Shown piece by piece: positions 1-58,770 of a DNA stretch of 58,770 nt. Location: contig JACQZR010000149.1 in NCBI GenBank assembly GCA_016213775.1, positions 1 through 58,770 of the forward strand. Reading direction: 5' to 3'. This DNA is from Acidobacteriota bacterium (lineage in GTDB: Bacteria > Acidobacteriota > Terriglobia > Bryobacterales > Bryobacteraceae). Under the pieces are notes generated by a model, which was given only the letters and a program-made list of their open reading frames with translations, was not told where the DNA came from and made no database searches. The translations under genes and the position numbers were made by a program. Within the stretch, counting starts at the first letter, position 1; the number at the start of each line of letters is the position of its first letter.

Positions 1-100
1 ACCTCGCGGCTACGCCTTGCGTTTCGCTACGGTTGCCTGTCATCGGCTCCGGTTGGCTCCTTTCATCCAACAAGATTCTGCCCATGCTGGGCACACTAGG
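1..100. other. Left edge, no gene recognised
   Basis: Nothing in these bases reads as a convincing gene. The short open frames across this stretch run through the adjoining hairpin repeat and have no recognisable domain or ribosome-binding site. It may be the downstream flank of the minus-strand dioxygenase gene, or part of a longer repeat cut by the window edge. Confidence 0.4.
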
Positions 101-164
101 GCGGCCAATCCTGGCCGCGGCTGGCCTTTCCAGGCCAGCCTCCCGCGGGACTTACAGTCCCGCC
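101..164. repeat. Triple-hairpin REP-like repeat, copy 1
   Basis: Three consecutive inverted repeats are visible: GCGGCCA/TGGCCGC around ATCC (101-118), GGCTGGCCT/AGGCCAGCC around TTCC (119-140), and GCGGGACT/AGTCCCGC around TAC (145-163). A near-identical block lies at 9972-10033. This copy ends 11 bases past the stop codon of the minus-strand dioxygenase, so it would be transcribed as a 3' tail of that mRNA. The architecture is like REP/BIME elements: palindromic, extragenic and dispersed. No transposase of the REP-associated kind is in the window. Confidence 0.8.
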
Positions 165-175
165 AAAGGCGCATC

Positions 176-991
176 CTATGCTCCGCCAGGTCCGACCGGA
201 CCTCCAGGCCCACCCATGCCGCCACCCGCCTGATCCGGTGAACTGCCCAACGTCAAGTCGCAAATCAGCTTCGCCTCGCCCTCGATCCACTCGCCCTTAT
301 CGCGCAGATCCAGCATCAGGTACGACCCACTGTCGGATGTGATCGACCCGATGCTCGACCCGCCGCGGGCGATCCCGTCCGTCGTCACCAGGGTGTCCGG
401 ATTCGGCCGCGCATTGTATGGCGCCCGCTGATAGACCTCGGCGGTGAACTCATCCTTGAAGAAGAACTGGCTGGTGAACTCGTACGTCTGATCCAGCCCG
501 TCCATCATCCGGACTTTGACGTGAATGTGCACGGCGCGTCCCTGGTACCAGCCGGGATAGATCGTGGTGAAGTAGACGTTGCCCTGACGGTTGGTGGCCT
601 GCCAGCCGCGCAGGTATTTCTGCCCGGCGGACCGGTTCGCGGACACGTCCGAATAGGTGCCGTTGACGTTGCAATGCCAGATATCGACATAAGCCCCGGT
701 TAGCGGCTTGGTCTGGCAATCCACTAACTTGGAAACGTTGATCGCCAGCAACAGCGGCACGCCCGCCTGTACCGAGTTATCGGACGGGTCCTCGCGAATG
801 TCGGTGCGGTTCAGATCCTCATCAACGAAATACGGCCCTTCGGTAAGCGCGGGGGAGCTCAGAGTGGCGCATGCCGCCTGGCCCCATGCCGGCACATGGA
901 GAATCTTCGGAAAGGCAGTCAACATTGCCGCGCCGCCCAGTCCTCGCAGTAGGTCGCGGCGATTCCAGCCCAGTTTCGAGTTAGCTTTCAT
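176..991 (-). CDS. Tat-exported intradiol dioxygenase-like protein
   Basis: The 271-residue product starts at an ATG (MKANSKLGWN); the longer frame upstream only overlaps the opposite-strand M55 gene and was not used. An NRRDLLRG twin-arginine motif at residues 10-17 precedes a hydrophobic stretch, so export by Tat is inferred. The body matches the intradiol ring-cleavage dioxygenase family (protocatechuate 3,4-dioxygenase beta type). The four expected non-haem Fe(III) ligands are visible: Tyr113 (NGTYSD), Tyr149 (PGWYQGR), His155 and His157 (HIH). The family uses O2 to cleave catechol-type rings between the two hydroxyls; the exported members' true substrate is generally unknown. The C-terminus is a Gly/Pro-rich tail. 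The gene diverges from the M55 peptidase, and a hairpin repeat follows its 3' end. Confidence 0.85.
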   Translation of the reverse strand: MKANSKLGWNRRDLLRGLGGAAMLTAFPKILHVPAWGQAACATLSSPALTEGPYFVDEDLNRTDIREDPSDNSVQAGVPLLLAINVSKLVDCQTKPLTGAYVDIWHCNVNGTYSDVSANRSAGQKYLRGWQATNRQGNVYFTTIYPGWYQGRAVHIHVKVRMMDGLDQTYEFTSQFFFKDEFTAEVYQRAPYNARPNPDTLVTTDGIARGGSSIGSITSDSGSYLMLDLRDKGEWIEGEAKLICDLTLGSSPDQAGGGMGGPGGPVGPGGA

Positions 992-1063
992 ATGTTCAGA
1001 ATAACTGACGATCCGGAATTTGCCGCCACCTTGCTGCAAGCCTTTACAAAACTTGACTGTCTC

Positions 1064-1113
1064 TTGACATAAGCAACCGGCGTCTCCCATCCCGGAATCT
1101 TCCGGCATATAAT
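1064..1113 (+). promoter_or_regulatory. Candidate promoter for the M55 gene
   Basis: A perfect TATAAT lies at 1108-1113, about 10 bases before the preferred ATG at 1124. A TTGACA occurs at 1064-1069 but is too far upstream (38 bases) to be its -35 partner, so any -35 element is weak. If TATAAT is used, transcription would begin around 1120, giving a nearly leaderless message. Confidence 0.35.
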
Positions 1114-1123
1114 GGCAGCCATT

Positions 1124-2035
1124 ATGAACCGCCGTCACTTCCTCGCCGCCTCCACCATCCCCGCCCTCCGGGCCCAGACCAAACCACTCAAAATCTGGAT
1201 GCACTGCGACATGGACGGCTCGCCTGGCATCTTCACCCGCGAGCAGGCATGGTATTGGGAAAACGGCGTGCGTGAACAAGTGGCGCTGGAAGCGAGAGCC
1301 CTTTTCACGGCCGACATCAACGCCGCCAGCGCCGCCGCCCTCGGCGCCGGAGTCGCGGAGTTGATCGTTTGCGACACTCATCACGGCGGGGGCAATCTCA
1401 TTCAGGACAAACTCCTCCGCGATCCGCGGATCACTTACCTCTACCGCAGTGTGGGAGTCGAGGACGGCGTACGCCGCTGGATGCCCGGCATGAACGATTC
1501 GGTCCACGGAATCATGCTCCCGGGCCATCACGCCAAGGCGTTCACTCAAGGCGCGTTTCTTCCGCACACCTGGAACAGCAATTGGGCCGACTTCACCATC
1601 AACGGACAGAGCGTCGGCGAGATCGGCATCGAAGCCTGCTTTGCCGGCCACTGGAACGTCCCGCTCATCTTCGTGCAAGGCGATGAAGCCGCCTGCGCGG
1701 AAACGCGGCAGCAGTTCCCCGGTGTTGTGACGACAGCGGTGAAGCAAGGCAACGGCGAGCTAGCCGCGGGCCTCTCACCGGAAGCCGCCAAGCTCGAAAC
1801 GGCGCGCGGAATCACGCAGGCAATCGCGAACCTGAAGACCGGCACACTGAAGCCCTTCCGCCCAACTCTCCCGATGACCGTGACCGTGAAGTTCCGCACC
1901 GTAGCCGACGCCCAGAAGGCCGCACAGAAACCCGGAATCTCGCTGGTGGACGACCATCGCGTGGAAGCCCGCGTCGGCCGTCACGCCGACGTCGTCAAGT
2001 GGCTCATCGGAACCGGCCTCGATATGACGCCGTAA
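1124..2035 (+). CDS. M55 family D-aminopeptidase, exported
   Basis: The 303-residue protein belongs to the DppA-like D-aminopeptidase family (M55), zinc enzymes that release N-terminal D-amino acids from small peptides. Visible family landmarks are CDMDG at residues 28-32 (the second acidic ligand is Asp31 rather than the usual Glu), DTHHGGGN near 84-91, GHHAK near 134-138 and GEIGIEACFAGH near 165-176. The N-terminus MNRRHFLAAS has a twin-arginine-like signal, unlike the cytoplasmic Bacillus enzyme. I chose ATG 1124 because the earlier in-frame ATG at 1112 overlaps a TATAAT box. There is no clear ribosome-binding site. A role in recycling D-Ala peptides from peptidoglycan is inference. Confidence 0.85.
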   Translation: MNRRHFLAASTIPALRAQTKPLKIWMHCDMDGSPGIFTREQAWYWENGVREQVALEARALFTADINAASAAALGAGVAELIVCDTHHGGGNLIQDKLLRDPRITYLYRSVGVEDGVRRWMPGMNDSVHGIMLPGHHAKAFTQGAFLPHTWNSNWADFTINGQSVGEIGIEACFAGHWNVPLIFVQGDEAACAETRQQFPGVVTTAVKQGNGELAAGLSPEAAKLETARGITQAIANLKTGTLKPFRPTLPMTVTVKFRTVADAQKAAQKPGISLVDDHRVEARVGRHADVVKWLIGTGLDMTP

Positions 2036-2063
2036 TCACCGGTCAATTCGCGCAGCTACTCGC

Positions 2064-2094
2064 GGCAATCGCGATTGCCCCCACGAGAAGTGGG
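2064..2094. terminator. Paired hairpins between convergent genes
   Basis: A perfect 16-base palindrome, GGCAATCG/CGATTGCC (2064-2079), is followed directly by CCCAC-GAGAA-GTGGG (2080-2094). Both lie in the short gap between the convergent M55 and propeller genes, consistent with a bidirectional terminator. There is no strong T-run after either stem. Confidence 0.45.
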
Positions 2095-2095
2095 T

Positions 2096-3109
2096 TCACT
2101 CGAACGTGATCTCCCATTTCGATACACCTTGAATGAACAAGCGAACCACCTGACCGGCAATCGAATCCGTTTCCCCGGGACCGAATCCGAGAATCTGCGG
2201 GTAGTATCCCGGCGATGACCCGATCTCTGATTTGGACATAATCTTCTGCGGCCAGCTCCACGTCAGCGGCCGGCTGATGTCCAACGTCGACGCCATGTAG
2301 ATCCCTTCCTGCGGCCACCCAGGCGCGCAGCAGGCGCGATTCAGGAACACGACATAGCGATTCAAATAGGTGTTCCAGTGGACCGCCGGCCCCCACCACG
2401 AATCCGCATCCGCCCGCTGCCACGCCTGCATGGCCGGAAACACGGGAGTCACTTTGCCCTTGACGCCGGGCTCGGTCCAGTCGCCTTCGAAATACTTCCA
2501 GACGGCGCCGGCGGGCTGATACCGGTCTTGAAAAGCGAACCGCGCGGTGGCCACTCCCTGGCGCTCCAACGGCCCCGCGTAATTTGTGAACATAAAGTAG
2601 AAATAACCCGTATAGTGATCCAGAATCACGGAAAAATCGCCATGGCCGCCGGCGAAGAAACCGTTCTTTGCGCTGCAATCTACCGGATCGCCGGCTTCCA
2701 GCACAATCCCCAGATCCTCCATCGTGAACCCGCCGTCGTAGGAAACAGCCGCTCCGATCTTTGGCGCGGTCAGTCCGCCCTTGGTGCCGCAAACGCCCTC
2801 CGGTTCGTGGTGATACCACGCCAGAATGGTCCCGTCCTCATCCACCCACGCCGACTCGAACCAGATCGGACGGTTCGGTCCGTTGTACTGCACGTTTTCG
2901 CTTTCCCACCAGCCCAAAAGCGAAGACGCGGTGCTCACCATCGGCACACCCGTCGAGGAGAACATCTGGATGTTCCCGTCTCTCCACACAAATGGAGTGT
3001 TACCGTCGATGATCGTGGGCAACGGCATCGCCTCCACCGGTTGGATTTGCACCTGCTGGGCGAGCGCGGCGATCGACGTGAGAGCTAGACTGACCGAGAC
3101 CAGTACCAT
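2096..3109 (-). CDS. Secreted five-bladed-propeller-like protein (GH43/GH32-like)
   Basis: The product is 337 residues with an N-terminal signal peptide (MVLVSVSLALTSIAALAQQ, cleavage after ALA-Q likely). It then shows repeated beta-propeller-type phrases such as ILAWYHHEPEG, AAVSYDGGFTMEDLG and GGHGDFSVILDHYTGYFYF. Such phrasing is typical of glycoside-hydrolase-like five-bladed propellers in Solibacter relatives (GH43/GH32/GH117 clan). No complete catalytic triad could be assigned by eye, so enzymatic activity is not claimed. The protein is probably periplasmic or secreted. It is convergent with the M55 gene and upstream of nothing on its own strand, so it may be monocistronic. Confidence 0.65.
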   Translation of the reverse strand: MVLVSVSLALTSIAALAQQVQIQPVEAMPLPTIIDGNTPFVWRDGNIQMFSSTGVPMVSTASSLLGWWESENVQYNGPNRPIWFESAWVDEDGTILAWYHHEPEGVCGTKGGLTAPKIGAAVSYDGGFTMEDLGIVLEAGDPVDCSAKNGFFAGGHGDFSVILDHYTGYFYFMFTNYAGPLERQGVATARFAFQDRYQPAGAVWKYFEGDWTEPGVKGKVTPVFPAMQAWQRADADSWWGPAVHWNTYLNRYVVFLNRACCAPGWPQEGIYMASTLDISRPLTWSWPQKIMSKSEIGSSPGYYPQILGFGPGETDSIAGQVVRLFIQGVSKWEITFE

Positions 3110-3196
3110 TAAAGGATTGGACTCATTTCTCCGCCCCCACAGTTACCTATTTCCGCGTTCTTAAAGCTTCTTTACATGGCAGCGGCCCGTAGCGCG

Positions 3197-5926
3197 CTAT
3201 TTTGCCGCTGGCCTGGCGCCGGGTACGTCGTTGTAATGCATCAGTGCATTGAAAAGCATGCCGAATTCGCCGTGGTTTTGCCACCGGTAGCAGGGATTTG
3301 TTGCGAACATTACGATCCGCCCCTGCCCCGACGGCACATCCACTATCGCCGCCCGGTTGCGTGTCTCCGCTGGATTGCGCATCAGTCCGCTCAGGACGTT
3401 CTTCTCTGTTCCGCCAAACTGCATCAGCACAAGCTGGCGGTCCGTCCGCGGAATGTTCAACAGCGGCCCGTTTGCGTATCGCACCGGCACAGTTTTCTGG
3501 GTATAGCCGTAGAAGATGGGGTGCGTCTGCTGCAGAATCTCCGCCTCCACAATCGGCCCGGGCGCGTAGAACTGCGCCGATGGCCGCGACGCCTCTACCC
3601 GCTGCGCCAATCCAAACTCGGCCGGCAGGAAACTCGCTGTCCCCATCGTGATCAACGACCCGCCGGCCTGCACGAACCTCTCCAACTCCACTACACCCGG
3701 CAGCCCCATCCCGCCGCTAATATCCTCCGATTCGCCGTACATGCCCAGGTTGGAGAATTTCTCAGACTTCTTGTACGCCATCTTCTTCCCACGCGCATCC
3801 ACGTCGAACACCAGCCGCTTGGCTGAACCCGCCTGATTCGGAATCAGAATCACGTCGTAGGATTGGCGCAGATTCCCCGCCCGGATCCGTTCTTTGTAGA
3901 TGAGTTCGTAAGGCACCTCAAAGCGATCAAGCGCATGGCGAACCCAACCCACCTCCTGCGTGCTGCCCCAGGTGCTGAACATGGCCAGCCGGGGGAAATC
4001 CACTTCGTGGCGCGCCACATCGGGCATCGCTTCCACAGCCGTCGACTGCAAACCCAACTCCTCCACCGCGAGTTTAATGCGCTGATGAACGTTCTCGTTC
4101 GGCCCCTCCACCGGGATCACGAATGATCCGGCCGGATAGGTGACGTTGCCGATGGTGAACGGCTTCTCCGCCGCTTCAAACTTCATGTCGCGCAGCCGGC
4201 ATCGCAATGTGATGAGCGCATTGGCCCCATAATTTGGGACCACGTACGCAGCCCGCGCCGGGAACCCGCTCAGTACCCCGCGCCAGTCGATCCGGTCTAC
4301 CGGCTGTACCGCCACTCCCAACAGCGACACATCGGCGATCTCGGTAACCGGCACCTGCGTCATCAGGCCCATTGTCCAGCCGGTGTCGTCGTACGTGCGT
4401 AGCGCCGGATCGGGAAAATTCTGCTTCTCCAAAAGGATCTTCGCCAACCGGCCATAAGGCTGATCGCGCTTGATGACATAAGAGCCTTCACCGAATTTCC
4501 CTTCTTTCAACTGAAACTCCGCCGTCGAGCGCCCCACTTCAATGCCCTGCAGCCGCAGCGTGTTCACCAGAAATGCAACCCGGGTCATGTCCTTCTGGCC
4601 GGCCGGAATCACGAACCCGAAAGGCGCCTGCTTGCGTCCCGATTCCACCGCATTGCGGCTCTTCTGATAGAAGTTGTCCAGCACCACTTGCGGAAACGAA
4701 GACGTCAGATCGAGCGCTGACAACACCGCCGTCTGCATGTAATTCGTGTTGTTGCGCATCGACCATTCCACTTCCTCATACGCCGGCAACGGCCGGTACC
4801 ATTCGCGCTTTGTGGCATCGTTTCCTCCGCCTCCGCGCGCCTCCGGATTCGTGATGCGCCGCTTCATCGTATTCGCTCCCCCGTTGCCGAACGTCTCATA
4901 CATCCGCAGCAGCCCGTTGTGATTCGACGACATGAACCCCAGATACCCCGGCGACCACATATCCACGAACGCATGCGTCCACACACCCGGCATGCCATAG
5001 CGGATCATCTGCGTCATTTCGAAATTGGAAAACCAGGGCAGTTCGGCGTAGAGAATCGGATCGAGTGTCGGGTTCTGCGGGGACTGCCCGCTGAAGGTGT
5101 ACAGGAACGGGACCGACTCATGCAAGTCGTGCATCACCGGCGGATGCCACTGCAAGTACCAGTCCAGCAGGTTGCGCATCGACACCTGCGAGTAGTTGAT
5201 GTCCCGGTTGTTGTCGTGAAAGATGTACTTGCCCCAATAGGGCACACCCGGCAGCCGGTCGTCCTCCGACTTCACCTCGATGCCATAAGCGTAATACCAG
5301 TCCACCACGCGGTCGCGGCCGTCGGGCTCGGCAACCGGCGTGATCGACACGATGATGTTGTCGCGGATCTTGCGGATCAGCGCCGAATCCTCCGTCACCA
5401 GCCGGTAGGCCAGTTCCATCAGCATCTCCGGAGGTCCCGTCTCACTGCTGTGCAGTCCGCCCATCAGGTGGTAAATCGGTTTGGTGGACGCAATCAGCTC
5501 GCGCGCCTGTACGTCGCTGGTTCCTCGCGGATCAGCGAGCTTCGCCAACCCGGCCCGGTGCTTCTCCAGGTCGGCGATGGTCTGCTCGGCGGCAATGAAA
5601 ATCACCACCTGCTGCCGGCCTTCGTCGGTCTTGCCAGCTTCCAACACCTTGACACGGGGCGTTGCGGCGGCAAGCGCACGGTAGTATTTCAGGATATCGG
5701 CGTAATAGGTGAGCTTTTGCGGTGTTCCAATGTGATAGCCAAGAACATCCTTCGGCGTGGGGATGCCCTGCACCTTCGGCAGGTGGTCCACCAGCGGGCT
5801 CAAGAATTCTGGCTTGGTGGTCCACTGGCGCACGAGTTTGGCGAACTCTTCATCTTGTGTCTGTTGGGCCGGCGCCTGGGCGGCCCAGAAAGTAGAGACA
5901 ATAAGGACAACGATGCTCGAGCGCAT
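3197..5926 (-). CDS. Secreted M14 zinc carboxypeptidase
   Basis: The 909-residue exported protein starts with MRSSIVVLIVSTFWAAQAPA, a signal peptide; an in-frame GTG 12 bases upstream would also fit. The M14 metallocarboxypeptidase domain is N-terminal: Zn ligands His159 and Glu162 in HSSETG, an NNRDINYSQ substrate-binding segment near 240-247 and the third Zn ligand His269 in HDLHES. M14 enzymes remove C-terminal residues or cleave peptidoglycan stem peptides. The long C-terminal part (roughly residues 400-909) resembles the accessory region of large acidobacterial/Bacteroidetes M14 proteins, perhaps glutamine-amidotransferase-like near the end (LITMGTASFLPAEFG). The start region overlaps that of tilS on the other strand. 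Confidence 0.85.
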   Translation of the reverse strand: MRSSIVVLIVSTFWAAQAPAQQTQDEEFAKLVRQWTTKPEFLSPLVDHLPKVQGIPTPKDVLGYHIGTPQKLTYYADILKYYRALAAATPRVKVLEAGKTDEGRQQVVIFIAAEQTIADLEKHRAGLAKLADPRGTSDVQARELIASTKPIYHLMGGLHSSETGPPEMLMELAYRLVTEDSALIRKIRDNIIVSITPVAEPDGRDRVVDWYYAYGIEVKSEDDRLPGVPYWGKYIFHDNNRDINYSQVSMRNLLDWYLQWHPPVMHDLHESVPFLYTFSGQSPQNPTLDPILYAELPWFSNFEMTQMIRYGMPGVWTHAFVDMWSPGYLGFMSSNHNGLLRMYETFGNGGANTMKRRITNPEARGGGGNDATKREWYRPLPAYEEVEWSMRNNTNYMQTAVLSALDLTSSFPQVVLDNFYQKSRNAVESGRKQAPFGFVIPAGQKDMTRVAFLVNTLRLQGIEVGRSTAEFQLKEGKFGEGSYVIKRDQPYGRLAKILLEKQNFPDPALRTYDDTGWTMGLMTQVPVTEIADVSLLGVAVQPVDRIDWRGVLSGFPARAAYVVPNYGANALITLRCRLRDMKFEAAEKPFTIGNVTYPAGSFVIPVEGPNENVHQRIKLAVEELGLQSTAVEAMPDVARHEVDFPRLAMFSTWGSTQEVGWVRHALDRFEVPYELIYKERIRAGNLRQSYDVILIPNQAGSAKRLVFDVDARGKKMAYKKSEKFSNLGMYGESEDISGGMGLPGVVELERFVQAGGSLITMGTASFLPAEFGLAQRVEASRPSAQFYAPGPIVEAEILQQTHPIFYGYTQKTVPVRYANGPLLNIPRTDRQLVLMQFGGTEKNVLSGLMRNPAETRNRAAIVDVPSGQGRIVMFATNPCYRWQNHGEFGMLFNALMHYNDVPGARPAAK

Positions 5927-7310
5927 TGTGCAAATCACGTCCCGTTATAACATGTTTGGCCCGCTCCACCGGTCGGGTCCCGCGCGAAGAGTTGGTGTGG
6001 CCGTATCCGGTGGCGTCGATTCCGTCTCGCTGCTCCACGCCCTCCTGCAATTGCGCGAAACCCTGCACATCGAGCTCTCAGTCGTCCATGTGAACCACAA
6101 ACTGCGCGGCGCGGAATCGGATGCGGACGAGCAGTTCACGCGCGATCTCGCCGCCAGCCTTGGCCTGCCGCTCCATTGCACCGCCTTGGGCGCGCTCAGC
6201 GGCAACATCGAGCAATCCGCTCGCCTTGCCCGCATCTCGTTCTTTCATTCGCTCATTGTGAGCGGCGTGGTGGACCGGATCGCCACCGGCCACACCGCCA
6301 GCGACCAGGCCGAGACTGTGCTATTCCGGTTCCTGCGCGGGTCCGGTTCGACAGGATTGAGCGGTATCCTGCCTGTCACACAGGAAGGCATTGTCCGGCC
6401 TTTACTCGAGGTCACGCGCGAGCAGGTGGAATGCTTTGCGCGCGAACGCGGGATTGCCTGGCGCATCGACGGCACGAACGCGTCGCTGAACTTCCGGCGC
6501 AATCGGATTCGCCACGAGCTTCTGCCCAGGTTGCAGAATGACTACAACCCACGCTTGCCCGAGCAACTCGCGCACGTGGCCGAGATCGCCCGTGAAGAAG
6601 AGGCCTACTGGAGGTCCCAAATCGAGCCGCTTGCTGCCAGTACCTTCCGCACTTGGGGCGACAGCCTCCTGGTGGACTGCACCCAACTCAGCGCGCTCGC
6701 AGTGGCGGCGCAGCGGCGCCTGCTTCGCCTCGCTTTCACGCGCGTCAAATGTGACCTCCATCAGATCGGATTCCACCACATTGAGCAGGTGCGCCACATC
6801 GCCCAACGGAGCCAGGGACACGGCCGCGCCCACATCCCCGGTCTTGATGTTGTGCGGTCTTTCGGCTGGCTGAGAATCTCGAATTCTCCACTGCCTCCCC
6901 CACCGTCCGTGTACGTTCCTCTATGCGTCCCGGGCATCACCCGGCTTCCAGGAGGTGAGTGCGTAGCCGTGGACAAATTCACAGCGCCGGAAAGCGGATA
7001 TAATGGATACGGGAACGAGGCGCTGCTGCTGGAGCCGGACCACCGGTCCGGTCCTTTGGTGCTACGCTATTGGCAGCCGGGGGATCTATATCAGCCGGTT
7101 GGTTTCTCGCGTCCTGAAAAAGTGAAGCAGATGTTCCAGCTCGCTCGTATCCCCTTATGGGAACGGCGGTTTTGGCCGATCATTGAAAATGGAAGGGGAA
7201 TCCTCTGGTGCCGGCGCTTCGGCTGCAGTCTGGCCGCCAGGGAGGAGATCGTCCAGGCCATCAAGGATCGAGGCGAGGAGTTGGTCCTCTGGAAGCTGGT
7301 CGAAGTTTAG
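5913..7310 (+). CDS. tilS: tRNA(Ile)-lysidine synthase
   Basis: The 465-residue enzyme ligates lysine to C34 of tRNA-Ile(CAU) using ATP, changing AUG to AUA decoding; it acts in the cytoplasm and is normally essential. The PP-loop SGGVDS is at residues 32-37, followed by VVHVNHKLRG and ATGHTASDQAET, typical of TilS. The C-terminal TilS substrate-binding domain is recognisable in PEKVKQMFQLARIPLWERR. I chose ATG 5913 because AAGGA precedes it and the sequence MLERIVQ matches usual TilS N-termini; ATG 5952 is an alternative. The start lies inside the beginning of the divergent carboxypeptidase gene. ftsH follows about 96 bases downstream, a common bacterial tilS-ftsH order. Confidence 0.95.
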   Translation: MLERIVQITSRYNMFGPLHRSGPARRVGVAVSGGVDSVSLLHALLQLRETLHIELSVVHVNHKLRGAESDADEQFTRDLAASLGLPLHCTALGALSGNIEQSARLARISFFHSLIVSGVVDRIATGHTASDQAETVLFRFLRGSGSTGLSGILPVTQEGIVRPLLEVTREQVECFARERGIAWRIDGTNASLNFRRNRIRHELLPRLQNDYNPRLPEQLAHVAEIAREEEAYWRSQIEPLAASTFRTWGDSLLVDCTQLSALAVAAQRRLLRLAFTRVKCDLHQIGFHHIEQVRHIAQRSQGHGRAHIPGLDVVRSFGWLRISNSPLPPPPSVYVPLCVPGITRLPGGECVAVDKFTAPESGYNGYGNEALLLEPDHRSGPLVLRYWQPGDLYQPVGFSRPEKVKQMFQLARIPLWERRFWPIIENGRGILWCRRFGCSLAAREEIVQAIKDRGEELVLWKLVEV

Positions 7311-7327
7311 AGTTGAAGTTTAGAGAT
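7302..7327. repeat. 13-base tandem duplication at the tilS stop codon
   Basis: GAAGTTTAGAGTT (7302-7314) is followed immediately by GAAGTTTAGAGAT (7315-7327). The first copy contains the tilS stop codon TAG; the second places another TAG in the same frame. It looks like a small replication-slippage duplication in the 3' untranslated region. Confidence 0.7.
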
Positions 7328-7406
7328 TTTGTTCGCTTGCAAGGAATCTTCTTGTGCCCTGTTTACGTCTGATGAATCAGGTGCCGCTGCTTCCTTAGGG
7401 AGAATC

Positions 7407-9308
7407 ATGAATTCAAACATGAAGACTGCCATTTTCTGGGTTGTACTGATCTGTGTTGCCGTCCTGCTGTGGACCGTGGTGCGTCACGGAAAATCCAACC
7501 AGCCCACGATGTTTTCGTTCTCACAGTTCCTCTATAACGTCGAGGCTGGCAAGGTGAAGAACGTCACTATCTCAGGTAACGAAGTCCAGGGCAGTCTCTC
7601 CGATGAGAGCACCTTCCGCACCACCATTCCTCTCAACTACCCCGAACTCTACAAGCAGTTGCGCGAAAAGGGTGTCGGCATGGATATCAAGGATGCCTCC
7701 CCATCCAATTGGATGTCCATCGTCATCAACGTCGTACCGTTCATCATCCTCCTTGCCTTCTGGATTTTCATGATGCGCCAGATGCAGAGTGGCGGCAATA
7801 AGGCCCTCAGCTTCGGCAAAAGCCGCGCCCGTCTCCATTCCTCGCAGCAAAAAAAGGTTACGTTCAAGGACGTCGCCGGTGTTGAGGAAGCCAAAGAGGA
7901 ATTACAGGAGATCATCGAGTTCCTGCGCGAGCCTCAGCGGTTCCAGAAGCTCGGCGGCCGTATCCCCAAAGGTGTTTTGCTCATCGGTTCCCCAGGAACC
8001 GGTAAGACGCTGCTCGCCCGCGCCATCGCTGGAGAAGCCAATGTACCGTTCTTCTCCATCTCCGGCTCTGACTTTGTCGAGATGTTTGTCGGTGTCGGCG
8101 CCAGCCGTGTCCGCGACCTCTTCGAGCAAGGCAAGAAAAACGCTCCCTGCATCATCTTTATTGATGAAATCGACGCCGTTGGCCGCCATCGTGGCGCCGG
8201 GCTTGGCGGCGGCCATGATGAGCGCGAACAGACACTCAACCAGTTGCTGGTCGAAATGGATGGCTTTGAATCCAACGAAGGCGTCATCCTGGTTGCGGCC
8301 ACCAACCGCCCGGACGTCCTCGATCCCGCGCTCCTCCGCCCCGGCCGCTTTGATCGCCGAGTGGTAGTCGACCTGCCCGATGTGAAGGGCCGCGAAGCGA
8401 TCCTCAAGGTGCACACCAAGAAGATCCCGTTGGGCGATGATGTCGAATTGTCCGTGATCGCTCGCGGGACCCCGCGTTTCGCAGGGGCCGACCTCGCCAA
8501 TCTCGTCAACGAGGCTGCCTTGATCGCCGCCCGCCAGAATCGAAAAGTCGTCACCATGATCGATTTCGAAATGGCCAAAGATAAAGTTCTCATGGGTGTC
8601 GAGCGCAAGAGCCGCGTCATCAGTGACAACGAAAAGAAGCACACCGCCTATCACGAGGCCGGTCACGCACTGGTTGCCGCCAAGATTCCAGAAGCAATGC
8701 CGCTTCACAAGGTGACCATCATTCCTCGCGGCATGGCCCTCGGCGTCACCATGTTCCTGCCGGAAGGCGATCAGGTGGATTACACCAAGGAACAGGCGGA
8801 AGCGCAGATCGCGGTCTCGATGGCCGGCCGCATCGCCGATGAACTCTTCTGCGGCATGAAGAGCGCCGGCGCCAGCAACGACATTGAAAAGGCCACCGAG
8901 CTCTCGCGAAAGATGGTCTGCGAGTGGGGCATGAGTGAGATGGGCCCCCTCAGCTTCGGCCGCAAAGAAGAACAGATCTTCCTCGGCCGCGAGATTGCTA
9001 CCCATCGCGACTACAGCGAACACACCGCGCAGCGCATCGATGCACAGGTGCAGGCGTTTGTCACCCGCGGATATGAACGTGCCAAGGGTATCATCGAACT
9101 GCATCGCGAAGCCATGATTCGCATTGCCGAGGCGTTGCTCGAGCGCGAAGTCCTCGACAGCAACGAAGTGCGGATGCTGATGGAGGGCCAGTCCATTCTG
9201 CCCAGCTCTGCGTCTTCCGAAGGGAAGACTCAGCAGACGATTACCCGCCCCGAAGGCAATGTCCGGGTGCCGGGCCTCATCGAAGGGCCTGGACCACAAC
9301 CTGCTTGA
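7407..9308 (+). CDS. ftsH: ATP-dependent membrane metalloprotease FtsH
   Basis: The 633-residue FtsH degrades membrane and regulatory proteins as a hexameric AAA+ zinc protease in the inner membrane. Order of parts: transmembrane segment 1 (about 8-25), periplasmic domain, transmembrane segment 2 (about 103-123), AAA+ domain with Walker A GSPGTGKT at 194-201 (the first Pro of the usual GPPGTGKT is Ser), IIFIDEIDA Walker B, the pore-region phrase [12 protein letters not shown], second region of homology [20 protein letters not shown], and the protease motif HEAGH at 416-420. ATG 7407 is chosen for the AGGGA six bases upstream and the normal N-terminal length. It overlaps the next gene by four bases. 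Confidence 0.97.
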
Positions 9309-9940
9309 TACCCGCATTTCCTGTTTATCTGTTTGACGTCGACGGGACGTTGCTGAATTCGGCGGCCGACATTTGTGGAGCCGTCCGGGAAGCCCTTGTT
9401 GGAACCGCCGCGCGTCCCGTGGATGAGGCCTATCTCGCCACCTACATCGGACACCATCTGTTCGATCTCTTCGACGATCTGATCCCCGGCATTTCGCAGC
9501 AGGAAAAGGACGGCTTGCTGGCCAAGTACCGCGCCATCTATCTTGGACGTGGGCATTCGTCCACACGGCCATACGATGGCGTGGCCGACACACTGGCGAA
9601 ACTCGGGGGCCTCAAATCCACCGCTACTACCAAAAGCACCGCAACAGTTCGTTCCATCCTCGATCAATTTGGGTTGCTGCCGCACTTCCACCACGTCCAG
9701 GGTACCGACGGCTTTCCCGCCAAGCCAGCGCCGGACGTCGTGCTCAAGTCGCTCGACGCTCTGCGGGCCGATCCCGCGGAAGTCCTTCTGATCGGTGATT
9801 CAGAGACCGACATTGCGGCTGGTAAAGCGGCGGGTGTGCATGTCTGCGCAGTCCGCTATGGCTATGGCAATCACGAGAAGATGGCGGCCCTCCAACCTGA
9901 CTACTGGATCGACCACCTCAGCGAGCTACTGCCGCTCTAG
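9305..9940 (+). CDS. HAD-family phosphatase, phosphoglycolate-phosphatase-like
   Basis: The 211-residue haloacid dehalogenase enzyme starts at a TTG that overlaps the ftsH stop (TTGA), so it is translationally coupled. Motif I is [10 protein letters not shown] (nucleophile Asp and general acid Asp), motif II is the Ser/Thr region [10 protein letters not shown], the motif III lysine is in FPAKPAPD, and motif IV is [15 protein letters not shown]. The small helical cap between motifs I and II is typical of Gph/PhnX-like members. A phosphoglycolate phosphatase role is the likeliest reading, but this subfamily has several substrates. Its last 28 bases are duplicated about 200 bases downstream. Confidence 0.85.
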
Positions 9941-10087
9941 TAACGGCCGCCCGCGCGCGCCGTCGTGTGGGGCGGCCAATCCTGGCCGCGGCTGGCCTTT
10001 CCAGGCCAGCCCTGCGCGGGACTCAGTCCCGCCGCTAGCCACCCAGCCGATCTCCGGCGTATTCTCACTCAACGGCCTCAGCCGCAC
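9926..10087 (-). pseudogene. Remnant of a duplicated J-domain-protein C-terminus
   Basis: On the minus strand this stretch reads VRLRPLSENTPEIGWVAS, then a hairpin-repeat-derived segment, then RGRPLLERQ and a stop. It parallels SLRLLSENTLEIAWVAS and VLVRRLDRQ at the end of the intact gene at 10127-11254. It has no start or body and is an orphan tail left by the local duplication. Confidence 0.7.
9972..10033. repeat. Triple-hairpin REP-like repeat, copy 2
   Basis: This is the second copy of the element at 101-164. Hairpins are GCGGCCA/TGGCCGC (9972-9989), GGCTGGCCT/AGGCCAGCC (9990-10011) and GCGGGAC/GTCCCGC (10016-10032). The first 40 bases are identical to copy 1; the third hairpin differs slightly in loop length. 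It sits inside the left copy of the duplicated gene junction. Confidence 0.8.
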
Positions 10088-10126
10088 TGCCGACCGGCGC
10101 GTCCGCCCACCCACCACCTCAGCGAG

Positions 10127-11254
10127 CTACTGCCGGTCTAGCCGCCGCACCAGCACCGCCGACCCCGACCCCAGCCCCATAGCCCCGAGTTCGCTCGCCA
10201 CCCAGGCGATCTCCAGCGTATTCTCGCTGAGCAGCCTCAGACTCACTTCGCCCTTGGAGTTCCCTGCCCCGGCCCACGGCAGCCGCTGGGCATCCGCACG
10301 CCCGCGAAACTCAAACGTAACTTCGGGGGAAATGGCCCGGTCCGTCACCTTGTAGCGCGCTTTGTAGCGACCCAGCAGAACGCCGCTTTCTTCCCGAATC
10401 ATCGCTTCGATGTACTCGGCCGCGTACGAGACTTTGCTGGCACGCGACCCGGGAGCCTTGGCGAAAAACCAGGATCCGGCAACACCTTGCGGGCGCGGCG
10501 TTACATCCGGGATCTCGGGCGCAACGTGTGTCGGCGTCGCAGCGACCGGTGCCTGTTGGAACTCAGCCGCTCTTCCCGCAGGCTCTGTCTTTCCCGAGGT
10601 CTCAGCGCCGGAGACGTGTCCTGCTCTGACCTGTTCCTCCAACTGCGCGATCCTCAGCCGGGCGCTGTCGTTTCGTTGGATCATGTCGCGAAGTTGCGCC
10701 TGCAACTGGATAGTCTGTTGTGCAGCCACGTAGCTGCCTTCCTCCGGCAGCCGGGCCGGAAGCCGGCGCTGGGCCCCTGACTCAGGCGCCGCCACGGGAC
10801 TCGCCACCGGCTGTTTCACAGCAGGTTGCGCCGCGCCGGCCTCCGGATGGGCCGCCGGAGCCCGCCCCGCATCCGCCAGTACATAAACCAGTAGAAAAAC
10901 CGCAAAGGCCGACGCGACTGCCCACACGCCATTCGGCCCTCTCAACCAGGCCCAGAGGTCCTTCCATGTCCAGGTCCACACCTGCGGCGCCGGGTCTTCC
11001 TCAGCCGCCATTGGTGGGAGCATCGGCGGAGGAGGTGGAGGCAACAGAGAGATGTCGTAGGCTTGCCGCCGCTCCTCGTTGGAGAGCGTTTCGTACACGC
11101 CATTCAGCCTCCGCATCTGGCATTCGGCCACATGCCGCGCTTGTTTGTCCTGTAATTTGTCTGGGTGAAGCAGCCGTGCCAGGCGCTTGTAGGCTTTGCG
11201 GATTTCCTCCGTCGAAGCCTTCGGACTTACTCCGAGTTCTTCGTAGTACGTCAT
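10127..11254 (-). CDS. Membrane-anchored J-domain protein
   Basis: The 375-residue product begins with a J domain (residues 1-71) carrying the HPD motif at 30-32, which in this family stimulates the ATPase of a DnaK partner. A proline-rich linker and one transmembrane segment (about 110-130) follow. Then come a coiled-coil stretch and a C-terminal domain (GSWFFAKA ... SENTLEIAWVAS) of a type I associate with acidobacterial proteins. There is no Gly/Phe region or zinc-finger domain, so it is a class C J protein, not DnaJ itself. The J domain is predicted cytoplasmic and the C-terminus periplasmic. ATG 11254 is chosen because MTYYEELGVS is the usual J-domain start. Its 3' end lies in the duplicated junction. 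Confidence 0.85.
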   Translation of the reverse strand: MTYYEELGVSPKASTEEIRKAYKRLARLLHPDKLQDKQARHVAECQMRRLNGVYETLSNEERRQAYDISLLPPPPPPMLPPMAAEEDPAPQVWTWTWKDLWAWLRGPNGVWAVASAFAVFLLVYVLADAGRAPAAHPEAGAAQPAVKQPVASPVAAPESGAQRRLPARLPEEGSYVAAQQTIQLQAQLRDMIQRNDSARLRIAQLEEQVRAGHVSGAETSGKTEPAGRAAEFQQAPVAATPTHVAPEIPDVTPRPQGVAGSWFFAKAPGSRASKVSYAAEYIEAMIREESGVLLGRYKARYKVTDRAISPEVTFEFRGRADAQRLPWAGAGNSKGEVSLRLLSENTLEIAWVASELGAMGLGSGSAVLVRRLDRQ

Positions 11255-11312
11255 AAGGCCACGTACAGAAATAGGATCGGCACAAGCGCCGAAGGAGTTT
11301 AGGGCGGGTGTG

Positions 11313-12188
11313 TCAGAACACATCCAGATCATTCCCATACACCACCCGCCCCGTATACACTGCCCGCAACTCCTTCATCAACTCCGCCTCATTCGACGAC
11401 CACACAAGCTGGTGGTACAGCACCAACACCTTCGGCCGGGCTCGCGCCGCAATCCGCCCCAACTCCTCCGACGACGTATGAAACGACGAATGATACCTCT
11501 GCCACTGCGGCGTGCGTTTGCGAAACCCCGCCACCGAATAGACCTCGTGTAACAGAACATCACACCCGTTGCACGCCTCCACAATCGCATCCGAAGGTCC
11601 ACAATCGCCCGAGATCACCACAGACCGTCCATCCTTGGAATCAAACCGGTACCCATAGGCATGCTTCCATTGCCCGTGCTTCACGGCGGACGCACGCACC
11701 GTCACCCGTTCATCGCGATGAATCACACCCGGCTGGATCTCGCGCACCTCGATTCGGTACGCCTTCGGGTCCCCAAACTCCAGTCCCTTGGTACGAATCT
11801 CGACGTCCTCGCGATAAGCCTGCCGGACGTGGCCTGCCATCGCGCGAATCCCCGGCGGCCCGTACAATAGCAGCGGCGCATGCCGGTCCAGCACCGCTGG
11901 CGTAAGGAATAAATCGGATAATCCGCTTGTATGATCCGAATGCAGGTGCGTGGCAAACGCCGTCCTCAGATTCTCCACCGCCAGCCCCGGCACTCCCTTG
12001 CGGGCAGCGGCAGCCGCACGCCGCACCACGCCCGGACCGAAATCCACAATGTAGGGAACCGCGTCCACCACTACGGCCACCGAAGGCCCCGACCGCTCCG
12101 GATCGGCATTCGGATTCCCTGCCCCAAGTAGAACAACCTTGGTTTCAGCAGAAACAGACACGGCGAGGAATAGCAGTGGGAGCAGCAT
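11313..12188 (-). CDS. Exported metallo-beta-lactamase-fold hydrolase (RNase Z-like)
   Basis: The 291-residue protein has a short signal peptide (MLLPLLFLAVSVSA). Its MBL fold has the metal-binding motif HLHSDH at residues 81-86, a downstream Asp in VISGDCGPSD, and a final His in VLVLYHQLV. The pattern KVVLLGAGNPNADPERSG is close to the RNase Z/arylsulfatase-like branch. Because it appears exported, a tRNA-processing role is unlikely; hydrolysis of a small ester, sulfate or phosphodiester substrate is more plausible, but the substrate cannot be read from sequence. ATG 12188 gives the best signal peptide; a longer start at 12227 exists. The J-domain gene follows on the same strand after about 58 bases. 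Confidence 0.8.
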   Translation of the reverse strand: MLLPLLFLAVSVSAETKVVLLGAGNPNADPERSGPSVAVVVDAVPYIVDFGPGVVRRAAAAARKGVPGLAVENLRTAFATHLHSDHTSGLSDLFLTPAVLDRHAPLLLYGPPGIRAMAGHVRQAYREDVEIRTKGLEFGDPKAYRIEVREIQPGVIHRDERVTVRASAVKHGQWKHAYGYRFDSKDGRSVVISGDCGPSDAIVEACNGCDVLLHEVYSVAGFRKRTPQWQRYHSSFHTSSEELGRIAARARPKVLVLYHQLVWSSNEAELMKELRAVYTGRVVYGNDLDVF

Positions 12189-13731
<1,543 letters not shown>

Positions 13732-13740
13732 CGGCGCTGC

Positions 13741-16113
13741 CTACGCCCGAGCCTTGAGCGCCGCCAGCACCCGCGCCGGAGTGAACGGCACCTGCCGGAT
13801 ACGCGCGCCCGTCGCATCGAAAATCGCATTCGCAATCGCCGCCGCGACAATGGTGATGGTGGTTTCACCAGCCCCCATCTGCCGAACATCTGGTCGATTG
13901 ATCAACACGGTTTCTATGTACGGCAGCCGGTTCCCAAATTGATAAACCGGAAACGCGCGCCAGTGCACGGAGGTCAGGCCAAACTCCTGCCACTTCACTT
14001 CTTCATATAGCGCCCGGCTCATCCCCTGCATCGCGCCGCCTTCCATCTGGTTCGACAGCCCATCGGGGTTTGAGATCGGCCCCGAATCGTTGCTGGTGAT
14101 GATCCGCGTGACCTCTACTTTGCCCGTCTCCTGGTCCACTTCCACTTCGGCAATCAGCGCGCAATACCCGTTGTTGCCTTCGTAGAGTACGCAGGAAATA
14201 CCGCGCCCGGTCACCACACCTGTCTTCGGATTTCCCGCTTTCGGTGAAGGACGCGAGTCCCATCCATAGGCCTCCGCTGCTTTCGTGACGCAGTCGCGCA
14301 GCCGAGTATCGACAAGGTGCCGCAACCGGTACGCCACAGGATCCGCCTTCAGCCCCGCCGCCACCTCGTCAATGAAACTCTCATTGGCAAAGCAGTTCTG
14401 CAAACGGTTCGGCGAACGCAGCGGCCCGGTGTAGAACGGCGACTGGATGGTATGCACCAGCACGCGCTCACTCTTGATGTTTCCGGTTCCGCCGCAACTG
14501 TTGCCCACGCAGCCCATCCCATAGGACGAATCCGCGTTGCTGTTGTTCGAGTAGTTGTTGGGCGGATTGGCAGCCGCCGGCACAACCGCCGCCGTAGGAA
14601 AACCAGCCAGCGCCCCGCTGATTACATTGCCCGGATTCGCCACCGCCGGCCGCCCGCCTTTGCTGAACGTCCACGCCTCGTAATCCCACGCGATCATCTG
14701 ACCCTGCGCGTCCACGCCCGCCTTCAGATCAATCACGTAAGCAGGCCCGTAGCTGTCGGCGCTGATCATCTCGTCCCGCCGCGTGTACTGCACTCGCACC
14801 GGCTTGCCCACCGCCTGTGACATGATGGCCGCGTCGTATGCCACCGTATCGGCGCCGTTCAAACCGTAGCACCCCGACCCTTCCATAAAGACCACGCGTA
14901 CGTTCGTAGCCGTCGTTCCGAGAATCAACGCCACACTGCCGCGCTGGTTCCATACCCCCTGTGACGCGCACCAGATGGTCGCCGTTGTGCTCGCGCCAGC
15001 GCCCTTCACATCGGCCACCGCGCACGACGTTCCCAACGATCCGTGCATCTGGAACGGATGCACATAGGTCGCCGCGAACGTGCGCGCTGCCGCCTTCATC
15101 TGCGTATCCACATCCGACTGCGCCACGATCAACGAATCCCGCGACGGCATCTTGCGCATATCGGCATACAGCGTCTCCTGATTCGGCAGCGTGTCGCCAT
15201 CGGTCCAGGTGACATCAAGAACATCCGCGGCGTTCTGCGCGAGCCATTCCTTATCCGCCACCACGCCGACGAAATCATTCTTTATGACAACCTTTACGTT
15301 GCCCGGCAGCGCCGCAACCGAGCCTTCATTCACCTTCACCAGCTTCGCGCCCGGCTTCGGAGGCCGCACCACTTTGCCATGCACCATCCCCGCCACACGC
15401 TTGTTCTGCACATATTCAAACTCGCCCGTCACCTTCGGGGGTACATCCAGGCGCGGAACCGACGTGCCCAGAATTGTGTACGTCAGCGGGTCCTTGGGAC
15501 GCGCCTGTTGATTCAACGCCAGCGAGAACCGCTTTCCGCCAATGAGCTGCCCAAACGACATCCTCTGCGACGGGTCTTTGGTCACCACCACGTTCCCGTT
15601 TTCCAGCGAGAGCTCAGCAGCAGTCACTTTCAGTTGCGCCGCACCCATCTGCAGCAAAGCCTCGCGCGCCGTCACCAGCGCCTGCCGTAACGCATTGTTG
15701 CCGAATTGCGTCGGATGTCCCTGGCTGCCGCTGCTCACCCCCTGGTCCGGACACAGCGCCGTGTCGCAGATGATCATGTTGATGTTCTCGAACTGGACGC
15801 CGAGTTCCTCCGCCACCAACTGCTGCTGCACCGTGCGAAAGCCCTGCCCGAAATCGCACTTGCCCGCAAATCCCGTAACGCTTCCATCCGCGGCTACCGC
15901 GAGCCACGAATCCACCTGGTTCAACGGCACAGTTGCTGTCGGAAACTGAGCGCCCGCTTTGTTCAGCACACCGGCCGCCGAGTAGCCGACAATCAGCGCA
16001 CCCAGCCCCTTGAGAAATTCGCGCCGTCCGAAGCCGTGTTTGTCGAGCGCCTCGCTGGCCTCGGGCGTGATCTTCTTCCAGTACTTCGCGTGGAAATTGG
16101 TTAGCGTCTTCAT
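13741..16113 (-). CDS. Tat-exported molybdopterin-binding oxidoreductase subunit (IorB/xanthine dehydrogenase family)
   Basis: The 790-residue large subunit belongs to the aldehyde/xanthine dehydrogenase molybdenum-cofactor family, closest in form to isoquinoline 1-oxidoreductase beta. GRREFLKGLG at residues 29-38 is a Tat signal, typical of IorB-like proteins that fold with cofactor in the cytoplasm. Moco-binding phrases include VTGFAGKCDFGQGFRTVQQQ, MHGSLGTSCAV and GAGETTI near the C-terminus, where the family's catalytic Glu resides. The reaction is hydroxylation or dehydrogenation of an aldehyde or N-heterocycle; the substrate is unknown. It overlaps the upstream 2Fe-2S gene by four bases, indicating coupled synthesis of a heterodimer. 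No cytochrome c subunit is next to it. Confidence 0.9.
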   Translation of the reverse strand: MKTLTNFHAKYWKKITPEASEALDKHGFGRREFLKGLGALIVGYSAAGVLNKAGAQFPTATVPLNQVDSWLAVAADGSVTGFAGKCDFGQGFRTVQQQLVAEELGVQFENINMIICDTALCPDQGVSSGSQGHPTQFGNNALRQALVTAREALLQMGAAQLKVTAAELSLENGNVVVTKDPSQRMSFGQLIGGKRFSLALNQQARPKDPLTYTILGTSVPRLDVPPKVTGEFEYVQNKRVAGMVHGKVVRPPKPGAKLVKVNEGSVAALPGNVKVVIKNDFVGVVADKEWLAQNAADVLDVTWTDGDTLPNQETLYADMRKMPSRDSLIVAQSDVDTQMKAAARTFAATYVHPFQMHGSLGTSCAVADVKGAGASTTATIWCASQGVWNQRGSVALILGTTATNVRVVFMEGSGCYGLNGADTVAYDAAIMSQAVGKPVRVQYTRRDEMISADSYGPAYVIDLKAGVDAQGQMIAWDYEAWTFSKGGRPAVANPGNVISGALAGFPTAAVVPAAANPPNNYSNNSNADSSYGMGCVGNSCGGTGNIKSERVLVHTIQSPFYTGPLRSPNRLQNCFANESFIDEVAAGLKADPVAYRLRHLVDTRLRDCVTKAAEAYGWDSRPSPKAGNPKTGVVTGRGISCVLYEGNNGYCALIAEVEVDQETGKVEVTRIITSNDSGPISNPDGLSNQMEGGAMQGMSRALYEEVKWQEFGLTSVHWRAFPVYQFGNRLPYIETVLINRPDVRQMGAGETTITIVAAAIANAIFDATGARIRQVPFTPARVLAALKARA

Positions 16114-16580
16114 GCCTTCACCTCCTCGGAATAGCGCGTCAATGCGCGCATCATCCGCGTGTGCGCGTGGCAGCGGCAGAGCAGTCCGCTGAGCGCCTCG
16201 AGGATCTGTTCTTGCGAGGACCCGGGGTTCTGATCAATGAACACCTTGCCATAGAGCATCGGCCCACTGATACAGTAGCCGCACTGAACCGCCTGCTCAT
16301 CCATGAAGAGCTGTTGAATACGATGCGGGTTCTCCATTGTCCCCAGCCCTTCGATTGTGAGCACGTCGTGCCCCGCAGCCAAAGACACCGGGGTCTGGCA
16401 GGAACGGATTGGCTCGCCGTCCAGTAACACTGTGCAGGCGCCGCATTGCGACAAACCGCATCCGTATTTCGGACCGTTCAACTGCAAATCGTCCATCAGG
16501 ACGTACAGTAATGGCATTTCGGGGTCAGCGACATCGACCGTATGGGCCGTGCCGTTGACAGTCAATTTGATTGACGCCAT
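16110..16580 (-). CDS. 2Fe-2S subunit of the molybdenum oxidoreductase (IorA-like)
   Basis: The 156-residue iron-sulfur subunit has a plant-ferredoxin-type cluster (Cys41, 46, 49, 61) and a helical 2Fe-2S domain (Cys100, 103, 135, 137), the full set for this family. It passes electrons from the molybdenum centre to an acceptor. It has no signal peptide of its own, so it probably crosses the membrane bound to its Tat-tagged partner; this is inference from other IorAB-like pairs. The ATG at 16580 follows a good ribosome-binding site (GGGAGG), which rules out the longer upstream start. The gene is first in a two-gene operon. Confidence 0.92.
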   Translation of the reverse strand: MASIKLTVNGTAHTVDVADPEMPLLYVLMDDLQLNGPKYGCGLSQCGACTVLLDGEPIRSCQTPVSLAAGHDVLTIEGLGTMENPHRIQQLFMDEQAVQCGYCISGPMLYGKVFIDQNPGSSQEQILEALSGLLCRCHAHTRMMRALTRYSEEVKA

Positions 16581-16706
16581 TGGTGACAACCTCCCTTGAA
16601 ACTCAAAATCAGAGGCGAAATTACTTGGGGTGGGAAACACTAACGAGACCGGACCATTGCCCCTGAGATTGCGGACATCATATTGGATCGGGAGGTTGTG
16701 GTCAAG

Positions 16707-16762
16707 CCTAACCGAAGTGCTGCTGAAGGAAGTGCTGCTGAAGTGCTGCCTAACCGAAGTGC
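16707..16762. repeat. Short duplication containing the usp stop codon
   Basis: CCTAACCGAAGTGC occurs at 16707-16720 and 16749-16762. The spacer contains further GAAGTGCTGCT units (around 16714, 16729 and 16740). The right copy encodes the last residues and stop codon of the universal stress gene (HFG then TAG on the minus strand). The array therefore looks like a slippage expansion of the gene's 3' end. Confidence 0.7.
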
Positions 16763-17604
16763 GGCTCCGTGTCCCTGGCCCGCCACAACCGGAACGCCTC
16801 GCGCAACGGCATCTTCGCGCCGAAATGCTTCACACCCAGCACGGGCACCTTCGATTCCAGAAACACCTTCTCCGCATGGCTGCCCAGCAAAATGGCCGAC
16901 GACGGACTACGCCCGTGCGTGCCCATCACGATCAGGTCGTATTTGCCTTCGCTCGCCACGCGCACGATGGTCTCGGCAATGTGCGGACTCTCCACCGTCA
17001 TCGGCTCATAGAGAACCCGCGCCTGCGCCTTCCGCGCAACAAATCGCTGCAGCGATAGATCTTCCGATTCCGCTGCCTCCACTTCGTGCTCCTCGTAGGT
17101 CGCCACCGCGCCTTCAAAGTAGATGTGCAGCGGCGTCACTGACGCGGCCTTCCACTCCACCGCCAGTGACGCTGCCGTCCGCAGCGCATCCGCCGAGCAA
17201 TCGGAGAAGTCCACCGGTGCGAGAATCCGCGAAACTCCACGGAGCGCTGTGCCCGTAGTCATCATTACCGAACACGGAGCCTGCATCGCCAGCCTGCGCA
17301 CCAGACTGCGGTGCTTATCTCCCTTCGGCGCATCTCCCGCGATGATGAGATCGACGTTCAGTTCCTGGGCCGCGCTCAGCAGTTCATCCAGCACATTGCC
17401 CTGACGCACAATCGTCTCGGGCAGCGGAACACCGTGCGCTGCCGCGCTTTCCAACCTGAGGTGGGCCTCACTGCCGCGTACTCCGCGCGGAATCACATCC
17501 AGGTAGTACACTTCCACCTTCGGGCTGCTGGTGCGAAAACGGCGAACAACCTCGCGGACGGAATCATTCGCCGCTACCAGCGGCACGAGAATTCGTTCAT
17601 ACAT
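16750..17604 (-). CDS. Tandem universal stress protein
   Basis: The 284-residue protein has two UspA domains. The N-terminal one starts at MYERILVPL and ends near VMMTTG. The C-terminal one starts at SRILAPVDFSD and carries the nucleotide-binding pattern VMGTHGRSPSSAILLGSHAEKV (G-2x-G-9x-G-S type). The first half keeps IIAGDAPKGDKHRSLV, a degenerate version. Tandem Usp proteins are cytoplasmic ATP-binding stress factors. It is the third gene after carbonic anhydrase and SulP on the same strand, suggesting it modulates or responds to transport. No strong ribosome-binding site was seen; the start was chosen by domain alignment. The 3' end is duplicated. Confidence 0.85.
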   Translation of the reverse strand: MYERILVPLVAANDSVREVVRRFRTSSPKVEVYYLDVIPRGVRGSEAHLRLESAAAHGVPLPETIVRQGNVLDELLSAAQELNVDLIIAGDAPKGDKHRSLVRRLAMQAPCSVMMTTGTALRGVSRILAPVDFSDCSADALRTAASLAVEWKAASVTPLHIYFEGAVATYEEHEVEAAESEDLSLQRFVARKAQARVLYEPMTVESPHIAETIVRVASEGKYDLIVMGTHGRSPSSAILLGSHAEKVFLESKVPVLGVKHFGAKMPLREAFRLWRARDTEPHFG

Positions 17605-17661
17605 AAAGGACGCACCGCGGCGGAGCAGCCACTCACTGGACCGCTCCACTGCGAGTAGAGT

Positions 17662-19029
17662 CTATTCGGTCGCGGCTTCCACGGCAAGCGGCGCTTGCGC
17701 CTGCTCAAAGAATCGCTTCAGCACCGCCCAAAGGAAAATGGCCGTCAACACGCCGGTGAGAAAGTCGGTCACCATCACCGCCACGGCCGTGTAGCCCATC
17801 AGCACGACATGGAACCTGCCATGTTCAAACACCTGCCGCACTTCCACCGGCTTCACCATGCCGCTCGCCACATACAACAGGATGCCGCCGATGCACGCCA
17901 TCGGAACCATCTCCAGATAGGTGGCCAGGTACGCCGCCAGCAGCAGTTTCAGCACACACTTGAAGATCCCCGCCAGCGGTGACATCGCGCCCAGCTTGAT
18001 GTTTGTCGCCGTGCGCGCCAGTGCCCCGGTATGCGGAAAGCCGTTCAGCAGTGGAACAAAAATATTCACCATTCCTTGTCCCCACAGCTCTTTGTTGGGG
18101 CTGAAGGGGAGGCCGCGGTTCTCTGCCAGCCGGTCCGCCATGCGCGAGCAAAGAAGGCTCTCAATCGCCGCCACACAGATGATCGCCGACACGAAGTAGG
18201 CCAGATCCAGCAGGAAACTCTCATTCCACTGAATCGCCGAAGGCTCTGTGATCACCCAGAAATCCGTGGGGATTGCCCCGAACTTCTGCTTCACGAGCAT
18301 CAGCCCTTTGTCCGCCCACACGGTTGCCGCGATCAACGTTGTCACGGCGAGCCCGATAAGCGGCGCGGGAATGAACGGGGAAACCTTCAACAGCGACTTT
18401 GTGAGGGCGAACGTCGCCAGCCCCAACACAATCGGGAACAAACTGATCTGATCAAGGTTCGCGGCAATGCCGTTGATCTTGTCCATCAGCCCATAGCCCA
18501 TCTTGGCCTTGATGCCCAGTATCTCGCCAGCCTGCGAAAGCGCAATCGTCGCCGCGATGCCGATCGTGAATCCAACCACGATTGAATGCGGCACTTTCTC
18601 CACAAATCGCCCCATTCGCCACAGCCCCATCAGCATCAGAAACACCCCGGCGATGATCGACGCGAGCACCAGCACGGAGTGATCGTACTTGGCCATCAAA
18701 CCGCCGATGACCGGAATGAACGCCGCCGTCGGCCCGTAAACCTGATACTTCGACCCGCCGAAGAGCGCGCCGATGGCGCCCGCCACCGCACCACCGACAA
18801 TCCCCTGTTCGGGCCGCAGCCCCGAAGCCATCGCAAATCCCATTGCCAGCGGAATCGCCACCATGGCCACTATCAGCCCAGCGGTGAAATCGCGCAGTAC
18901 ATTCAGTTTCCAGTTTCCTTTGGCGAGATCCTCGTAGCGCCCGTCCTGAGGATTCATGAAGAACAGCAGACGCTGCCAGTTAGTCTCGTCAGGCAGCGTT
19001 TTCGTTGTTGCTTCCATTGTTGCTTGCAT
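17662..19029 (-). CDS. SulP-family anion/bicarbonate transporter without STAS domain
   Basis: The 455-residue inner-membrane protein has the SulP core (DFTAGLIVAMVAIPLAMGFA, KYQVYGPTAAFIPV) and many hydrophobic helices. It stops right after the last helix (FLWAVLKRFFEQ) with no C-terminal STAS domain, which most SulP proteins have. SulP members move sulfate, bicarbonate or other anions. Because a beta-carbonic anhydrase gene lies only 10 bases upstream, bicarbonate transport (BicA-like) is the best inference, but sulfate cannot be excluded. The start ATG 19029 is fixed by a strong AAGGAGG five bases before it. Downstream is a tandem Usp gene. Confidence 0.88.
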   Translation of the reverse strand: MQATMEATTKTLPDETNWQRLLFFMNPQDGRYEDLAKGNWKLNVLRDFTAGLIVAMVAIPLAMGFAMASGLRPEQGIVGGAVAGAIGALFGGSKYQVYGPTAAFIPVIGGLMAKYDHSVLVLASIIAGVFLMLMGLWRMGRFVEKVPHSIVVGFTIGIAATIALSQAGEILGIKAKMGYGLMDKINGIAANLDQISLFPIVLGLATFALTKSLLKVSPFIPAPLIGLAVTTLIAATVWADKGLMLVKQKFGAIPTDFWVITEPSAIQWNESFLLDLAYFVSAIICVAAIESLLCSRMADRLAENRGLPFSPNKELWGQGMVNIFVPLLNGFPHTGALARTATNIKLGAMSPLAGIFKCVLKLLLAAYLATYLEMVPMACIGGILLYVASGMVKPVEVRQVFEHGRFHVVLMGYTAVAVMVTDFLTGVLTAIFLWAVLKRFFEQAQAPLAVEAATE

Positions 19030-19039
19030 GGATCCTCCT

Positions 19040-19681
19040 TTACGCAACAGCCTTTATGACCGCTTCCTCATCCAGAAGATGGAAGGAGCCACTGTCGTCG
19101 GCATAGCTGGACACTGTGCCTTCGCCGATGTCGTAGTACCAGCCGTGAATTGCCAGGTTCCCTCGGCGCATCCGCGACGCCACCGAAGGGTGCGTGCGCA
19201 GATGCTGCAACTGGCTGACGATATTCTCCTTGGTCAGCGCCTCCACGTATGCGTCACCTTCCAGATGCGAATGGTGGTCTTTGCTGACCGCGATTGCCGT
19301 GGTGGCGTGTTCCAGCCATGCCTCCACCGCCTTCAACGAACGCAGTTTCTCCGGATGCAGGAACGCCCGCATCGCGCCGCAATCCGAGTGACCGCAAATG
19401 ATCACATCACTCACTCCCAAGACAGTGACGGCGTACTCCACCGCGCTCGCCACACCGCCCATCGCCGACCCGTAGGCCGGCACCAGATTTCCAACCACCT
19501 TGCAGATAAACAACTCGCCCGGCGGCGCCTGCAGGATCATGCTTGGATCGACGCGCGAATCGGCGCAGGTGATAAACAACGCGTGCGGCGCCTGGCTGCT
19601 CGCCAACATCTTGAAATTGTGCTTCTCCCGCGGAAACACTTCCTTGCGGAACTTGCTATAGCCCTTCAACAATTTGTCCAT
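19040..19681 (-). CDS. Beta-class carbonic anhydrase
   Basis: The 213-residue zinc enzyme interconverts CO2 and bicarbonate in the cytoplasm. Zinc ligands Cys39, His98 and Cys101 are present in CADSRVDPSMI and GHSDCGAM, together with the Asp41-Arg43 catalytic dyad. Start ATG 19681 follows GGGAGA. The gene heads a three-gene operon (carbonic anhydrase, SulP, Usp). Coupling of the two first genes suggests that hydration or dehydration of CO2 supplies or removes the ion carried by SulP. Confidence 0.93.
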   Translation of the reverse strand: MDKLLKGYSKFRKEVFPREKHNFKMLASSQAPHALFITCADSRVDPSMILQAPPGELFICKVVGNLVPAYGSAMGGVASAVEYAVTVLGVSDVIICGHSDCGAMRAFLHPEKLRSLKAVEAWLEHATTAIAVSKDHHSHLEGDAYVEALTKENIVSQLQHLRTHPSVASRMRRGNLAIHGWYYDIGEGTVSSYADDSGSFHLLDEEAVIKAVA

Positions 19682-19842
19682 ACAGAGATCTCCCTTTCCG
19701 TCATCGACGGAACCACGGACCGTCAGCCAAGACTCCACCCCACGCGCCGTGGGTGCTGACACCTCGGGCGTTGACGAGCACACGGGCACACACACCGCAT
19801 GCGGTCTACTGGTGAAGGCTGTTGCGAGTTGGATTTGTCGGT

Positions 19843-20226
19843 TTAGGCGGTCTCAACGGGGGGAGCGCGGGAAGGCGTGGCGAGCAAATGTGTCAAGGCC
19901 GGTCCGGTCAACACCGGCTCGTTCACTTGCCACAGCACCCGCAACAATAGGACAGGAGCAATCTGCACTTCCTCGACAAGCGAGGAGTTCAGAGGACGAT
20001 ACGACACAAGGTGCTGCGCAACCATCCGCGTCGGACAGTCCGCGCGCAATAGATCGAAGTCGTGTGCGTGATCCCCGTCCCAAGGATTGGCCCGGGAAAC
20101 CCGCTGTCCTGTTCTTTGATTGTGCCTCGCCCGCAGTGCAAAAAGGTCATCCGTGAGTCCGGTAACCCAGAGGCAACCGGCTCCGAGGACAGCTAGAGTG
20201 ATCCTGCTGACGATGCGCACCTGCAC
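19843..20226 (-). CDS. Possible small exported protein of unknown function
   Basis: The 127-residue frame starts at a GTG and has a hydrophobic signal-like segment (ITLAVLGAGCLWVTGL) followed by a polar body with no recognised domain. A Cys in AGCLW could make it a lipoprotein. No strong ribosome-binding site was seen. The region around it (19682-20411) has no other candidate gene. It could be spurious; amino-acid composition, which is not Arg/Pro-dominated like the shadow frames nearby, is the main support. Confidence 0.4.
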   Translation of the reverse strand: MQVRIVSRITLAVLGAGCLWVTGLTDDLFALRARHNQRTGQRVSRANPWDGDHAHDFDLLRADCPTRMVAQHLVSYRPLNSSLVEEVQIAPVLLLRVLWQVNEPVLTGPALTHLLATPSRAPPVETA

Positions 20227-20411
20227 ACGATCATGATACCAGAATCACTGTACCTTTTTAAGACATTTTTGTGTTACATCGCATCCGCTGAATGTGCTGA
20301 GCCCTACTGGTGCCACCAAGCATCCGTCGCCAAGCGCGATGGCCCCCGGCGACTTTCTTTGTCTTCACTCTGACCTGTTGGGGTAACCAGATCGCGTCGC
20401 CATATTTTTGA

Positions 20412-21677
20412 TCAATGCCGATGTGATCGAGCGCTGTACCCGATGCCGAAGAACGCAAACAGCGAATGAGACGAACTCCCCCGCTCTTCGAGGTAGGCCG
20501 TGTACATTGGCCGTGTCCAGTAGTGGTACCGCATCTCGACGCGGTATCTCAGGGGGCCAATTCTTCGAGCCACGCCTGCAGCCCCGGCATAACCAAATCC
20601 GCTCCGGCCACCCACGCCCTCCTGGCGGCGCATCGCCAATCCGGCACCCGTCATGACGCTCCAGCCTCGCCACGCATCCAGTCGACGCTTGATCAGGAAG
20701 GGAACCTCCCAGATCGTTCCCCTAAGCTTATCCAGCGGCATATTGGAACCGGCGCTGCGGGTCTCATAGCCGAACCTTTTCACAACGCCGGCGCCTTCGA
20801 TGGACCACGAACGGCTTACTTCTATCTCAACAAAAGCAGCTCCGGCCACCGGCGGATTATGGAAAGAGTAGTAAGTGCTGTCGTACAGTGGCCTGGTTTG
20901 CACGGGGATTATGGAAAAGCCCGCGAGAATACCGGCCTCCAATCCAAATCTTCGCCACGGAATCACCAACGGCGAAGGGTCTTTTCTGGGTCCCAACGCG
21001 AGATACGAGACGTTCACAACCAACTCCGCCTGATTCTGTCCGAAACGTATGTTGCTGTGCGTCCCGGAGGTGAGCGATCCGCCCGCTCTCGGACTATCCC
21101 ACCGCGTGAAGCGCAACTCGGAGGCGACACTGACCCCTCGGAAACGCCGCTCATATCCTAGAACAAACACGGCCCCTGCCGCAGTGCGTCTGGAGAGGTC
21201 CTCCGGGTGGTCAGTTTGTGTGATGGTTGTCGACGGCTCCAGGTCAAAGGGTCCCCGAACGTCCACCCTTTCCGTTTCGAAAACACCGCTATTTCTCCGG
21301 AGAGCAACGCCTGCCCCCGTCACGAGTGGCACTCCCAACCGGAACCGCGTCTTCAGAACAAGCGGCACTTCGTAGGAGTTTCCGGTAGTCCACCGCTCGA
21401 GGCGACGATACGGGATGGGGGGCTGCCGAAACCCCGGTGAGTGCAGATAGTCGTAATTGAACCGCTTGTACAGGACTCCGGTTTCCAAACTCCAATGTTT
21501 TCGTGGGGTGACTTCCAGACTTGGACCAGCGGTGTATCTTCTCGTGTCTGACCGGTAGCCCCGGTTTTCTTCAAAAAACCCGGTTAACGGGACGCCGCCG
21601 GTAAATCCGATCTCCACCCTTTGGCCATGCAGCAGCACGATCCCGAATAACCAATGCGTTAGAAGCATCCATTCCAA
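20412..21677 (-). CDS. Internally duplicated beta-barrel outer-membrane-like protein
   Basis: The 421-residue protein has an N-terminal hydrophobic signal (MLLTHWLFGIVLLHGQ) and two homologous halves. The first half has VEIGFTGGVPL, WSLETGVLYKRFNYDY, NSYEVPLVLKTRFRLG and LVTGAGVALRRNSG. The second has FGLEAGILAGFSI, WSIEGAGVVKRFGYET, TIWEVPFLIKRRLDAW and VMTGAGLAMRRQEG. Alternating hydrophobic strands and aromatic girdles fit an outer-membrane beta-barrel of the OmpW/PorT-like kind. Function is unknown. The protein could form one large barrel or two small ones in tandem. It is divergent from the radical SAM gene. Confidence 0.75.
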   Translation of the reverse strand: MEWMLLTHWLFGIVLLHGQRVEIGFTGGVPLTGFFEENRGYRSDTRRYTAGPSLEVTPRKHWSLETGVLYKRFNYDYLHSPGFRQPPIPYRRLERWTTGNSYEVPLVLKTRFRLGVPLVTGAGVALRRNSGVFETERVDVRGPFDLEPSTTITQTDHPEDLSRRTAAGAVFVLGYERRFRGVSVASELRFTRWDSPRAGGSLTSGTHSNIRFGQNQAELVVNVSYLALGPRKDPSPLVIPWRRFGLEAGILAGFSIIPVQTRPLYDSTYYSFHNPPVAGAAFVEIEVSRSWSIEGAGVVKRFGYETRSAGSNMPLDKLRGTIWEVPFLIKRRLDAWRGWSVMTGAGLAMRRQEGVGGRSGFGYAGAAGVARRIGPLRYRVEMRYHYWTRPMYTAYLEERGSSSHSLFAFFGIGYSARSHRH

Positions 21678-21782
21678 AAGAGCGCAGGGCCCGCCAAATC
21701 TACTACAGAGATCAAGAATTTCGATTTCTCTGTGGGAAACCAGTCAACTTGACAAATAGCGAACAAAAAGCGAACATAAACC

Positions 21783-22739
21783 ATGGCACTCGTTGGCATC
21801 GCCCGGCTCGCTTCCCTCGCCGAACCCCTCGACGCCAAGCGTGCCGTATCCTACTCCCAGCTCCCCACCGGCAACTACATCAACCGCTGCACTTCCCCCC
21901 GCATGCCATTCGACTGGACCATCAATCCCTACCGCGGCTGCGAGTTCGGCTGTAAGTACTGCTATGCCCGCTACACCCACGAGTTCATGGAATTGCGGGG
22001 CCGCTACGATTTCGAAACCCGCATCTTCGCCAAGGACTTCCACCCCGCCAAATTTCGCCGCGAGCTCGACAGGATTCCGCTGAACGAAGCCGTCGCCATC
22101 GGAACGGCAACCGACCCCTACCAGCCCGCCGAGCGCCGCTACAACGTCACCCGCCGTATGCTCGAAATCCTCGCCGACGAACGCGGCCGCCAGTTGAGCC
22201 TCACCACAAAGTCGGATCTGGTCGCCCGCGACGCCCCGCTCTTCGCGCGCGTCGCCCGCGCCAATGTTCTGTTCGTCAACATCACGGTCACCACCGTGGA
22301 CAACAACCTCGCGCGAATCCTGGAACCGAAAGCCCCACGCCCCGACCTGCGCCTGGCCGCCCTGCGCATATTAAGAGGACACGGCATAGAAGCCGGCGTC
22401 TTTGCCAGTCCCGCACTCCCCGGCATCAACGATTCCACGGAAAGCCTGCGTGCCGTTGCCGAAGCCGCGCGTGCCCATGGGGCCCGTTACTTTCATTCCC
22501 ACGCCGTGTATCTGCCCTCCGCCGCTCGACGCGTCCTGTTTCCGTTCCTCAAAGAGGAATTCCCGGGTCTCGCCCGCGCCTACGAGAACACGTTTCAACA
22601 GGGCATGTTTATCAAAGGCGACTACCCGCTCCAACTCCGCGCCCGCGTGGAGGAAATTCGCACCGCGCTCCGCATGGCCCCCGGCCCCGCCCCCTACCAG
22701 CCGGAAGAGGGATGGGAACGCCAGTTGTCACTATTCTGA
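21783..22739 (+). CDS. SPL-family radical SAM protein
   Basis: The 318-residue protein carries the radical SAM cluster motif CEFGCKYC (Cys53, 57, 60) within NPYRGCEFGCKYCYARYTHEF. That phrase defines the spore-photoproduct-lyase-related group (Rv2578c/PA0069-like) found in many non-sporulating bacteria. The family cleaves S-adenosylmethionine to start radical chemistry; the substrate of this subgroup is not established. The C-terminus (PEEGWERQLSLF) is also typical. There is no good ribosome-binding site at ATG 21783, but conservation of the N-terminus supports it. It converges with the DUF350 gene. Confidence 0.88.
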   Translation: MALVGIARLASLAEPLDAKRAVSYSQLPTGNYINRCTSPRMPFDWTINPYRGCEFGCKYCYARYTHEFMELRGRYDFETRIFAKDFHPAKFRRELDRIPLNEAVAIGTATDPYQPAERRYNVTRRMLEILADERGRQLSLTTKSDLVARDAPLFARVARANVLFVNITVTTVDNNLARILEPKAPRPDLRLAALRILRGHGIEAGVFASPALPGINDSTESLRAVAEAARAHGARYFHSHAVYLPSAARRVLFPFLKEEFPGLARAYENTFQQGMFIKGDYPLQLRARVEEIRTALRMAPGPAPYQPEEGWERQLSLF

Positions 22740-22757
22740 TACTCCGTGAGAGGTTCC

Positions 22758-23627
22758 TCAGAACACGAACAGAATGATCCCTGCAACACCAACCGCCAAC
22801 ACTCCCTCCACCAGCCCCACATTCACGTTGCGGTCCCGCACGATCTCTTCGGAAATGCGCGCGCCGGGCAGGAGCGCCAAATCCGTCAACCATCGGAGCG
22901 CGATCAGCAGCACGAATCCGGAGACCGAGTCGAACGCAAAATACGTAAGATTCGGGCCCCAACCAACAAAGTCGCCGCTGGTCGCCTTCAGCATCAACAG
23001 CGACAAAGCAATCAGAGTCAGGCTGAATGCCGTCCCCGCCGCAAGGTTGCCGGTCTGGATCTCTTTGGCGACATCGTAACCCGCCAATCGCTGATACAAA
23101 CGCCCCAGCGCGATGAGAACCATCTGGCTGAGGGCGAAGAACACGCAGGTGGTGAGTACAGATCCTCCGGGCTGGCGAATGGCGCCCGACAACACCAGTC
23201 CGGACGCGATGTAGACTCCGGCTTCCACCGCTCCGGCGCCAATGTTGCGATTGCGAATGATCTCGTCCGACACCCGTGCACCGGTAATGAGCGCCCAGTC
23301 CATGACCCATCGGCTGACGGTGAGAGCCAGGATTCCCCCGGCGGCCCAGGCAAAATCGAAGCCGAGCGCCTGCAGCGCGCCGGCCGTCCCCGCGTCCAGC
23401 GGAACCGGGTTGGCACGCACAGCGCCCACGTAGACACAGGCCACCGCGCCATAGTATCCCGCAACCGGCAGCCCAAACGCCGGGTTGTCCCTGGTGGTTA
23501 ACTCCCGGTCCATTCCATACGGTGACAGGAGGTTCTTGATCAATCGGGCCACAATGAGCATCACGACGCCGAGTACAACCTGCGTCAGCGCTAGCAGGAT
23601 AGGGGCAGGATCAAATGGAAGGCTCAT
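22758..23627 (-). CDS. Double DUF350 (YjfL-like) membrane protein
   Basis: The 289-residue protein has two copies of the DUF350 unit, each about 140 residues. Signatures are NRNIGAGAVEAGVYIASGLVL near residue 125 and DRNVNVGLVEGVLAVGVAGI at the C-terminus. E. coli YjfL is the known relative. About eight hydrophobic helices are visible. DUF350 genes often neighbour PspA and an ATP-grasp glutathionylspermidine-synthase-like gene in envelope-stress loci; here only the former is present. It is the last gene of a five-gene operon and begins three bases after the preceding stop codon. Confidence 0.82.
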   Translation of the reverse strand: MSLPFDPAPILLALTQVVLGVVMLIVARLIKNLLSPYGMDRELTTRDNPAFGLPVAGYYGAVACVYVGAVRANPVPLDAGTAGALQALGFDFAWAAGGILALTVSRWVMDWALITGARVSDEIIRNRNIGAGAVEAGVYIASGLVLSGAIRQPGGSVLTTCVFFALSQMVLIALGRLYQRLAGYDVAKEIQTGNLAAGTAFSLTLIALSLLMLKATSGDFVGWGPNLTYFAFDSVSGFVLLIALRWLTDLALLPGARISEEIVRDRNVNVGLVEGVLAVGVAGIILFVF

Positions 23628-23630
23628 ACG

Positions 23631-25034
23631 CTACCGCCGCCGTCCAAAACTCCGCGCGCCTCGCGAAAAAGACCGGAAACCGCCGCCTGAGTTTTGATAT
23701 CGCGAACCCGCGTACGTGCCGCGACTCTGGTAGCGCGATCCGCTGAACCCGCCGCCGCTCGTGTGTTCCTCTTGCCGCGGCGACCCGCCACTCACCCGAT
23801 CCATAGTCCGCCGCACACTACCGCCTGAACCGCGCGTGCTGTGCCCATAGAAAATCTCGCCCCGGTCGCGGGCACGCTGATAGGATCCATAGTCGCCGGA
23901 CATGATCGGTGGCATCGACGGGCCTCGCAGCATATGGCTCAGGATCAGGTACTGTGGCAGCCACGTCCACACGCCGTTGTGCCACCCGCCATAGCTGTTC
24001 GATTGCCCGTGAGGCGCGACATACGCATAGCCTGGCGCCTGCGCTCCGCTGTCCGCCTCCGAGTCATACTTGCCCGCGGGTTTGTGCCCGATCACCATGC
24101 CAACGTTCCTCTCCAAACGTCTTGATTGCGCCGGTTCGATACGCTCCCACTTCTCCTCCTGAGAGGTCTGGCCGTCCTTGAGCGCCGCATCCGCGAAGCG
24201 AGTGCGAACCAGACGAATCTTCTGTCTGTCGTGCTCTACGTCCACAAGCAGCTTGTCCCAATTCACATACAACTGGTCCGCCAACTGCTTCACCGTTTCC
24301 GTGCCTTCGCGCGCCTGCCGCTCGGCCTGGTCCAGCCTGTCCCCTAATTGGAACAGGGCAGGATAGTCGATGGAGCCCGCGTCTCCCTTCTGCACTTGTG
24401 CACGCAGGTCCGCCGATGTGTTCCAGGTTTGTTCGGCGCTGGTCTTGAGCGCGGTGAGCGCAGCCAGTCGCGCCTCCAGATCAGAGCGCTTCGCCGGCCA
24501 GTCGGTCATCGCTTTGCGCACTGGAGCCGCGGCCGGTTCCACGTCGAATGCGTGCAGGGCATCGTAGTCCGCCTTCATCGCCTCGAGTTGCTTCGGCAGT
24601 TCGCGCTTGTAGCCGAGCCAGCGTTCCACCTCGTCGCCGGTAGACTGTAGCTGCTGCACACTGCCGGACCGAACCGATTGCAGCCGCGCGAGCCCTTCTT
24701 CCACTTTCTTGGCGTCCTCTCGCCTGTTCCCTTCGGCAAGTTTCTTCAATGCGGAAGCCTCGGCCTCGGCCTTGCTCACTTCGGTTTGGGCTTGCTCGAT
24801 GCGGCTCTTCCACGCTGCGGACTGCGTGCGGAACAGTGCCGGGTCGTCGCGCAACGCCTGCTCGATCCGTTTGCGCTGCTCTTCAAAATGAGTCCGGTCG
24901 TTCGATACCTGTGCGCTCGCCGTGATCGCCGAAGCGCGCAGGTTATTCGGTAGATTGTCGAGACCGGCGGTCGCAACAATCCCCATCACGCCAATGATTG
25001 CAATCGCGAGAATTCCTAAAGACTTGCTTTTCAT
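23631..25034 (-). CDS. Membrane-anchored coiled-coil protein with Gly/Ser/Arg-rich tail
   Basis: The 467-residue protein starts at ATG 25034 behind GAGGAG. It has one N-terminal hydrophobic helix (GILAIAIIGVMGIVATAGL), a long Ala/Glu/Lys/Arg-rich helical region (about 45-300) predicted as coiled coil, and then an aromatic segment (GGWHNGVWTWLPQYLILSHML). The tail from about 380 has repeated GSRYQ/GTYAGSRYQ units and ends RSFGRRR. No named domain is recognised. By position it occupies the place of a DUF1190-like (YjfM) partner in related loci, and the Gly/Ser/Arg-rich end is reminiscent, but homology is not demonstrated. Confidence 0.7.
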   Translation of the reverse strand: MKSKSLGILAIAIIGVMGIVATAGLDNLPNNLRASAITASAQVSNDRTHFEEQRKRIEQALRDDPALFRTQSAAWKSRIEQAQTEVSKAEAEASALKKLAEGNRREDAKKVEEGLARLQSVRSGSVQQLQSTGDEVERWLGYKRELPKQLEAMKADYDALHAFDVEPAAAPVRKAMTDWPAKRSDLEARLAALTALKTSAEQTWNTSADLRAQVQKGDAGSIDYPALFQLGDRLDQAERQAREGTETVKQLADQLYVNWDKLLVDVEHDRQKIRLVRTRFADAALKDGQTSQEEKWERIEPAQSRRLERNVGMVIGHKPAGKYDSEADSGAQAPGYAYVAPHGQSNSYGGWHNGVWTWLPQYLILSHMLRGPSMPPIMSGDYGSYQRARDRGEIFYGHSTRGSGGSVRRTMDRVSGGSPRQEEHTSGGGFSGSRYQSRGTYAGSRYQNSGGGFRSFSRGARSFGRRR

Positions 25035-25064
25035 AACGGGCCGCTCCTCAAGCGGCAACTGAAT

Positions 25065-25706
25065 CTACCTCGCTCGGTAGACAGTGATGTCCTGCGCGTT
25101 CAGGTTCTGCGCAAGCTGTATCTGGAAAGGCTCCCCTTCGCACTTCTCGACACACAGCATACGCGCGCCGCCCTTCTCGCTGAACAGCCAGCGGTAGAGC
25201 CCTCTGGCCTCGCCTTCGTTTTCGAAGTAGGCCAGCTCACGGCTCGACTTGAACTGCCACCGCTTGCCGAGAAACTCAACGAAAGCCGACGAATCCTGAC
25301 GTGAATCGAAATCGGCAAGCCGCTCTTCAGTCAGGCCAACGTCCGGCAGAGTGAACTGTGTCGGGTCGAGAATACCCATCACCTCCATCGTCGCAGCCCG
25401 GTTCACCTCGAGGAAAACCGGCCGGCCGCGGAAGTCACCAGCCAAACCGATCCAGCGCCGCCCCGCGGCCTGGTAAGCGTTGCGCTGGTTGACAGTGAAG
25501 TCAAGATCGGAAAAATCCTCCGCGGCTCCGTGAATCGACACGACGTCGCCCGGTTGCGCATTCCAAAGGTCTACGCTTGCGCCGATCGCCGCCACGGGCG
25601 GCATAGGCGTAACTTCGCCTCGCGGCTTCTTCGGGTTACGCATCATCTGCCACACCACAAAGACCAGCGCGATGCCGAGGACGACGAGAATGGTGGTGGT
25701 AATCAA
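25065..25706 (-). CDS. DUF4178-domain membrane-anchored protein
   Basis: The 213-residue product has an N-terminal transmembrane helix (TTTILVVLGIALVFVVWQMM) and then a soluble domain. LWNAQPGDVVSIHG ... FTVNQRNAYQAAGRRWIGLAGD is the DUF4178 signature (a beta-rich domain with the PGD-V core). The family has no known activity but recurs beside PspA and DUF350 genes. E. coli YjfK (DUF2491) is the positional counterpart. It lies 12 bases after pspA and 30 bases before the coiled-coil gene. Confidence 0.75.
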   Translation of the reverse strand: MITTTILVVLGIALVFVVWQMMRNPKKPRGEVTPMPPVAAIGASVDLWNAQPGDVVSIHGAAEDFSDLDFTVNQRNAYQAAGRRWIGLAGDFRGRPVFLEVNRAATMEVMGILDPTQFTLPDVGLTEERLADFDSRQDSSAFVEFLGKRWQFKSSRELAYFENEGEARGLYRWLFSEKGGARMLCVEKCEGEPFQIQLAQNLNAQDITVYRAR

Positions 25707-25718
25707 TGCCGTCTTGCT

Positions 25719-26456
25719 TTAGGACTCGGGGGCCGCGATCTGCTTTGGAGGCGCAGCAGGCAGCGCCTTGGCATAGCGCGCAGCTTTTAGCTTCGCTAAA
25801 TCCGAATCCACCGAACTGCCCTGCAACTCGGCGAACTCCGCTTCCAGGCTTTCGTCCTTGCCGGAGCTGGCCAGTTGATCGAATGCCTTCGCTTTGGCCT
25901 CTTCGCGCGCCACGCCCTCTTCGAATTGCTTCAGTGCGGCGAAGGCGTTGTCGGCCTCGCCAACCCCGGAAAGCGCCTGGGCGACCTTGCGCTGCGCGAC
26001 CGCTGCGTTACGGCGAGCCACCAGCGTAGTGGCAGTGCGGTCGGCCTCGTCGATGCGCCGCTTCAGCTCACCCACTTTCTGCTTCAGTTGCTCGCTGGCC
26101 GTTCGCGCCGATTCGACGCCCGGAAGCATCGCCCCAACCTGCTGATCCGTCTCAGCTTTCTTGGCTAGCGCCTTGCGGGCGAGTTCTTCGTTCCCTGCAT
26201 CCAGTGCCTGATTCGCCCGCGCCAACCACTCCTCCGATTGCCGCGCGTATTTCATATACTCGGCTTCGAGCCGGTTGTGATTGCTCATTGCCATCGCCGA
26301 AGCGTTGATGGTCTTGGTGAGCTCCTCACGCATGTCCCGCACGGTCTGCTTGACCGTCGCCTCAAAGGTGGCGTCCTCAACCGAGTCGAGGCCTTGATTC
26401 ACCTGGCCGCGAACCACGCGCCCGCCACGGCCGAACAGGTCCTTTAGGAATCCCAT
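25719..26456 (-). CDS. pspA: PspA/IM30-family membrane-stress protein
   Basis: The 245-residue, almost wholly helical protein begins GFLKDLFGRGGRVVRGQVNQGLDSVEDA, like PspA/Vipp1/YjfJ. These ESCRT-III-like proteins assemble on stressed inner membranes and limit proton leakage. Long coiled-coil helices run through most of the sequence (RDMREELTKTINASAMAMSNHNRLEAEY), with a Lys/Ala/Pro-rich end. It is the second gene of the cassette, 21 bases after the YjfI-like gene. No pspF, pspB or pspC is nearby, so it belongs to the YjfJ-type context, not the classic psp operon. Confidence 0.88.
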   Translation of the reverse strand: MGFLKDLFGRGGRVVRGQVNQGLDSVEDATFEATVKQTVRDMREELTKTINASAMAMSNHNRLEAEYMKYARQSEEWLARANQALDAGNEELARKALAKKAETDQQVGAMLPGVESARTASEQLKQKVGELKRRIDEADRTATTLVARRNAAVAQRKVAQALSGVGEADNAFAALKQFEEGVAREEAKAKAFDQLASSGKDESLEAEFAELQGSSVDSDLAKLKAARYAKALPAAPPKQIAAPES

Positions 26457-26477
26457 ACTTTGTATTATCTCCGATCG

Positions 26478-26909
26478 CTATCCACGCGCTTCCGCATCCA
26501 TGGCCGGCCCGAGTAGTTCGCGTGCTTCCATCAAGTCCGCCATCAGGTAGCCGGCGAGGCTGAGAATATCATCGGCGTCTTCCGGCCCCATATTCTGCAA
26601 GGTGCAAAAGTTGTTCAACGTGATGGCAGACTTGCCGCTGTCCTGGTAAAGCTTGAATGACGACGTCGTGATGCCGTTGGTTCCATCCAGCATCTTGCGC
26701 AGCATGTCCGCGGTGATTGACGAGGACTTGAGGTCGGTCAGCTTTAGCGTCATGTAAAGGACGTTACCTTCGAGTGCCGCCTGAAACGAGACGCCTGTGT
26801 CCAGATCGCGAACTTGGAGCACGCCGTTAGCGGCCTCTGAGACGTCGTATCCGTTTTGAGCGAGCAAAACTTCGATCTGCGAAAGAGTGGGGGTCGCTGT
26901 TTGAGTCAT
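26478..26909 (-). CDS. YjfI-like (DUF2170-like) small protein
   Basis: The 143-residue acidic cytoplasmic protein begins MTQTATPTLSQIEVLLAQNG; a longer upstream frame lacks support. No catalytic motif is visible. Its size, fold pattern (helix, strands with VSFQAALEGNVLYMTLKL, C-terminal helix DADDILSLAGYLMADLMEARELL) and position before pspA match E. coli YjfI in the yjfIJKL locus. Assignment to DUF2170 is tentative. It probably starts the operon that ends with the DUF350 gene. Confidence 0.65.
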   Translation of the reverse strand: MTQTATPTLSQIEVLLAQNGYDVSEAANGVLQVRDLDTGVSFQAALEGNVLYMTLKLTDLKSSSITADMLRKMLDGTNGITTSSFKLYQDSGKSAITLNNFCTLQNMGPEDADDILSLAGYLMADLMEARELLGPAMDAEARG

Positions 26910-27234
26910 GAGGTCGGGGATGCTTTCCGTATCATTATACGATGTCGTCCTGCGAAGAGTTCCATAATGGCAGATAGACGTCACTTTTTCGCCGATTCCC
27001 ATTCGCCATTCGACCCCGTCCTCTCAACCGGGCGGACAGGTCCATGGGGGCCGCGCTCAATGCGGGCAGCGCCACCGGCGAGGAACCCAAATACCCGGCG
27101 CGGCGTGTCTCGAGTCGCCCGCAAGACCCGCTTACTCAAGCGACACCCGTCTTATTTGAGAAAGGAACCGTAACGATCTGGCACGTTACGCGTCGGCCTG
27201 CTAATTAGCAAGCCCGTGGCGATATTGTGCTGAG
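26910..27234. other. Intergenic region upstream of the PspA cassette
   Basis: This stretch should hold the promoter of the minus-strand cassette. I see no convincing sigma-54 (GG-N10-GC) site. A short plus-strand frame from an ATG at about 27042 to a TAG near 27210 reads protein-like but has no ribosome-binding site or domain. A small palindrome, GCTAATTAGC, lies near 27200. Confidence 0.4.
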
Positions 27235-27272
27235 AAGGGCATATCTGCGTTAAAGCAATAGGATATGCCCTT
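27235..27272. terminator. 11-base perfect hairpin spanning the vapC stop codon
   Basis: AAGGGCATATC (27235-27245) pairs with GATATGCCCTT (27262-27272) across a 16-base loop that holds the vapC stop codon (27250-27252). On the minus strand the first arm codes the last residues of VapC and the second arm is just downstream. It could end vapBC transcription or slow ribosomes. No long U-tract follows. Confidence 0.55.
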
Positions 27273-27681
27273 CGGAAGCATTCCGCACCGCACGCCACGG
27301 AACCGCGGCGTCGAATGTCACAATTTGCCCTTTTTGTTTTACCGCCAGTGCCAGCAGATAAGCATCCGTGATCTGCCGGCGCCCCTGCAAAAACTCCAAC
27401 CTGAACAAATTGCTGTCCAGTAAACACAGACCCTCCGGCCAGAATTCGTGACTTTGGTGCCTGCAGAACAGTTCCAGACGGCGGGCAACCTCGTTCGGCC
27501 GCGCATCCACCAAACCCGCCGCAGCGTTACTCAGTATGCGGACCGCGCCGTTTATCGTCGTGGGACACGTTGCCCAGCCACTCCAGGCGTTCGCTCTAAA
27601 CCACCGGTGCGCGGCATCGTGGTGGACATGCCGCGCGTGAAACAAGGCTACCAGAACGTTGACATCGAGCAACGCGGACAC
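27250..27681 (-). CDS. vapC: PIN-domain toxin VapC
   Basis: The 143-residue PIN-domain ribonuclease starts at a GTG directly abutting the VapB stop (TAAGTG). Acidic active-site residues are visible: Asp6 in LLDVNVL, a mid-protein Asp/Glu region, ITDAYLLALAVK (Asp) and IVTFDAAV (Asp). The FPPRILSN-like segment appears as TTINGAVRILSN. VapC toxins cleave tRNA or rRNA and are neutralised by VapB. The sub-type resembles the mycobacterial group with TTCRWDALV-like ends. It pairs with the upstream ribbon-helix-helix gene. Confidence 0.9.
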   Translation of the reverse strand: MSALLDVNVLVALFHARHVHHDAAHRWFRANAWSGWATCPTTINGAVRILSNAAAGLVDARPNEVARRLELFCRHQSHEFWPEGLCLLDSNLFRLEFLQGRRQITDAYLLALAVKQKGQIVTFDAAVPWRAVRNASEGHILLL

Positions 27682-27903
27682 TTACTCCTCGTCCCGCAGC
27701 CGGTTCACCATTTCCATCGACATCAATGGCGCGTCCGGCTTGACTTCAAACACGAGCACTCCGTTGCGTGATTTGCCGGACGCGGGTGTCAAGGCCGCAC
27801 GAACCAGTTTTGAGACCATGCGGCCGACAGAGACCCTCTCCCTGGCTGCCGCATCCTTCAGAGCCAGTAGAACATCGTCGTCGATGTCAAGTGTAGTCCG
27901 CAT
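27682..27903 (-). CDS. vapB: Ribbon-helix-helix antitoxin VapB
   Basis: The 73-residue protein starts MRTTLDIDDDVLLALKDAAA, a classic ribbon-helix-helix DNA-binding N-terminus, and has a C-terminal VapC-binding tail (NGVLVFEVKPDAPLMSMEMVN). In the family it binds VapC and represses its own operon. It is the first gene of the vapBC pair with zero-base spacing to vapC. Operator sites were not clearly seen in the 226 bases upstream. Confidence 0.88.
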   Translation of the reverse strand: MRTTLDIDDDVLLALKDAAARERVSVGRMVSKLVRAALTPASGKSRNGVLVFEVKPDAPLMSMEMVNRLRDEE

Positions 27904-28129
27904 GCATCAAGCATAACGCATCACGCATCATCTACCATCCCCACTACAGATGGATTCGGGCAGCTTGACAGTGCCTTTGCAAGTCGCAATACTAGCGACA
28001 GTGTGCGACAGGGCACCACCGGCCCGCGGCAAGGGAACAAATCCCACCTGCTTCGATTCAGTCAGCGTGCTTTGAATCTTCTTTCAGCCTGTATCAGCGG
28101 GTCACAGGCGCTCATGAAAGGAGATTTCC

Positions 28130-29743
28130 ATGTCCACATCAGAGCTTCCTGCTCGTCCCTCCCTGGATTCCCTGCGCAAGCAAGCCAAGAAACTCGCAAG
28201 AGACGCCGCTGCCGGCGATCCAGTTGCCATTGCCCGGGCGCGTGCTCAGTTGCCTCAAGCCGAGCCGCCGTTATCCCGGCGTGATGCCCAGTTGGTGCTG
28301 GCGCGCGAATATGGGTTTCCTGGCTGGAAGGACGTGCTGAAAGAAGTAAAGCAACGCCTCGGCAGAGGACTCGAATGGGCCGTATCTGAATCCCGCCGCA
28401 TCATCCATGACAATGACATCGAACGTCTGTGGCAGCTCCTGGCGGAATATCCAGCCCTCCTGTCGTGGAGGGCGGATGAAAACGACGGCGGGCTGCTCGG
28501 GATGGCTACCGGTTCCTACGGCGATAGCTTCGACCCGATAAGCGAGCAGCACTTCACGCGCGCGGCATGTGCCAATCTCCTGCTTGATGCCGGTGCGTTC
28601 GTTGCGCCGTCGGTATGCGATGGGCTCATCGCCGCGCGCGCTAAGGTTCTAATCGACCTCTTTCGCCGCCGCGGACTTCTCCCCCCAACGCTCAAGTTCT
28701 TTGCCGCGCTTGGCGACGTCGATAGTATTCGCGCACGCCTGGACACGAATGAAGACGATCTTGCCGCGGTGAACGAAGCGTTCATGTATGCATGCCATCT
28801 CCAGCACGACACCGCAGCGGCGTTGCTGTTGGATCGCGCCATCACGTTCGATGCAGAGATGGGAAGGCGGATCGATGGCGGGCCGGGGCGTTCCGCATTT
28901 ATCCAGTACTTCATTGCGAACAAGCCCGATGTCCACAACCCCGATCCATTCGAGCCTTGGAAGGATTTTGTCCAGCAACAGGTCGATCACGCGATGCGTG
29001 ACGGCGACATGACAACTTTTGTCGACGGACTGCGGCGTGGACCATGGATGCTGTCCGAGGAAAGCGTGAAATTCCAGGCGAGATTGACCGAGGTGGCGGT
29101 GCTGAACGACCGTGCGGATTTACTTAACGCTCTTTTTGACCTCGATCCCGCGATACTGCACACTCCCGTGCCACCGCCATCGCAGGCCATTGAATTTGCA
29201 TTCACGTATGTGAAAACGCATCTGCTTCCGATGCTGCTTCGCATTTGGCCTATGCCGGACGATCTACCGCACGCAGCCGGCGACGGGGACCTCGCACGGG
29301 TGAAACGCTGGTTCGACGCGGAGGGCAAACCCGCACTGGGCGACCTCACAAATCACTTTCCTGCGAACAACCACCACTACCGTGGGGATCTGCAAGCCTG
29401 GTTCGGCCAGAGCGAGCCCACCGTGCAGAGAATTCTCGACACCGCGCTCGCATGGGCTGTCCTCAACAACCGCTTCGAGGTTGCCGGCTTTCTTCTCGCG
29501 CACGGAGCCGATATCAACACAAACTGGTGTTCGCACGAGCCCGCCAGCATCCTGCATGAGCTCGTGTGGTACAAGAATTACGAAGCCATGCAATTCCTGA
29601 TCGACCGTGGCATCGACATGACGATCCACGACTACCGCTGGGGCGCTACCGCCGTGGGCTGGGCAGCGGTCGCTGCGAAGGACGAGAAGATGGCGCAATT
29701 GATGCGCGAGGCGCAACAACGGCGGGAGCAGGCATCGCACTGA
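28130..29743 (+). CDS. Ankyrin-repeat protein
   Basis: The 537-residue cytoplasmic protein starts at an ATG behind AAAGGAG. The N-terminal 75 residues (PSLDSLRKQAKKLARDAAAGD ... LVLAREYGFPGWKDVLKEV) match a segment common at the start of acidobacterial ankyrin proteins. The rest has degenerate ankyrin repeats, clearest near the end (NNRFEVAGFLLAHGADINTN, YEAMQFLIDRGIDMTIHDYR, GATAVGWAAVAAKDEKMAQLM). Ankyrin repeats mediate protein binding; no enzymatic domain is seen, so the partner is unknown. It is divergent from vapBC and appears monocistronic. Confidence 0.82.
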   Translation: MSTSELPARPSLDSLRKQAKKLARDAAAGDPVAIARARAQLPQAEPPLSRRDAQLVLAREYGFPGWKDVLKEVKQRLGRGLEWAVSESRRIIHDNDIERLWQLLAEYPALLSWRADENDGGLLGMATGSYGDSFDPISEQHFTRAACANLLLDAGAFVAPSVCDGLIAARAKVLIDLFRRRGLLPPTLKFFAALGDVDSIRARLDTNEDDLAAVNEAFMYACHLQHDTAAALLLDRAITFDAEMGRRIDGGPGRSAFIQYFIANKPDVHNPDPFEPWKDFVQQQVDHAMRDGDMTTFVDGLRRGPWMLSEESVKFQARLTEVAVLNDRADLLNALFDLDPAILHTPVPPPSQAIEFAFTYVKTHLLPMLLRIWPMPDDLPHAAGDGDLARVKRWFDAEGKPALGDLTNHFPANNHHYRGDLQAWFGQSEPTVQRILDTALAWAVLNNRFEVAGFLLAHGADINTNWCSHEPASILHELVWYKNYEAMQFLIDRGIDMTIHDYRWGATAVGWAAVAAKDEKMAQLMREAQQRREQASH

Positions 29744-30067
29744 AGCGGACCAGGATCAATAACAGCCGCCCGGGGCAAGTGTGACCTTTCACTGAGAGGC
29801 GTCTTCGCAATCGCAGCCGCCCCCGGCCTGCTGCCCGGATGTCGGCTCTGTGAAGTTCACGCTGGCGATCGTGCAATAACTCGCAATTAAACGGCGAACG
29901 TAGACCCATGACGCGGCTGATGTTCGGCATCTTCAGCAACGCAGGATTACTCGCCCCTTTGGCGACAAGGGAGGATTTGGCGGTCCGCAGGTGAGTTCGC
30001 CCCGGGCTAAAGTCCGACTCGGCGTTCTCAGTTAAGTGGATTCGCTCTGCCTGGCACCCGTATCGAT
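29744..30067. other. Intergenic region, no gene recognised
   Basis: The stretch between the ankyrin and BrnT genes shows only short frames without starts. One frame ends in a Cys-Cys-Pro segment followed by VGSVKFTLAIVQ and a stop near 29880; it has a stop upstream and no start codon, so it may be a gene relic. Confidence 0.35.
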
Positions 30068-30077
30068 TTGTATATAC
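30068..30077. promoter_or_regulatory. TTGTATATAC motif before brnT
   Basis: The AT-rich TTGTATATAC stands out in this GC-rich setting and lies about 20 bases before the probable brnT start. The same ten bases occur directly before the DUF1778 antitoxin start at 41461 on the other strand. Ribbon-helix-helix antitoxins commonly bind such palindromic boxes; here it may be a -10 element, an operator, or both. Confidence 0.45.
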
Positions 30078-30097
30078 TTTATGCTACGCTGGGTGTG

Positions 30098-30361
30098 GTG
30101 GTCATTTCGGGGTTTGACTGGGACGATGACAACGTTCTCCATATCGAGCGTCACCAGTTCAGTCCCGACGAGGTCGAAGAGGTTTTTGCCAGAGGCTATA
30201 AGGTCAGAAGAACTCGTCAGAAGCTCTACATTGCTTTGGGTGAGACGCTTGACGGTCGGTTGGCGTTCGTCGTGTTTCGCCGGCTGTCAGGCGGTTTGAT
30301 CCGAGTCGTAACGGCGCGTGATATGGACGATAGTGAGCGGCGCCTGTTCCGCCGCAAGTAG
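30098..30361 (+). CDS. brnT: BrnT-family toxin
   Basis: The product (87 residues from the GTG at 30098) has the BrnT ribonuclease pattern: FDWDDDNVLHIERHQFSPDEVEEVF, then GETLDGRLAFVVF and the conserved end IRVVTARDMDDSERRLF. BrnT is an RNase that blocks translation until bound by BrnA. Toxin-first order is normal for brnTA. The exact start is uncertain: GTG 30095 or 30098, or TTG 30068, but the last would lie inside the putative operator. The stop codon abuts the next gene. Confidence 0.85.
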   Translation: MVISGFDWDDDNVLHIERHQFSPDEVEEVFARGYKVRRTRQKLYIALGETLDGRLAFVVFRRLSGGLIRVVTARDMDDSERRLFRRK

Positions 30362-30370
30362 GTGGACCAA

Positions 30371-30691
30371 ATGAAGAAGAAACTCCCTCCCGCGAAGACA
30401 CCACTGCCGAGGTTCCGATCGGATAGTGAGGCTGCCAATTACTTTCAGGCGCACTCTGTTTCGGACGTGTGGGATCAACTACCCGAGGCCGAGCCGGCGC
30501 AGGCGTCTAAGAAGCTGGAAAGGTCGATTCGGGAACGCCATGCAGCGGCAAAGTCCCCGATCTCAATCCGATTGGGCTCCGAACAGATTGCCGCGGCCCA
30601 GAAGATCGCGGCTGCCAAATCGGTCGGCTACCAGACGCAATTGCGGATGTGGATAGCCGAGGGGATTAAGCGCGAGGCGAAGCGGGCATAG
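30371..30691 (+). CDS. brnA: BrnA/CopG-family antitoxin
   Basis: The 106-residue protein from ATG 30371 (or GTG 30362) has the linker RFRSDSEAANYFQAHSVSDVWDQL, typical of the CopG antitoxin of type II systems, and a ribbon-helix-helix SPISIRLGSEQIAAAQKIAA ending YQTQLRMWIAEGIKREAKRA. It should bind BrnT and repress the brnTA promoter. Spacing to brnT is zero to nine bases. Confidence 0.85.
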   Translation: MKKKLPPAKTPLPRFRSDSEAANYFQAHSVSDVWDQLPEAEPAQASKKLERSIRERHAAAKSPISIRLGSEQIAAAQKIAAAKSVGYQTQLRMWIAEGIKREAKRA

Positions 30692-30705
30692 CTCTGATAC
30701 CGCGA

Positions 30706-30963
30706 CTAGTCACAGTGGGCGACCAGCGAGGCTCTATCTGGACGAGATTCGTTCCCGCAACAGGCAATGTTCCAGGAATTAACGGTGTTGGCATCGGACC
30801 AATAACCCAAGGCACACCGGTTACCCGCCCCTGACGGCGAAGGGTTTACGAACTCGCATCACTCGGTCTCGGCAACTTCTCTGTAGAAGTTTACCGGTGA
30901 TTGCGGATTGTGCTGGCCACAAGCTTTACACTTCTTAGCTTCCCGATCACCCAGCACCACCAT
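30706..30963 (-). other. Cys-rich open frame interrupted by one TGA
   Basis: Reading the minus strand from an ATG at 30963 gives 34 codons with a zinc-knuckle-like CKACGQHNP, then one in-frame TGA (30859-30861). It is followed by 51 more codons with six cysteines (starting CEFVNPSPSG, with NRCALGYW and IACCGNE) before TAG at 30706. The two parts read as one protein. It could be a broken gene, a TGA-read-through product, or chance. No domain is recognised and the ribosome-binding site is poor. Confidence 0.3.
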
Positions 30964-31028
30964 ACCCTCGAGCGTCAGTACGATTAGGAACCTCGTTACC
31001 ACCAAACAAGATCCGGTATGTGAATCCC

Positions 31029-32775
31029 ATGATTGTCAGACCACTACTCGTGTGTGCGCTCGCAGCTTTATTCGCCGTTCCCTCGTTCCCGGCAGCACAC
31101 AAAAACGAAGATCCACTCTATACGCAAGCCAAAGCTGCCGAGGTAAGGAAGGATTGGGATGCGGCCCTGGAGCTATACGTCAAGGCTGTCCACAACGATC
31201 CGGGCAACATCGCTGTCCAACTCGGCCTGCGCCGCGTCCAATTCCAGGCCGCGCAAATGCACGTCGACCTCGGACGCAAGCTTCGCAATGATGGCAAGCT
31301 TCAGGAAGCTCTCGACGAGTTCACCCGCGCCTGCGCCATCGACCCGTCACTGATGATTGCCGAACAGGAACTACGCCGCACCAGGAGCATCATCGACGGA
31401 GGGCAAATCGAAACACCCAAGGAAGCAGATGACAGGCGCATGGATGCGATGCAGGGGCCGCCGCAACTGCGCGCCCTGAACCAACAGCGCATCAAACTGG
31501 TGATCAGCAACCAGCCTCCGCGCATTCTCTTTGAGACCATCGCCTCACTCGCGGGCATCAATGTCGTCTTTGATCCCGAGTACCCCGGTCCCTCGCGCAA
31601 CTCCTCCGCGACGTTTCACAACGTCACCCTGGAAGAAGCGCTGGATTCTCTCACTCTACAAACCAAAAGCTTCTGGAAGGCCATCGGCGAGAACACCATC
31701 TTTGTCACCATGGACAACCCCGCCAAGCGCCGTGACTACGAAGACATGCTGGTGAAGACCATCTACCTTCAGAACATCACGTCCCTGCAGGAGCTTCAGG
31801 AAATTGCCACGGCAGTGCGCGCGGTGACGGAAGTGCGGCGCCTGTTCACATTCAACGGCCAAAACGCCGTCATCCTGCGGGGAACCGTTAGACCAGGTGG
31901 CGCTCGCGACAAAGCTGATTCGCGACCTGGATAAGGCGAAAGCGGAAGTTGTCGTCGACGTCGTGGTGATGGAACTGAGTAAAACGAAAACCCGCGACCT
32001 GGTCTCCGGAATCTCAACGGGATCCGCATCCGGGTTGAACATCCCGGTCACGTTCTCGCCGCGAAATCCGATCACCACCGATTCCGATTCGTCCATCTCG
32101 CTCTCACAGTTGGGACGTCTCTCCACGGGAGATTTCGCCGTCACCTTACCGGGCGCGCAGTTGAAGGCGGTACTCACGAACGGAGACGGCAGAGTGTTGC
32201 AGGCGCCGCAAGTGCGCAGCATCGAAATGCAAAAAGCCTCATTGCGAATCGGGGACAAAATTCCGTTCGCCACCGGTAGCTACTCCACTGGTGCTACCAC
32301 CGCGAGTGTCAGCCCGCTCGTCAGTACCCAGTTCCAGTTTGCTGAAGTCGGCGTCAATGTCGATCTCACTCCAAAAGTGCATCAGGACGAGATCTCCCTT
32401 CATATCGAAATGGAGCTATCCACGGTGCGCGAGCGGATCGACATCGGCGGACTCCAGCAACCCGTCATTGGCCAACGCAAGCTCATCCATGACATTCGCC
32501 TCAGGGAAGGGGAAGTCAGCCTCCTCGGTGGCCTTCAGGGACTCACCGATTCCAAGACCACCGGAGGAATTCCCGGCGTTTCGCAGATCCCGATTCTGCG
32601 GCGCCTGTTTTCCAACGAGAGCACCAACCGAACAGAAACGGAGTTGGTGATCTTTCTGGTACCGCACATTGTGCGTGGACCTGACCTCACCCCAACAAAT
32701 ACGCGAGGCATCGCCGCCGGTACCGACACCAACGTCAAGCTGTCTTACGGCGCCGGCGAAACCAATCGCAGGTGA
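31029..32775 (+). pseudogene. Secretin-family protein with a one-base frameshift
   Basis: The first frame (31029 to about 31889) encodes a signal peptide, TPR-like repeats (DWDAALELYVKAVHNDPG, LQEALDEFTRACAIDPS) and secretin N-domains (INVVFDPEYPG, LEEALDSLTLQTKSFW). The second frame, from about 31891, continues DQVALATKLIRDLDKAKAEV and carries the complete secretin pore (VLQAPQVRSIEMQKASLRIGD, GGIPGVSQIPILRRLF, VIFLVPHIVR). Removing one base near 31890 joins ...ILRGTV to DQVALA exactly as expected. Secretins form outer-membrane channels for type II secretion or type IV pili; no other secretion genes are adjacent. It is a real frameshift or a sequencing error. The intact length would be about 581 residues. 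Confidence 0.85.
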
Positions 32776-32846
32776 CCACCCCAAATTGCGTAACCTTACC
32801 CCCATCCACTAACATCATTACTATCCAAGCCGACCTGGAGGTTCTC

Positions 32847-35800
32847 ATGTCACGCACCATCCTGCTGGCACTCGCTTTGCTTCCCACGCTTGCCTACCCG
32901 CAAGCCCGTCTCCTTCGACACCCTTCCTACTCCAAGGGCAAAATCGCCTTCAGCTATCTCGGCGACATCTGGATCGCCGGCGAAAACGGCACCGGCGCCC
33001 AACGCCTCACTGACCACAAGGCCCGCGACATCTACCCGCGCTTCTCCCCCGACGGATCATCGATCGCGTTCTCCTCCAACCGTGCCGGCAACAACGATGT
33101 CTACGTCGTCTCCGCCGAAGGCGGCAAACCCCGCCAGCTCACCTTCAACGCTGCTGAAGACACCGTCGTCGGCTGGACCACCGACGGCAAAAACATCGTT
33201 TTCTCCTCCGGCCGCTCCGAAGGCATCTTCCCCGGCACCGCCACCCTCTTCACCGTCCCCACTGAAGGCGGCATGGAGCAGCCCATCCAAACCGACTGGG
33301 GTTCCAACGCCAGCTTCTCCCCCGACGGCAAAAAGATGGCCTTCACCCGCCACCCCGGCGTCTGGTCCCGCAAACACTACCGTGGCAGCTACGCCGTCGA
33401 CCTCTGGATCCGTGACATCGCCACCAACAAATTCACTCACCTCGCCGACCCCGACTACAAAGGCAACTACTTCTGGCCCATGTACGGAGCCAAAGGCGAG
33501 ATCTACTTCGTCGCCGACCGCCTCCCTAACGAAAAGTCCATCCAACCCGGCAGTCCGGATGTCATGAAAAGCGTCAACAATATCTGGAAAGTCTCCGAAC
33601 GCGGCGGCGCACCCACGCAAGTCACCAAACACACGAGCGGCAACCTCCATTTCCCCAGCATCTCCGCCGACGGCAAGACCATCGTCTACGAAGAAAACTT
33701 CGGCCTTTGGAAGCTCGACGTCGCCTCCGGCAAATCCACTGAGATCCGCATCGACGTCAAGTCCGACGTGAAGGACAACGAAACTGACCTCCGCACTTTC
33801 ACGAGTGAAGCCGACTCGTTCCACATCTCGCCTTCCGGCCGCCGCGCAGCCATCACCGTTCACGGCGAAATCTTCACCATCGCCACTGACCGCGGCGAAG
33901 TCCAGCGCGTCAGCGAATCCTTTTGGCGCGAACAGAGCCCCCGCTGGTCCCCCAGCGGCAAATGGGTCGCCTTCTTCTCCGATCGCGGCGGACGCGAAGA
34001 ACTATGGATCGCTGACGAGCGCGGCCGGAACGCCCGCCAGCTCTCCGACGCCGATTGCGAAAAACGCTCCTTCACCTGGTCCAACGACTCCAAGTCCATC
34101 CTCTGGACCGGCTCCGACAACAAACTCCGCCTCCTCGACGTCGATGCCGGCTCCACGCAAATCATTGCGGAAAGCGCCGCCGGCCCCATCGGCACGCCCC
34201 AATTCTCTCCAGACGGTAAATGGATCTCTTACTCCAAAATTGACCGCCTCGCCCGCACCCACGTCTACGTGAAACCAATCGCAGGCGGCAACGAGCGCAT
34301 CGTCGAGGGCGAAGCCTTCATCGCCTCCTCCTCCGCCAAGTGGACCCCTGACGGCAAAAAACTCCTCATCCTCGGCAGCAGCGGAACCGGCGGCGTCGCC
34401 TCCACGGCGCGGCCGTCCTCGCAACTCTACGCAGTCTCGTTGGTCCCCACTGACAAGAACCCGGATGAGCGCGACATCGACACCGAAGAGCAGGCCGCCG
34501 CCGCCCCGCAGGAAAGCGCAGGGGGTGCACGCCGCGGATTAGGTGGCCCCCCCGCCGCCGCACCCGCCAAAGTGGAAGTAAAAATCGAATGGGACGGTAT
34601 CGAACGCCGCGTCCGTCAGATCACCCGCGGCAGCGAATCCGTCATGGCCGTGTCCCCTTCGCCTGACAGCCGCACCTATGCATTCATGGCCTTCGGTGGC
34701 GGTGGCACGGACGGTCCCGGCGGCTTCGGCGGCGGCGCCGGAGTCTATACCGTCTCCGAAGATGGCACCCGCCTCACGCGCATCAATCAGCCCGCCGCTC
34801 CCGACCCCGATGCCGGTGGACGCCGTGGCCGCGGTGGCTTCGGCGGCGGCGGTTCTGAACCCCAATGGTCCCGCGATGGCCGCACCCTCTACTACTCCCA
34901 ATCCGGTGGCATCTTCGCCGCCAGCATCAGCGACTCCGGCCCCTCCACTGCCTCTGTTGCACCCACCGGCTCCCCGTTTGCCGGACGCGGCGCCCGTGGC
35001 GGCGCGGCACCCTCAACAGCCCCCACCGGTGGAGGCGGAGCAACCCCGCGCCGCATCAGCTTCACTGTCCGCATGGAAGTGGACGCCGCAGCCGAACGCC
35101 GTCAGGTCTTTGAAGAGGGCTGGCGCGTCATGAAGTACCGCTTCTACGATCCTAGCATGCACGGCGTCAACTGGAACGCCATGAAGGATGTCTACCAGCC
35201 TCTGCTCGGCAACGTCGCCGACACGGCCGAACTCCACGACGTTATGATGCGCATGATCGGCGAGCTGAACGCCTCCCACACCGGCGTCAGCGGCGGCGGC
35301 GAAGCAGGCGAACGCATCTCCACCCGCTACCCCGGCTTCGACCTCGCCTCCGACTCCTCCGGCTACGTCAAAATCGGCCACATTTACAAAAAAGGTCCCG
35401 CCGATCGCGAATACTTCAAACTCGCCACCGGCCACTTCATCCTCGCCGTCAACGGCAAAGAGCTCAAGACCAGCGAGAACTACTGGAAGCTCTTCAATCT
35501 CGTCCCGGGCCGCAAACTCGAATTCACCGTCAATTCCAAACCCTCCCTCGATGGCTCCTGGAAGGTCAGCATCGAGCCCATCAGTTCCACCGCCCAGCGC
35601 GACCTCGATTACGAACGCTGGGTCGAATCACGCAAGCAAATGGTCGCCAACCTCTCCAACGGCGAGATCGGTTACCTCCACATCCGCGCCATGGATGCGC
35701 CCTCGCTCGCCCGCTTCGAACGCGACCTCACCGCGAACCAAACCAAGAAAGCCCTCGTCATCGACCAGCGCTTCAACGGCGGCGGCGGCATCGATCAGGA

Positions 35801-36209
35801 GCTCCTCCGCATCCTCAACCAGCGCAAATATCAGAGCACCCGTAACCGCGATTCCGTCGATGTCTCCCGTCCCGTCCAGGCCTACCTCGGCCCCATGGTC
35901 GTGCTCCAGAACGAGCGCTCCGCCAGCGACGCCGAAATGTTCCCCGACGGTTTCCGCGCCCTCGGCCTCGGCAAGCTCATCGGAATGCCCACCTACGGCG
36001 CAGTCATCGGCACCGGATCCTTCCGCCTCCTCGACGGCTCGCAGATCCGCACTCCCAGCGTCGGCGTCTACACCGCCTCCGGCAAGAACATGGAAAACTA
36101 CGGCGTCCCGCCCGACATCCAGGTGGACAACACGCCCGAGGATTTCCTCGCCAATCGCGATCGCCAAGTGGAAAAAGCTATCGAAGTGCTGAAAGCCCAA
36201 ATGAAATAG
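32847..36209 (+). CDS. Tricorn-type S41 protease, exported
   Basis: The 1120-residue protein has a signal peptide (MSRTILLALALLPTLAYPQ), a WD40/TolB-like propeller pair (RFSPDGSSIAFSSNRAGNNDVYVV, WSPSGKWVAFFSDRGG), a C1-type helical domain, a PDZ domain (YVKIGHIYKKGPADRE) and a C-terminal S41 domain. Catalytic elements of Tricorn are visible: the Ser-His of LNASHTGV, the nucleophile Ser of ERSASDAEMFPDGF and the Glu of MENYGVPPDI. It would degrade peptides in the periplasm. Gly/Arg-rich inserts (about residues 550-740) interrupt the second propeller. ATG 32847 follows CTGGAGG. Confidence 0.92.
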   Translation: MSRTILLALALLPTLAYPQARLLRHPSYSKGKIAFSYLGDIWIAGENGTGAQRLTDHKARDIYPRFSPDGSSIAFSSNRAGNNDVYVVSAEGGKPRQLTFNAAEDTVVGWTTDGKNIVFSSGRSEGIFPGTATLFTVPTEGGMEQPIQTDWGSNASFSPDGKKMAFTRHPGVWSRKHYRGSYAVDLWIRDIATNKFTHLADPDYKGNYFWPMYGAKGEIYFVADRLPNEKSIQPGSPDVMKSVNNIWKVSERGGAPTQVTKHTSGNLHFPSISADGKTIVYEENFGLWKLDVASGKSTEIRIDVKSDVKDNETDLRTFTSEADSFHISPSGRRAAITVHGEIFTIATDRGEVQRVSESFWREQSPRWSPSGKWVAFFSDRGGREELWIADERGRNARQLSDADCEKRSFTWSNDSKSILWTGSDNKLRLLDVDAGSTQIIAESAAGPIGTPQFSPDGKWISYSKIDRLARTHVYVKPIAGGNERIVEGEAFIASSSAKWTPDGKKLLILGSSGTGGVASTARPSSQLYAVSLVPTDKNPDERDIDTEEQAAAAPQESAGGARRGLGGPPAAAPAKVEVKIEWDGIERRVRQITRGSESVMAVSPSPDSRTYAFMAFGGGGTDGPGGFGGGAGVYTVSEDGTRLTRINQPAAPDPDAGGRRGRGGFGGGGSEPQWSRDGRTLYYSQSGGIFAASISDSGPSTASVAPTGSPFAGRGARGGAAPSTAPTGGGGATPRRISFTVRMEVDAAAERRQVFEEGWRVMKYRFYDPSMHGVNWNAMKDVYQPLLGNVADTAELHDVMMRMIGELNASHTGVSGGGEAGERISTRYPGFDLASDSSGYVKIGHIYKKGPADREYFKLATGHFILAVNGKELKTSENYWKLFNLVPGRKLEFTVNSKPSLDGSWKVSIEPISSTAQRDLDYERWVESRKQMVANLSNGEIGYLHIRAMDAPSLARFERDLTANQTKKALVIDQRFNGGGGIDQELLRILNQRKYQSTRNRDSVDVSRPVQAYLGPMVVLQNERSASDAEMFPDGFRALGLGKLIGMPTYGAVIGTGSFRLLDGSQIRTPSVGVYTASGKNMENYGVPPDIQVDNTPEDFLANRDRQVEKAIEVLKAQMK

Positions 36210-36234
36210 AAATGAATTAACGCGCTATACTGGC

Positions 36235-37557
36235 GTGACGCCCTCAATGCCTCACGCCGGTCTGGCCCGCCGCCTCACGCTCTTCGACGCAACAATGATC
36301 GTCATGGGCGGCATCGTCGGCTCCGGCATCTTCATCAACCCATATGTCGTCGCACGACAGGTTCATACCCCCGCGCTCGTTTTCGGCGCGTGGCTCTTCG
36401 GCGGCATGGTCGCCCTCCTCGGCGCATTCCTCTACGCCGAGCTCGCCGCCCGCCGCCCCGACCTCAACGGTCAATACGCTTACCTCCGCGAAGCCTACCA
36501 CCCACTCGCCGGCTTCCTCTATGGCTGGGTCCTGCTGCTCGTCATCCAAACCGGAGGCATGGCGGCTGTCGCCGTCACCTTCGCGCGCTACTTCCTCAAT
36601 CTCACGCGCCTCAATCTCCCCGATTGGTCCATCGCCATCGCCGCGCTCGCCATCCTCACGCTCATCAATTGCTACGGCGTCCGCGCCGGCAGCAACACGC
36701 AGTCGCTCTTCATGCTCCTCAAGATCGTAGCCATCGGCACAATCGCGATCTCCGGCCTGCTCGCCGTCACCACCACCCCAACCCGCTGGACCCCAATCCT
36801 CGATCAGCCCGCGGCCTTTCCGCTTGTCACCGCATTCGGCGCAGCAGCCACACCAGTCCTGTTCGCGTACGGCGGCTGGCAGACGGCCAGCTTCATGGCC
36901 GGCGAAATGGCCAACCCCGCCCGCGACCTCGCCCGCGCCATGTTGATCGGCGTCCTCGGTGTCCTCGCACTCTATCTCTCCATCAACTTCGCCTACATCC
37001 GCGTCCTCGGCGTCGCTGGCCTCGCGGACACCACCACACCCGCCGTCGACATCACTCGCCGTCTGATGGGCCCCGCCGGCGAAACCGCCATCGCCCTCGC
37101 AATCTCCATCTCCACCTTCGGCTTCCTCAGCCAGGCCATGCTCACCGCCCCGAGAGTCTATTTCTCGATGGCCTCCGACGGCCTCTTCTTCCCCGCCGTC
37201 GCCAAAATCTCCGAATCCACCCGCGTGCCCGTCGTCGCCATTGTCCTTCAAGGCGTATGGGCCATTGTGATCGCCCTCTCCGGACGCTACGAACAGATCC
37301 TCAACTACGTCGTCAGCGTCGACTTCCTCTTCATCGGACTCACCGGCAGTTGCGTCTTCTACTTCCGCCGCCAGTCCCCGGACGCACTCGCGTACGCCGC
37401 CCCCGGCCACCCCTATACGACGATTCTCTTCTGCGCCTCCTGCTGGTTCGTCGTCGTCAACACCATCTATCGCTACCCCTACGACACCATCCTTGGGCTT
37501 CTCATACTTCTCAGCGGCATCCCTGCATACGCATTCTGGAGACGCCAATCGAAATGA
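36235..37557 (+). CDS. APC-superfamily amino acid permease
   Basis: The 440-residue inner-membrane protein has about 12 hydrophobic helices. The first, MIVMGGIVGSGIFINPYVV, carries the APC family substrate-binding GSGIF motif, and GGWQTASFMAGEMANPARDL marks helix 6. Such permeases exchange or import amino acids. Start GTG 36235 or ATG 36247. The stop overlaps the start of an aminotransferase (ATGA), so the two are translationally coupled and probably handle the same amino acid. The substrate is not readable from sequence. Confidence 0.9.
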   Translation: MTPSMPHAGLARRLTLFDATMIVMGGIVGSGIFINPYVVARQVHTPALVFGAWLFGGMVALLGAFLYAELAARRPDLNGQYAYLREAYHPLAGFLYGWVLLLVIQTGGMAAVAVTFARYFLNLTRLNLPDWSIAIAALAILTLINCYGVRAGSNTQSLFMLLKIVAIGTIAISGLLAVTTTPTRWTPILDQPAAFPLVTAFGAAATPVLFAYGGWQTASFMAGEMANPARDLARAMLIGVLGVLALYLSINFAYIRVLGVAGLADTTTPAVDITRRLMGPAGETAIALAISISTFGFLSQAMLTAPRVYFSMASDGLFFPAVAKISESTRVPVVAIVLQGVWAIVIALSGRYEQILNYVVSVDFLFIGLTGSCVFYFRRQSPDALAYAAPGHPYTTILFCASCWFVVVNTIYRYPYDTILGLLILLSGIPAYAFWRRQSK

Positions 37558-38660
37558 CTCGCGCCATGCACTCGCCCTACATGCACTGGGCCAAGACGCG
37601 CTTCCGCACCGCGCCCCGCTTCGGGCTCACCAATAGCGGCGTCTACAACTTCCCTATTTCGGAATTGAAAGTGTCGCTCGACGACCTCGAGCTCAGCGGC
37701 CCCAGCTACTACGGCTTTCCCACGCTGCAAACCGCGCTCGCCGCCCATACCGGCGCACCGCCGGAGTGCATTGTGGCGGCCACTGGAACCTCCATGGCCA
37801 ACTACCTCGCCATGGCTGCCGTTCTCTCCCCCGGCGACGACTGCCTCATCGAATCCCCCGCCTACGACCCCATGGTCTGCGCCGCTTCACACCTTGGCGC
37901 CCGCGTCCTCCGCTTCGCGCGTCCCCCCGAAAACGGGTTCCCACTTGACGTGGAGGAAGTCCGTCGGAACGTCACTCGACAAACCCGCCTCATCGTTATC
38001 ACCAATCTGCACAACCCCTCCAGCGCTCTCATCTCCAGCGAGACTCTGCGCGCCCTCGCCGCTCTCGCCCGCGAAGCCAACGCCCGCGTCCTTGTCGACG
38101 AAGTCTACCTCGCCACCGCTCTCGCTCATCCTGCTCCCGTCACTTCCTTCCTTCTCGACTCCTCCACCTTCATCGTCACCAACAGCCTCACCAAGGCTTA
38201 CGGTCTCAGTGGCCTCCGCTGCGGCTGGATCCTTGCCGACGCCGATCTCGCCGCACGAATCTGGCGCCTCAACGATCTCTTCGGTGTCATCCCCGCCCAC
38301 GCGGCCGAGCGCCTCAGTTGCCTCGCACTGGCGCAGATGCCTGCTATCTCCGCCCGCGCCAATCAACTCCTCACTGCCAACCGCAAACTCATTCACGGCT
38401 TCCTCCAGGCACGTCACGAATTCTCCGGAGGAATCACTGCCTTCGGCACTGTCGCCTTCCCGCGCCTCGATCTTTCCTCCTGCGGCATCTCCGTCGATTC
38501 CTTCTGCGACACACTCTACAGCCAGTACGAAACAAGCATCGTTCCGGGCTCCTTCTTCGACGCCCCCGATCACGTGCGAATCGGCTACGGATGCCCCACT
38601 GAAATGCTCATCGGCGGATTGGACAGGATCGCAACCGCTCTCGATTCCTTGGCCCAATAA
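37554..38660 (+). CDS. Class I/II PLP aminotransferase
   Basis: The 368-residue fold-type I enzyme carries the PLP lysine Lys214 in NSLTKAYGLSGLRCGW. Also visible are AATGTSMANYLAM (phosphate loop), ITNLHNPSSALIS (Asn of NPTG type), VLVDEVYL (Asp contacting the PLP ring nitrogen) and a C-terminal Arg in HVRIGYG. It transfers amino groups between an amino acid and a 2-oxo acid. It starts at ATGA overlapping the permease stop. Its stop codon lies in a palindrome shared with the convergent gene. Confidence 0.9.
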   Translation: MTRAMHSPYMHWAKTRFRTAPRFGLTNSGVYNFPISELKVSLDDLELSGPSYYGFPTLQTALAAHTGAPPECIVAATGTSMANYLAMAAVLSPGDDCLIESPAYDPMVCAASHLGARVLRFARPPENGFPLDVEEVRRNVTRQTRLIVITNLHNPSSALISSETLRALAALAREANARVLVDEVYLATALAHPAPVTSFLLDSSTFIVTNSLTKAYGLSGLRCGWILADADLAARIWRLNDLFGVIPAHAAERLSCLALAQMPAISARANQLLTANRKLIHGFLQARHEFSGGITAFGTVAFPRLDLSSCGISVDSFCDTLYSQYETSIVPGSFFDAPDHVRIGYGCPTEMLIGGLDRIATALDSLAQ

Positions 38661-38676
38661 TCCTCAGGATTATTGG
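38654..38676. terminator. Palindrome containing both convergent stop codons
   Basis: CCAATAATCC (38654-38663) pairs perfectly with GGATTATTGG (38667-38676) around TCA. The left arm contains the aminotransferase stop (TAA, 38658-38660) and the right arm the opposite-strand stop (TAA, 38670-38672). Both genes end with a Gln codon followed by TAA. It is a likely bidirectional terminator or RNA-end structure, though without a T-run. Confidence 0.6.
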
Positions 38677-40103
38677 ACGGCATCCTGATAGCCGAAAAAC
38701 TTCCGCCCCTTGATCACCTGGGCAATTTCCTCCGGAACCATCGTCTCCCAGCTCTCATCGCAATTGGCAATCCGCGCCAACACGTCCCGCGAGTAGATGT
38801 GCAGCAGATCGTAGTTCACATTGTCCAGCGGTTTGATCCGCCCATGATCCACCAGGTGGCTATAAAGGTTGCGCACATCCTTGCTGACAGCAATGTTCTC
38901 CACCGTGAAGATCTCGCCAGTGACCGGGTCCTTCAATGGATATACATACAGGCGCAAGTCTTTGGTGAATAGCTTTCCAAAGGCCTCCAGGATCCCGCCC
39001 TCCAGATTGGTATAGTAACGCTCGGTGAACAGGTCCTTCAAGCTGGCCGCGCCCATCACTACTGCAATCGGATCTTTGGTATATCGCGCCAGATACCCCG
39101 CCAGCCGGTAATACTCGAAGTAATCCGAAATCAGCACTGTCTTCCCCGCCGCCGCCAGCACATCGGCCCGCGCCAGAAAATCGCGCAAATCCAGCTTCCC
39201 TTCCGCTAAGAGATTGCGCATCGTGATCTCCATCAGCTCCGCAATCCGCTCGCTGCTCACATCCGGCTCGGCCGAAAACCGCTCCCGCGCCGCTCGGATC
39301 ATGTCGATGTTCACCTTCGTCACCGGCCGGAAACTGCCCCGCTCCACCAGCACCGGACGCTTCCGCAACACCTCGCTCGGCTGCAGCACCTCGCCCGATG
39401 GCCCGAACATCGCCGCGTCGCTCAGCCCCAACTGCACTAGCTTCAGACTCATCACCCGGTTGTCCACATGCCGGAATTCGATTCCGGAAAACTCAATCAT
39501 GTCGATCTCAATCCGCTCCGTTGTCAGATTGTCCAACAACGATTCGATGATCCACTCCGGCTTGTGATGGAGGAAAAACGCCGCGTACAGCAGATTCACT
39601 CCCACAATCCCCAGCGCTTCCTGCTGCAGACTGTTCTCATGATCCAGCATCCGCACGTGAATCGTAATCTGACTATCGGCATCGCGTGGATGCGCCTGGA
39701 ACTTCACCCCCATCCAGCCATGACACTCATTCGTACCCTGGTAATTGCGCGCCGCCACCGTATCGGCAAACGCAAAAAAAGCCGTGTTGTCCCCACGCGA
39801 CGACCGTAGCCTTTCCAGGTTCAGACCATGTTCGTGGTCCATCATGCTCTGCAACCGTTCGCGTGAAACATAGCGCTTGCACTTGCCGTATATCGCATCG
39901 CTCACGGTCATGTCATACGCCGAAATCGTCTTCGAAATCGAACCCGCAGCCGCACCGACTTTGAAGAACCAGCGCGCCACTTCCTGCCCCGCGCCTATTT
40001 CGGCAAACGTACCGTAGCGCAGCGGATCGAGGTTGATCTTCAGTGCTTTCTGATGCGCACCCAGCCGCGGCCGTTCATCGCGATCAGTGTCTGTATTCGT
40101 CAT
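38670..40103 (-). CDS. Conserved cytosolic protein of unknown function (477 residues)
   Basis: The soluble protein has no signal peptide or transmembrane helix. Landmark phrases are YGTFAEIGAGQEVARWFF, TISAYDMTVSDAIYG, FFAFADTVAARNYQGTNECHGW, RPVLVERGSFRPVTKVN and NLEGGILEAFGKLFTKDLRLYVYP. I recall this family from many bacterial phyla; automated names such as TonB-dependent receptor or nicotinate-nucleotide adenylyltransferase lack support here, since neither a barrel nor an adenylyltransferase HxGH motif is visible. The strong conservation implies a catalytic or core role. It follows a LEA-like exported-protein gene by 15 bases. Confidence 0.7.
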   Translation of the reverse strand: MTNTDTDRDERPRLGAHQKALKINLDPLRYGTFAEIGAGQEVARWFFKVGAAAGSISKTISAYDMTVSDAIYGKCKRYVSRERLQSMMDHEHGLNLERLRSSRGDNTAFFAFADTVAARNYQGTNECHGWMGVKFQAHPRDADSQITIHVRMLDHENSLQQEALGIVGVNLLYAAFFLHHKPEWIIESLLDNLTTERIEIDMIEFSGIEFRHVDNRVMSLKLVQLGLSDAAMFGPSGEVLQPSEVLRKRPVLVERGSFRPVTKVNIDMIRAARERFSAEPDVSSERIAELMEITMRNLLAEGKLDLRDFLARADVLAAAGKTVLISDYFEYYRLAGYLARYTKDPIAVVMGAASLKDLFTERYYTNLEGGILEAFGKLFTKDLRLYVYPLKDPVTGEIFTVENIAVSKDVRNLYSHLVDHGRIKPLDNVNYDLLHIYSRDVLARIANCDESWETMVPEEIAQVIKGRKFFGYQDAVQ

Positions 40104-40118
40104 CCGCCACCCCCAGGC

Positions 40119-40622
40119 TTATTGCTTCTGTGGCGGCGGTGGCGGCGCAGGTGTCTTCGCCGTCGCGGACTTCGAATCCTTCGCCGTCACTTCCTTCGCG
40201 CCGTCCTTGAACCCCTTCCCCACCGTCTTCGCGCCCTTGCCCACTCGCTTGCCGCCATCAACAGTCGTATCGGCGACCTTGTCCGCCGCCGACACCGTCC
40301 CGTCTTTCACCTTCCCCGCGGCTGTGCCCGCCGCTCCACCCGTCTTCTCGCCGGCCGTCACGGTCGCGTTCTTCACCCGCGACGCCGCACCGCTGGTTTC
40401 TCCCGCCACTTTGCCCGCCGCTCCCGTAACGCCATCCTTGATACCGCCGCCGATGCTGCTCACACCATCCACGATCTTGGTGCCCGCCTTACGCGTGTCT
40501 TTCTTGACGGCCTTTTTCTCATCCGCCGCCTTGGCACCTTCCTCCTGCGCCAAAACCGGCATCCCTACCATGACAGCGCCCACAACAACTACATAGCGAA
40601 ATGTTTTGGAAAGGAATTTCAT
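40119..40622 (-). CDS. Exported LEA-like / apolipoprotein-like repeat protein
   Basis: The 167-residue protein has a signal peptide (KFLSKTFRYVVVVGAVMVGMPVLAQ). Its body is low-complexity amphipathic repeats rich in Ala, Gly, Lys, Thr and Val (AAGKVAGETSGAASRVKN, GTAAGKVKDGTVSAADKVAD), ending in a proline run. The pattern resembles group-3 LEA desiccation-protection proteins. The homology is compositional and the role is inferred only. It lies directly upstream of the 477-residue gene and likely shares its transcript. Confidence 0.65.
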   Translation of the reverse strand: MKFLSKTFRYVVVVGAVMVGMPVLAQEEGAKAADEKKAVKKDTRKAGTKIVDGVSSIGGGIKDGVTGAAGKVAGETSGAASRVKNATVTAGEKTGGAAGTAAGKVKDGTVSAADKVADTTVDGGKRVGKGAKTVGKGFKDGAKEVTAKDSKSATAKTPAPPPPPQKQ

Positions 40623-40637
40623 GCCACTATTGTATCC

Positions 40638-41168
40638 TCATCTTTTTCCGCGCGCTGCTTGAAACATCAGTTCCGCGTCACGAAGCGTAATCACCACCGT
40701 CATCGGATCCAGCGGAGAGGGAAGGAAGCCGTACCTTTCATAGAACCGCTTGGCCTTGTCCGAGATGGCATGTACAAGCAAAGCTCGAATACCGGCGATC
40801 TCCGCGGCCTGTACTGTTCGCAGCACGGCGTCTTTCAGCAGCCCTACCCCCACTCCCTGGCTCTGGAATTCCCGGTCTACAGCCAGCCGCCCGAGAATCA
40901 TCACTGGAATCGGATCGGGCATGTTCCGCCGGACTCTGCCCGGAACGCCCTCATGCGCCGCCGCTCCAGCAGCAAGGCTGTAATAGCCGGCAACCCGGCT
41001 CTCCACGCATACTACGTACGTTCGCGAAGCTCCGCTCTCTTCATTGGCAAGCGCCCGCCGTCGCAACCACTCATCCAACGCCGTCTCGCCGGAATCGAAA
41101 GCCGATACGTCATGCTGCGGGCCTAACCTCTCGGGAGCGCCCACCGTCATTGGTTTCACTTCTCCCAA
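40638..41168 (-). CDS. GNAT-family acetyltransferase toxin (TacT/AtaT-like)
   Basis: The 176-residue protein has the toxin-type GNAT pattern: FDSGETALDEWLRRRALANEES near the start, SRTYVV, the acetyl-CoA loop QGVGVGLLKDAV (Q/R-x-x-G-x-G/A type) and the catalytic region AKRFYERYGF. TacT/AtaT toxins acetylate the amino acid on charged tRNA and stop translation. It overlaps the upstream DUF1778 antitoxin gene by 13 bases, typical of these pairs. Start at ATG 41168; ATG 41150 is possible. Confidence 0.88.
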   Translation of the reverse strand: MGEVKPMTVGAPERLGPQHDVSAFDSGETALDEWLRRRALANEESGASRTYVVCVESRVAGYYSLAAGAAAHEGVPGRVRRNMPDPIPVMILGRLAVDREFQSQGVGVGLLKDAVLRTVQAAEIAGIRALLVHAISDKAKRFYERYGFLPSPLDPMTVVITLRDAELMFQAARGKR

Positions 41169-41461
41169 GGCGCCTTGGTCGCAAACAGTTTCCGCAGTTT
41201 CGGATTGTCCTTCGGCGGTCGATCGAGCATCTTGCTGAACTCACGGAACACCTTATCCGGCAGCACGAAATACCTCCTGTCCAGGAGGACGCTCTCCGCC
41301 TCACGGCACACCGTATCCAGCATGAAGTCCGACCGGTTGCGTCCCAGTGCATCCGCGGCCTGGTCAATCAGAGCCTTCTGCCGTCTAGTTGCGCGCAGGT
41401 TGATTACCTCTCCACGGCCCTCGCTCGCTCTGGTTCTCGTTGCTACGACTCGCGTCTTCAT
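41156..41461 (-). CDS. DUF1778 ribbon-helix-helix antitoxin (TacA/AtaR-like)
   Basis: The 101-residue protein has the DUF1778 core EVINLRATRRQKALIDQAADALGRNRSDFMLDTVCREAE, a ribbon-helix-helix DNA-binding fold, and a C-terminal toxin-binding region ending PPKDNPKLRKLFATKAPWEK. It neutralises the downstream GNAT toxin and should repress the operon. The ATG at 41461 shares a base with the palindrome TGTATATACA, so the true start may be further inside if that box is the -10 element. Confidence 0.88.
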   Translation of the reverse strand: MKTRVVATRTRASEGRGEVINLRATRRQKALIDQAADALGRNRSDFMLDTVCREAESVLLDRRYFVLPDKVFREFSKMLDRPPKDNPKLRKLFATKAPWEK

Positions 41462-41470
41462 GTATATACA
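41461..41470. promoter_or_regulatory. TGTATATACA palindrome at the DUF1778 start
   Basis: The perfect 10-base palindrome TGTATATACA includes the first base of the antitoxin ATG. The adjoining TTGTATATAC (minus strand) is the same as the box before brnT. It is probably an autoregulatory operator bound by the ribbon-helix-helix antitoxin, possibly overlapping the promoter -10. Confidence 0.45.
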
Positions 41471-41545
41471 ACACCATTACATGCCCGTATGGGCTCCGTC
41501 AACACATCCTGAGCTTCTCCACTGCTGGACACATGCACGGAAGCC

Positions 41546-42916
41546 CTACCCCACCGACGGCAACCCCGCCAGGGCCATCGCCAATTCCTTCTCGTCATAC
41601 TCCAGATCCAGCAGCTTGCCCGCGAAGTAATCCAGATAAGCCTGCATGTCAAAGTGCCCGTGCCCGCACAGGTTCACCAGCAGCGCCCGGCTCACGCCTT
41701 CCTCCTTGCACCGCAGCGCTTCATCAATCACACCGCGCACCGCATGATTCGCCTCCGGAGCAGGCAGAATCCCCTCGGTTCGTGCAAACTGCACACCCGC
41801 CTCAAAGCACGGCCCCTGATGATACGAACGCGCTTCAATCAACCCCAGGTCCGCAATGTGGCTCACCAGCGGCGACATCCCGTGATATCGCAATCCGCCC
41901 GCGTGGAACCCCGGAGGCGTAAACACAGACCCAAGCGTGTGCATCTTCACCAGCGGCGTCAGATGCGCCGTATCGCCAAAATCATACGCGTACTTGCCCC
42001 GCGTCAAACTCGGACACGCCGACGGCTCCACCGCGACGATCCTCACGTTCTTCCCACCGCGCAGCTTCGCGCCCAAAAACGGAAACGCAATCCCCGCGAA
42101 GTTCGATCCGCCGCCCGTGCATCCAACAATCACGTCCGGATAATCATCCGCCATCTCCAGTTGCGCCATCGCCTCCTGCCCGATCACCGTCTGGTGCAGC
42201 AGCACGTGGTTCAACACCGACCCCAGAGCGTACTTCGTGTCCTCCCTTTGCGCCGCCATCTCCACCGCCTCGGAGATCGCAATCCCCAGACTCCCCGGAT
42301 GGTCCTCGCGCTCGGCCAGAATCGCGCGCCCCGAATTCGTCTCCATCGACGGCGACGCCACGCACCGCGCCCCATACGACTCCATCAACGCCCGCCGGTA
42401 CGGCTTTTGATTGTAGGAAACCCGCACCATGTAAATATCTACATGAATTCCAAACAGCGCCCCCGCAAAAGCCAGCGAACTCCCCCACTGCCCCGCGCCC
42501 GTCTCCGTCGTGATCTTCCGAATCCCGGCCTCGGCGTTGTAGTATGCCTGCGCCACCGCCGTGTTCGGCTTGTGGCTCCCCGCCGGACTCACGCCTTCGT
42601 ACTTGTAATAAATGCGGGCCGGCGTATCCAGCGCCTTTTCCAAGCGCCGCGCACGATACAACGGCGTCGGACGCCATTGCCGGTACACATCGCGTACCGC
42701 TTTCGGAATCTCCACCTCGCGCTCGCCAGTCACTTCCTGCTGGATGAGCGACATTGGAAACAGCGGCGCCAAATCGCCGGCCGTGAGCGGCTGCAGCGTT
42801 CCCGGATGCAGCGGCGGTGGTGGCGGCGTGGGCAGATCGGCAATGACGTTATACCAGAACCTGGGTATGCGGGTTTCGTCTAAAACGTACTTAATCGTAT
42901 CGGATGATGAAGACAT
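41546..42916 (-). CDS. Tryptophan synthase beta chain-like (TrpB2 type)
   Basis: The 456-residue PLP enzyme carries Lys116 in [15 protein letters not shown] and the phosphate loop [15 protein letters not shown]. The extra N-terminal region ([29 protein letters not shown]) and length are those of TrpB2 rather than TrpB1. TrpB2 condenses indole or phosphoserine-derived units with serine and often works without a TrpA partner. No trp genes are nearby, consistent with a salvage role. It is transcribed away from the small membrane protein gene at 42959. Confidence 0.88.
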
Positions 42917-42958
42917 TCGAGGGCTCCTGTTATTGATAGACTCACTACTCTACCACTC

Positions 42959-43303
42959 ATGAAATCTCCCCGCACCGCGATTGCGATACTGATCTTAGGG
43001 GCGCAATTGATCCTCATTGCCTGGTCGCGAACCACCATGGCCCGCTACTTCTGCTGGGCGCCATTCGACATGCAAACCGATTACTCCGTCGATGTCACCC
43101 TCCATGGCCGCAAACTCACCGCGCAGGAAATCCGGCAGCGTTACCGCCGCCCCGCAAAGGGTACCGACAACCGCAGCGTGCAAAACTTAATCGACATCTT
43201 TCAAGGCTACGAAGAACGCTACGCCGGCCCGGACAAGGCCGAGATCCGCCTCCGCTACCGCATCAACGGCAAAGAGCAACAAGAATGGCGCTATCCGCGA
43301 TAA
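42959..43303 (+). CDS. Small membrane-anchored protein of unknown function
   Basis: The 114-residue product has one N-terminal hydrophobic segment (TAIAILILGAQLILIAW), then a polar domain (YSVDVTLHGRKLTAQEIRQRYRR ... KAEIRLRYRINGKEQQEW) facing the periplasm. No family is recognised. It overlaps the following HTTM-DCC gene by 19 bases and is probably its partner. Confidence 0.65.
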   Translation: MKSPRTAIAILILGAQLILIAWSRTTMARYFCWAPFDMQTDYSVDVTLHGRKLTAQEIRQRYRRPAKGTDNRSVQNLIDIFQGYEERYAGPDKAEIRLRYRINGKEQQEWRYPR

Positions 43304-44451
43304 ACCCGCTGCGCATCACCGGCACCGAGCTCGCCCCGCCCGTCCTCTTGATGGCGAAACTCATCGCCCTTGCCCTACTGCTCACCCTCCACGCGTCCGT
43401 TCTCCCTGTCCCATTCCTGCCTTTTCTCCCCGGCCTCGACGCGCTGCCCCCGCAACTCTTCCGCACCACGCTACAACTCGCCATGGTCATCGGCGCACTC
43501 GGAATCCTACTCAACTACCGCGTCCGCACCGCCTGCCTGCTGGCCGGCGGCGCGATCCTCCTCGGCGTCCTCTCCTCGCGCGCCTACTACGGCAACAACA
43601 AAACCTTCTGTGCGCTGATCCTTATCCTCGCCGGGCTCTCCTCGCGCACCGAACGCCGTTTCCTCCACTGGCAAGTAGCCATTGTCTACCTCGGCGCGGG
43701 ACTCAACAAAGCCCTCGACCCCGACTGGCACTCCGGCCAGTTCTTTGAGCACTGGGCCACTGTCCGCCTCGAGCAGCCGCTCTACCTATGGCTCAGCCCC
43801 ATGCTGCCGCCGCTCCTGCTGGGCAAGCTGATGTGCTGGGCCGCCATCACCCTGGAGCTCAGCGCCGCCGTCATGCTCGTGATCCCGCGCCTGCAACTCT
43901 ACGGCGCAGCCATCAGCATCTTTCTCCAATCAGGCTTCCTGCTTTTCTCCGGCCAGACCTTCGTCCTCTTTTTCTACGGCATGCAGGCCGCAATGTTCGC
44001 CTTTCTCCCTTGGCCCGCTTCCGGCCGCATGATGGTGATTTATGATGGCGATTGCGGCTTCTGCGATTGGTGCCGCCGCCAACTGCAGCGCTTTGATTTC
44101 GACCGCATCTTGGATTGGCGTCCCTACCAGACCGGAGTCGGCCTCGCCCACGGCATCACGGACGACATGGCCTCTCGCCGCCTGCAATTAATCACCACCA
44201 CCGGCAAAGTGCTCGACGGGTTCCACGCCGTCCGCCGCATGCTCATCTACACGCCGGCGCTATGGTTCGTGTTCTACGCCTTGATCGCACTGTCGCCCGC
44301 CCGGCAACCGTTGTGGCGTCAAATCACCGTCGGACTCGCGTTGTTCCTCATCTCCCCGCTATTCAACCCCATCGGTGTGGCTGCATACGACTTCGTCGCC
44401 CGCCATCGCCACCGCCTCATGCCGAACTCCACCTGCGCCATTCGTCAATGA
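43285..44451 (+). CDS. HTTM-like membrane protein fused to a DCC thiol-oxidoreductase-like domain
   Basis: The 388-residue protein has about seven hydrophobic helices in residues 1-250, with HTTM-like phrases (AYYGNNKTFCALILILAG, YLGAGLNKALDPDWHSGQFF, FLQSGFLLFSGQTFVLFFYGMQ). A DCC (DUF393) domain follows, MVIYDGDCGFCDWCRRQLQRFD, with its CxxC near residues 258-261, then another hydrophobic segment. DCC domains are thioredoxin-like; HTTM domains resemble vitamin-K-dependent carboxylase membrane parts. The fusion suggests a membrane redox function. Start ATG 43285 lies inside the previous gene. Confidence 0.75.
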   Translation: MALSAINPLRITGTELAPPVLLMAKLIALALLLTLHASVLPVPFLPFLPGLDALPPQLFRTTLQLAMVIGALGILLNYRVRTACLLAGGAILLGVLSSRAYYGNNKTFCALILILAGLSSRTERRFLHWQVAIVYLGAGLNKALDPDWHSGQFFEHWATVRLEQPLYLWLSPMLPPLLLGKLMCWAAITLELSAAVMLVIPRLQLYGAAISIFLQSGFLLFSGQTFVLFFYGMQAAMFAFLPWPASGRMMVIYDGDCGFCDWCRRQLQRFDFDRILDWRPYQTGVGLAHGITDDMASRRLQLITTTGKVLDGFHAVRRMLIYTPALWFVFYALIALSPARQPLWRQITVGLALFLISPLFNPIGVAAYDFVARHRHRLMPNSTCAIRQ

Positions 44452-44777
44452 AACTCCGCCAGCCGCGGCGCGCGTACATCTTTCTCGATCTTCCCGCGCA
44501 GATCCGCTACAAGAGCCGGCTGCGCCGCAAGAAGATCGCGCTGTTCATTCGGATCCTCGCGCATATTGTCCAGTTCCTCGCGCCTGTTGTCATTCACCCG
44601 TTTCCAATCGCCATGCGGCACCGCCTTGCGGTTGTTATTGGCCCGCCGGTATCTCCAGAACACCGTGCGCGCCTTCACCGCGGCCTTGCCCTGCGGCGTA
44701 CGAATATCCGTCGCCCCGTAGCACGACAAGTCCGCCGACCCTAAATCATCGGCCAGCAGCACGATATTCGGACGCCC
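44445..44777 (-). pseudogene. Sulfatase remnant with an in-frame internal deletion
   Basis: The minus-strand frame begins [28 protein letters not shown], the exact N-terminal core of a type I sulfatase with its metal-binding DD. It then jumps to the family's C-terminal end (AVKARTVFWRYRRANNNRKAV ... NMREDPNEQRDLLA). About 350 residues, including the CxPSR formylglycine site, are missing, as are the start codon and signal peptide (a TGA lies just upstream). It sits directly after the SGNH-DUF1080 gene and overlaps the convergent HTTM-DCC end by seven bases. No function is expected. Confidence 0.85.
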
Positions 44778-44789
44778 GCCGCGTCAGAC

Positions 44790-46601
44790 TCACGGCAACT
44801 CCCTGATTTGAATATTCCGGAACCGGTGTTTGCCCCCCGGAATCCAGCGATTCCCGCCATGCACCTGCACCGCAATCATCCCCTCCGTCGCACCTCCTGG
44901 CAGATGATTCTCCGTGTCGCGCCAGTCCGTGATCTTGATCCCGTTCATCCATACCTGAATGCGCGGGACATCGCCCTCAATGCGCGCCCGCAGTTGATTC
45001 CAATCACCGCGCTTCCACGCATCCTGCCAGTTCGGAATGAACCCCTTCACGTTCTGCAGCCGTTCGCCGTACACACCGCCTACCGTGCCGCCATCCAGAT
45101 AATCCAACAGAACCTGGTATGCCTCACCCTTTTCGCTCGCCCGCAGAAACAGCCCGCTGTCGTTGCCGTAATCCGGACTAACTTCAATCGAAATTTCGAA
45201 GTTCTTGTACTTCCGGTCGGTCAGAAGAATGCCGCCATGCCCCGGCTTATCCTGCGTGCCGGTGATCGCCCCCCTCTCCACCTTCCAACCCTGTGTCTCT
45301 CCGTGGTGATTCACCTTGCTGATGTGCCATCCCGATAGATCGCTCCCATTGAAGATCGTCTGGAACTGCGTATCGCCCGGGATCAGTTCAAAGCGATGCG
45401 GCATCGGCTGCGCGGCCCTCCGCTGCTTGGCAATCAACTCGTTATCCACGGCATCAAGCCCGGACGTCGCCAGCGCCATCGCATCGAGCGGTTCTTTTTC
45501 CAGCGGCACTTGTAGATTCCGCCACCGCGCATTGTGAATCGCCGTGTGTTTCAACGTGTATTGATGCACCTGCCAGGCCTGTGCCCACATCGGCGTCCGC
45601 ACTGCCGACAGATTCACTCCGGCAGCGAGTTGCGCCGCCGTCCACGTGCCCATCTCCTCGCCATCAATCAACAGCGTGTGATTCCCCGCCGCAAGGCCGC
45701 TCACCTTCACCATCTGCCGGTTGAGCGCCTCCTGGAAATCCGAAGACCTGACGGCGAGCGACATGACAGGATCCGACATGTCCACCGGCATCGGCAGCGC
45801 GTCGTCCTTCTGCGTCCACGCCACGGCCCGCCCAAAGGCAGCCTGCGTCACCGCCGTGTTCCCCGTCCTCCCCACCCGCTTGCCCGCTGCATCGATCTCC
45901 ACGCTGCTCACCATCGCAGGCGCATTCCACGCCTTCAACAGCGATGCCGCCATGATCAAATGCCCCGACGCCCCCGGATGCACGCGATCCGGAAGTATCT
46001 TCGTCGATAGCTCCGCATCCGCCGCCTTGGCGCGTTTCAGCATCTCCGCCACCGGACGGTTGAGATCGGCCAGAATCAGACTCTCCTTCGCCGACAGTTC
46101 TTTCAGAAAATCGGCGTAGCGCAAGAGTGTGGCGTTATACCCGCCAGGAAAGCCCGGCGCGCGCGTGACGTCATCGTAGGGCGACGGTTGGATCGCCGTA
46201 ATCCGAATCCCCGGCGCTTCCTTCTTCAGCGTCTGCACAAGCTGCCGGTACCCGCTCGAGTAGATACTGAAGATCTGTTGATCAAACGTCCGGTACCGCC
46301 CGTCGTTCATCCCCAACATCACCGTCACTATGGTCGGCTTGTACGCAAGCACGTCCCGCGACAACCGCTCGCGAATCCCGCCCCCGGCGCCGCCGGTCAC
46401 GCGATCCCCGCCCCACCCCGAATGCGTAAACGTGACATTGCGGTTCGGAAACCGCGTCACCACAAACGTCTCCGCGAAGGTCGTGTACAGCCTCTGATCA
46501 GTAATGCTGTCGCCGAAGAACACCACCCGGTCGCCGTCCTTGATCTGAAACTCCTGCCCAAACAGGCACAGGGATAAGGAGAAAACAAGTGCAAGTCTCA
46601 T
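44790..46601 (-). CDS. Secreted SGNH hydrolase fused to a DUF1080 domain
   Basis: The 603-residue protein has a signal peptide (MRLALVFSLSLCLFGQ). Residues about 20-230 are an SGNH/GDSL esterase with blocks VVFFGDSITD (nucleophile Ser), GWGGDRV, MLGMNDG and DRVHPGASGH (catalytic Asp-His). A middle region of about 170 residues follows, then a C-terminal DUF1080 (3-keto-disaccharide hydrolase-like) domain: FQTIFNGSDLSGW, GGILLTDRKYKNFEISIEV and WNQLRARIEGD. Together they suggest de-esterification and binding or cleavage of glycans. The adjoining sulfatase remnant hints at a once larger polysaccharide-degrading set. Confidence 0.87.
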   Translation of the reverse strand: MRLALVFSLSLCLFGQEFQIKDGDRVVFFGDSITDQRLYTTFAETFVVTRFPNRNVTFTHSGWGGDRVTGGAGGGIRERLSRDVLAYKPTIVTVMLGMNDGRYRTFDQQIFSIYSSGYRQLVQTLKKEAPGIRITAIQPSPYDDVTRAPGFPGGYNATLLRYADFLKELSAKESLILADLNRPVAEMLKRAKAADAELSTKILPDRVHPGASGHLIMAASLLKAWNAPAMVSSVEIDAAGKRVGRTGNTAVTQAAFGRAVAWTQKDDALPMPVDMSDPVMSLAVRSSDFQEALNRQMVKVSGLAAGNHTLLIDGEEMGTWTAAQLAAGVNLSAVRTPMWAQAWQVHQYTLKHTAIHNARWRNLQVPLEKEPLDAMALATSGLDAVDNELIAKQRRAAQPMPHRFELIPGDTQFQTIFNGSDLSGWHISKVNHHGETQGWKVERGAITGTQDKPGHGGILLTDRKYKNFEISIEVSPDYGNDSGLFLRASEKGEAYQVLLDYLDGGTVGGVYGERLQNVKGFIPNWQDAWKRGDWNQLRARIEGDVPRIQVWMNGIKITDWRDTENHLPGGATEGMIAVQVHGGNRWIPGGKHRFRNIQIRELP

Positions 46602-46915
46602 CGCGCGCTATTCTACCGCACGGGCGAGCAGGAATTGCTGCCCGGATTCGATGGTTCGTCTCGAAGTGGAGTTGGAAGGTCGCGTGCGACGTCGCTTTCT
46701 TAGTCGGTCGTCTCATCAGAGGCGTGGCCGGTGCCGGTCCTTCAGTCACATTCGAGGAAGCGTGCAAAGCGCTGCTCGCTCCCCACGTCGGGGGAAATTC
46801 TTACACCGTTCTAACAATTCTCCCGGCTTTCCAAATCTTCCTCTAACACTGGCCACTTCTAATCAATATAGGAGAACACGCACAACGTTCTCCAAAAACA
46901 GAGAGGAGCACCCAA
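46602..46915. other. Intergenic region upstream of the YHYH pair
   Basis: Between the divergent SGNH-DUF1080 and YHYH genes I see no credible gene. The last bases hold AGAGAGGAGC before ATG 46916, a strong ribosome-binding site. The segment around 46840-46910 is unusually AT-rich (CTTCTAATCAATATAGG) and probably contains the YHYH promoter; no exact sigma-70 pair could be fixed. Confidence 0.4.
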
Positions 46916-48799
46916 ATGAGTCTGAAAATAACAACAATCACTTTGCTGGCTGTAGCCGCATTCGGACAACCGCCCGGCCCCCGGCCCTCTGGAGACGGCA
47001 TCTGGAACCGCAATGCCGCCTATGGAGAAGTCGAAACTTTTGACCCTTGCAACGGCCACCAGCCGGGCGAAGGCACTTACCACTACCACCTCAATCCGAT
47101 TTGCCTCCGCGCGCAACTGGATGACAACGTGGTGGCGGTCTCAACGGGACGCCTGGGCACGCAGTACGCCGAGAAGGCAGACGAATGGACCCACTCCAAA
47201 ATCCTCGGTTGGGCGCTGGACGGACATCCCATCTACGGACCTTACGGCTATTCCGATCCCATGGATCCGAAAAGCTCCATCAAGAGGGTGCAGCCGGGCT
47301 TTCAACTACGTTCCATCACACAGCGGCACACGCTTCCGGATTGGGCGCTCTCCTACCACGGACTCACCTCTCCGGTTCTGAACCGCACCCAATACGGGCC
47401 AGACGTGAGCGATCGCTTTCCACTCGGCCGATACGTGGAGGATTACGAATACGCACCCGGCACGGGAGACCTGGACCAGTACAATGGCCGCTTCACAGCT
47501 ACGCCAGAATACCCCGGCGGCACGTATGCCTATTTTGTGACGCTCTCCCCCGACGGGAATCCGGCCTTTCCCTATGTCATCAATGTCCAATTCTATGGCA
47601 CCGTTCCGGCAAGGTCGGCACCGGGTTCCGGGGCTGACTACTTCAGAGGCGGCGCTCTCACAGGCAGCCCCTCGGATGATCCGCGGCTTGCGAGTTGGTA
47701 TACGAAAGGTTCCCTGCGGAATGCGGTTGCCATCAGCGGCCTCGATCCATCTGCCGGAGCTTCCACCACGTGGCCTAAGCACGACACACCCTCGTTGGCG
47801 GACACCCAGCGAATTCAATATGACGCCCAAAACGTCTATGTAACCTCGAACGATCTGCCCAGCTATCCCATAGGCCCGTGGTTCGACGCAATGGGAACGT
47901 CAGGAGTTTTCATCAACTGGCCCGAGAGGCAGACTCTGAACGGCCGGTTTCCGCGCAACCCCTCACCGGCGGCCAATAAACCCAAAAGCGAGCTCGGCGC
48001 CGTGGGCATGTGGGTGAACGGCGTGGCGATCTTCAACACACTCGATGGCGCGAGCTACAGTTCGGGTTCGCGTGACGACGTTGGTGGCGGCCTGGTATCG
48101 CCCCGGGCGATGCATGTGTCCGCCGCCTCGGACGAGCGGGGACCCCTCGCCGCCGGTTCAATCGTCTCAGCCTATGCCGAACTAAGCGCAGTTCTGGCGA
48201 CAACGACAGAGAAAGCCAGCGGCGCCGTCTGGCCGCTCGACCTTGGCGGTACGACCGTTACGGTAGTGGATTCGGCGGGTGCGCGCCTGCGCGCTGCGGT
48301 CGGCTACGCCTCACCAACCCTCGTCACTTACCTCATGCCGCGGAACGCCGCAACGGGACCCGGCGAAGTGATTATCACATCCGGCGGCACAGCCGTGCGC
48401 GGTAAGGTCAACATCGTTCCCACCTATCCTGGAATCGCTCGCGCCAGAAACGACAACCTTGCCGCGGCGAATACGCTCACAGTCGACGGCGACAAGACGA
48501 TCACCGGATCAGCGGCGGCTACCAACGATGATGGCCAGGTCGTGCCCGCTCCGATCGATCTTTCCGCCGGCAGCGTCTATCTGACTTTGAATGGCACGGG
48601 GATCGGAACCGCAGCCGTTACTGCTACCATCGGAGACGTCGACGCCACTGTCGCCGAATCCGGACCCCAACCCGAGTCTCCAGGCCTCGATTACGTCACT
48701 CTGCTCATTCCGTCCAGCCTGGCCGGCAAAGGCAAACTCGACGTTGTCGTAACTGCGGCGGGCAAGCCCTCGAATCCGGTTTACATCGTAATCCAATGA
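46916..48799 (+). CDS. Exported YHYH-domain protein with TIGR03437 C-terminus
   Basis: The 627-residue protein has a signal peptide (SLKITTITLLAVAAFGQ). Its YHYH domain has the canonical motif GTYHYHLNPICL (about residues 57-68), then LDGHPIYGPYGYSDP and EDYEYAPGTGDLDQYNGRF. From about residue 390 it carries the Solibacter-type C-terminal domain TIGR03437 (GSIVSAYAELSAV, YLMPRNAATGPGEVIITSGG, DYVTLLIPSSLAGKGKLDVVV), frequent in Bryobacterales surface proteins. YHYH proteins have no established activity. The gene overlaps the next by four bases (ATGA), so the two products are made together. Confidence 0.85.
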   Translation: MSLKITTITLLAVAAFGQPPGPRPSGDGIWNRNAAYGEVETFDPCNGHQPGEGTYHYHLNPICLRAQLDDNVVAVSTGRLGTQYAEKADEWTHSKILGWALDGHPIYGPYGYSDPMDPKSSIKRVQPGFQLRSITQRHTLPDWALSYHGLTSPVLNRTQYGPDVSDRFPLGRYVEDYEYAPGTGDLDQYNGRFTATPEYPGGTYAYFVTLSPDGNPAFPYVINVQFYGTVPARSAPGSGADYFRGGALTGSPSDDPRLASWYTKGSLRNAVAISGLDPSAGASTTWPKHDTPSLADTQRIQYDAQNVYVTSNDLPSYPIGPWFDAMGTSGVFINWPERQTLNGRFPRNPSPAANKPKSELGAVGMWVNGVAIFNTLDGASYSSGSRDDVGGGLVSPRAMHVSAASDERGPLAAGSIVSAYAELSAVLATTTEKASGAVWPLDLGGTTVTVVDSAGARLRAAVGYASPTLVTYLMPRNAATGPGEVIITSGGTAVRGKVNIVPTYPGIARARNDNLAAANTLTVDGDKTITGSAAATNDDGQVVPAPIDLSAGSVYLTLNGTGIGTAAVTATIGDVDATVAESGPQPESPGLDYVTLLIPSSLAGKGKLDVVVTAAGKPSNPVYIVIQ

Positions 48800-50724
48800 G
48801 ACTCCCCCTGCTCTTATTGCCTCTCTGCTGTCGATTGGCCTTCGGCTCCGAGCCCGTCCTCACGGCATGGATCATGAGTCCATCGGGCAGCTCCGGAGCA
48901 TCCCGGTCGCAACCCGAGGTCCATTCTGTCTCTGTTAACGAGCAGTACGTCACCGTACATTCCGCCGGGCTGTCCGTGCGGTACTTCGGTCCATTACAAT
49001 CACGGCCGATTCCTGCCGCGGGCTTGCAGAGTTTTGAGTTCCGGATTCCGGTCCACCCGCGGCCGGAGAGCGGACGGCACACCCGCGTGCCGGCGGATGT
49101 GCTCGGGGTGTTCGTCAATGGCCTGCCGATCTACAACCAGTTCGAGTCGCTTTCCTGGAACGGAGCCAATGTCTGGCACTATGACGCCGTCGCCCAAAGA
49201 GATAACGGCACGCTCACCGCATCGGGCCGTGCACGAGCGGATCTGACTCATCCCAGCCCGCCGGGCCTACTGGATGAGCTGGCCCTTCCCGCTTCCCGGC
49301 ACTCACCGCTGATCGGATTCGCATTGGACGGATACCCGGTGTATGGTCCATGGGCGTATTCGGAAGCCGGAGGCGGAGGCGAGTTGCGGAGAATGCGTTC
49401 CAGCTATCGCCTCCGCTCCCAAGTCCAGCGCCGGAGCTGGCCCGGCGGGATCCAACTGATGCCCGCGCAATACGGCCCCGATCGAACCGCCGAACCTCCT
49501 GGGACGTTCGCGGAGGACTACGAGTACGTTCGTGGTTCCGGCGATCTTGACGAGCACAATGGCCGCTTTGCCGTCACCCCTGAATATCCGCAAGGCACCT
49601 ACGCCTATTTCCTGACCACCGACGCGGCGGGACGGCTCGCCTTTCCATACCTGATTGGCCCGACCTTCTACGGTCGTGTGACCCCCTCCGGCGAGCAGAC
49701 ATGGCACACACTCGCTTGCAAACGGATCCACCTTGCTGCCGATCTGCCACGAATCGAAGCAAACCGTCCGGTTCGCCTCCACCTTCAGGCGAAAGATGCA
49801 GCCGGCGATCCGATCCGCGCCTTCGAATACGTGCACGAACGCCCGATCCACCTCCTCATCGCCTCCGCGGATCTTGCGGACTTCGATCACATCCATCCGG
49901 AGCTGTCCCCGTCAGATTCGTTCGAGGTGACGTACACTTTCCGGCACGGCGGAAGATATCGGATTTGGGCGGATTATTCACTGCCAGGAGAAGCACCTCA
50001 TCTGGAGGAGTTCGATGTGACCGTCGAAGGCCCCGGCCGGCCGGAGCAGAAGCTTGTCGCCTCCGCTTCATTCACCCAGACTGCCGGCCCATTGATGGTG
50101 TCCCTCACGCTGCCGCCGCGGCTGTCTGCCGGCAAGGATGTTCCTTTCACTCTCAAGTTCACAGGCTCAACTGAGGCACTGGAGCCCTATCTTGGCGCGT
50201 GGGCGCACGTGATCGTGGTAGGCAGCGGCTGGCGAAGCTTCGCCCACGCCCATCCAATCGACTCGCCTGGTTTGGTTCACACGCACGCTCCCGCTGGTCC
50301 CCCGCCGGAGGAAGTGCGGATCTTGACCAGTTTCCCAACCCAAGGAATGTACAAACTCTGGGTGCAATTGCAGAACGCCGGACAAGTGCTTACGATTCCT
50401 TTCGTGCTGGCGGTGGGGCCGAAAGTCGCGGCTTCTACAAAGACAGTGCGCCCCATTCCAACAGGCGCCTATCGGATTCGCATTTCCCAACACGGATACA
50501 ATCCCGCGAATGTTACGATCCCCGCGAACGCCCCCGTTACGCTCGCTTTCACGCGCGAATCCACGCCAAACTGCGGCGCCGAGGTCGTGTTTCCGGCACT
50601 TGGTCTTCGGAAAGCGCTACCACTGGGAGAGACGGTGCTCATTCAGCTACCGGCGCAGACGGCCAGCGAAATCAGCTTCTCCTGCGGAATGGGAATGTAC
50701 CGCGCCATGATTGTTGCACGGTGA
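48796..50724 (+). CDS. Exported YHYH-like protein with YtkA-like domains and a C-terminal cupredoxin
   Basis: The 642-residue protein has a signal peptide and an N-terminal YHYH-family domain in which the YHYH motif itself is lost (ARADLTHPSPPG) but ALDGYPVYGPWAYSE and EDYEYVRGSGDLDEHNGRF remain. Two middle domains are of the YtkA/FixH-like type with His-Pro pairs (FDHIHPELSP; YLGAWAHVIVVG, FAHAHPID). The last about 90 residues are a cupredoxin of the kind linked to copper proteins: HGYNPANVTIPAN, CGAEVVFPALGL and the Met/Cys-rich ISFSCGMGMYRAMIV. Metal, probably copper, binding is inferred. It is translationally coupled to the first YHYH gene. Confidence 0.82.
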   Translation: MRLPLLLLPLCCRLAFGSEPVLTAWIMSPSGSSGASRSQPEVHSVSVNEQYVTVHSAGLSVRYFGPLQSRPIPAAGLQSFEFRIPVHPRPESGRHTRVPADVLGVFVNGLPIYNQFESLSWNGANVWHYDAVAQRDNGTLTASGRARADLTHPSPPGLLDELALPASRHSPLIGFALDGYPVYGPWAYSEAGGGGELRRMRSSYRLRSQVQRRSWPGGIQLMPAQYGPDRTAEPPGTFAEDYEYVRGSGDLDEHNGRFAVTPEYPQGTYAYFLTTDAAGRLAFPYLIGPTFYGRVTPSGEQTWHTLACKRIHLAADLPRIEANRPVRLHLQAKDAAGDPIRAFEYVHERPIHLLIASADLADFDHIHPELSPSDSFEVTYTFRHGGRYRIWADYSLPGEAPHLEEFDVTVEGPGRPEQKLVASASFTQTAGPLMVSLTLPPRLSAGKDVPFTLKFTGSTEALEPYLGAWAHVIVVGSGWRSFAHAHPIDSPGLVHTHAPAGPPPEEVRILTSFPTQGMYKLWVQLQNAGQVLTIPFVLAVGPKVAASTKTVRPIPTGAYRIRISQHGYNPANVTIPANAPVTLAFTRESTPNCGAEVVFPALGLRKALPLGETVLIQLPAQTASEISFSCGMGMYRAMIVAR

Positions 50725-50737
50725 ACCCGCATGTGTT

Positions 50738-52645
50738 TCACTTCAATTCGAGATCCACAACCTGAATGGAGTAGCCGGGCATTGTGTGTTCCACGCGCTG
50801 GCTGTTCACGGTCATGTTGGATGTCACTGGCACAACGCGCTCCGGATGCGCGATGGTGTTGGTGGCGCGCAGCGAATCCGCTTTCAGAGTCTGGATGCGG
50901 GCCTTGTGTGCCCCATTGCTCAGACCCTTCAAGTCCAATGTGACTGGCTGCGGTAACGACGTTCCATTCACCAGCTTCAAGCAAAGCCGATTCGCTTTTT
51001 GAGAGACCGTGGCCGAATAGAAGAACTTCTCTCCGGCGCCGCCGGCAGCGGTTTCGACCGTGTGGTCACCGAGGCAGGAACTGAACAGCACCTGCGCGTA
51101 GTACGGCGGGGAACCATAGCTGTTCATCGCGTCGTAGCCGATCAGGTCGGAACTCCATTGCATGCCGCCAGGATTGACGTTGACAAACAGCGGCGCATAG
51201 GCGGCCATGATGACGATGTCGCTGTTGCGCTCCAGTCCTGTGAGGAAGGCGGCATCGCCGAGAGCTGCACCCAGGTTCGGGGTCGGGCTGCCTTCGCGCG
51301 TCGCCCATTCGCCGACGAAGATCCTGGGACCCTTGCGGTCGGCTGAGTCGTAGCGTTTCGCCAACTGGAACATCTCCTGATGCCGCTTGTAGTAATGGTC
51401 GTCCAGGACGTCGGCGGCTGTGTCCTTGACCGGCATCGAAGCGATCACCTGGATTTTGGGATACCTTGCTTTGATCGCTTTGTAGTATTGCGCAAAGCGG
51501 CCTTCGTAGGAACGCGACCGGTCGAAATTGTCCTCGTTGCCGACCTCGACATAACGCACAGGGAACGGCGCGGGATGGCCGTGACTGGCGCGCAGCGCGC
51601 CGCCCTTGGTTTCCGGCCCTCCGGTAACGTACTCGATCTCGTCGAGGGCCTCCTCCACGTAAGGCTCGAGGTCGGGCCCGGGCTTCACCACCTGGCCTCC
51701 TAGCGAGTAGCCGGCAAAGACTCCGAGGAGAGGCTCCATGTTGAGGTCCTCGCACCAAAGCAGGAATTCGAGCAGCCCCATGCCGTCCGAGGAATGGTAA
51801 TTCCACGTGGTGGGATGAGTGGGGCGGTCCACCAGTGGGCCGACGGTCTTTCTCCAATCAAAGCGCGTCTCGATTCGATTCCCTTCGAGATAGTTTCCAC
51901 CGGGAAAGCGCAGGAACTTGGGGCGCATGGCCGCCAGCTTCTCCATGATGTCGATACGGTTGCCGTTGGGCCGTCCTTTGTATGTTGGAGGGAAAAGAGA
52001 GACTAACTGGAGCCACACGGTGGCAGGCCGGTCCACCATCAACTCGAAATGGTTTTCCGCGGAGGCGGCTACACTGCCGGAGAGCATTTCGTAGTTGTAC
52101 TCTTTCCATTCGGTTCCGTTGATGGTGATGGATGAGGTAGCCAGGATCTTCTGCGAATGGTCCGAGACCAGCGCCAGCTTCAGCGGCAGCGGATCCGCTG
52201 ACTTGCTCTTTGCGAAGAGAGAGCCCTTGTAGCGTGTGTTCGGGCGCACGGCGATGCCCCAGTAGCCCTCGTTGAGAAGCGCTGCCGGACCGTCCGTGCT
52301 GGCGGAGGCGACCTCGATTCTCGCGCTCCTCGTCAGCGCCTTGGACGGGCCGGTGCTGGCGTCGATGGACATTTTCGCCGCGGAGTTTCCCTTCTCGATG
52401 AGAAACCAGTTGAGAATGCCGGTCCAGTCCGAGCGGAAGGTACGGTTGCGGATCAACTCCGCGTAGAGTCCTCCGTCGTAGGAGTAATTGATCTCCTCCG
52501 TCATCAGGCCATAGAGGATCGGGCTGACGGCTGTTTTGGGTTGATTCAATTGAATGGTAAGTGTCGCCGGGGATTGTGCCCACAGACCGGCCGAGGTGAG
52601 TGAACTCATTACGAGGGCAATGCGCAAGATACGATGAGTCGTCAT
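50738..52645 (-). CDS. Exported GH51-like alpha-L-arabinofuranosidase
   Basis: The 635-residue protein begins [24 protein letters not shown], a signal peptide. GH51 features are [40 protein letters not shown], the acid/base Glu in [12 protein letters not shown] and the nucleophile region VGEWATREG. It should release arabinose from arabinoxylan or arabinan side chains. The start ATG overlaps the GH95 stop (ATGA), so it is translationally coupled and last in the operon. A carbohydrate-binding-like domain lies between about 110 and 230. Confidence 0.85.
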
Positions 52646-55011
52646 ATGTTTGGTTCGAATTCGAAGGTGTAGGTGCTCTTCGCTTTGACACGCAGCCGGG
52701 ACGTCGTTGCGGAGACCGGCTCGGCGCGAACCGTCTGCTTGTTTTCGAGGATTGTCTTGATTCGCACACCGGGCGGGAACCGCAACGTGTGGACGCCGCC
52801 GGATGACGGCCGCAAAGAAGCGCCAGCCGGCAATCCGCCGCGCCACGTAAGGTCAACCTCCAAGCCACCGCGCGCGCGAAGCCCGGTTACCTTTCCGTCA
52901 CTCCAGGCGCGCGGCAAAGCCGGCAGCAGATTGATTTCACCGGAATGGCTTTGCAGCAACATTTCTGCAATCGCGGCGGTCGCGCCAAGGTTCCCGTCGA
53001 TCTGAAACGGCGGGTGATTGTCGAAGAGGTTTTCCAAGGTGGACTTGCTCAACAGGGCATTGAGGTTCTCGTATGCCAGGCCGGCGTCGCCGAGTCGGGT
53101 CCAGAAGGTGATGATCCAGGCGCGGCTCCATCCGGTATGCCCGCCGCCGTTTGCCAGACGCCGGTCGAGGGTGACCCGGGCGGCACGGGCCAGATCCGGA
53201 GTGGCGTGCGGTCTGATCCTGTCGCCGGGAAAGAGCGCGAACAGGTGGGAAATATGCCGGTGCCCCGGCTCCACCTCGTCGTAATCCTCGACCCATTCCT
53301 GGATCTGGCCATGTTTGCCGATCTTCAACGGGGCAAGCTTGTCGCGGGCTGCAGTCAATTCTTGCCGGAACTGCTTGTCGATGCCGAGAGTCTCGCTGGC
53401 CTGGATCAGCCTCTCAAAGAGGGCGCGGAGAATCTCCGTGTCCATGGTAGGCCCCATACACAGGACCGCCTTCTCGCCGGACGGCAGCCGGTATTCGTTC
53501 TCCGGTGAAGTGGATGGTCCGGTCAACAGGATCCCGCTGCTGTCCGGCACAAGGTAATCGAGGAAGAACTGCGCGGCTTCCTTCATTACTGGATAGGCGC
53601 GGGTGGCGAGAAACTTCCGATCCTGAGTGAACTCGTAATGATCAGCCAGATGCAAAGCAAGCCATGCGGCGCCCATAGGCCAGACACCCCAGCGTGCGCC
53701 ATCGATCGGCACGGCGTGGCCCCATAGGTCGGTGTTGTGGTGGAGGACAAACCCGCGGGCTCCGTAATAGGATTTCGCCACGCGCCGGCCGTCCTCGCGC
53801 GCGAGGTCGATGAGGTCGAACAACGGCTCGTGCAGTTCGGAGAGGTTACATGTTTCCGCGGGCCAGTAATTCATTTCCGTATTAATGTTGATGGTGTACT
53901 TACTGCCCCATGCAGGCCGCAGACTATCGTTCCATTTGCCCTGGAGATTGGCCGCCAGGCTTCCGGGCCTGCTGCTCGCGATCAGCAGGTACCTTCCGTA
54001 ATGGAAATAGAGAGCCAGCAGGTCGTTGTCCGTCGCGCCTTGCTGAACTTTCCGCAACCGCTCATCCGTCGGCAAGGCGCGGGCGGAGGGGTCCACCGGG
54101 AGCTCCAGTTGCATTCTGCGAAACAGCCGCTGATGGTCCTTGATATGGCCGGCCTTCAACGCGTCCACAGCCCGTGAGGCCGTGGCCAGATCCCGCGCGC
54201 ACGACGCGGCCAAATCGGGGCCGCGATAGTCCGTCGCTGCGACAAGCAGCAGCGTCACGCTGTCGGCAGCCCGGACCAACAGGAGGCCGCCGGAGCTCTC
54301 CATGTGCCCACCGGAGGCGATTGCCTTCACCTCCGCGCGGAAGCGAACGCCGGTGTTTCGCTCTCCGGGCGCGGCCTTCGGCAGGGCCTGCCCTGTGAGG
54401 ATGAGGCGGCCAGCGGCTGATTCTGATGTCGCGTCGGCCAGCCTGGTGATGTTGGCGCGGAATGAAATGCTGCCGGGCTTGTCGGCGCTAAGGTGCATGA
54501 CTATGGATCGCGCCGGGTAGGAGGCAAACACTTCCCGGCGGTAGTTGACGCCCTTGGCTTGGTAGCGGACCGAGGCGATTGCGGTATCAAGGTCAAGCTC
54601 GCGGCGATATTGCGAATGTTCCTCGACGCCATCGAATTCGAGTACCAGATCGCCGAGAGTCTGGTAGACGGGAAGCGCGCGGGGGACACTGATCATCGCA
54701 CGGTCAGCCAGAGCTTGCGCCTGGGCGGGGTGTCCCTGCTGCAGCAGGCGGCGGATCTCCGGCACGGCTTTGGCCGCTTCGGGGTTTGAGCGGTCTCGTT
54801 TTTCGCCAGTCCATACGGTATCTTCGTTGAGCTGCAGGCGCTCGGTTCCGACGCCGCCGAAGACCATGGCGGCCAACCGTCCGTTGCCGACCGGCAGCGC
54901 CTGCGTCCACGTGGTGGCCGGCTGGCGATACCAAAGCCGGAGGGCGCTTTCATCGGCAGCGAACATTCCAGTGGCGCACCCGGCCAGGCAAAGGATCAAT
55001 CTTCGTCGCAC
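52642..55011 (-). CDS. Exported GH95 alpha-L-fucosidase-like enzyme
   Basis: The product (789 residues from GTG 55011) has a signal-like start ([17 protein letters not shown]) and then the GH95 N-terminal domain: [32 protein letters not shown]. The catalytic (alpha/alpha)6 region is also clear: [59 protein letters not shown] and [18 protein letters not shown]95 inverting enzymes cleave alpha-1,2-linked L-fucose or L-galactose. The ATG-initiated longer frame overlaps the small gene upstream and was rejected; the exact start is uncertain. It is the second gene of a three-gene operon. Confidence 0.9.
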
Positions 55012-55018
55012 GCGGAGA

Positions 55019-55261
55019 TCACCGGTCCTTTCTTCTCTGAGGGCGCCTGCGCCGAGGATATACCAACTCCAGACGGGCACCGCTGCCAAGCCCTGTGGCC
55101 TCGATCAAATCACGCAACGCCGCTCTATCCAAGCATACGGCGAGCCGGTGCCGCGAGCCATCGCTGTCCACCAGTTCGAGACGGCCATTCCTGGCGAACT
55201 CCGCTTCCAGGACTCTACCCAACGCGGCTTCACTTATCATATGTGGAATTCGTACCGTCAC
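55019..55261 (-). CDS. 80-residue protein of unknown function ahead of GH95
   Basis: The frame starts at a GTG preceded by an unusually strong ribosome-binding site (GGAGGGGG, about 6 bases away) and ends 7 bases before the GH95 start. The sequence [24 protein letters not shown] ... [32 protein letters not shown] looks like a compact alpha/beta domain with a Arg/Lys-rich tail ([11 protein letters not shown]). No family is recognised. Its placement suggests a cytoplasmic accessory or regulator of the glycosidase operon. Confidence 0.65.
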
Positions 55262-55521
55262 TGATCCCCCTCCAATCAGCCACCCTTCCTGAAAACGCTT
55301 ACACTAGCGCGGAGTTTCCCAATGCTACTGGTTTGACCGGCGTGCGGTCAAGTTCTGTACGGTGTCATCCTGGCGATAAATGCTTCAAAACGCAGATGGT
55401 TAGGAAGCCACTAGCATGCCGGCGCGGTTAACAGTTAAGGCCCAATCCGTTAGGCGTTAACGACTTCCTTCCGTCCAGGAAACTTGACCCGTTGTTCACT
55501 CCTGTGATATCACCGTCGGGT
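55262..55521. promoter_or_regulatory. Divergent control region with GTTAAC boxes
   Basis: This gap separates the minus-strand glycosidase operon from the plus-strand malectin regulator. It contains GTTAACAGTTAA (about 55427-55438) and CCGTTAGGCGTTAAC (about 55447-55461), related T/A boxes in a GC-rich background that could bind a regulator. No gene is seen here. Confidence 0.4.
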
Positions 55522-57072
55522 ATGGGTGGAGCCGGGCTTCTCGTCGAATCGCAACAACAAGACATTCGGGACGAGCTCAATCGCTTGTTGGAGAGCGCGG
55601 CTTTCCGCGGAAGTAAACGCTGCCGCGAGTTCCTCCAGTACATCGTGGAACAGACCGTTAGTGGCGAGAGCGGTAGCCTTAAGGAACGTGCCATCGGCAT
55701 GGAGCTTTTCGGGCTTCCCCAGGATTTCGACAGCAGCCAGCACACCATCGTCCGGGTGACGGCCAGCGAAACACGAAAGAAGCTGGCGCTTTACTACCAG
55801 TCTGAAAACGGCGCCGCCCACGCGGTGAGAATCGACCTGCCTCCGGGATCATACAACGCGGAATTCCGCTGGATTGAGGAGCCAAGGACGGAGCCAAGTC
55901 CCGCGCCGCTGATCGAAGCAGTCGATGTGGAAGCACCGCCTCCTGGTTTGTCGCGGCGCTGGTTGCTGGCTGGGGGAGCGACGGCGTTGCTTGGCACCGC
56001 GGGCGGCTTGTGGTTGTGGGCCAGGTCCGAGCCGGAGGCTACAAAACGCTTCACCGCGCCTGTGCCGGATCCCACCCCCACGGGTCCAGCGCTGTCTGGC
56101 CATGTGCGAATCAGGGTGGGCTCTTCGCATCCATATGTCGATCGAAACGGGCAGACATGGGAAGTGGACAAATATTTCTCAGGCGGAATCACTCGATCAC
56201 GGGCGTCGGAGCGAATCGTGCGCACGCTCGATCCCGACATCTACCGGCATCCCCGGATTGGCGATTTCCGCTATGACATCCCCCTCGTCGCGGGCAACTA
56301 CGAAATGCACCTGCACTTCGCAGAAACGGGGTTGTCGGACTTCATCAGCGCCGAATCGAGCGGCGAAGGCCAGCGCGTCTTTCGAGTCTCCGCCAATGGC
56401 CGGATACTCTTGGACTACTTCGATGTGGTGGCCGACGCCGCCGGGACCAACATATCCAACGAGCGTGTGTTTCGGGACATCTCTCCTGCCGGTGATGGTG
56501 TCCTGCATCTGGCGTTCTCCCCAATCAGGGGATCGGCAATGGTCAGTGCAATCGAACTGCTGGCCGTGGATCCCGGCACCGTTCAGCCAATCCGCGTTCG
56601 ATCCGGCTGGCCCACTTCCTGGCGCGATGCGGCCGGCAGGCAGTGGCGCGCTGACTCCTATTTCCTCGGAGGCAATGCCTTGGTGCGCAGAACCAATCCG
56701 GCCCGCGAGAGCGAACCGGGCGCGCCCAACGACGCACTTTACGCCAGCGAGCGATGGGGCCATTTCTCGTACGCACTACCGGTTCCCGAAGGCCGCTACC
56801 GGGTGACTTTGAAGTTCTGCGAGGGCCATTACGGCCCGCGCAACACGGGATTCGGTGGAATTGGCAGCCGCGTGTTTGATGTCCACTGCAATGGAGTCGC
56901 CCTATTGAAGGACTTCGACATAATGAAGGAGGCTGGCGGGGAGGGCCGTCCTCTCGACCGCGTCTTTACGGGCCTCCGTCCCAACGCGCAGGGTAAAATC
57001 CTACTCACTTTTGTTCCAAACAAGGGGATGGCTTGTGTCAACGGCATCGAGGTCGTCGAGGCGCGCTCGTAG
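55522..57072 (+). CDS. Membrane-anchored regulator-like protein with two malectin domains
   Basis: The product (516 residues from ATG 55522; TTG 55492 and GTG 55504 are alternatives) starts with a region of about 100 residues (LNRLLESAAFRGSKRCREFLQYIVEQT ... DFDSSQHTIVRVTASETRKKLALYY). I associate it with the DNA-binding-like N-terminus of acidobacterial sensor proteins. A transmembrane segment follows (WLLAGGATALLGTAGGLWLW). Outside the membrane lie two malectin domains (HVRIRVGSSHPYVDRNGQTWEVDKY; IRVRSGWPTSWRDAAGRQWRAD). Malectin binds carbohydrates. With the divergent GH95/GH51 operon this suggests a one-component sugar sensor; DNA binding is inferred. Confidence 0.75.
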   Translation: MGGAGLLVESQQQDIRDELNRLLESAAFRGSKRCREFLQYIVEQTVSGESGSLKERAIGMELFGLPQDFDSSQHTIVRVTASETRKKLALYYQSENGAAHAVRIDLPPGSYNAEFRWIEEPRTEPSPAPLIEAVDVEAPPPGLSRRWLLAGGATALLGTAGGLWLWARSEPEATKRFTAPVPDPTPTGPALSGHVRIRVGSSHPYVDRNGQTWEVDKYFSGGITRSRASERIVRTLDPDIYRHPRIGDFRYDIPLVAGNYEMHLHFAETGLSDFISAESSGEGQRVFRVSANGRILLDYFDVVADAAGTNISNERVFRDISPAGDGVLHLAFSPIRGSAMVSAIELLAVDPGTVQPIRVRSGWPTSWRDAAGRQWRADSYFLGGNALVRRTNPARESEPGAPNDALYASERWGHFSYALPVPEGRYRVTLKFCEGHYGPRNTGFGGIGSRVFDVHCNGVALLKDFDIMKEAGGEGRPLDRVFTGLRPNAQGKILLTFVPNKGMACVNGIEVVEARS

Positions 57073-57083
57073 CCTTCTAACGT

Positions 57084-58520
57084 CTACCGGAAACGGAACG
57101 CAAACACATCGGCGTCCTTCAGCACCAGCCGCATCCGCACCGGTTTGCCCGTCAGCGCCGACAAGTCCTTGCCGGACGCCCACCGGACCGGACGTTCGAT
57201 CGCGTCTCCAATAATTTCCGGGGAATCAGCCAGTGCGAATCCGGCGATCGGGGCGCCATCGGGCGTCTGAAACTCCACCCGTATGCCACCCGCCGCCGAT
57301 GTGGCAAAATTCAGTTCCAACTCGCGCCCCTGAAACACCAGCGGTTTGGTTACCATCTCGCCGCCGCTGTAGCCCGCGTGCAGGGAAGCAAAACCGTCGG
57401 TTCGCAGGCTGTAGCGCTGGATGTGCGCCGTCGGCTGGCCATAGTTCTTGCTCACATAGAGCGACATCTCCGCCGCCCCCGTAGGCACGATATTCCACGC
57501 CGGATAATTGGTCCGCGACACCCAGTTCGCCAGACCTACGCCCGGCCGCAGAAACGCCTCCGGGAACGTCCGGTCGTACCGCAGTCCGCCGCGGGTGGTG
57601 AACAGCACGGCATCGGAGACGTCCTTGAAGTATTTCGGATCGACCTGGATCTCGCGCGCTTCGCTATCGGAGAGCACCTGCCGCCCCGGAAAGAACCGCG
57701 CCGCAATCGCAATCGAGAGATGCGGCGCGCGGAAATAGGGGCTGGTCTGATTCGTGTAGAGATGCTCCAGAGGCGCATCATCGAACTCCATCTGTTCCCC
57801 CGGCGACCAGTGTACAAAGTCGTCGCTGGTTGCCCGCGAGATCCACCGGTAGTTGGTGGTGCCAACCTTGCGGAACGTGCGGAAGTAGCAGACATAGCGT
57901 TTCTCGGATTCAGAATAGAACGCCAGATTCTGCGAATCGTAACGCGCCGGACCGGGCGGCAGAACCGGCGCCTCTCGCCACTTGCTCCAGTGGATCCCGT
58001 CCGCCGAAACGAACGCCGCCAATCCTGATGACCCGATGCCGGCCAGCGCCTTGTAGCGTTCCGCCGCTGGGACACCCGGCCTGCTGTCCAGAAACGGGGC
58101 GAAATTGTGCGAGAACGGCGTCATCCCCGCCAGAATGATGTTGTTGTCCGTTGTTCCCTTGAAGGCATGGATGGCCAGCTTCGGCTTGCTGAAATGGACG
58201 CCGTCGGAGGATTCGGCGTAGCAGGTGCGCTCCGCGTCCGTTCCGTCGCGTCCGCCTTCCGGACGGCCGCGGGAATACATGCGGTAGGTCGGCCCGTCCT
58301 TGATGATGGTGAAGTACCCGCTGAAGAGCCCTTCCCACGGTGCATCGAGTTTGAGTACGGTACCACGATCGAAGGGCGAGTGCAGTCGCAGTGACGCCCC
58401 GGTGAGCCGGTCGATGAGCAGCCGGTCGACGAATAGCTCCCGGCGATCGCGGATATCGATGCTGGTCTGCGCGGAAAGGGCAGATGCAAGCAGTAAAAAC
58501 GTGAGCAGCATAGAAGTCAT
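57084..58520 (-). CDS. Secreted five-bladed-propeller protein with C-terminal beta domain
   Basis: The 478-residue protein has a signal peptide (MTSMLLTFLLLASALSAQ). Propeller phrases include YFTIIKDGPTYRMYSRGRPEGG, CYAESSDGVHFSKPKL, AFVSADGIHWSKWREAP and YRWISRATSDDFVHWSPGE. These resemble GH43/GH32-clan fold proteins common in Solibacter and Planctomycetes, ending in a beta-sandwich (LVFQGRELELNFATSAAGGIRVEFQ). Catalytic residues are not assignable by eye. It converges with the malectin regulator and may belong to the same carbohydrate patch. Confidence 0.7.
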   Translation of the reverse strand: MTSMLLTFLLLASALSAQTSIDIRDRRELFVDRLLIDRLTGASLRLHSPFDRGTVLKLDAPWEGLFSGYFTIIKDGPTYRMYSRGRPEGGRDGTDAERTCYAESSDGVHFSKPKLAIHAFKGTTDNNIILAGMTPFSHNFAPFLDSRPGVPAAERYKALAGIGSSGLAAFVSADGIHWSKWREAPVLPPGPARYDSQNLAFYSESEKRYVCYFRTFRKVGTTNYRWISRATSDDFVHWSPGEQMEFDDAPLEHLYTNQTSPYFRAPHLSIAIAARFFPGRQVLSDSEAREIQVDPKYFKDVSDAVLFTTRGGLRYDRTFPEAFLRPGVGLANWVSRTNYPAWNIVPTGAAEMSLYVSKNYGQPTAHIQRYSLRTDGFASLHAGYSGGEMVTKPLVFQGRELELNFATSAAGGIRVEFQTPDGAPIAGFALADSPEIIGDAIERPVRWASGKDLSALTGKPVRMRLVLKDADVFAFRFR

Positions 58521-58619
58521 GGCTCCTCACCCGAGCCACGGTCACGGCTCTGTAAGTAATTTTCTGACAACGACATGCGAAACCGAGCCGCGCGCGTCAG
58601 CAAGCGGTTTTTGGATTTT

Positions 58620-58770
58620 TCACAAAAGAGTCGTATCCAGGCCAACCTCCACGGTGGGCGACGCTGGTGTTGCCGCAGGCGGCTGATGGTTGTTGAGATA
58701 CGAGCGCAGCAAATCACTGTTTCCTTCAAACAGGCTGTCGGTCAGCTCGCGAATCGCCTTGCGTCGCATG
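58620..58770 (-). CDS. C-terminal part of a probable BlaI/MecI-type regulator (cut by window edge)
   Basis: The open frame runs in from the window edge and stops at TGA 58620-58622. The visible residues are MRRKAIRELTDSLFEGNSDLL, RSYLNNHQPPAATPA and a short tail. The pattern of a helix followed by LFEGNSDLLRSYL matches the end of BlaI/MecI/CopY winged-helix repressors (usual form: LF-G-S-ALV-HL). Only about 49 residues are visible and the ATG at 58769 may be internal, so the assignment is tentative. Confidence 0.4.
   Translation of the reverse strand, partial: MRRKAIRELTDSLFEGNSDLLRSYLNNHQPPAATPASPTVEVGLDTTLL

Follow-up and report, generated by a model that had tools for sequence, protein, structure and literature searches.

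The window analysed here, a stretch of DNA of 58,770 nucleotides, contains two overlapping open reading frames, P1 and P2, whose features are as follows.

46916 to 48799, plus strand: P1 (A-type), a probably exported YHYH protein of 627 amino acids with a YHYH domain that by sequence comparison is circularly permuted and a C-terminal TIGR03437 domain (open reading frame, profile matches)
46991 to 47611, plus strand: C-module of P1 (residues 26-232), equivalent to PF14240 profile 48-183; it closes the canonical YHYH domain but is placed first here
47057 to 47089, plus strand: H48 to H58 of P1, including Y55-H-Y-H58; putative metal site (H48, H56, H58) from the alignment and the family prediction in PMC7824862
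47219 to 47221, plus strand: D102 of P1, the presumed Asp of the predicted metal site (alignment)
47654 to 48103, plus strand: N-module of P1 (residues 247-396), equivalent to PF14240 profile 3-44 plus what lies upstream of it; it opens the canonical YHYH domain but is placed second here
48116 to 48796, plus strand: TIGR03437 domain of P1 (residues 401-627; profile match)
48796 to 48799, plus strand: ATGA, the start of P2 on the stop of P1 (read from the open reading frames)
48796 to 50724, plus strand: P2 (B-type), a probably exported pseudo-YHYH protein of 642 amino acids carrying a pair of HxHP domains and, after them, a CupA-like cupredoxin (open reading frame, profile matches)
48904 to 49686, plus strand: YHYH domain of P2 (residues 37-297) in canonical N to C order, YHYH segment deleted (profile match, alignment)
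49888 to 49899, plus strand: HIHP of the first HxHP domain (residues 365-368); H365, H367 and P368 each in 34/34 P2-type proteins
50245 to 50256, plus strand: HAHP of the second HxHP domain (residues 484-487); H484 and H486 in 34/34, P487 in 33/34
50428 to 50721, plus strand: CupA-like cupredoxin domain (residues 545-642; profile match, alignment)
50572 to 50574, plus strand: C593, opposite CupA C74 (alignment)
50683 to 50697, plus strand: CGMGM (C630, M632, M634), opposite CupA C111, M113 and M115 (alignment)

Both frames are open, and both N-termini resemble signal peptides as judged by eye, with no predictor run; export of the two proteins is probable. The PF14240 (YHYH) profile, whose curated cut-off is 25 bits, matches P1 in two stretches (E 3.2e-40, 138.6 bits), the better of which places profile positions 47-183 on residues 28-211, and matches P2 over positions 1-184 on residues 81-277 (E 4.3e-38, 131.7 bits). 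The original prediction had described two YHYH-family genes overlapping by ATGA, the first keeping the YHYH motif (residues 55-58) and ending in TIGR03437, the second having lost the YHYH residues and carrying two HxHP motifs and a C-terminal cupredoxin with CGMGM; profile matches and alignments bear out each of these points, so that the observation as a whole is confirmed, while its interpretation as a two-component metal module is partly supported.

The arrangement of the domain in P1 is the “main oddity” of the pair and is absent from the original prediction. P2 matches the PF14240 profile linearly from N to C and P1 does not: residues 26-232 of P1, taken alone, match profile positions 48-183 (E 1.1e-36), and residues 299-396, taken alone, match positions 3-44 (E 0.015, below the curated cut-off). 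Against the unpermuted protein L134, P1 24-229 aligns with residues 142-320 (51% identity, 3e-67) and P1 247-388 with residues 17-140 (34% identity, 1e-15). Judged by these alignments, the YHYH domain of P1 is circularly permuted, with its C-terminal part first, its N-terminal part second, and the TIGR03437 domain (profile match on residues 401-627, E 2.2e-21, 76.6 bits against a curated cut-off of 29.05) at the end.

The C then N order is found in 51 of 53 open reading frames with a C-module match to P1 at E<1e-50, which were picked without order as a condition, the remainder being the unpermuted L134 and one frame that is cut; it is found in none of 42 with C-module matches between 1e-50 and 1e-20. 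The A-type set was itself picked with order as a condition, and all 46 of its members show the swapped order with the halves of L134 and of L074 as separate references; both halves are found in every one, with invariant residues in each half. A viral set that includes L032 and L033 contains no swapped order among 45 frames with both halves, which are separated by a long distance in 28 of the 45. Tandem-duplication remnants in P1 were considered and rejected, since neither half is seen duplicated in any of the A-type proteins listed, and a search of the genome contigs with P1 returned two distant canonical relatives and nothing else. P1 appears to be a natural circular permutation, one which shows the YHYH domain to be made of two separable halves.

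YHYH domains have been found in bacteria, phages and diatoms, and the literature found on them gives function as predictions only; for phage YHYH domains, a Zn site formed by three His and one Asp and a metal-dependent hydrolase activity are predicted in the relevant passage of PMC7824862. The original statement that YHYH proteins have no assigned function holds with this qualifier. H48, H56, H58 and D102 of P1 are each present in 46/46 A-type proteins, and D102 is probably the Asp of the predicted site, for which the passage in PMC7824862 gives no residue numbers. The YHYH segment is deleted in 36/36 P2-type proteins, most of the domain core being still there; none of the 36 has His at the columns of H48, H56 or H58, and all 36 have Asp at the D102 column. 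The two reading frames of this soil-type bacterium may on the sequence evidence encode a predicted metal enzyme and an inactive look-alike with a copper-binding tail. A predicted model of P1 was poor (pLDDT 52.6), its N-module failing where the underlying alignment had no rows, and that of the P2 YHYH domain was middling (pLDDT 66.7, pTM 0.68); the latter had no match in the PDB at E<=0.001 (best 1.9) and 16 matches at E<=0.001 in a viral structure library, six named YHYH, one named “structural protein” and nine nameless.

In the tail of P2, Cupredoxin_1 matches residues 557-640 (E 3.3e-14), and the domain aligns with pneumococcal CupA (2mry) at E 1.3e-12 with all four Cu(I) ligand residues opposite one another, the roles of these residues being those given in the relevant part of PMC5646241. 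All four Cys and Met residues, whose conservation in homologues was at stake in the proposed metal role, are kept in 29/34 P2-type proteins. Among the five exceptions, two are truncated at a contig end, a third terminates about 135 bases away from a contig end, a fourth encodes the domain in an overlapping reading frame of its own, and the last is without the first Cys. Cupredoxin_1 matches 26 of the 29 P2-type proteins scanned and none of the remaining three, and in the genome G650 there is a B-type protein without cupredoxin. The “YtkA-like” label given to the HxHP domains lacks support from sequence: neither HxHP piece has a YtkA match in Pfam at E<=10, a search in which the HMMER filters drop most weak matches, and in 29 P2-type proteins the HxHP region is covered by no Pfam family at E<=0.01. 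That P2 binds copper is likely.

The two types of protein travel together. Among 257 genomes of the window's order, A occurs in 39, B in 35 and both in 33, so that both are present in 33 of the 41 genomes having either; A without B was found in six genomes, in three of which A lies at a contig end, and B without A in two, while outside the order G666 and G457 have A only. The genes are neighbours in 25 of the 33 genomes of the order with both, A being upstream on the same strand in 25/25, and they are neighbours in 33 genomes overall including the window's, two of these having gaps of 0.6 and 2.5 kb. Adjacency in relatives and ligand retention together support the proposal of a conserved two-protein module in which motif and copper domain are split between partners. 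“Obligatorily co-made” was too strong, since A and B lie on different contigs in 8/33 genomes with both. The distances of A and B correlate beyond those of rpoB (partial r 0.56, p 2e-4, in 21 of the 33 genomes), and also in unlinked genomes alone (partial r 0.66, 36 of 5040 permutations, in seven of the eight).

The nearby copper genes that had been anticipated were not found: near the linked pairs probed, which excluded L225 and L227-L232, there was no P1B ATPase, MerR or RND match. Of the probed loci with a P1- or P2-type gene, only L061 (an unlinked P2-type gene) matched any of the eight efflux probes, which also matched at L088, and no P1B ATPase probe match that could represent a CopA-type neighbour of the P2-like cupredoxin was present in L034-L093 or the window. 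The recurrent neighbours of the pair, with families named by eye and no family search on them, are a TonB-receptor-type protein (15 loci), response regulators (7 loci) and others (4-5 loci each); on these families and the near-absence of efflux-probe matches at the loci probed, a copper-resistance operon is rejected for the pair.

A P2-type tail alone, that is, an HxHP-cupredoxin protein in which no YHYH domain was found, lies in an efflux-type locus in 10/10 cases examined (L129-L132, L135-L140), with RND, outer-membrane efflux or P1B ATPase genes near it, including a CusA/CzcA-family pump and copper-type P-type ATPases, and in all ten the tail has no YHYH partner. This efflux-type setting favours copper as the metal. 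In the genome G987 (L227), an HxHP-cupredoxin gene precedes by 33 bases a canonical, unpermuted YHYH gene with the His triad, a separate-gene version of the module that is absent from the original prediction; the 5.6 kb stretch with both genes, read by eye, contains no efflux gene.

We tentatively propose that P1 and P2 are the two components of an exported copper module, made up of a YHYH metalloprotein and a paralogous copper-binding pseudo-enzyme, a relation of P2 to P1 not recognised in the original prediction. P1 would be the active partner, with H48, H56, H58 and D102 in a permuted domain tied to TIGR03437; P2 would be the pseudo-enzyme, its normal-order domain having lost the metal-binding segment and become fused to two HxHP domains, with a CupA-type Cu(I) domain at the end. 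The tail would capture copper outside the cytoplasm, P2 would dock on P1 via the domain common to both, and P2 would then supply copper to P1, or mature or protect it, as CCS does for SOD1. The domains, the permutation, the loss and retention of the site, the co-occurrence and the CupA-type residues are read directly from sequence; contact between P1 and P2 is moderately likely, and passage of copper from P2 to P1 is doubtful. Weighing against a copper module are the Zn predicted for the family in the passage of PMC7824862, the lack of efflux or copper genes by the probed linked pairs, the genomes with A without B or B without A, the G650 protein without cupredoxin and the three P2-type proteins without a Cupredoxin_1 match, the missing YHYH partner in the ten efflux-type loci, and the lack of an efflux gene in the G987 stretch.

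The same Zn prediction favours an alternative, on balance unlikely, in which P1 is a Zn-dependent hydrolase of cell wall or polysaccharide and P2 a non-catalytic stabilising or regulating subunit whose tail serves copper sensing or buffering and passes nothing on to P1. The complete site of A-type proteins and the missing His triad of B-type proteins fit it, as does the precedent of MetCa/MetCb, in which a metal-free paralogue is required for activity according to the relevant part of PMC11271267; it leaves unexplained why the pseudo-subunit should carry a CupA-type Cu(I) domain in 26/29 relatives scanned, and why HxHP-cupredoxin and His-bearing YHYH genes adjoin in G987. It is more improbable that P2 traps copper at the surface or in the periplasm, with YHYH domains as ligand- or wall-binding holders and P1 as an anchor via TIGR03437: the tail is indeed homologous to stand-alone proteins of efflux-type loci, but the pair is not sited with efflux genes, and the fact that 46/46 P1-type proteins keep the metal site complete suggests more than anchoring. 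It is very unlikely that the swapped halves fail to restore a single domain in P1, with the N-module a tandem-duplication leftover or each half pairing with its complement in P2 in a swapped heterodimer. In favour of this are the greater divergence of the N-module (34% against 51% identity to L134), the long separation tolerated in the viral set (28/45) and the P1 model (pLDDT 52.6), which gave no confirmed fold. Against it, the halves complement each other (profile 48-183 and 3-44), both occur in 46/46 A-type proteins with invariant residues in each, and a second copy of either was not seen in the A-type proteins listed.

The pair links the YHYH domain to copper handling from several sides, as a predicted enzyme and pseudo-enzyme of which the dead copy bears the putative metal-delivery parts. 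Were P2 to serve P1 as CCS serves SOD1, P1 would represent a novel type of secreted copper enzyme.

Among known systems, the PF14240 family (canonical L134 and L074, phage proteins) resembles the pair in that P1 and P2 both match its profile and P1 has the conserved His and Asp; it differs in that the halves are swapped in P1 and the motif segment is missing in P2. The stand-alone HxHP-cupredoxin proteins share the tail architecture of P2 residues 300-642, but have no YHYH domain that was found and lie near RND, outer-membrane efflux or P1B ATPase genes. CupA of Streptococcus pneumoniae (PDB 2mry, 4f2e), described in the relevant part of PMC7558416 as a membrane-anchored copper chaperone that hands copper to CopA, corresponds to the cupredoxin domain of P2 with four ligand residues aligned; P2, in contrast, begins with a sequence resembling a signal peptide and joins the cupredoxin to pseudo-YHYH and HxHP domains, and no CopA gene was found next to its own. 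The metformin hydrolase MetCa/MetCb likewise combines, in neighbouring genes, an active metalloenzyme and a metal-free paralogue, but belongs to the arginase family, and the part of PMC11271267 concerned does not mention added metal-binding domains for MetCb. CCS, which docks on SOD1 as a heterodimer (relevant part of PMC13017621), resembles P2 in having a client-like domain without the client's metal site and a separate copper-binding domain, a likeness which for P2 is one of homology and ligand identity; the families are unrelated, and P1 and P2 are presumably exported. By analogy, and with low probability, the pair might be an independently evolved bacterial, extracytoplasmic counterpart of CCS and SOD1, in which a dedicated chaperone, derived from its client by inactivation of a copy and addition of a CupA-type Cu(I) domain, would serve a permuted YHYH enzyme.

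The paired YHYH genes of the window, referred to here as P1 and P2, are laid out as follows:

46916-48799, + strand, P1, complete open reading frame (ORF)
48796-50724, + strand, P2, complete ORF

The end of P1 and the start of P2 share ATGA, as claimed in the original prediction, and the YHYH, TIGR03437 and cupredoxin assignments made there are borne out by profile searches, in which the YHYH profile PF14240 matches both proteins, TIGR03437 matches P1, and Cupredoxin_1 matches P2 beside PF14240. No other PF14240 match (E<=0.001) is found in the 11 Mb genome. A converging minus-strand ORF (50738-52846) has its stop 13 bases past the P2 end (window 50724-50738).

In P1 the YHYH-bearing part of the domain (the C-module) leads, and the part that would normally stand ahead of it (the N-module) follows. 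Profile positions 48-183 of PF14240 correspond to P1 residues 26-232, and positions 3-44, when that piece is searched alone, to residues 299-396, a match (E 0.015) that falls short of the curated cut-off. In L134, an unpermuted relative that belongs to a different family of the phylum, residues 142-320 pair with P1 24-229 (51% identity, 3e-67) and residues 17-140 with P1 247-388 (34% identity, 1e-15); L074, a second canonical reference, gives the same picture. The break falls directly ahead of the conserved GDGIW. When the halves of L134 and L074 were searched separately, both were present, C then N, in all 46 P1-like (A-type) proteins, including the window's. Because 41 of these 46 had originally been selected with the swapped order as a condition, the order was recounted without it: among ORFs of the fetched loci whose C-module matches P1 at E<1e-50, 51 of 53 are C then N, the other two being the unpermuted L134 and L090, which is cut by a contig end. 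None of the 42 ORFs with weaker C-module matches (1e-50 to 1e-20) has this order, 25 being N then C and 17 having no N-module match. The P2-like (B-type) proteins have the canonical order: of 37, 36 match L134, each as one collinear stretch over both halves. Swapped halves are likewise absent from the 85 matching ORFs of the viral set and L032/L033, in which the halves lie together (17), lie apart with N first (28) or occur singly (40). At the sequence level, the P1 domain is well supported as a circular permutant. Several phage contigs (L174, L175, L215 and others) carry YHYH halves about 300 residues apart in long proteins, N half first. Three short A-type proteins (L083:7554-8819, L084:6985-8265, L128:7484-8722) have the swapped order and no TIGR03437 match; the first two finish with tails rich in Gly and Pro.

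The His residues of the putative metal site, numbered as in P1, divide the two types. All 46 A-type proteins have W30, D43, C45, H48, H56, H58, C63 and D102, and the three His columns hold no His in any of the 36 B-type proteins with the module (one more, L089 of genome G097, has no match to it). The loss of the YHYH residues claimed for the second gene extends to all 36: columns 55, 56, 58, 63 and 65 are gaps throughout, and D102, R137, G161, D176, D187, N190 and Y206 are retained. The His triad and Asp of phage YHYH domains have been predicted to bind Zn and to serve as a metal-dependent hydrolase (PMC7824862). In a tree of 57 core sequences from a short search, one change suffices for A and one for B. 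A joins a phage sequence and three canonical proteins that carry the His residues (support 92), and B is placed separately (support 91), though 28 of the 54 inner branches are open and the support for A itself is 20. A divergent YHYH subfamily of the order (L075, L076, L079) carries the YHYH motif twice and ends in a stretch that contains Cys.

Among solved structures the best match to P2 is CupA from Streptococcus pneumoniae, with E 1.3e-12 when the cupredoxin domain is taken by itself; C593, C630, M632 and M634 of P2 fall at CupA's Cu(I)-ligand positions. Both His of each HxHP motif are retained in 34/34 B-type proteins and, in agreement with the claimed ligands, all four Cys/Met in 29 of the 34. 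Two of the remaining five are cut by a contig end, another stops about 135 bases from one, another has its cupredoxin in a separate overlapping ORF, and the last lacks the first Cys. Cupredoxin_1 matches 26 of 29 B-type proteins scanned.

A PF14240 match occurs in 61 of the 257 genomes of the window's order. Both alignments were run against the 42 whose matches were A/B-like or of special interest (the window's genome, 40 from its family, and G244); the A/B count excludes the 19 whose matches were all of other kinds. The proposed co-occurrence was found, with A-type in 39 genomes, B-type in 35 and both in 33 (Fisher test 4e-33, kinship ignored). A is alone in G023, G052, G087, G088, G089 and G191, ending at a contig end in G052, G087 and G088; B is alone in G017 and G213. 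The proposed adjacency also holds in relatives, the genes being neighbours in 25 of the 33 genomes, A upstream on the same strand. The 21 gaps measured from first possible start codons run from -26 to +16 bases (-4 in seven); the other four pairs are those of G149 (a gap of 1 base, with the B gene truncated at a contig end), of G092 (about 0.6 kb), and of G015 and G103, whose B start could not be placed. A and B are on different contigs in eight genomes (G006, G007, G009, G013, G016, G019, G021, G153). Outside the order, full A-type proteins occur in 7 of 147 sampled genomes of G545's class, followed in all seven by a B-type, 2.5 kb away in G530. The B-type is cut by a contig end in G902 and G896, G650 has an A-B pair with a -4 overlap and no cupredoxin, and G666 and G457 have A-type only. 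Two loci, L034 and L035, carry two tandem A-type genes followed by one B-type gene. With rpoB allowed for, the distances of A are correlated with those of B in the 21 of 33 genomes with usable rpoB (partial r 0.56, p 2e-4) and in seven of the eight unlinked genomes (partial r 0.66; 36 of 5040 permutations), a correlation that shared transfer before separation could also explain.

In family f24, YHYH-domain matches at E<=1e-30 occur in two of 119 genomes, G987 and G959. G987 (L227:2582-5584) has an HxHP-cupredoxin gene and, 33 bases further on, a YHYH gene of canonical, unpermuted order whose product keeps the His triad and has a long C-terminal extension; no efflux gene was seen by eye in the 5.6 kb stretch. 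In one genome, therefore, a His-bearing YHYH protein is linked to a copper-type tail without P2's fusion, the pair taking a separate-gene form. The two genes of G959 sit at ends of separate contigs, an arrangement compatible with the G987 order.

Other families of the phylum have the tail without YHYH as well. Efflux-type genes are present at 10/10 stand-alone full-tail loci examined, three of which were the source of the efflux probes; among these genes are copper-type P1B ATPases and a pump of the CusA/CzcA family, and L137 has an outer-membrane efflux match only. The suggested search for copper genes near the pair turned up no efflux genes around it, which speaks against a resistance role; among the A/B loci probed only L061, an unlinked B-type, has them. 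Contig C49 of the window's genome encodes a stand-alone HMBD and HxHP domain protein (L133:9000-9869), with no YHYH or efflux-probe match in the surrounding 20 kb.

In a search with most subscription papers outside its reach, the passages on YHYH held no mention of copper partners or permutation, and no literature was found on Bryobacterales, copper and cupredoxin together. On one rival reading P1 and P2 would be an enzyme and a pseudoenzyme with no metal passing between them, like MetCa/MetCb (PMC11271267). The closest working analogue is CCS, in which a SOD1-like domain without a copper site docks on SOD1 and another domain binds copper (PMC13017621). P2 has, relative to P1, parts corresponding to those of CCS relative to SOD1, and by this analogy P2 may work toward P1 as CCS does toward SOD1.
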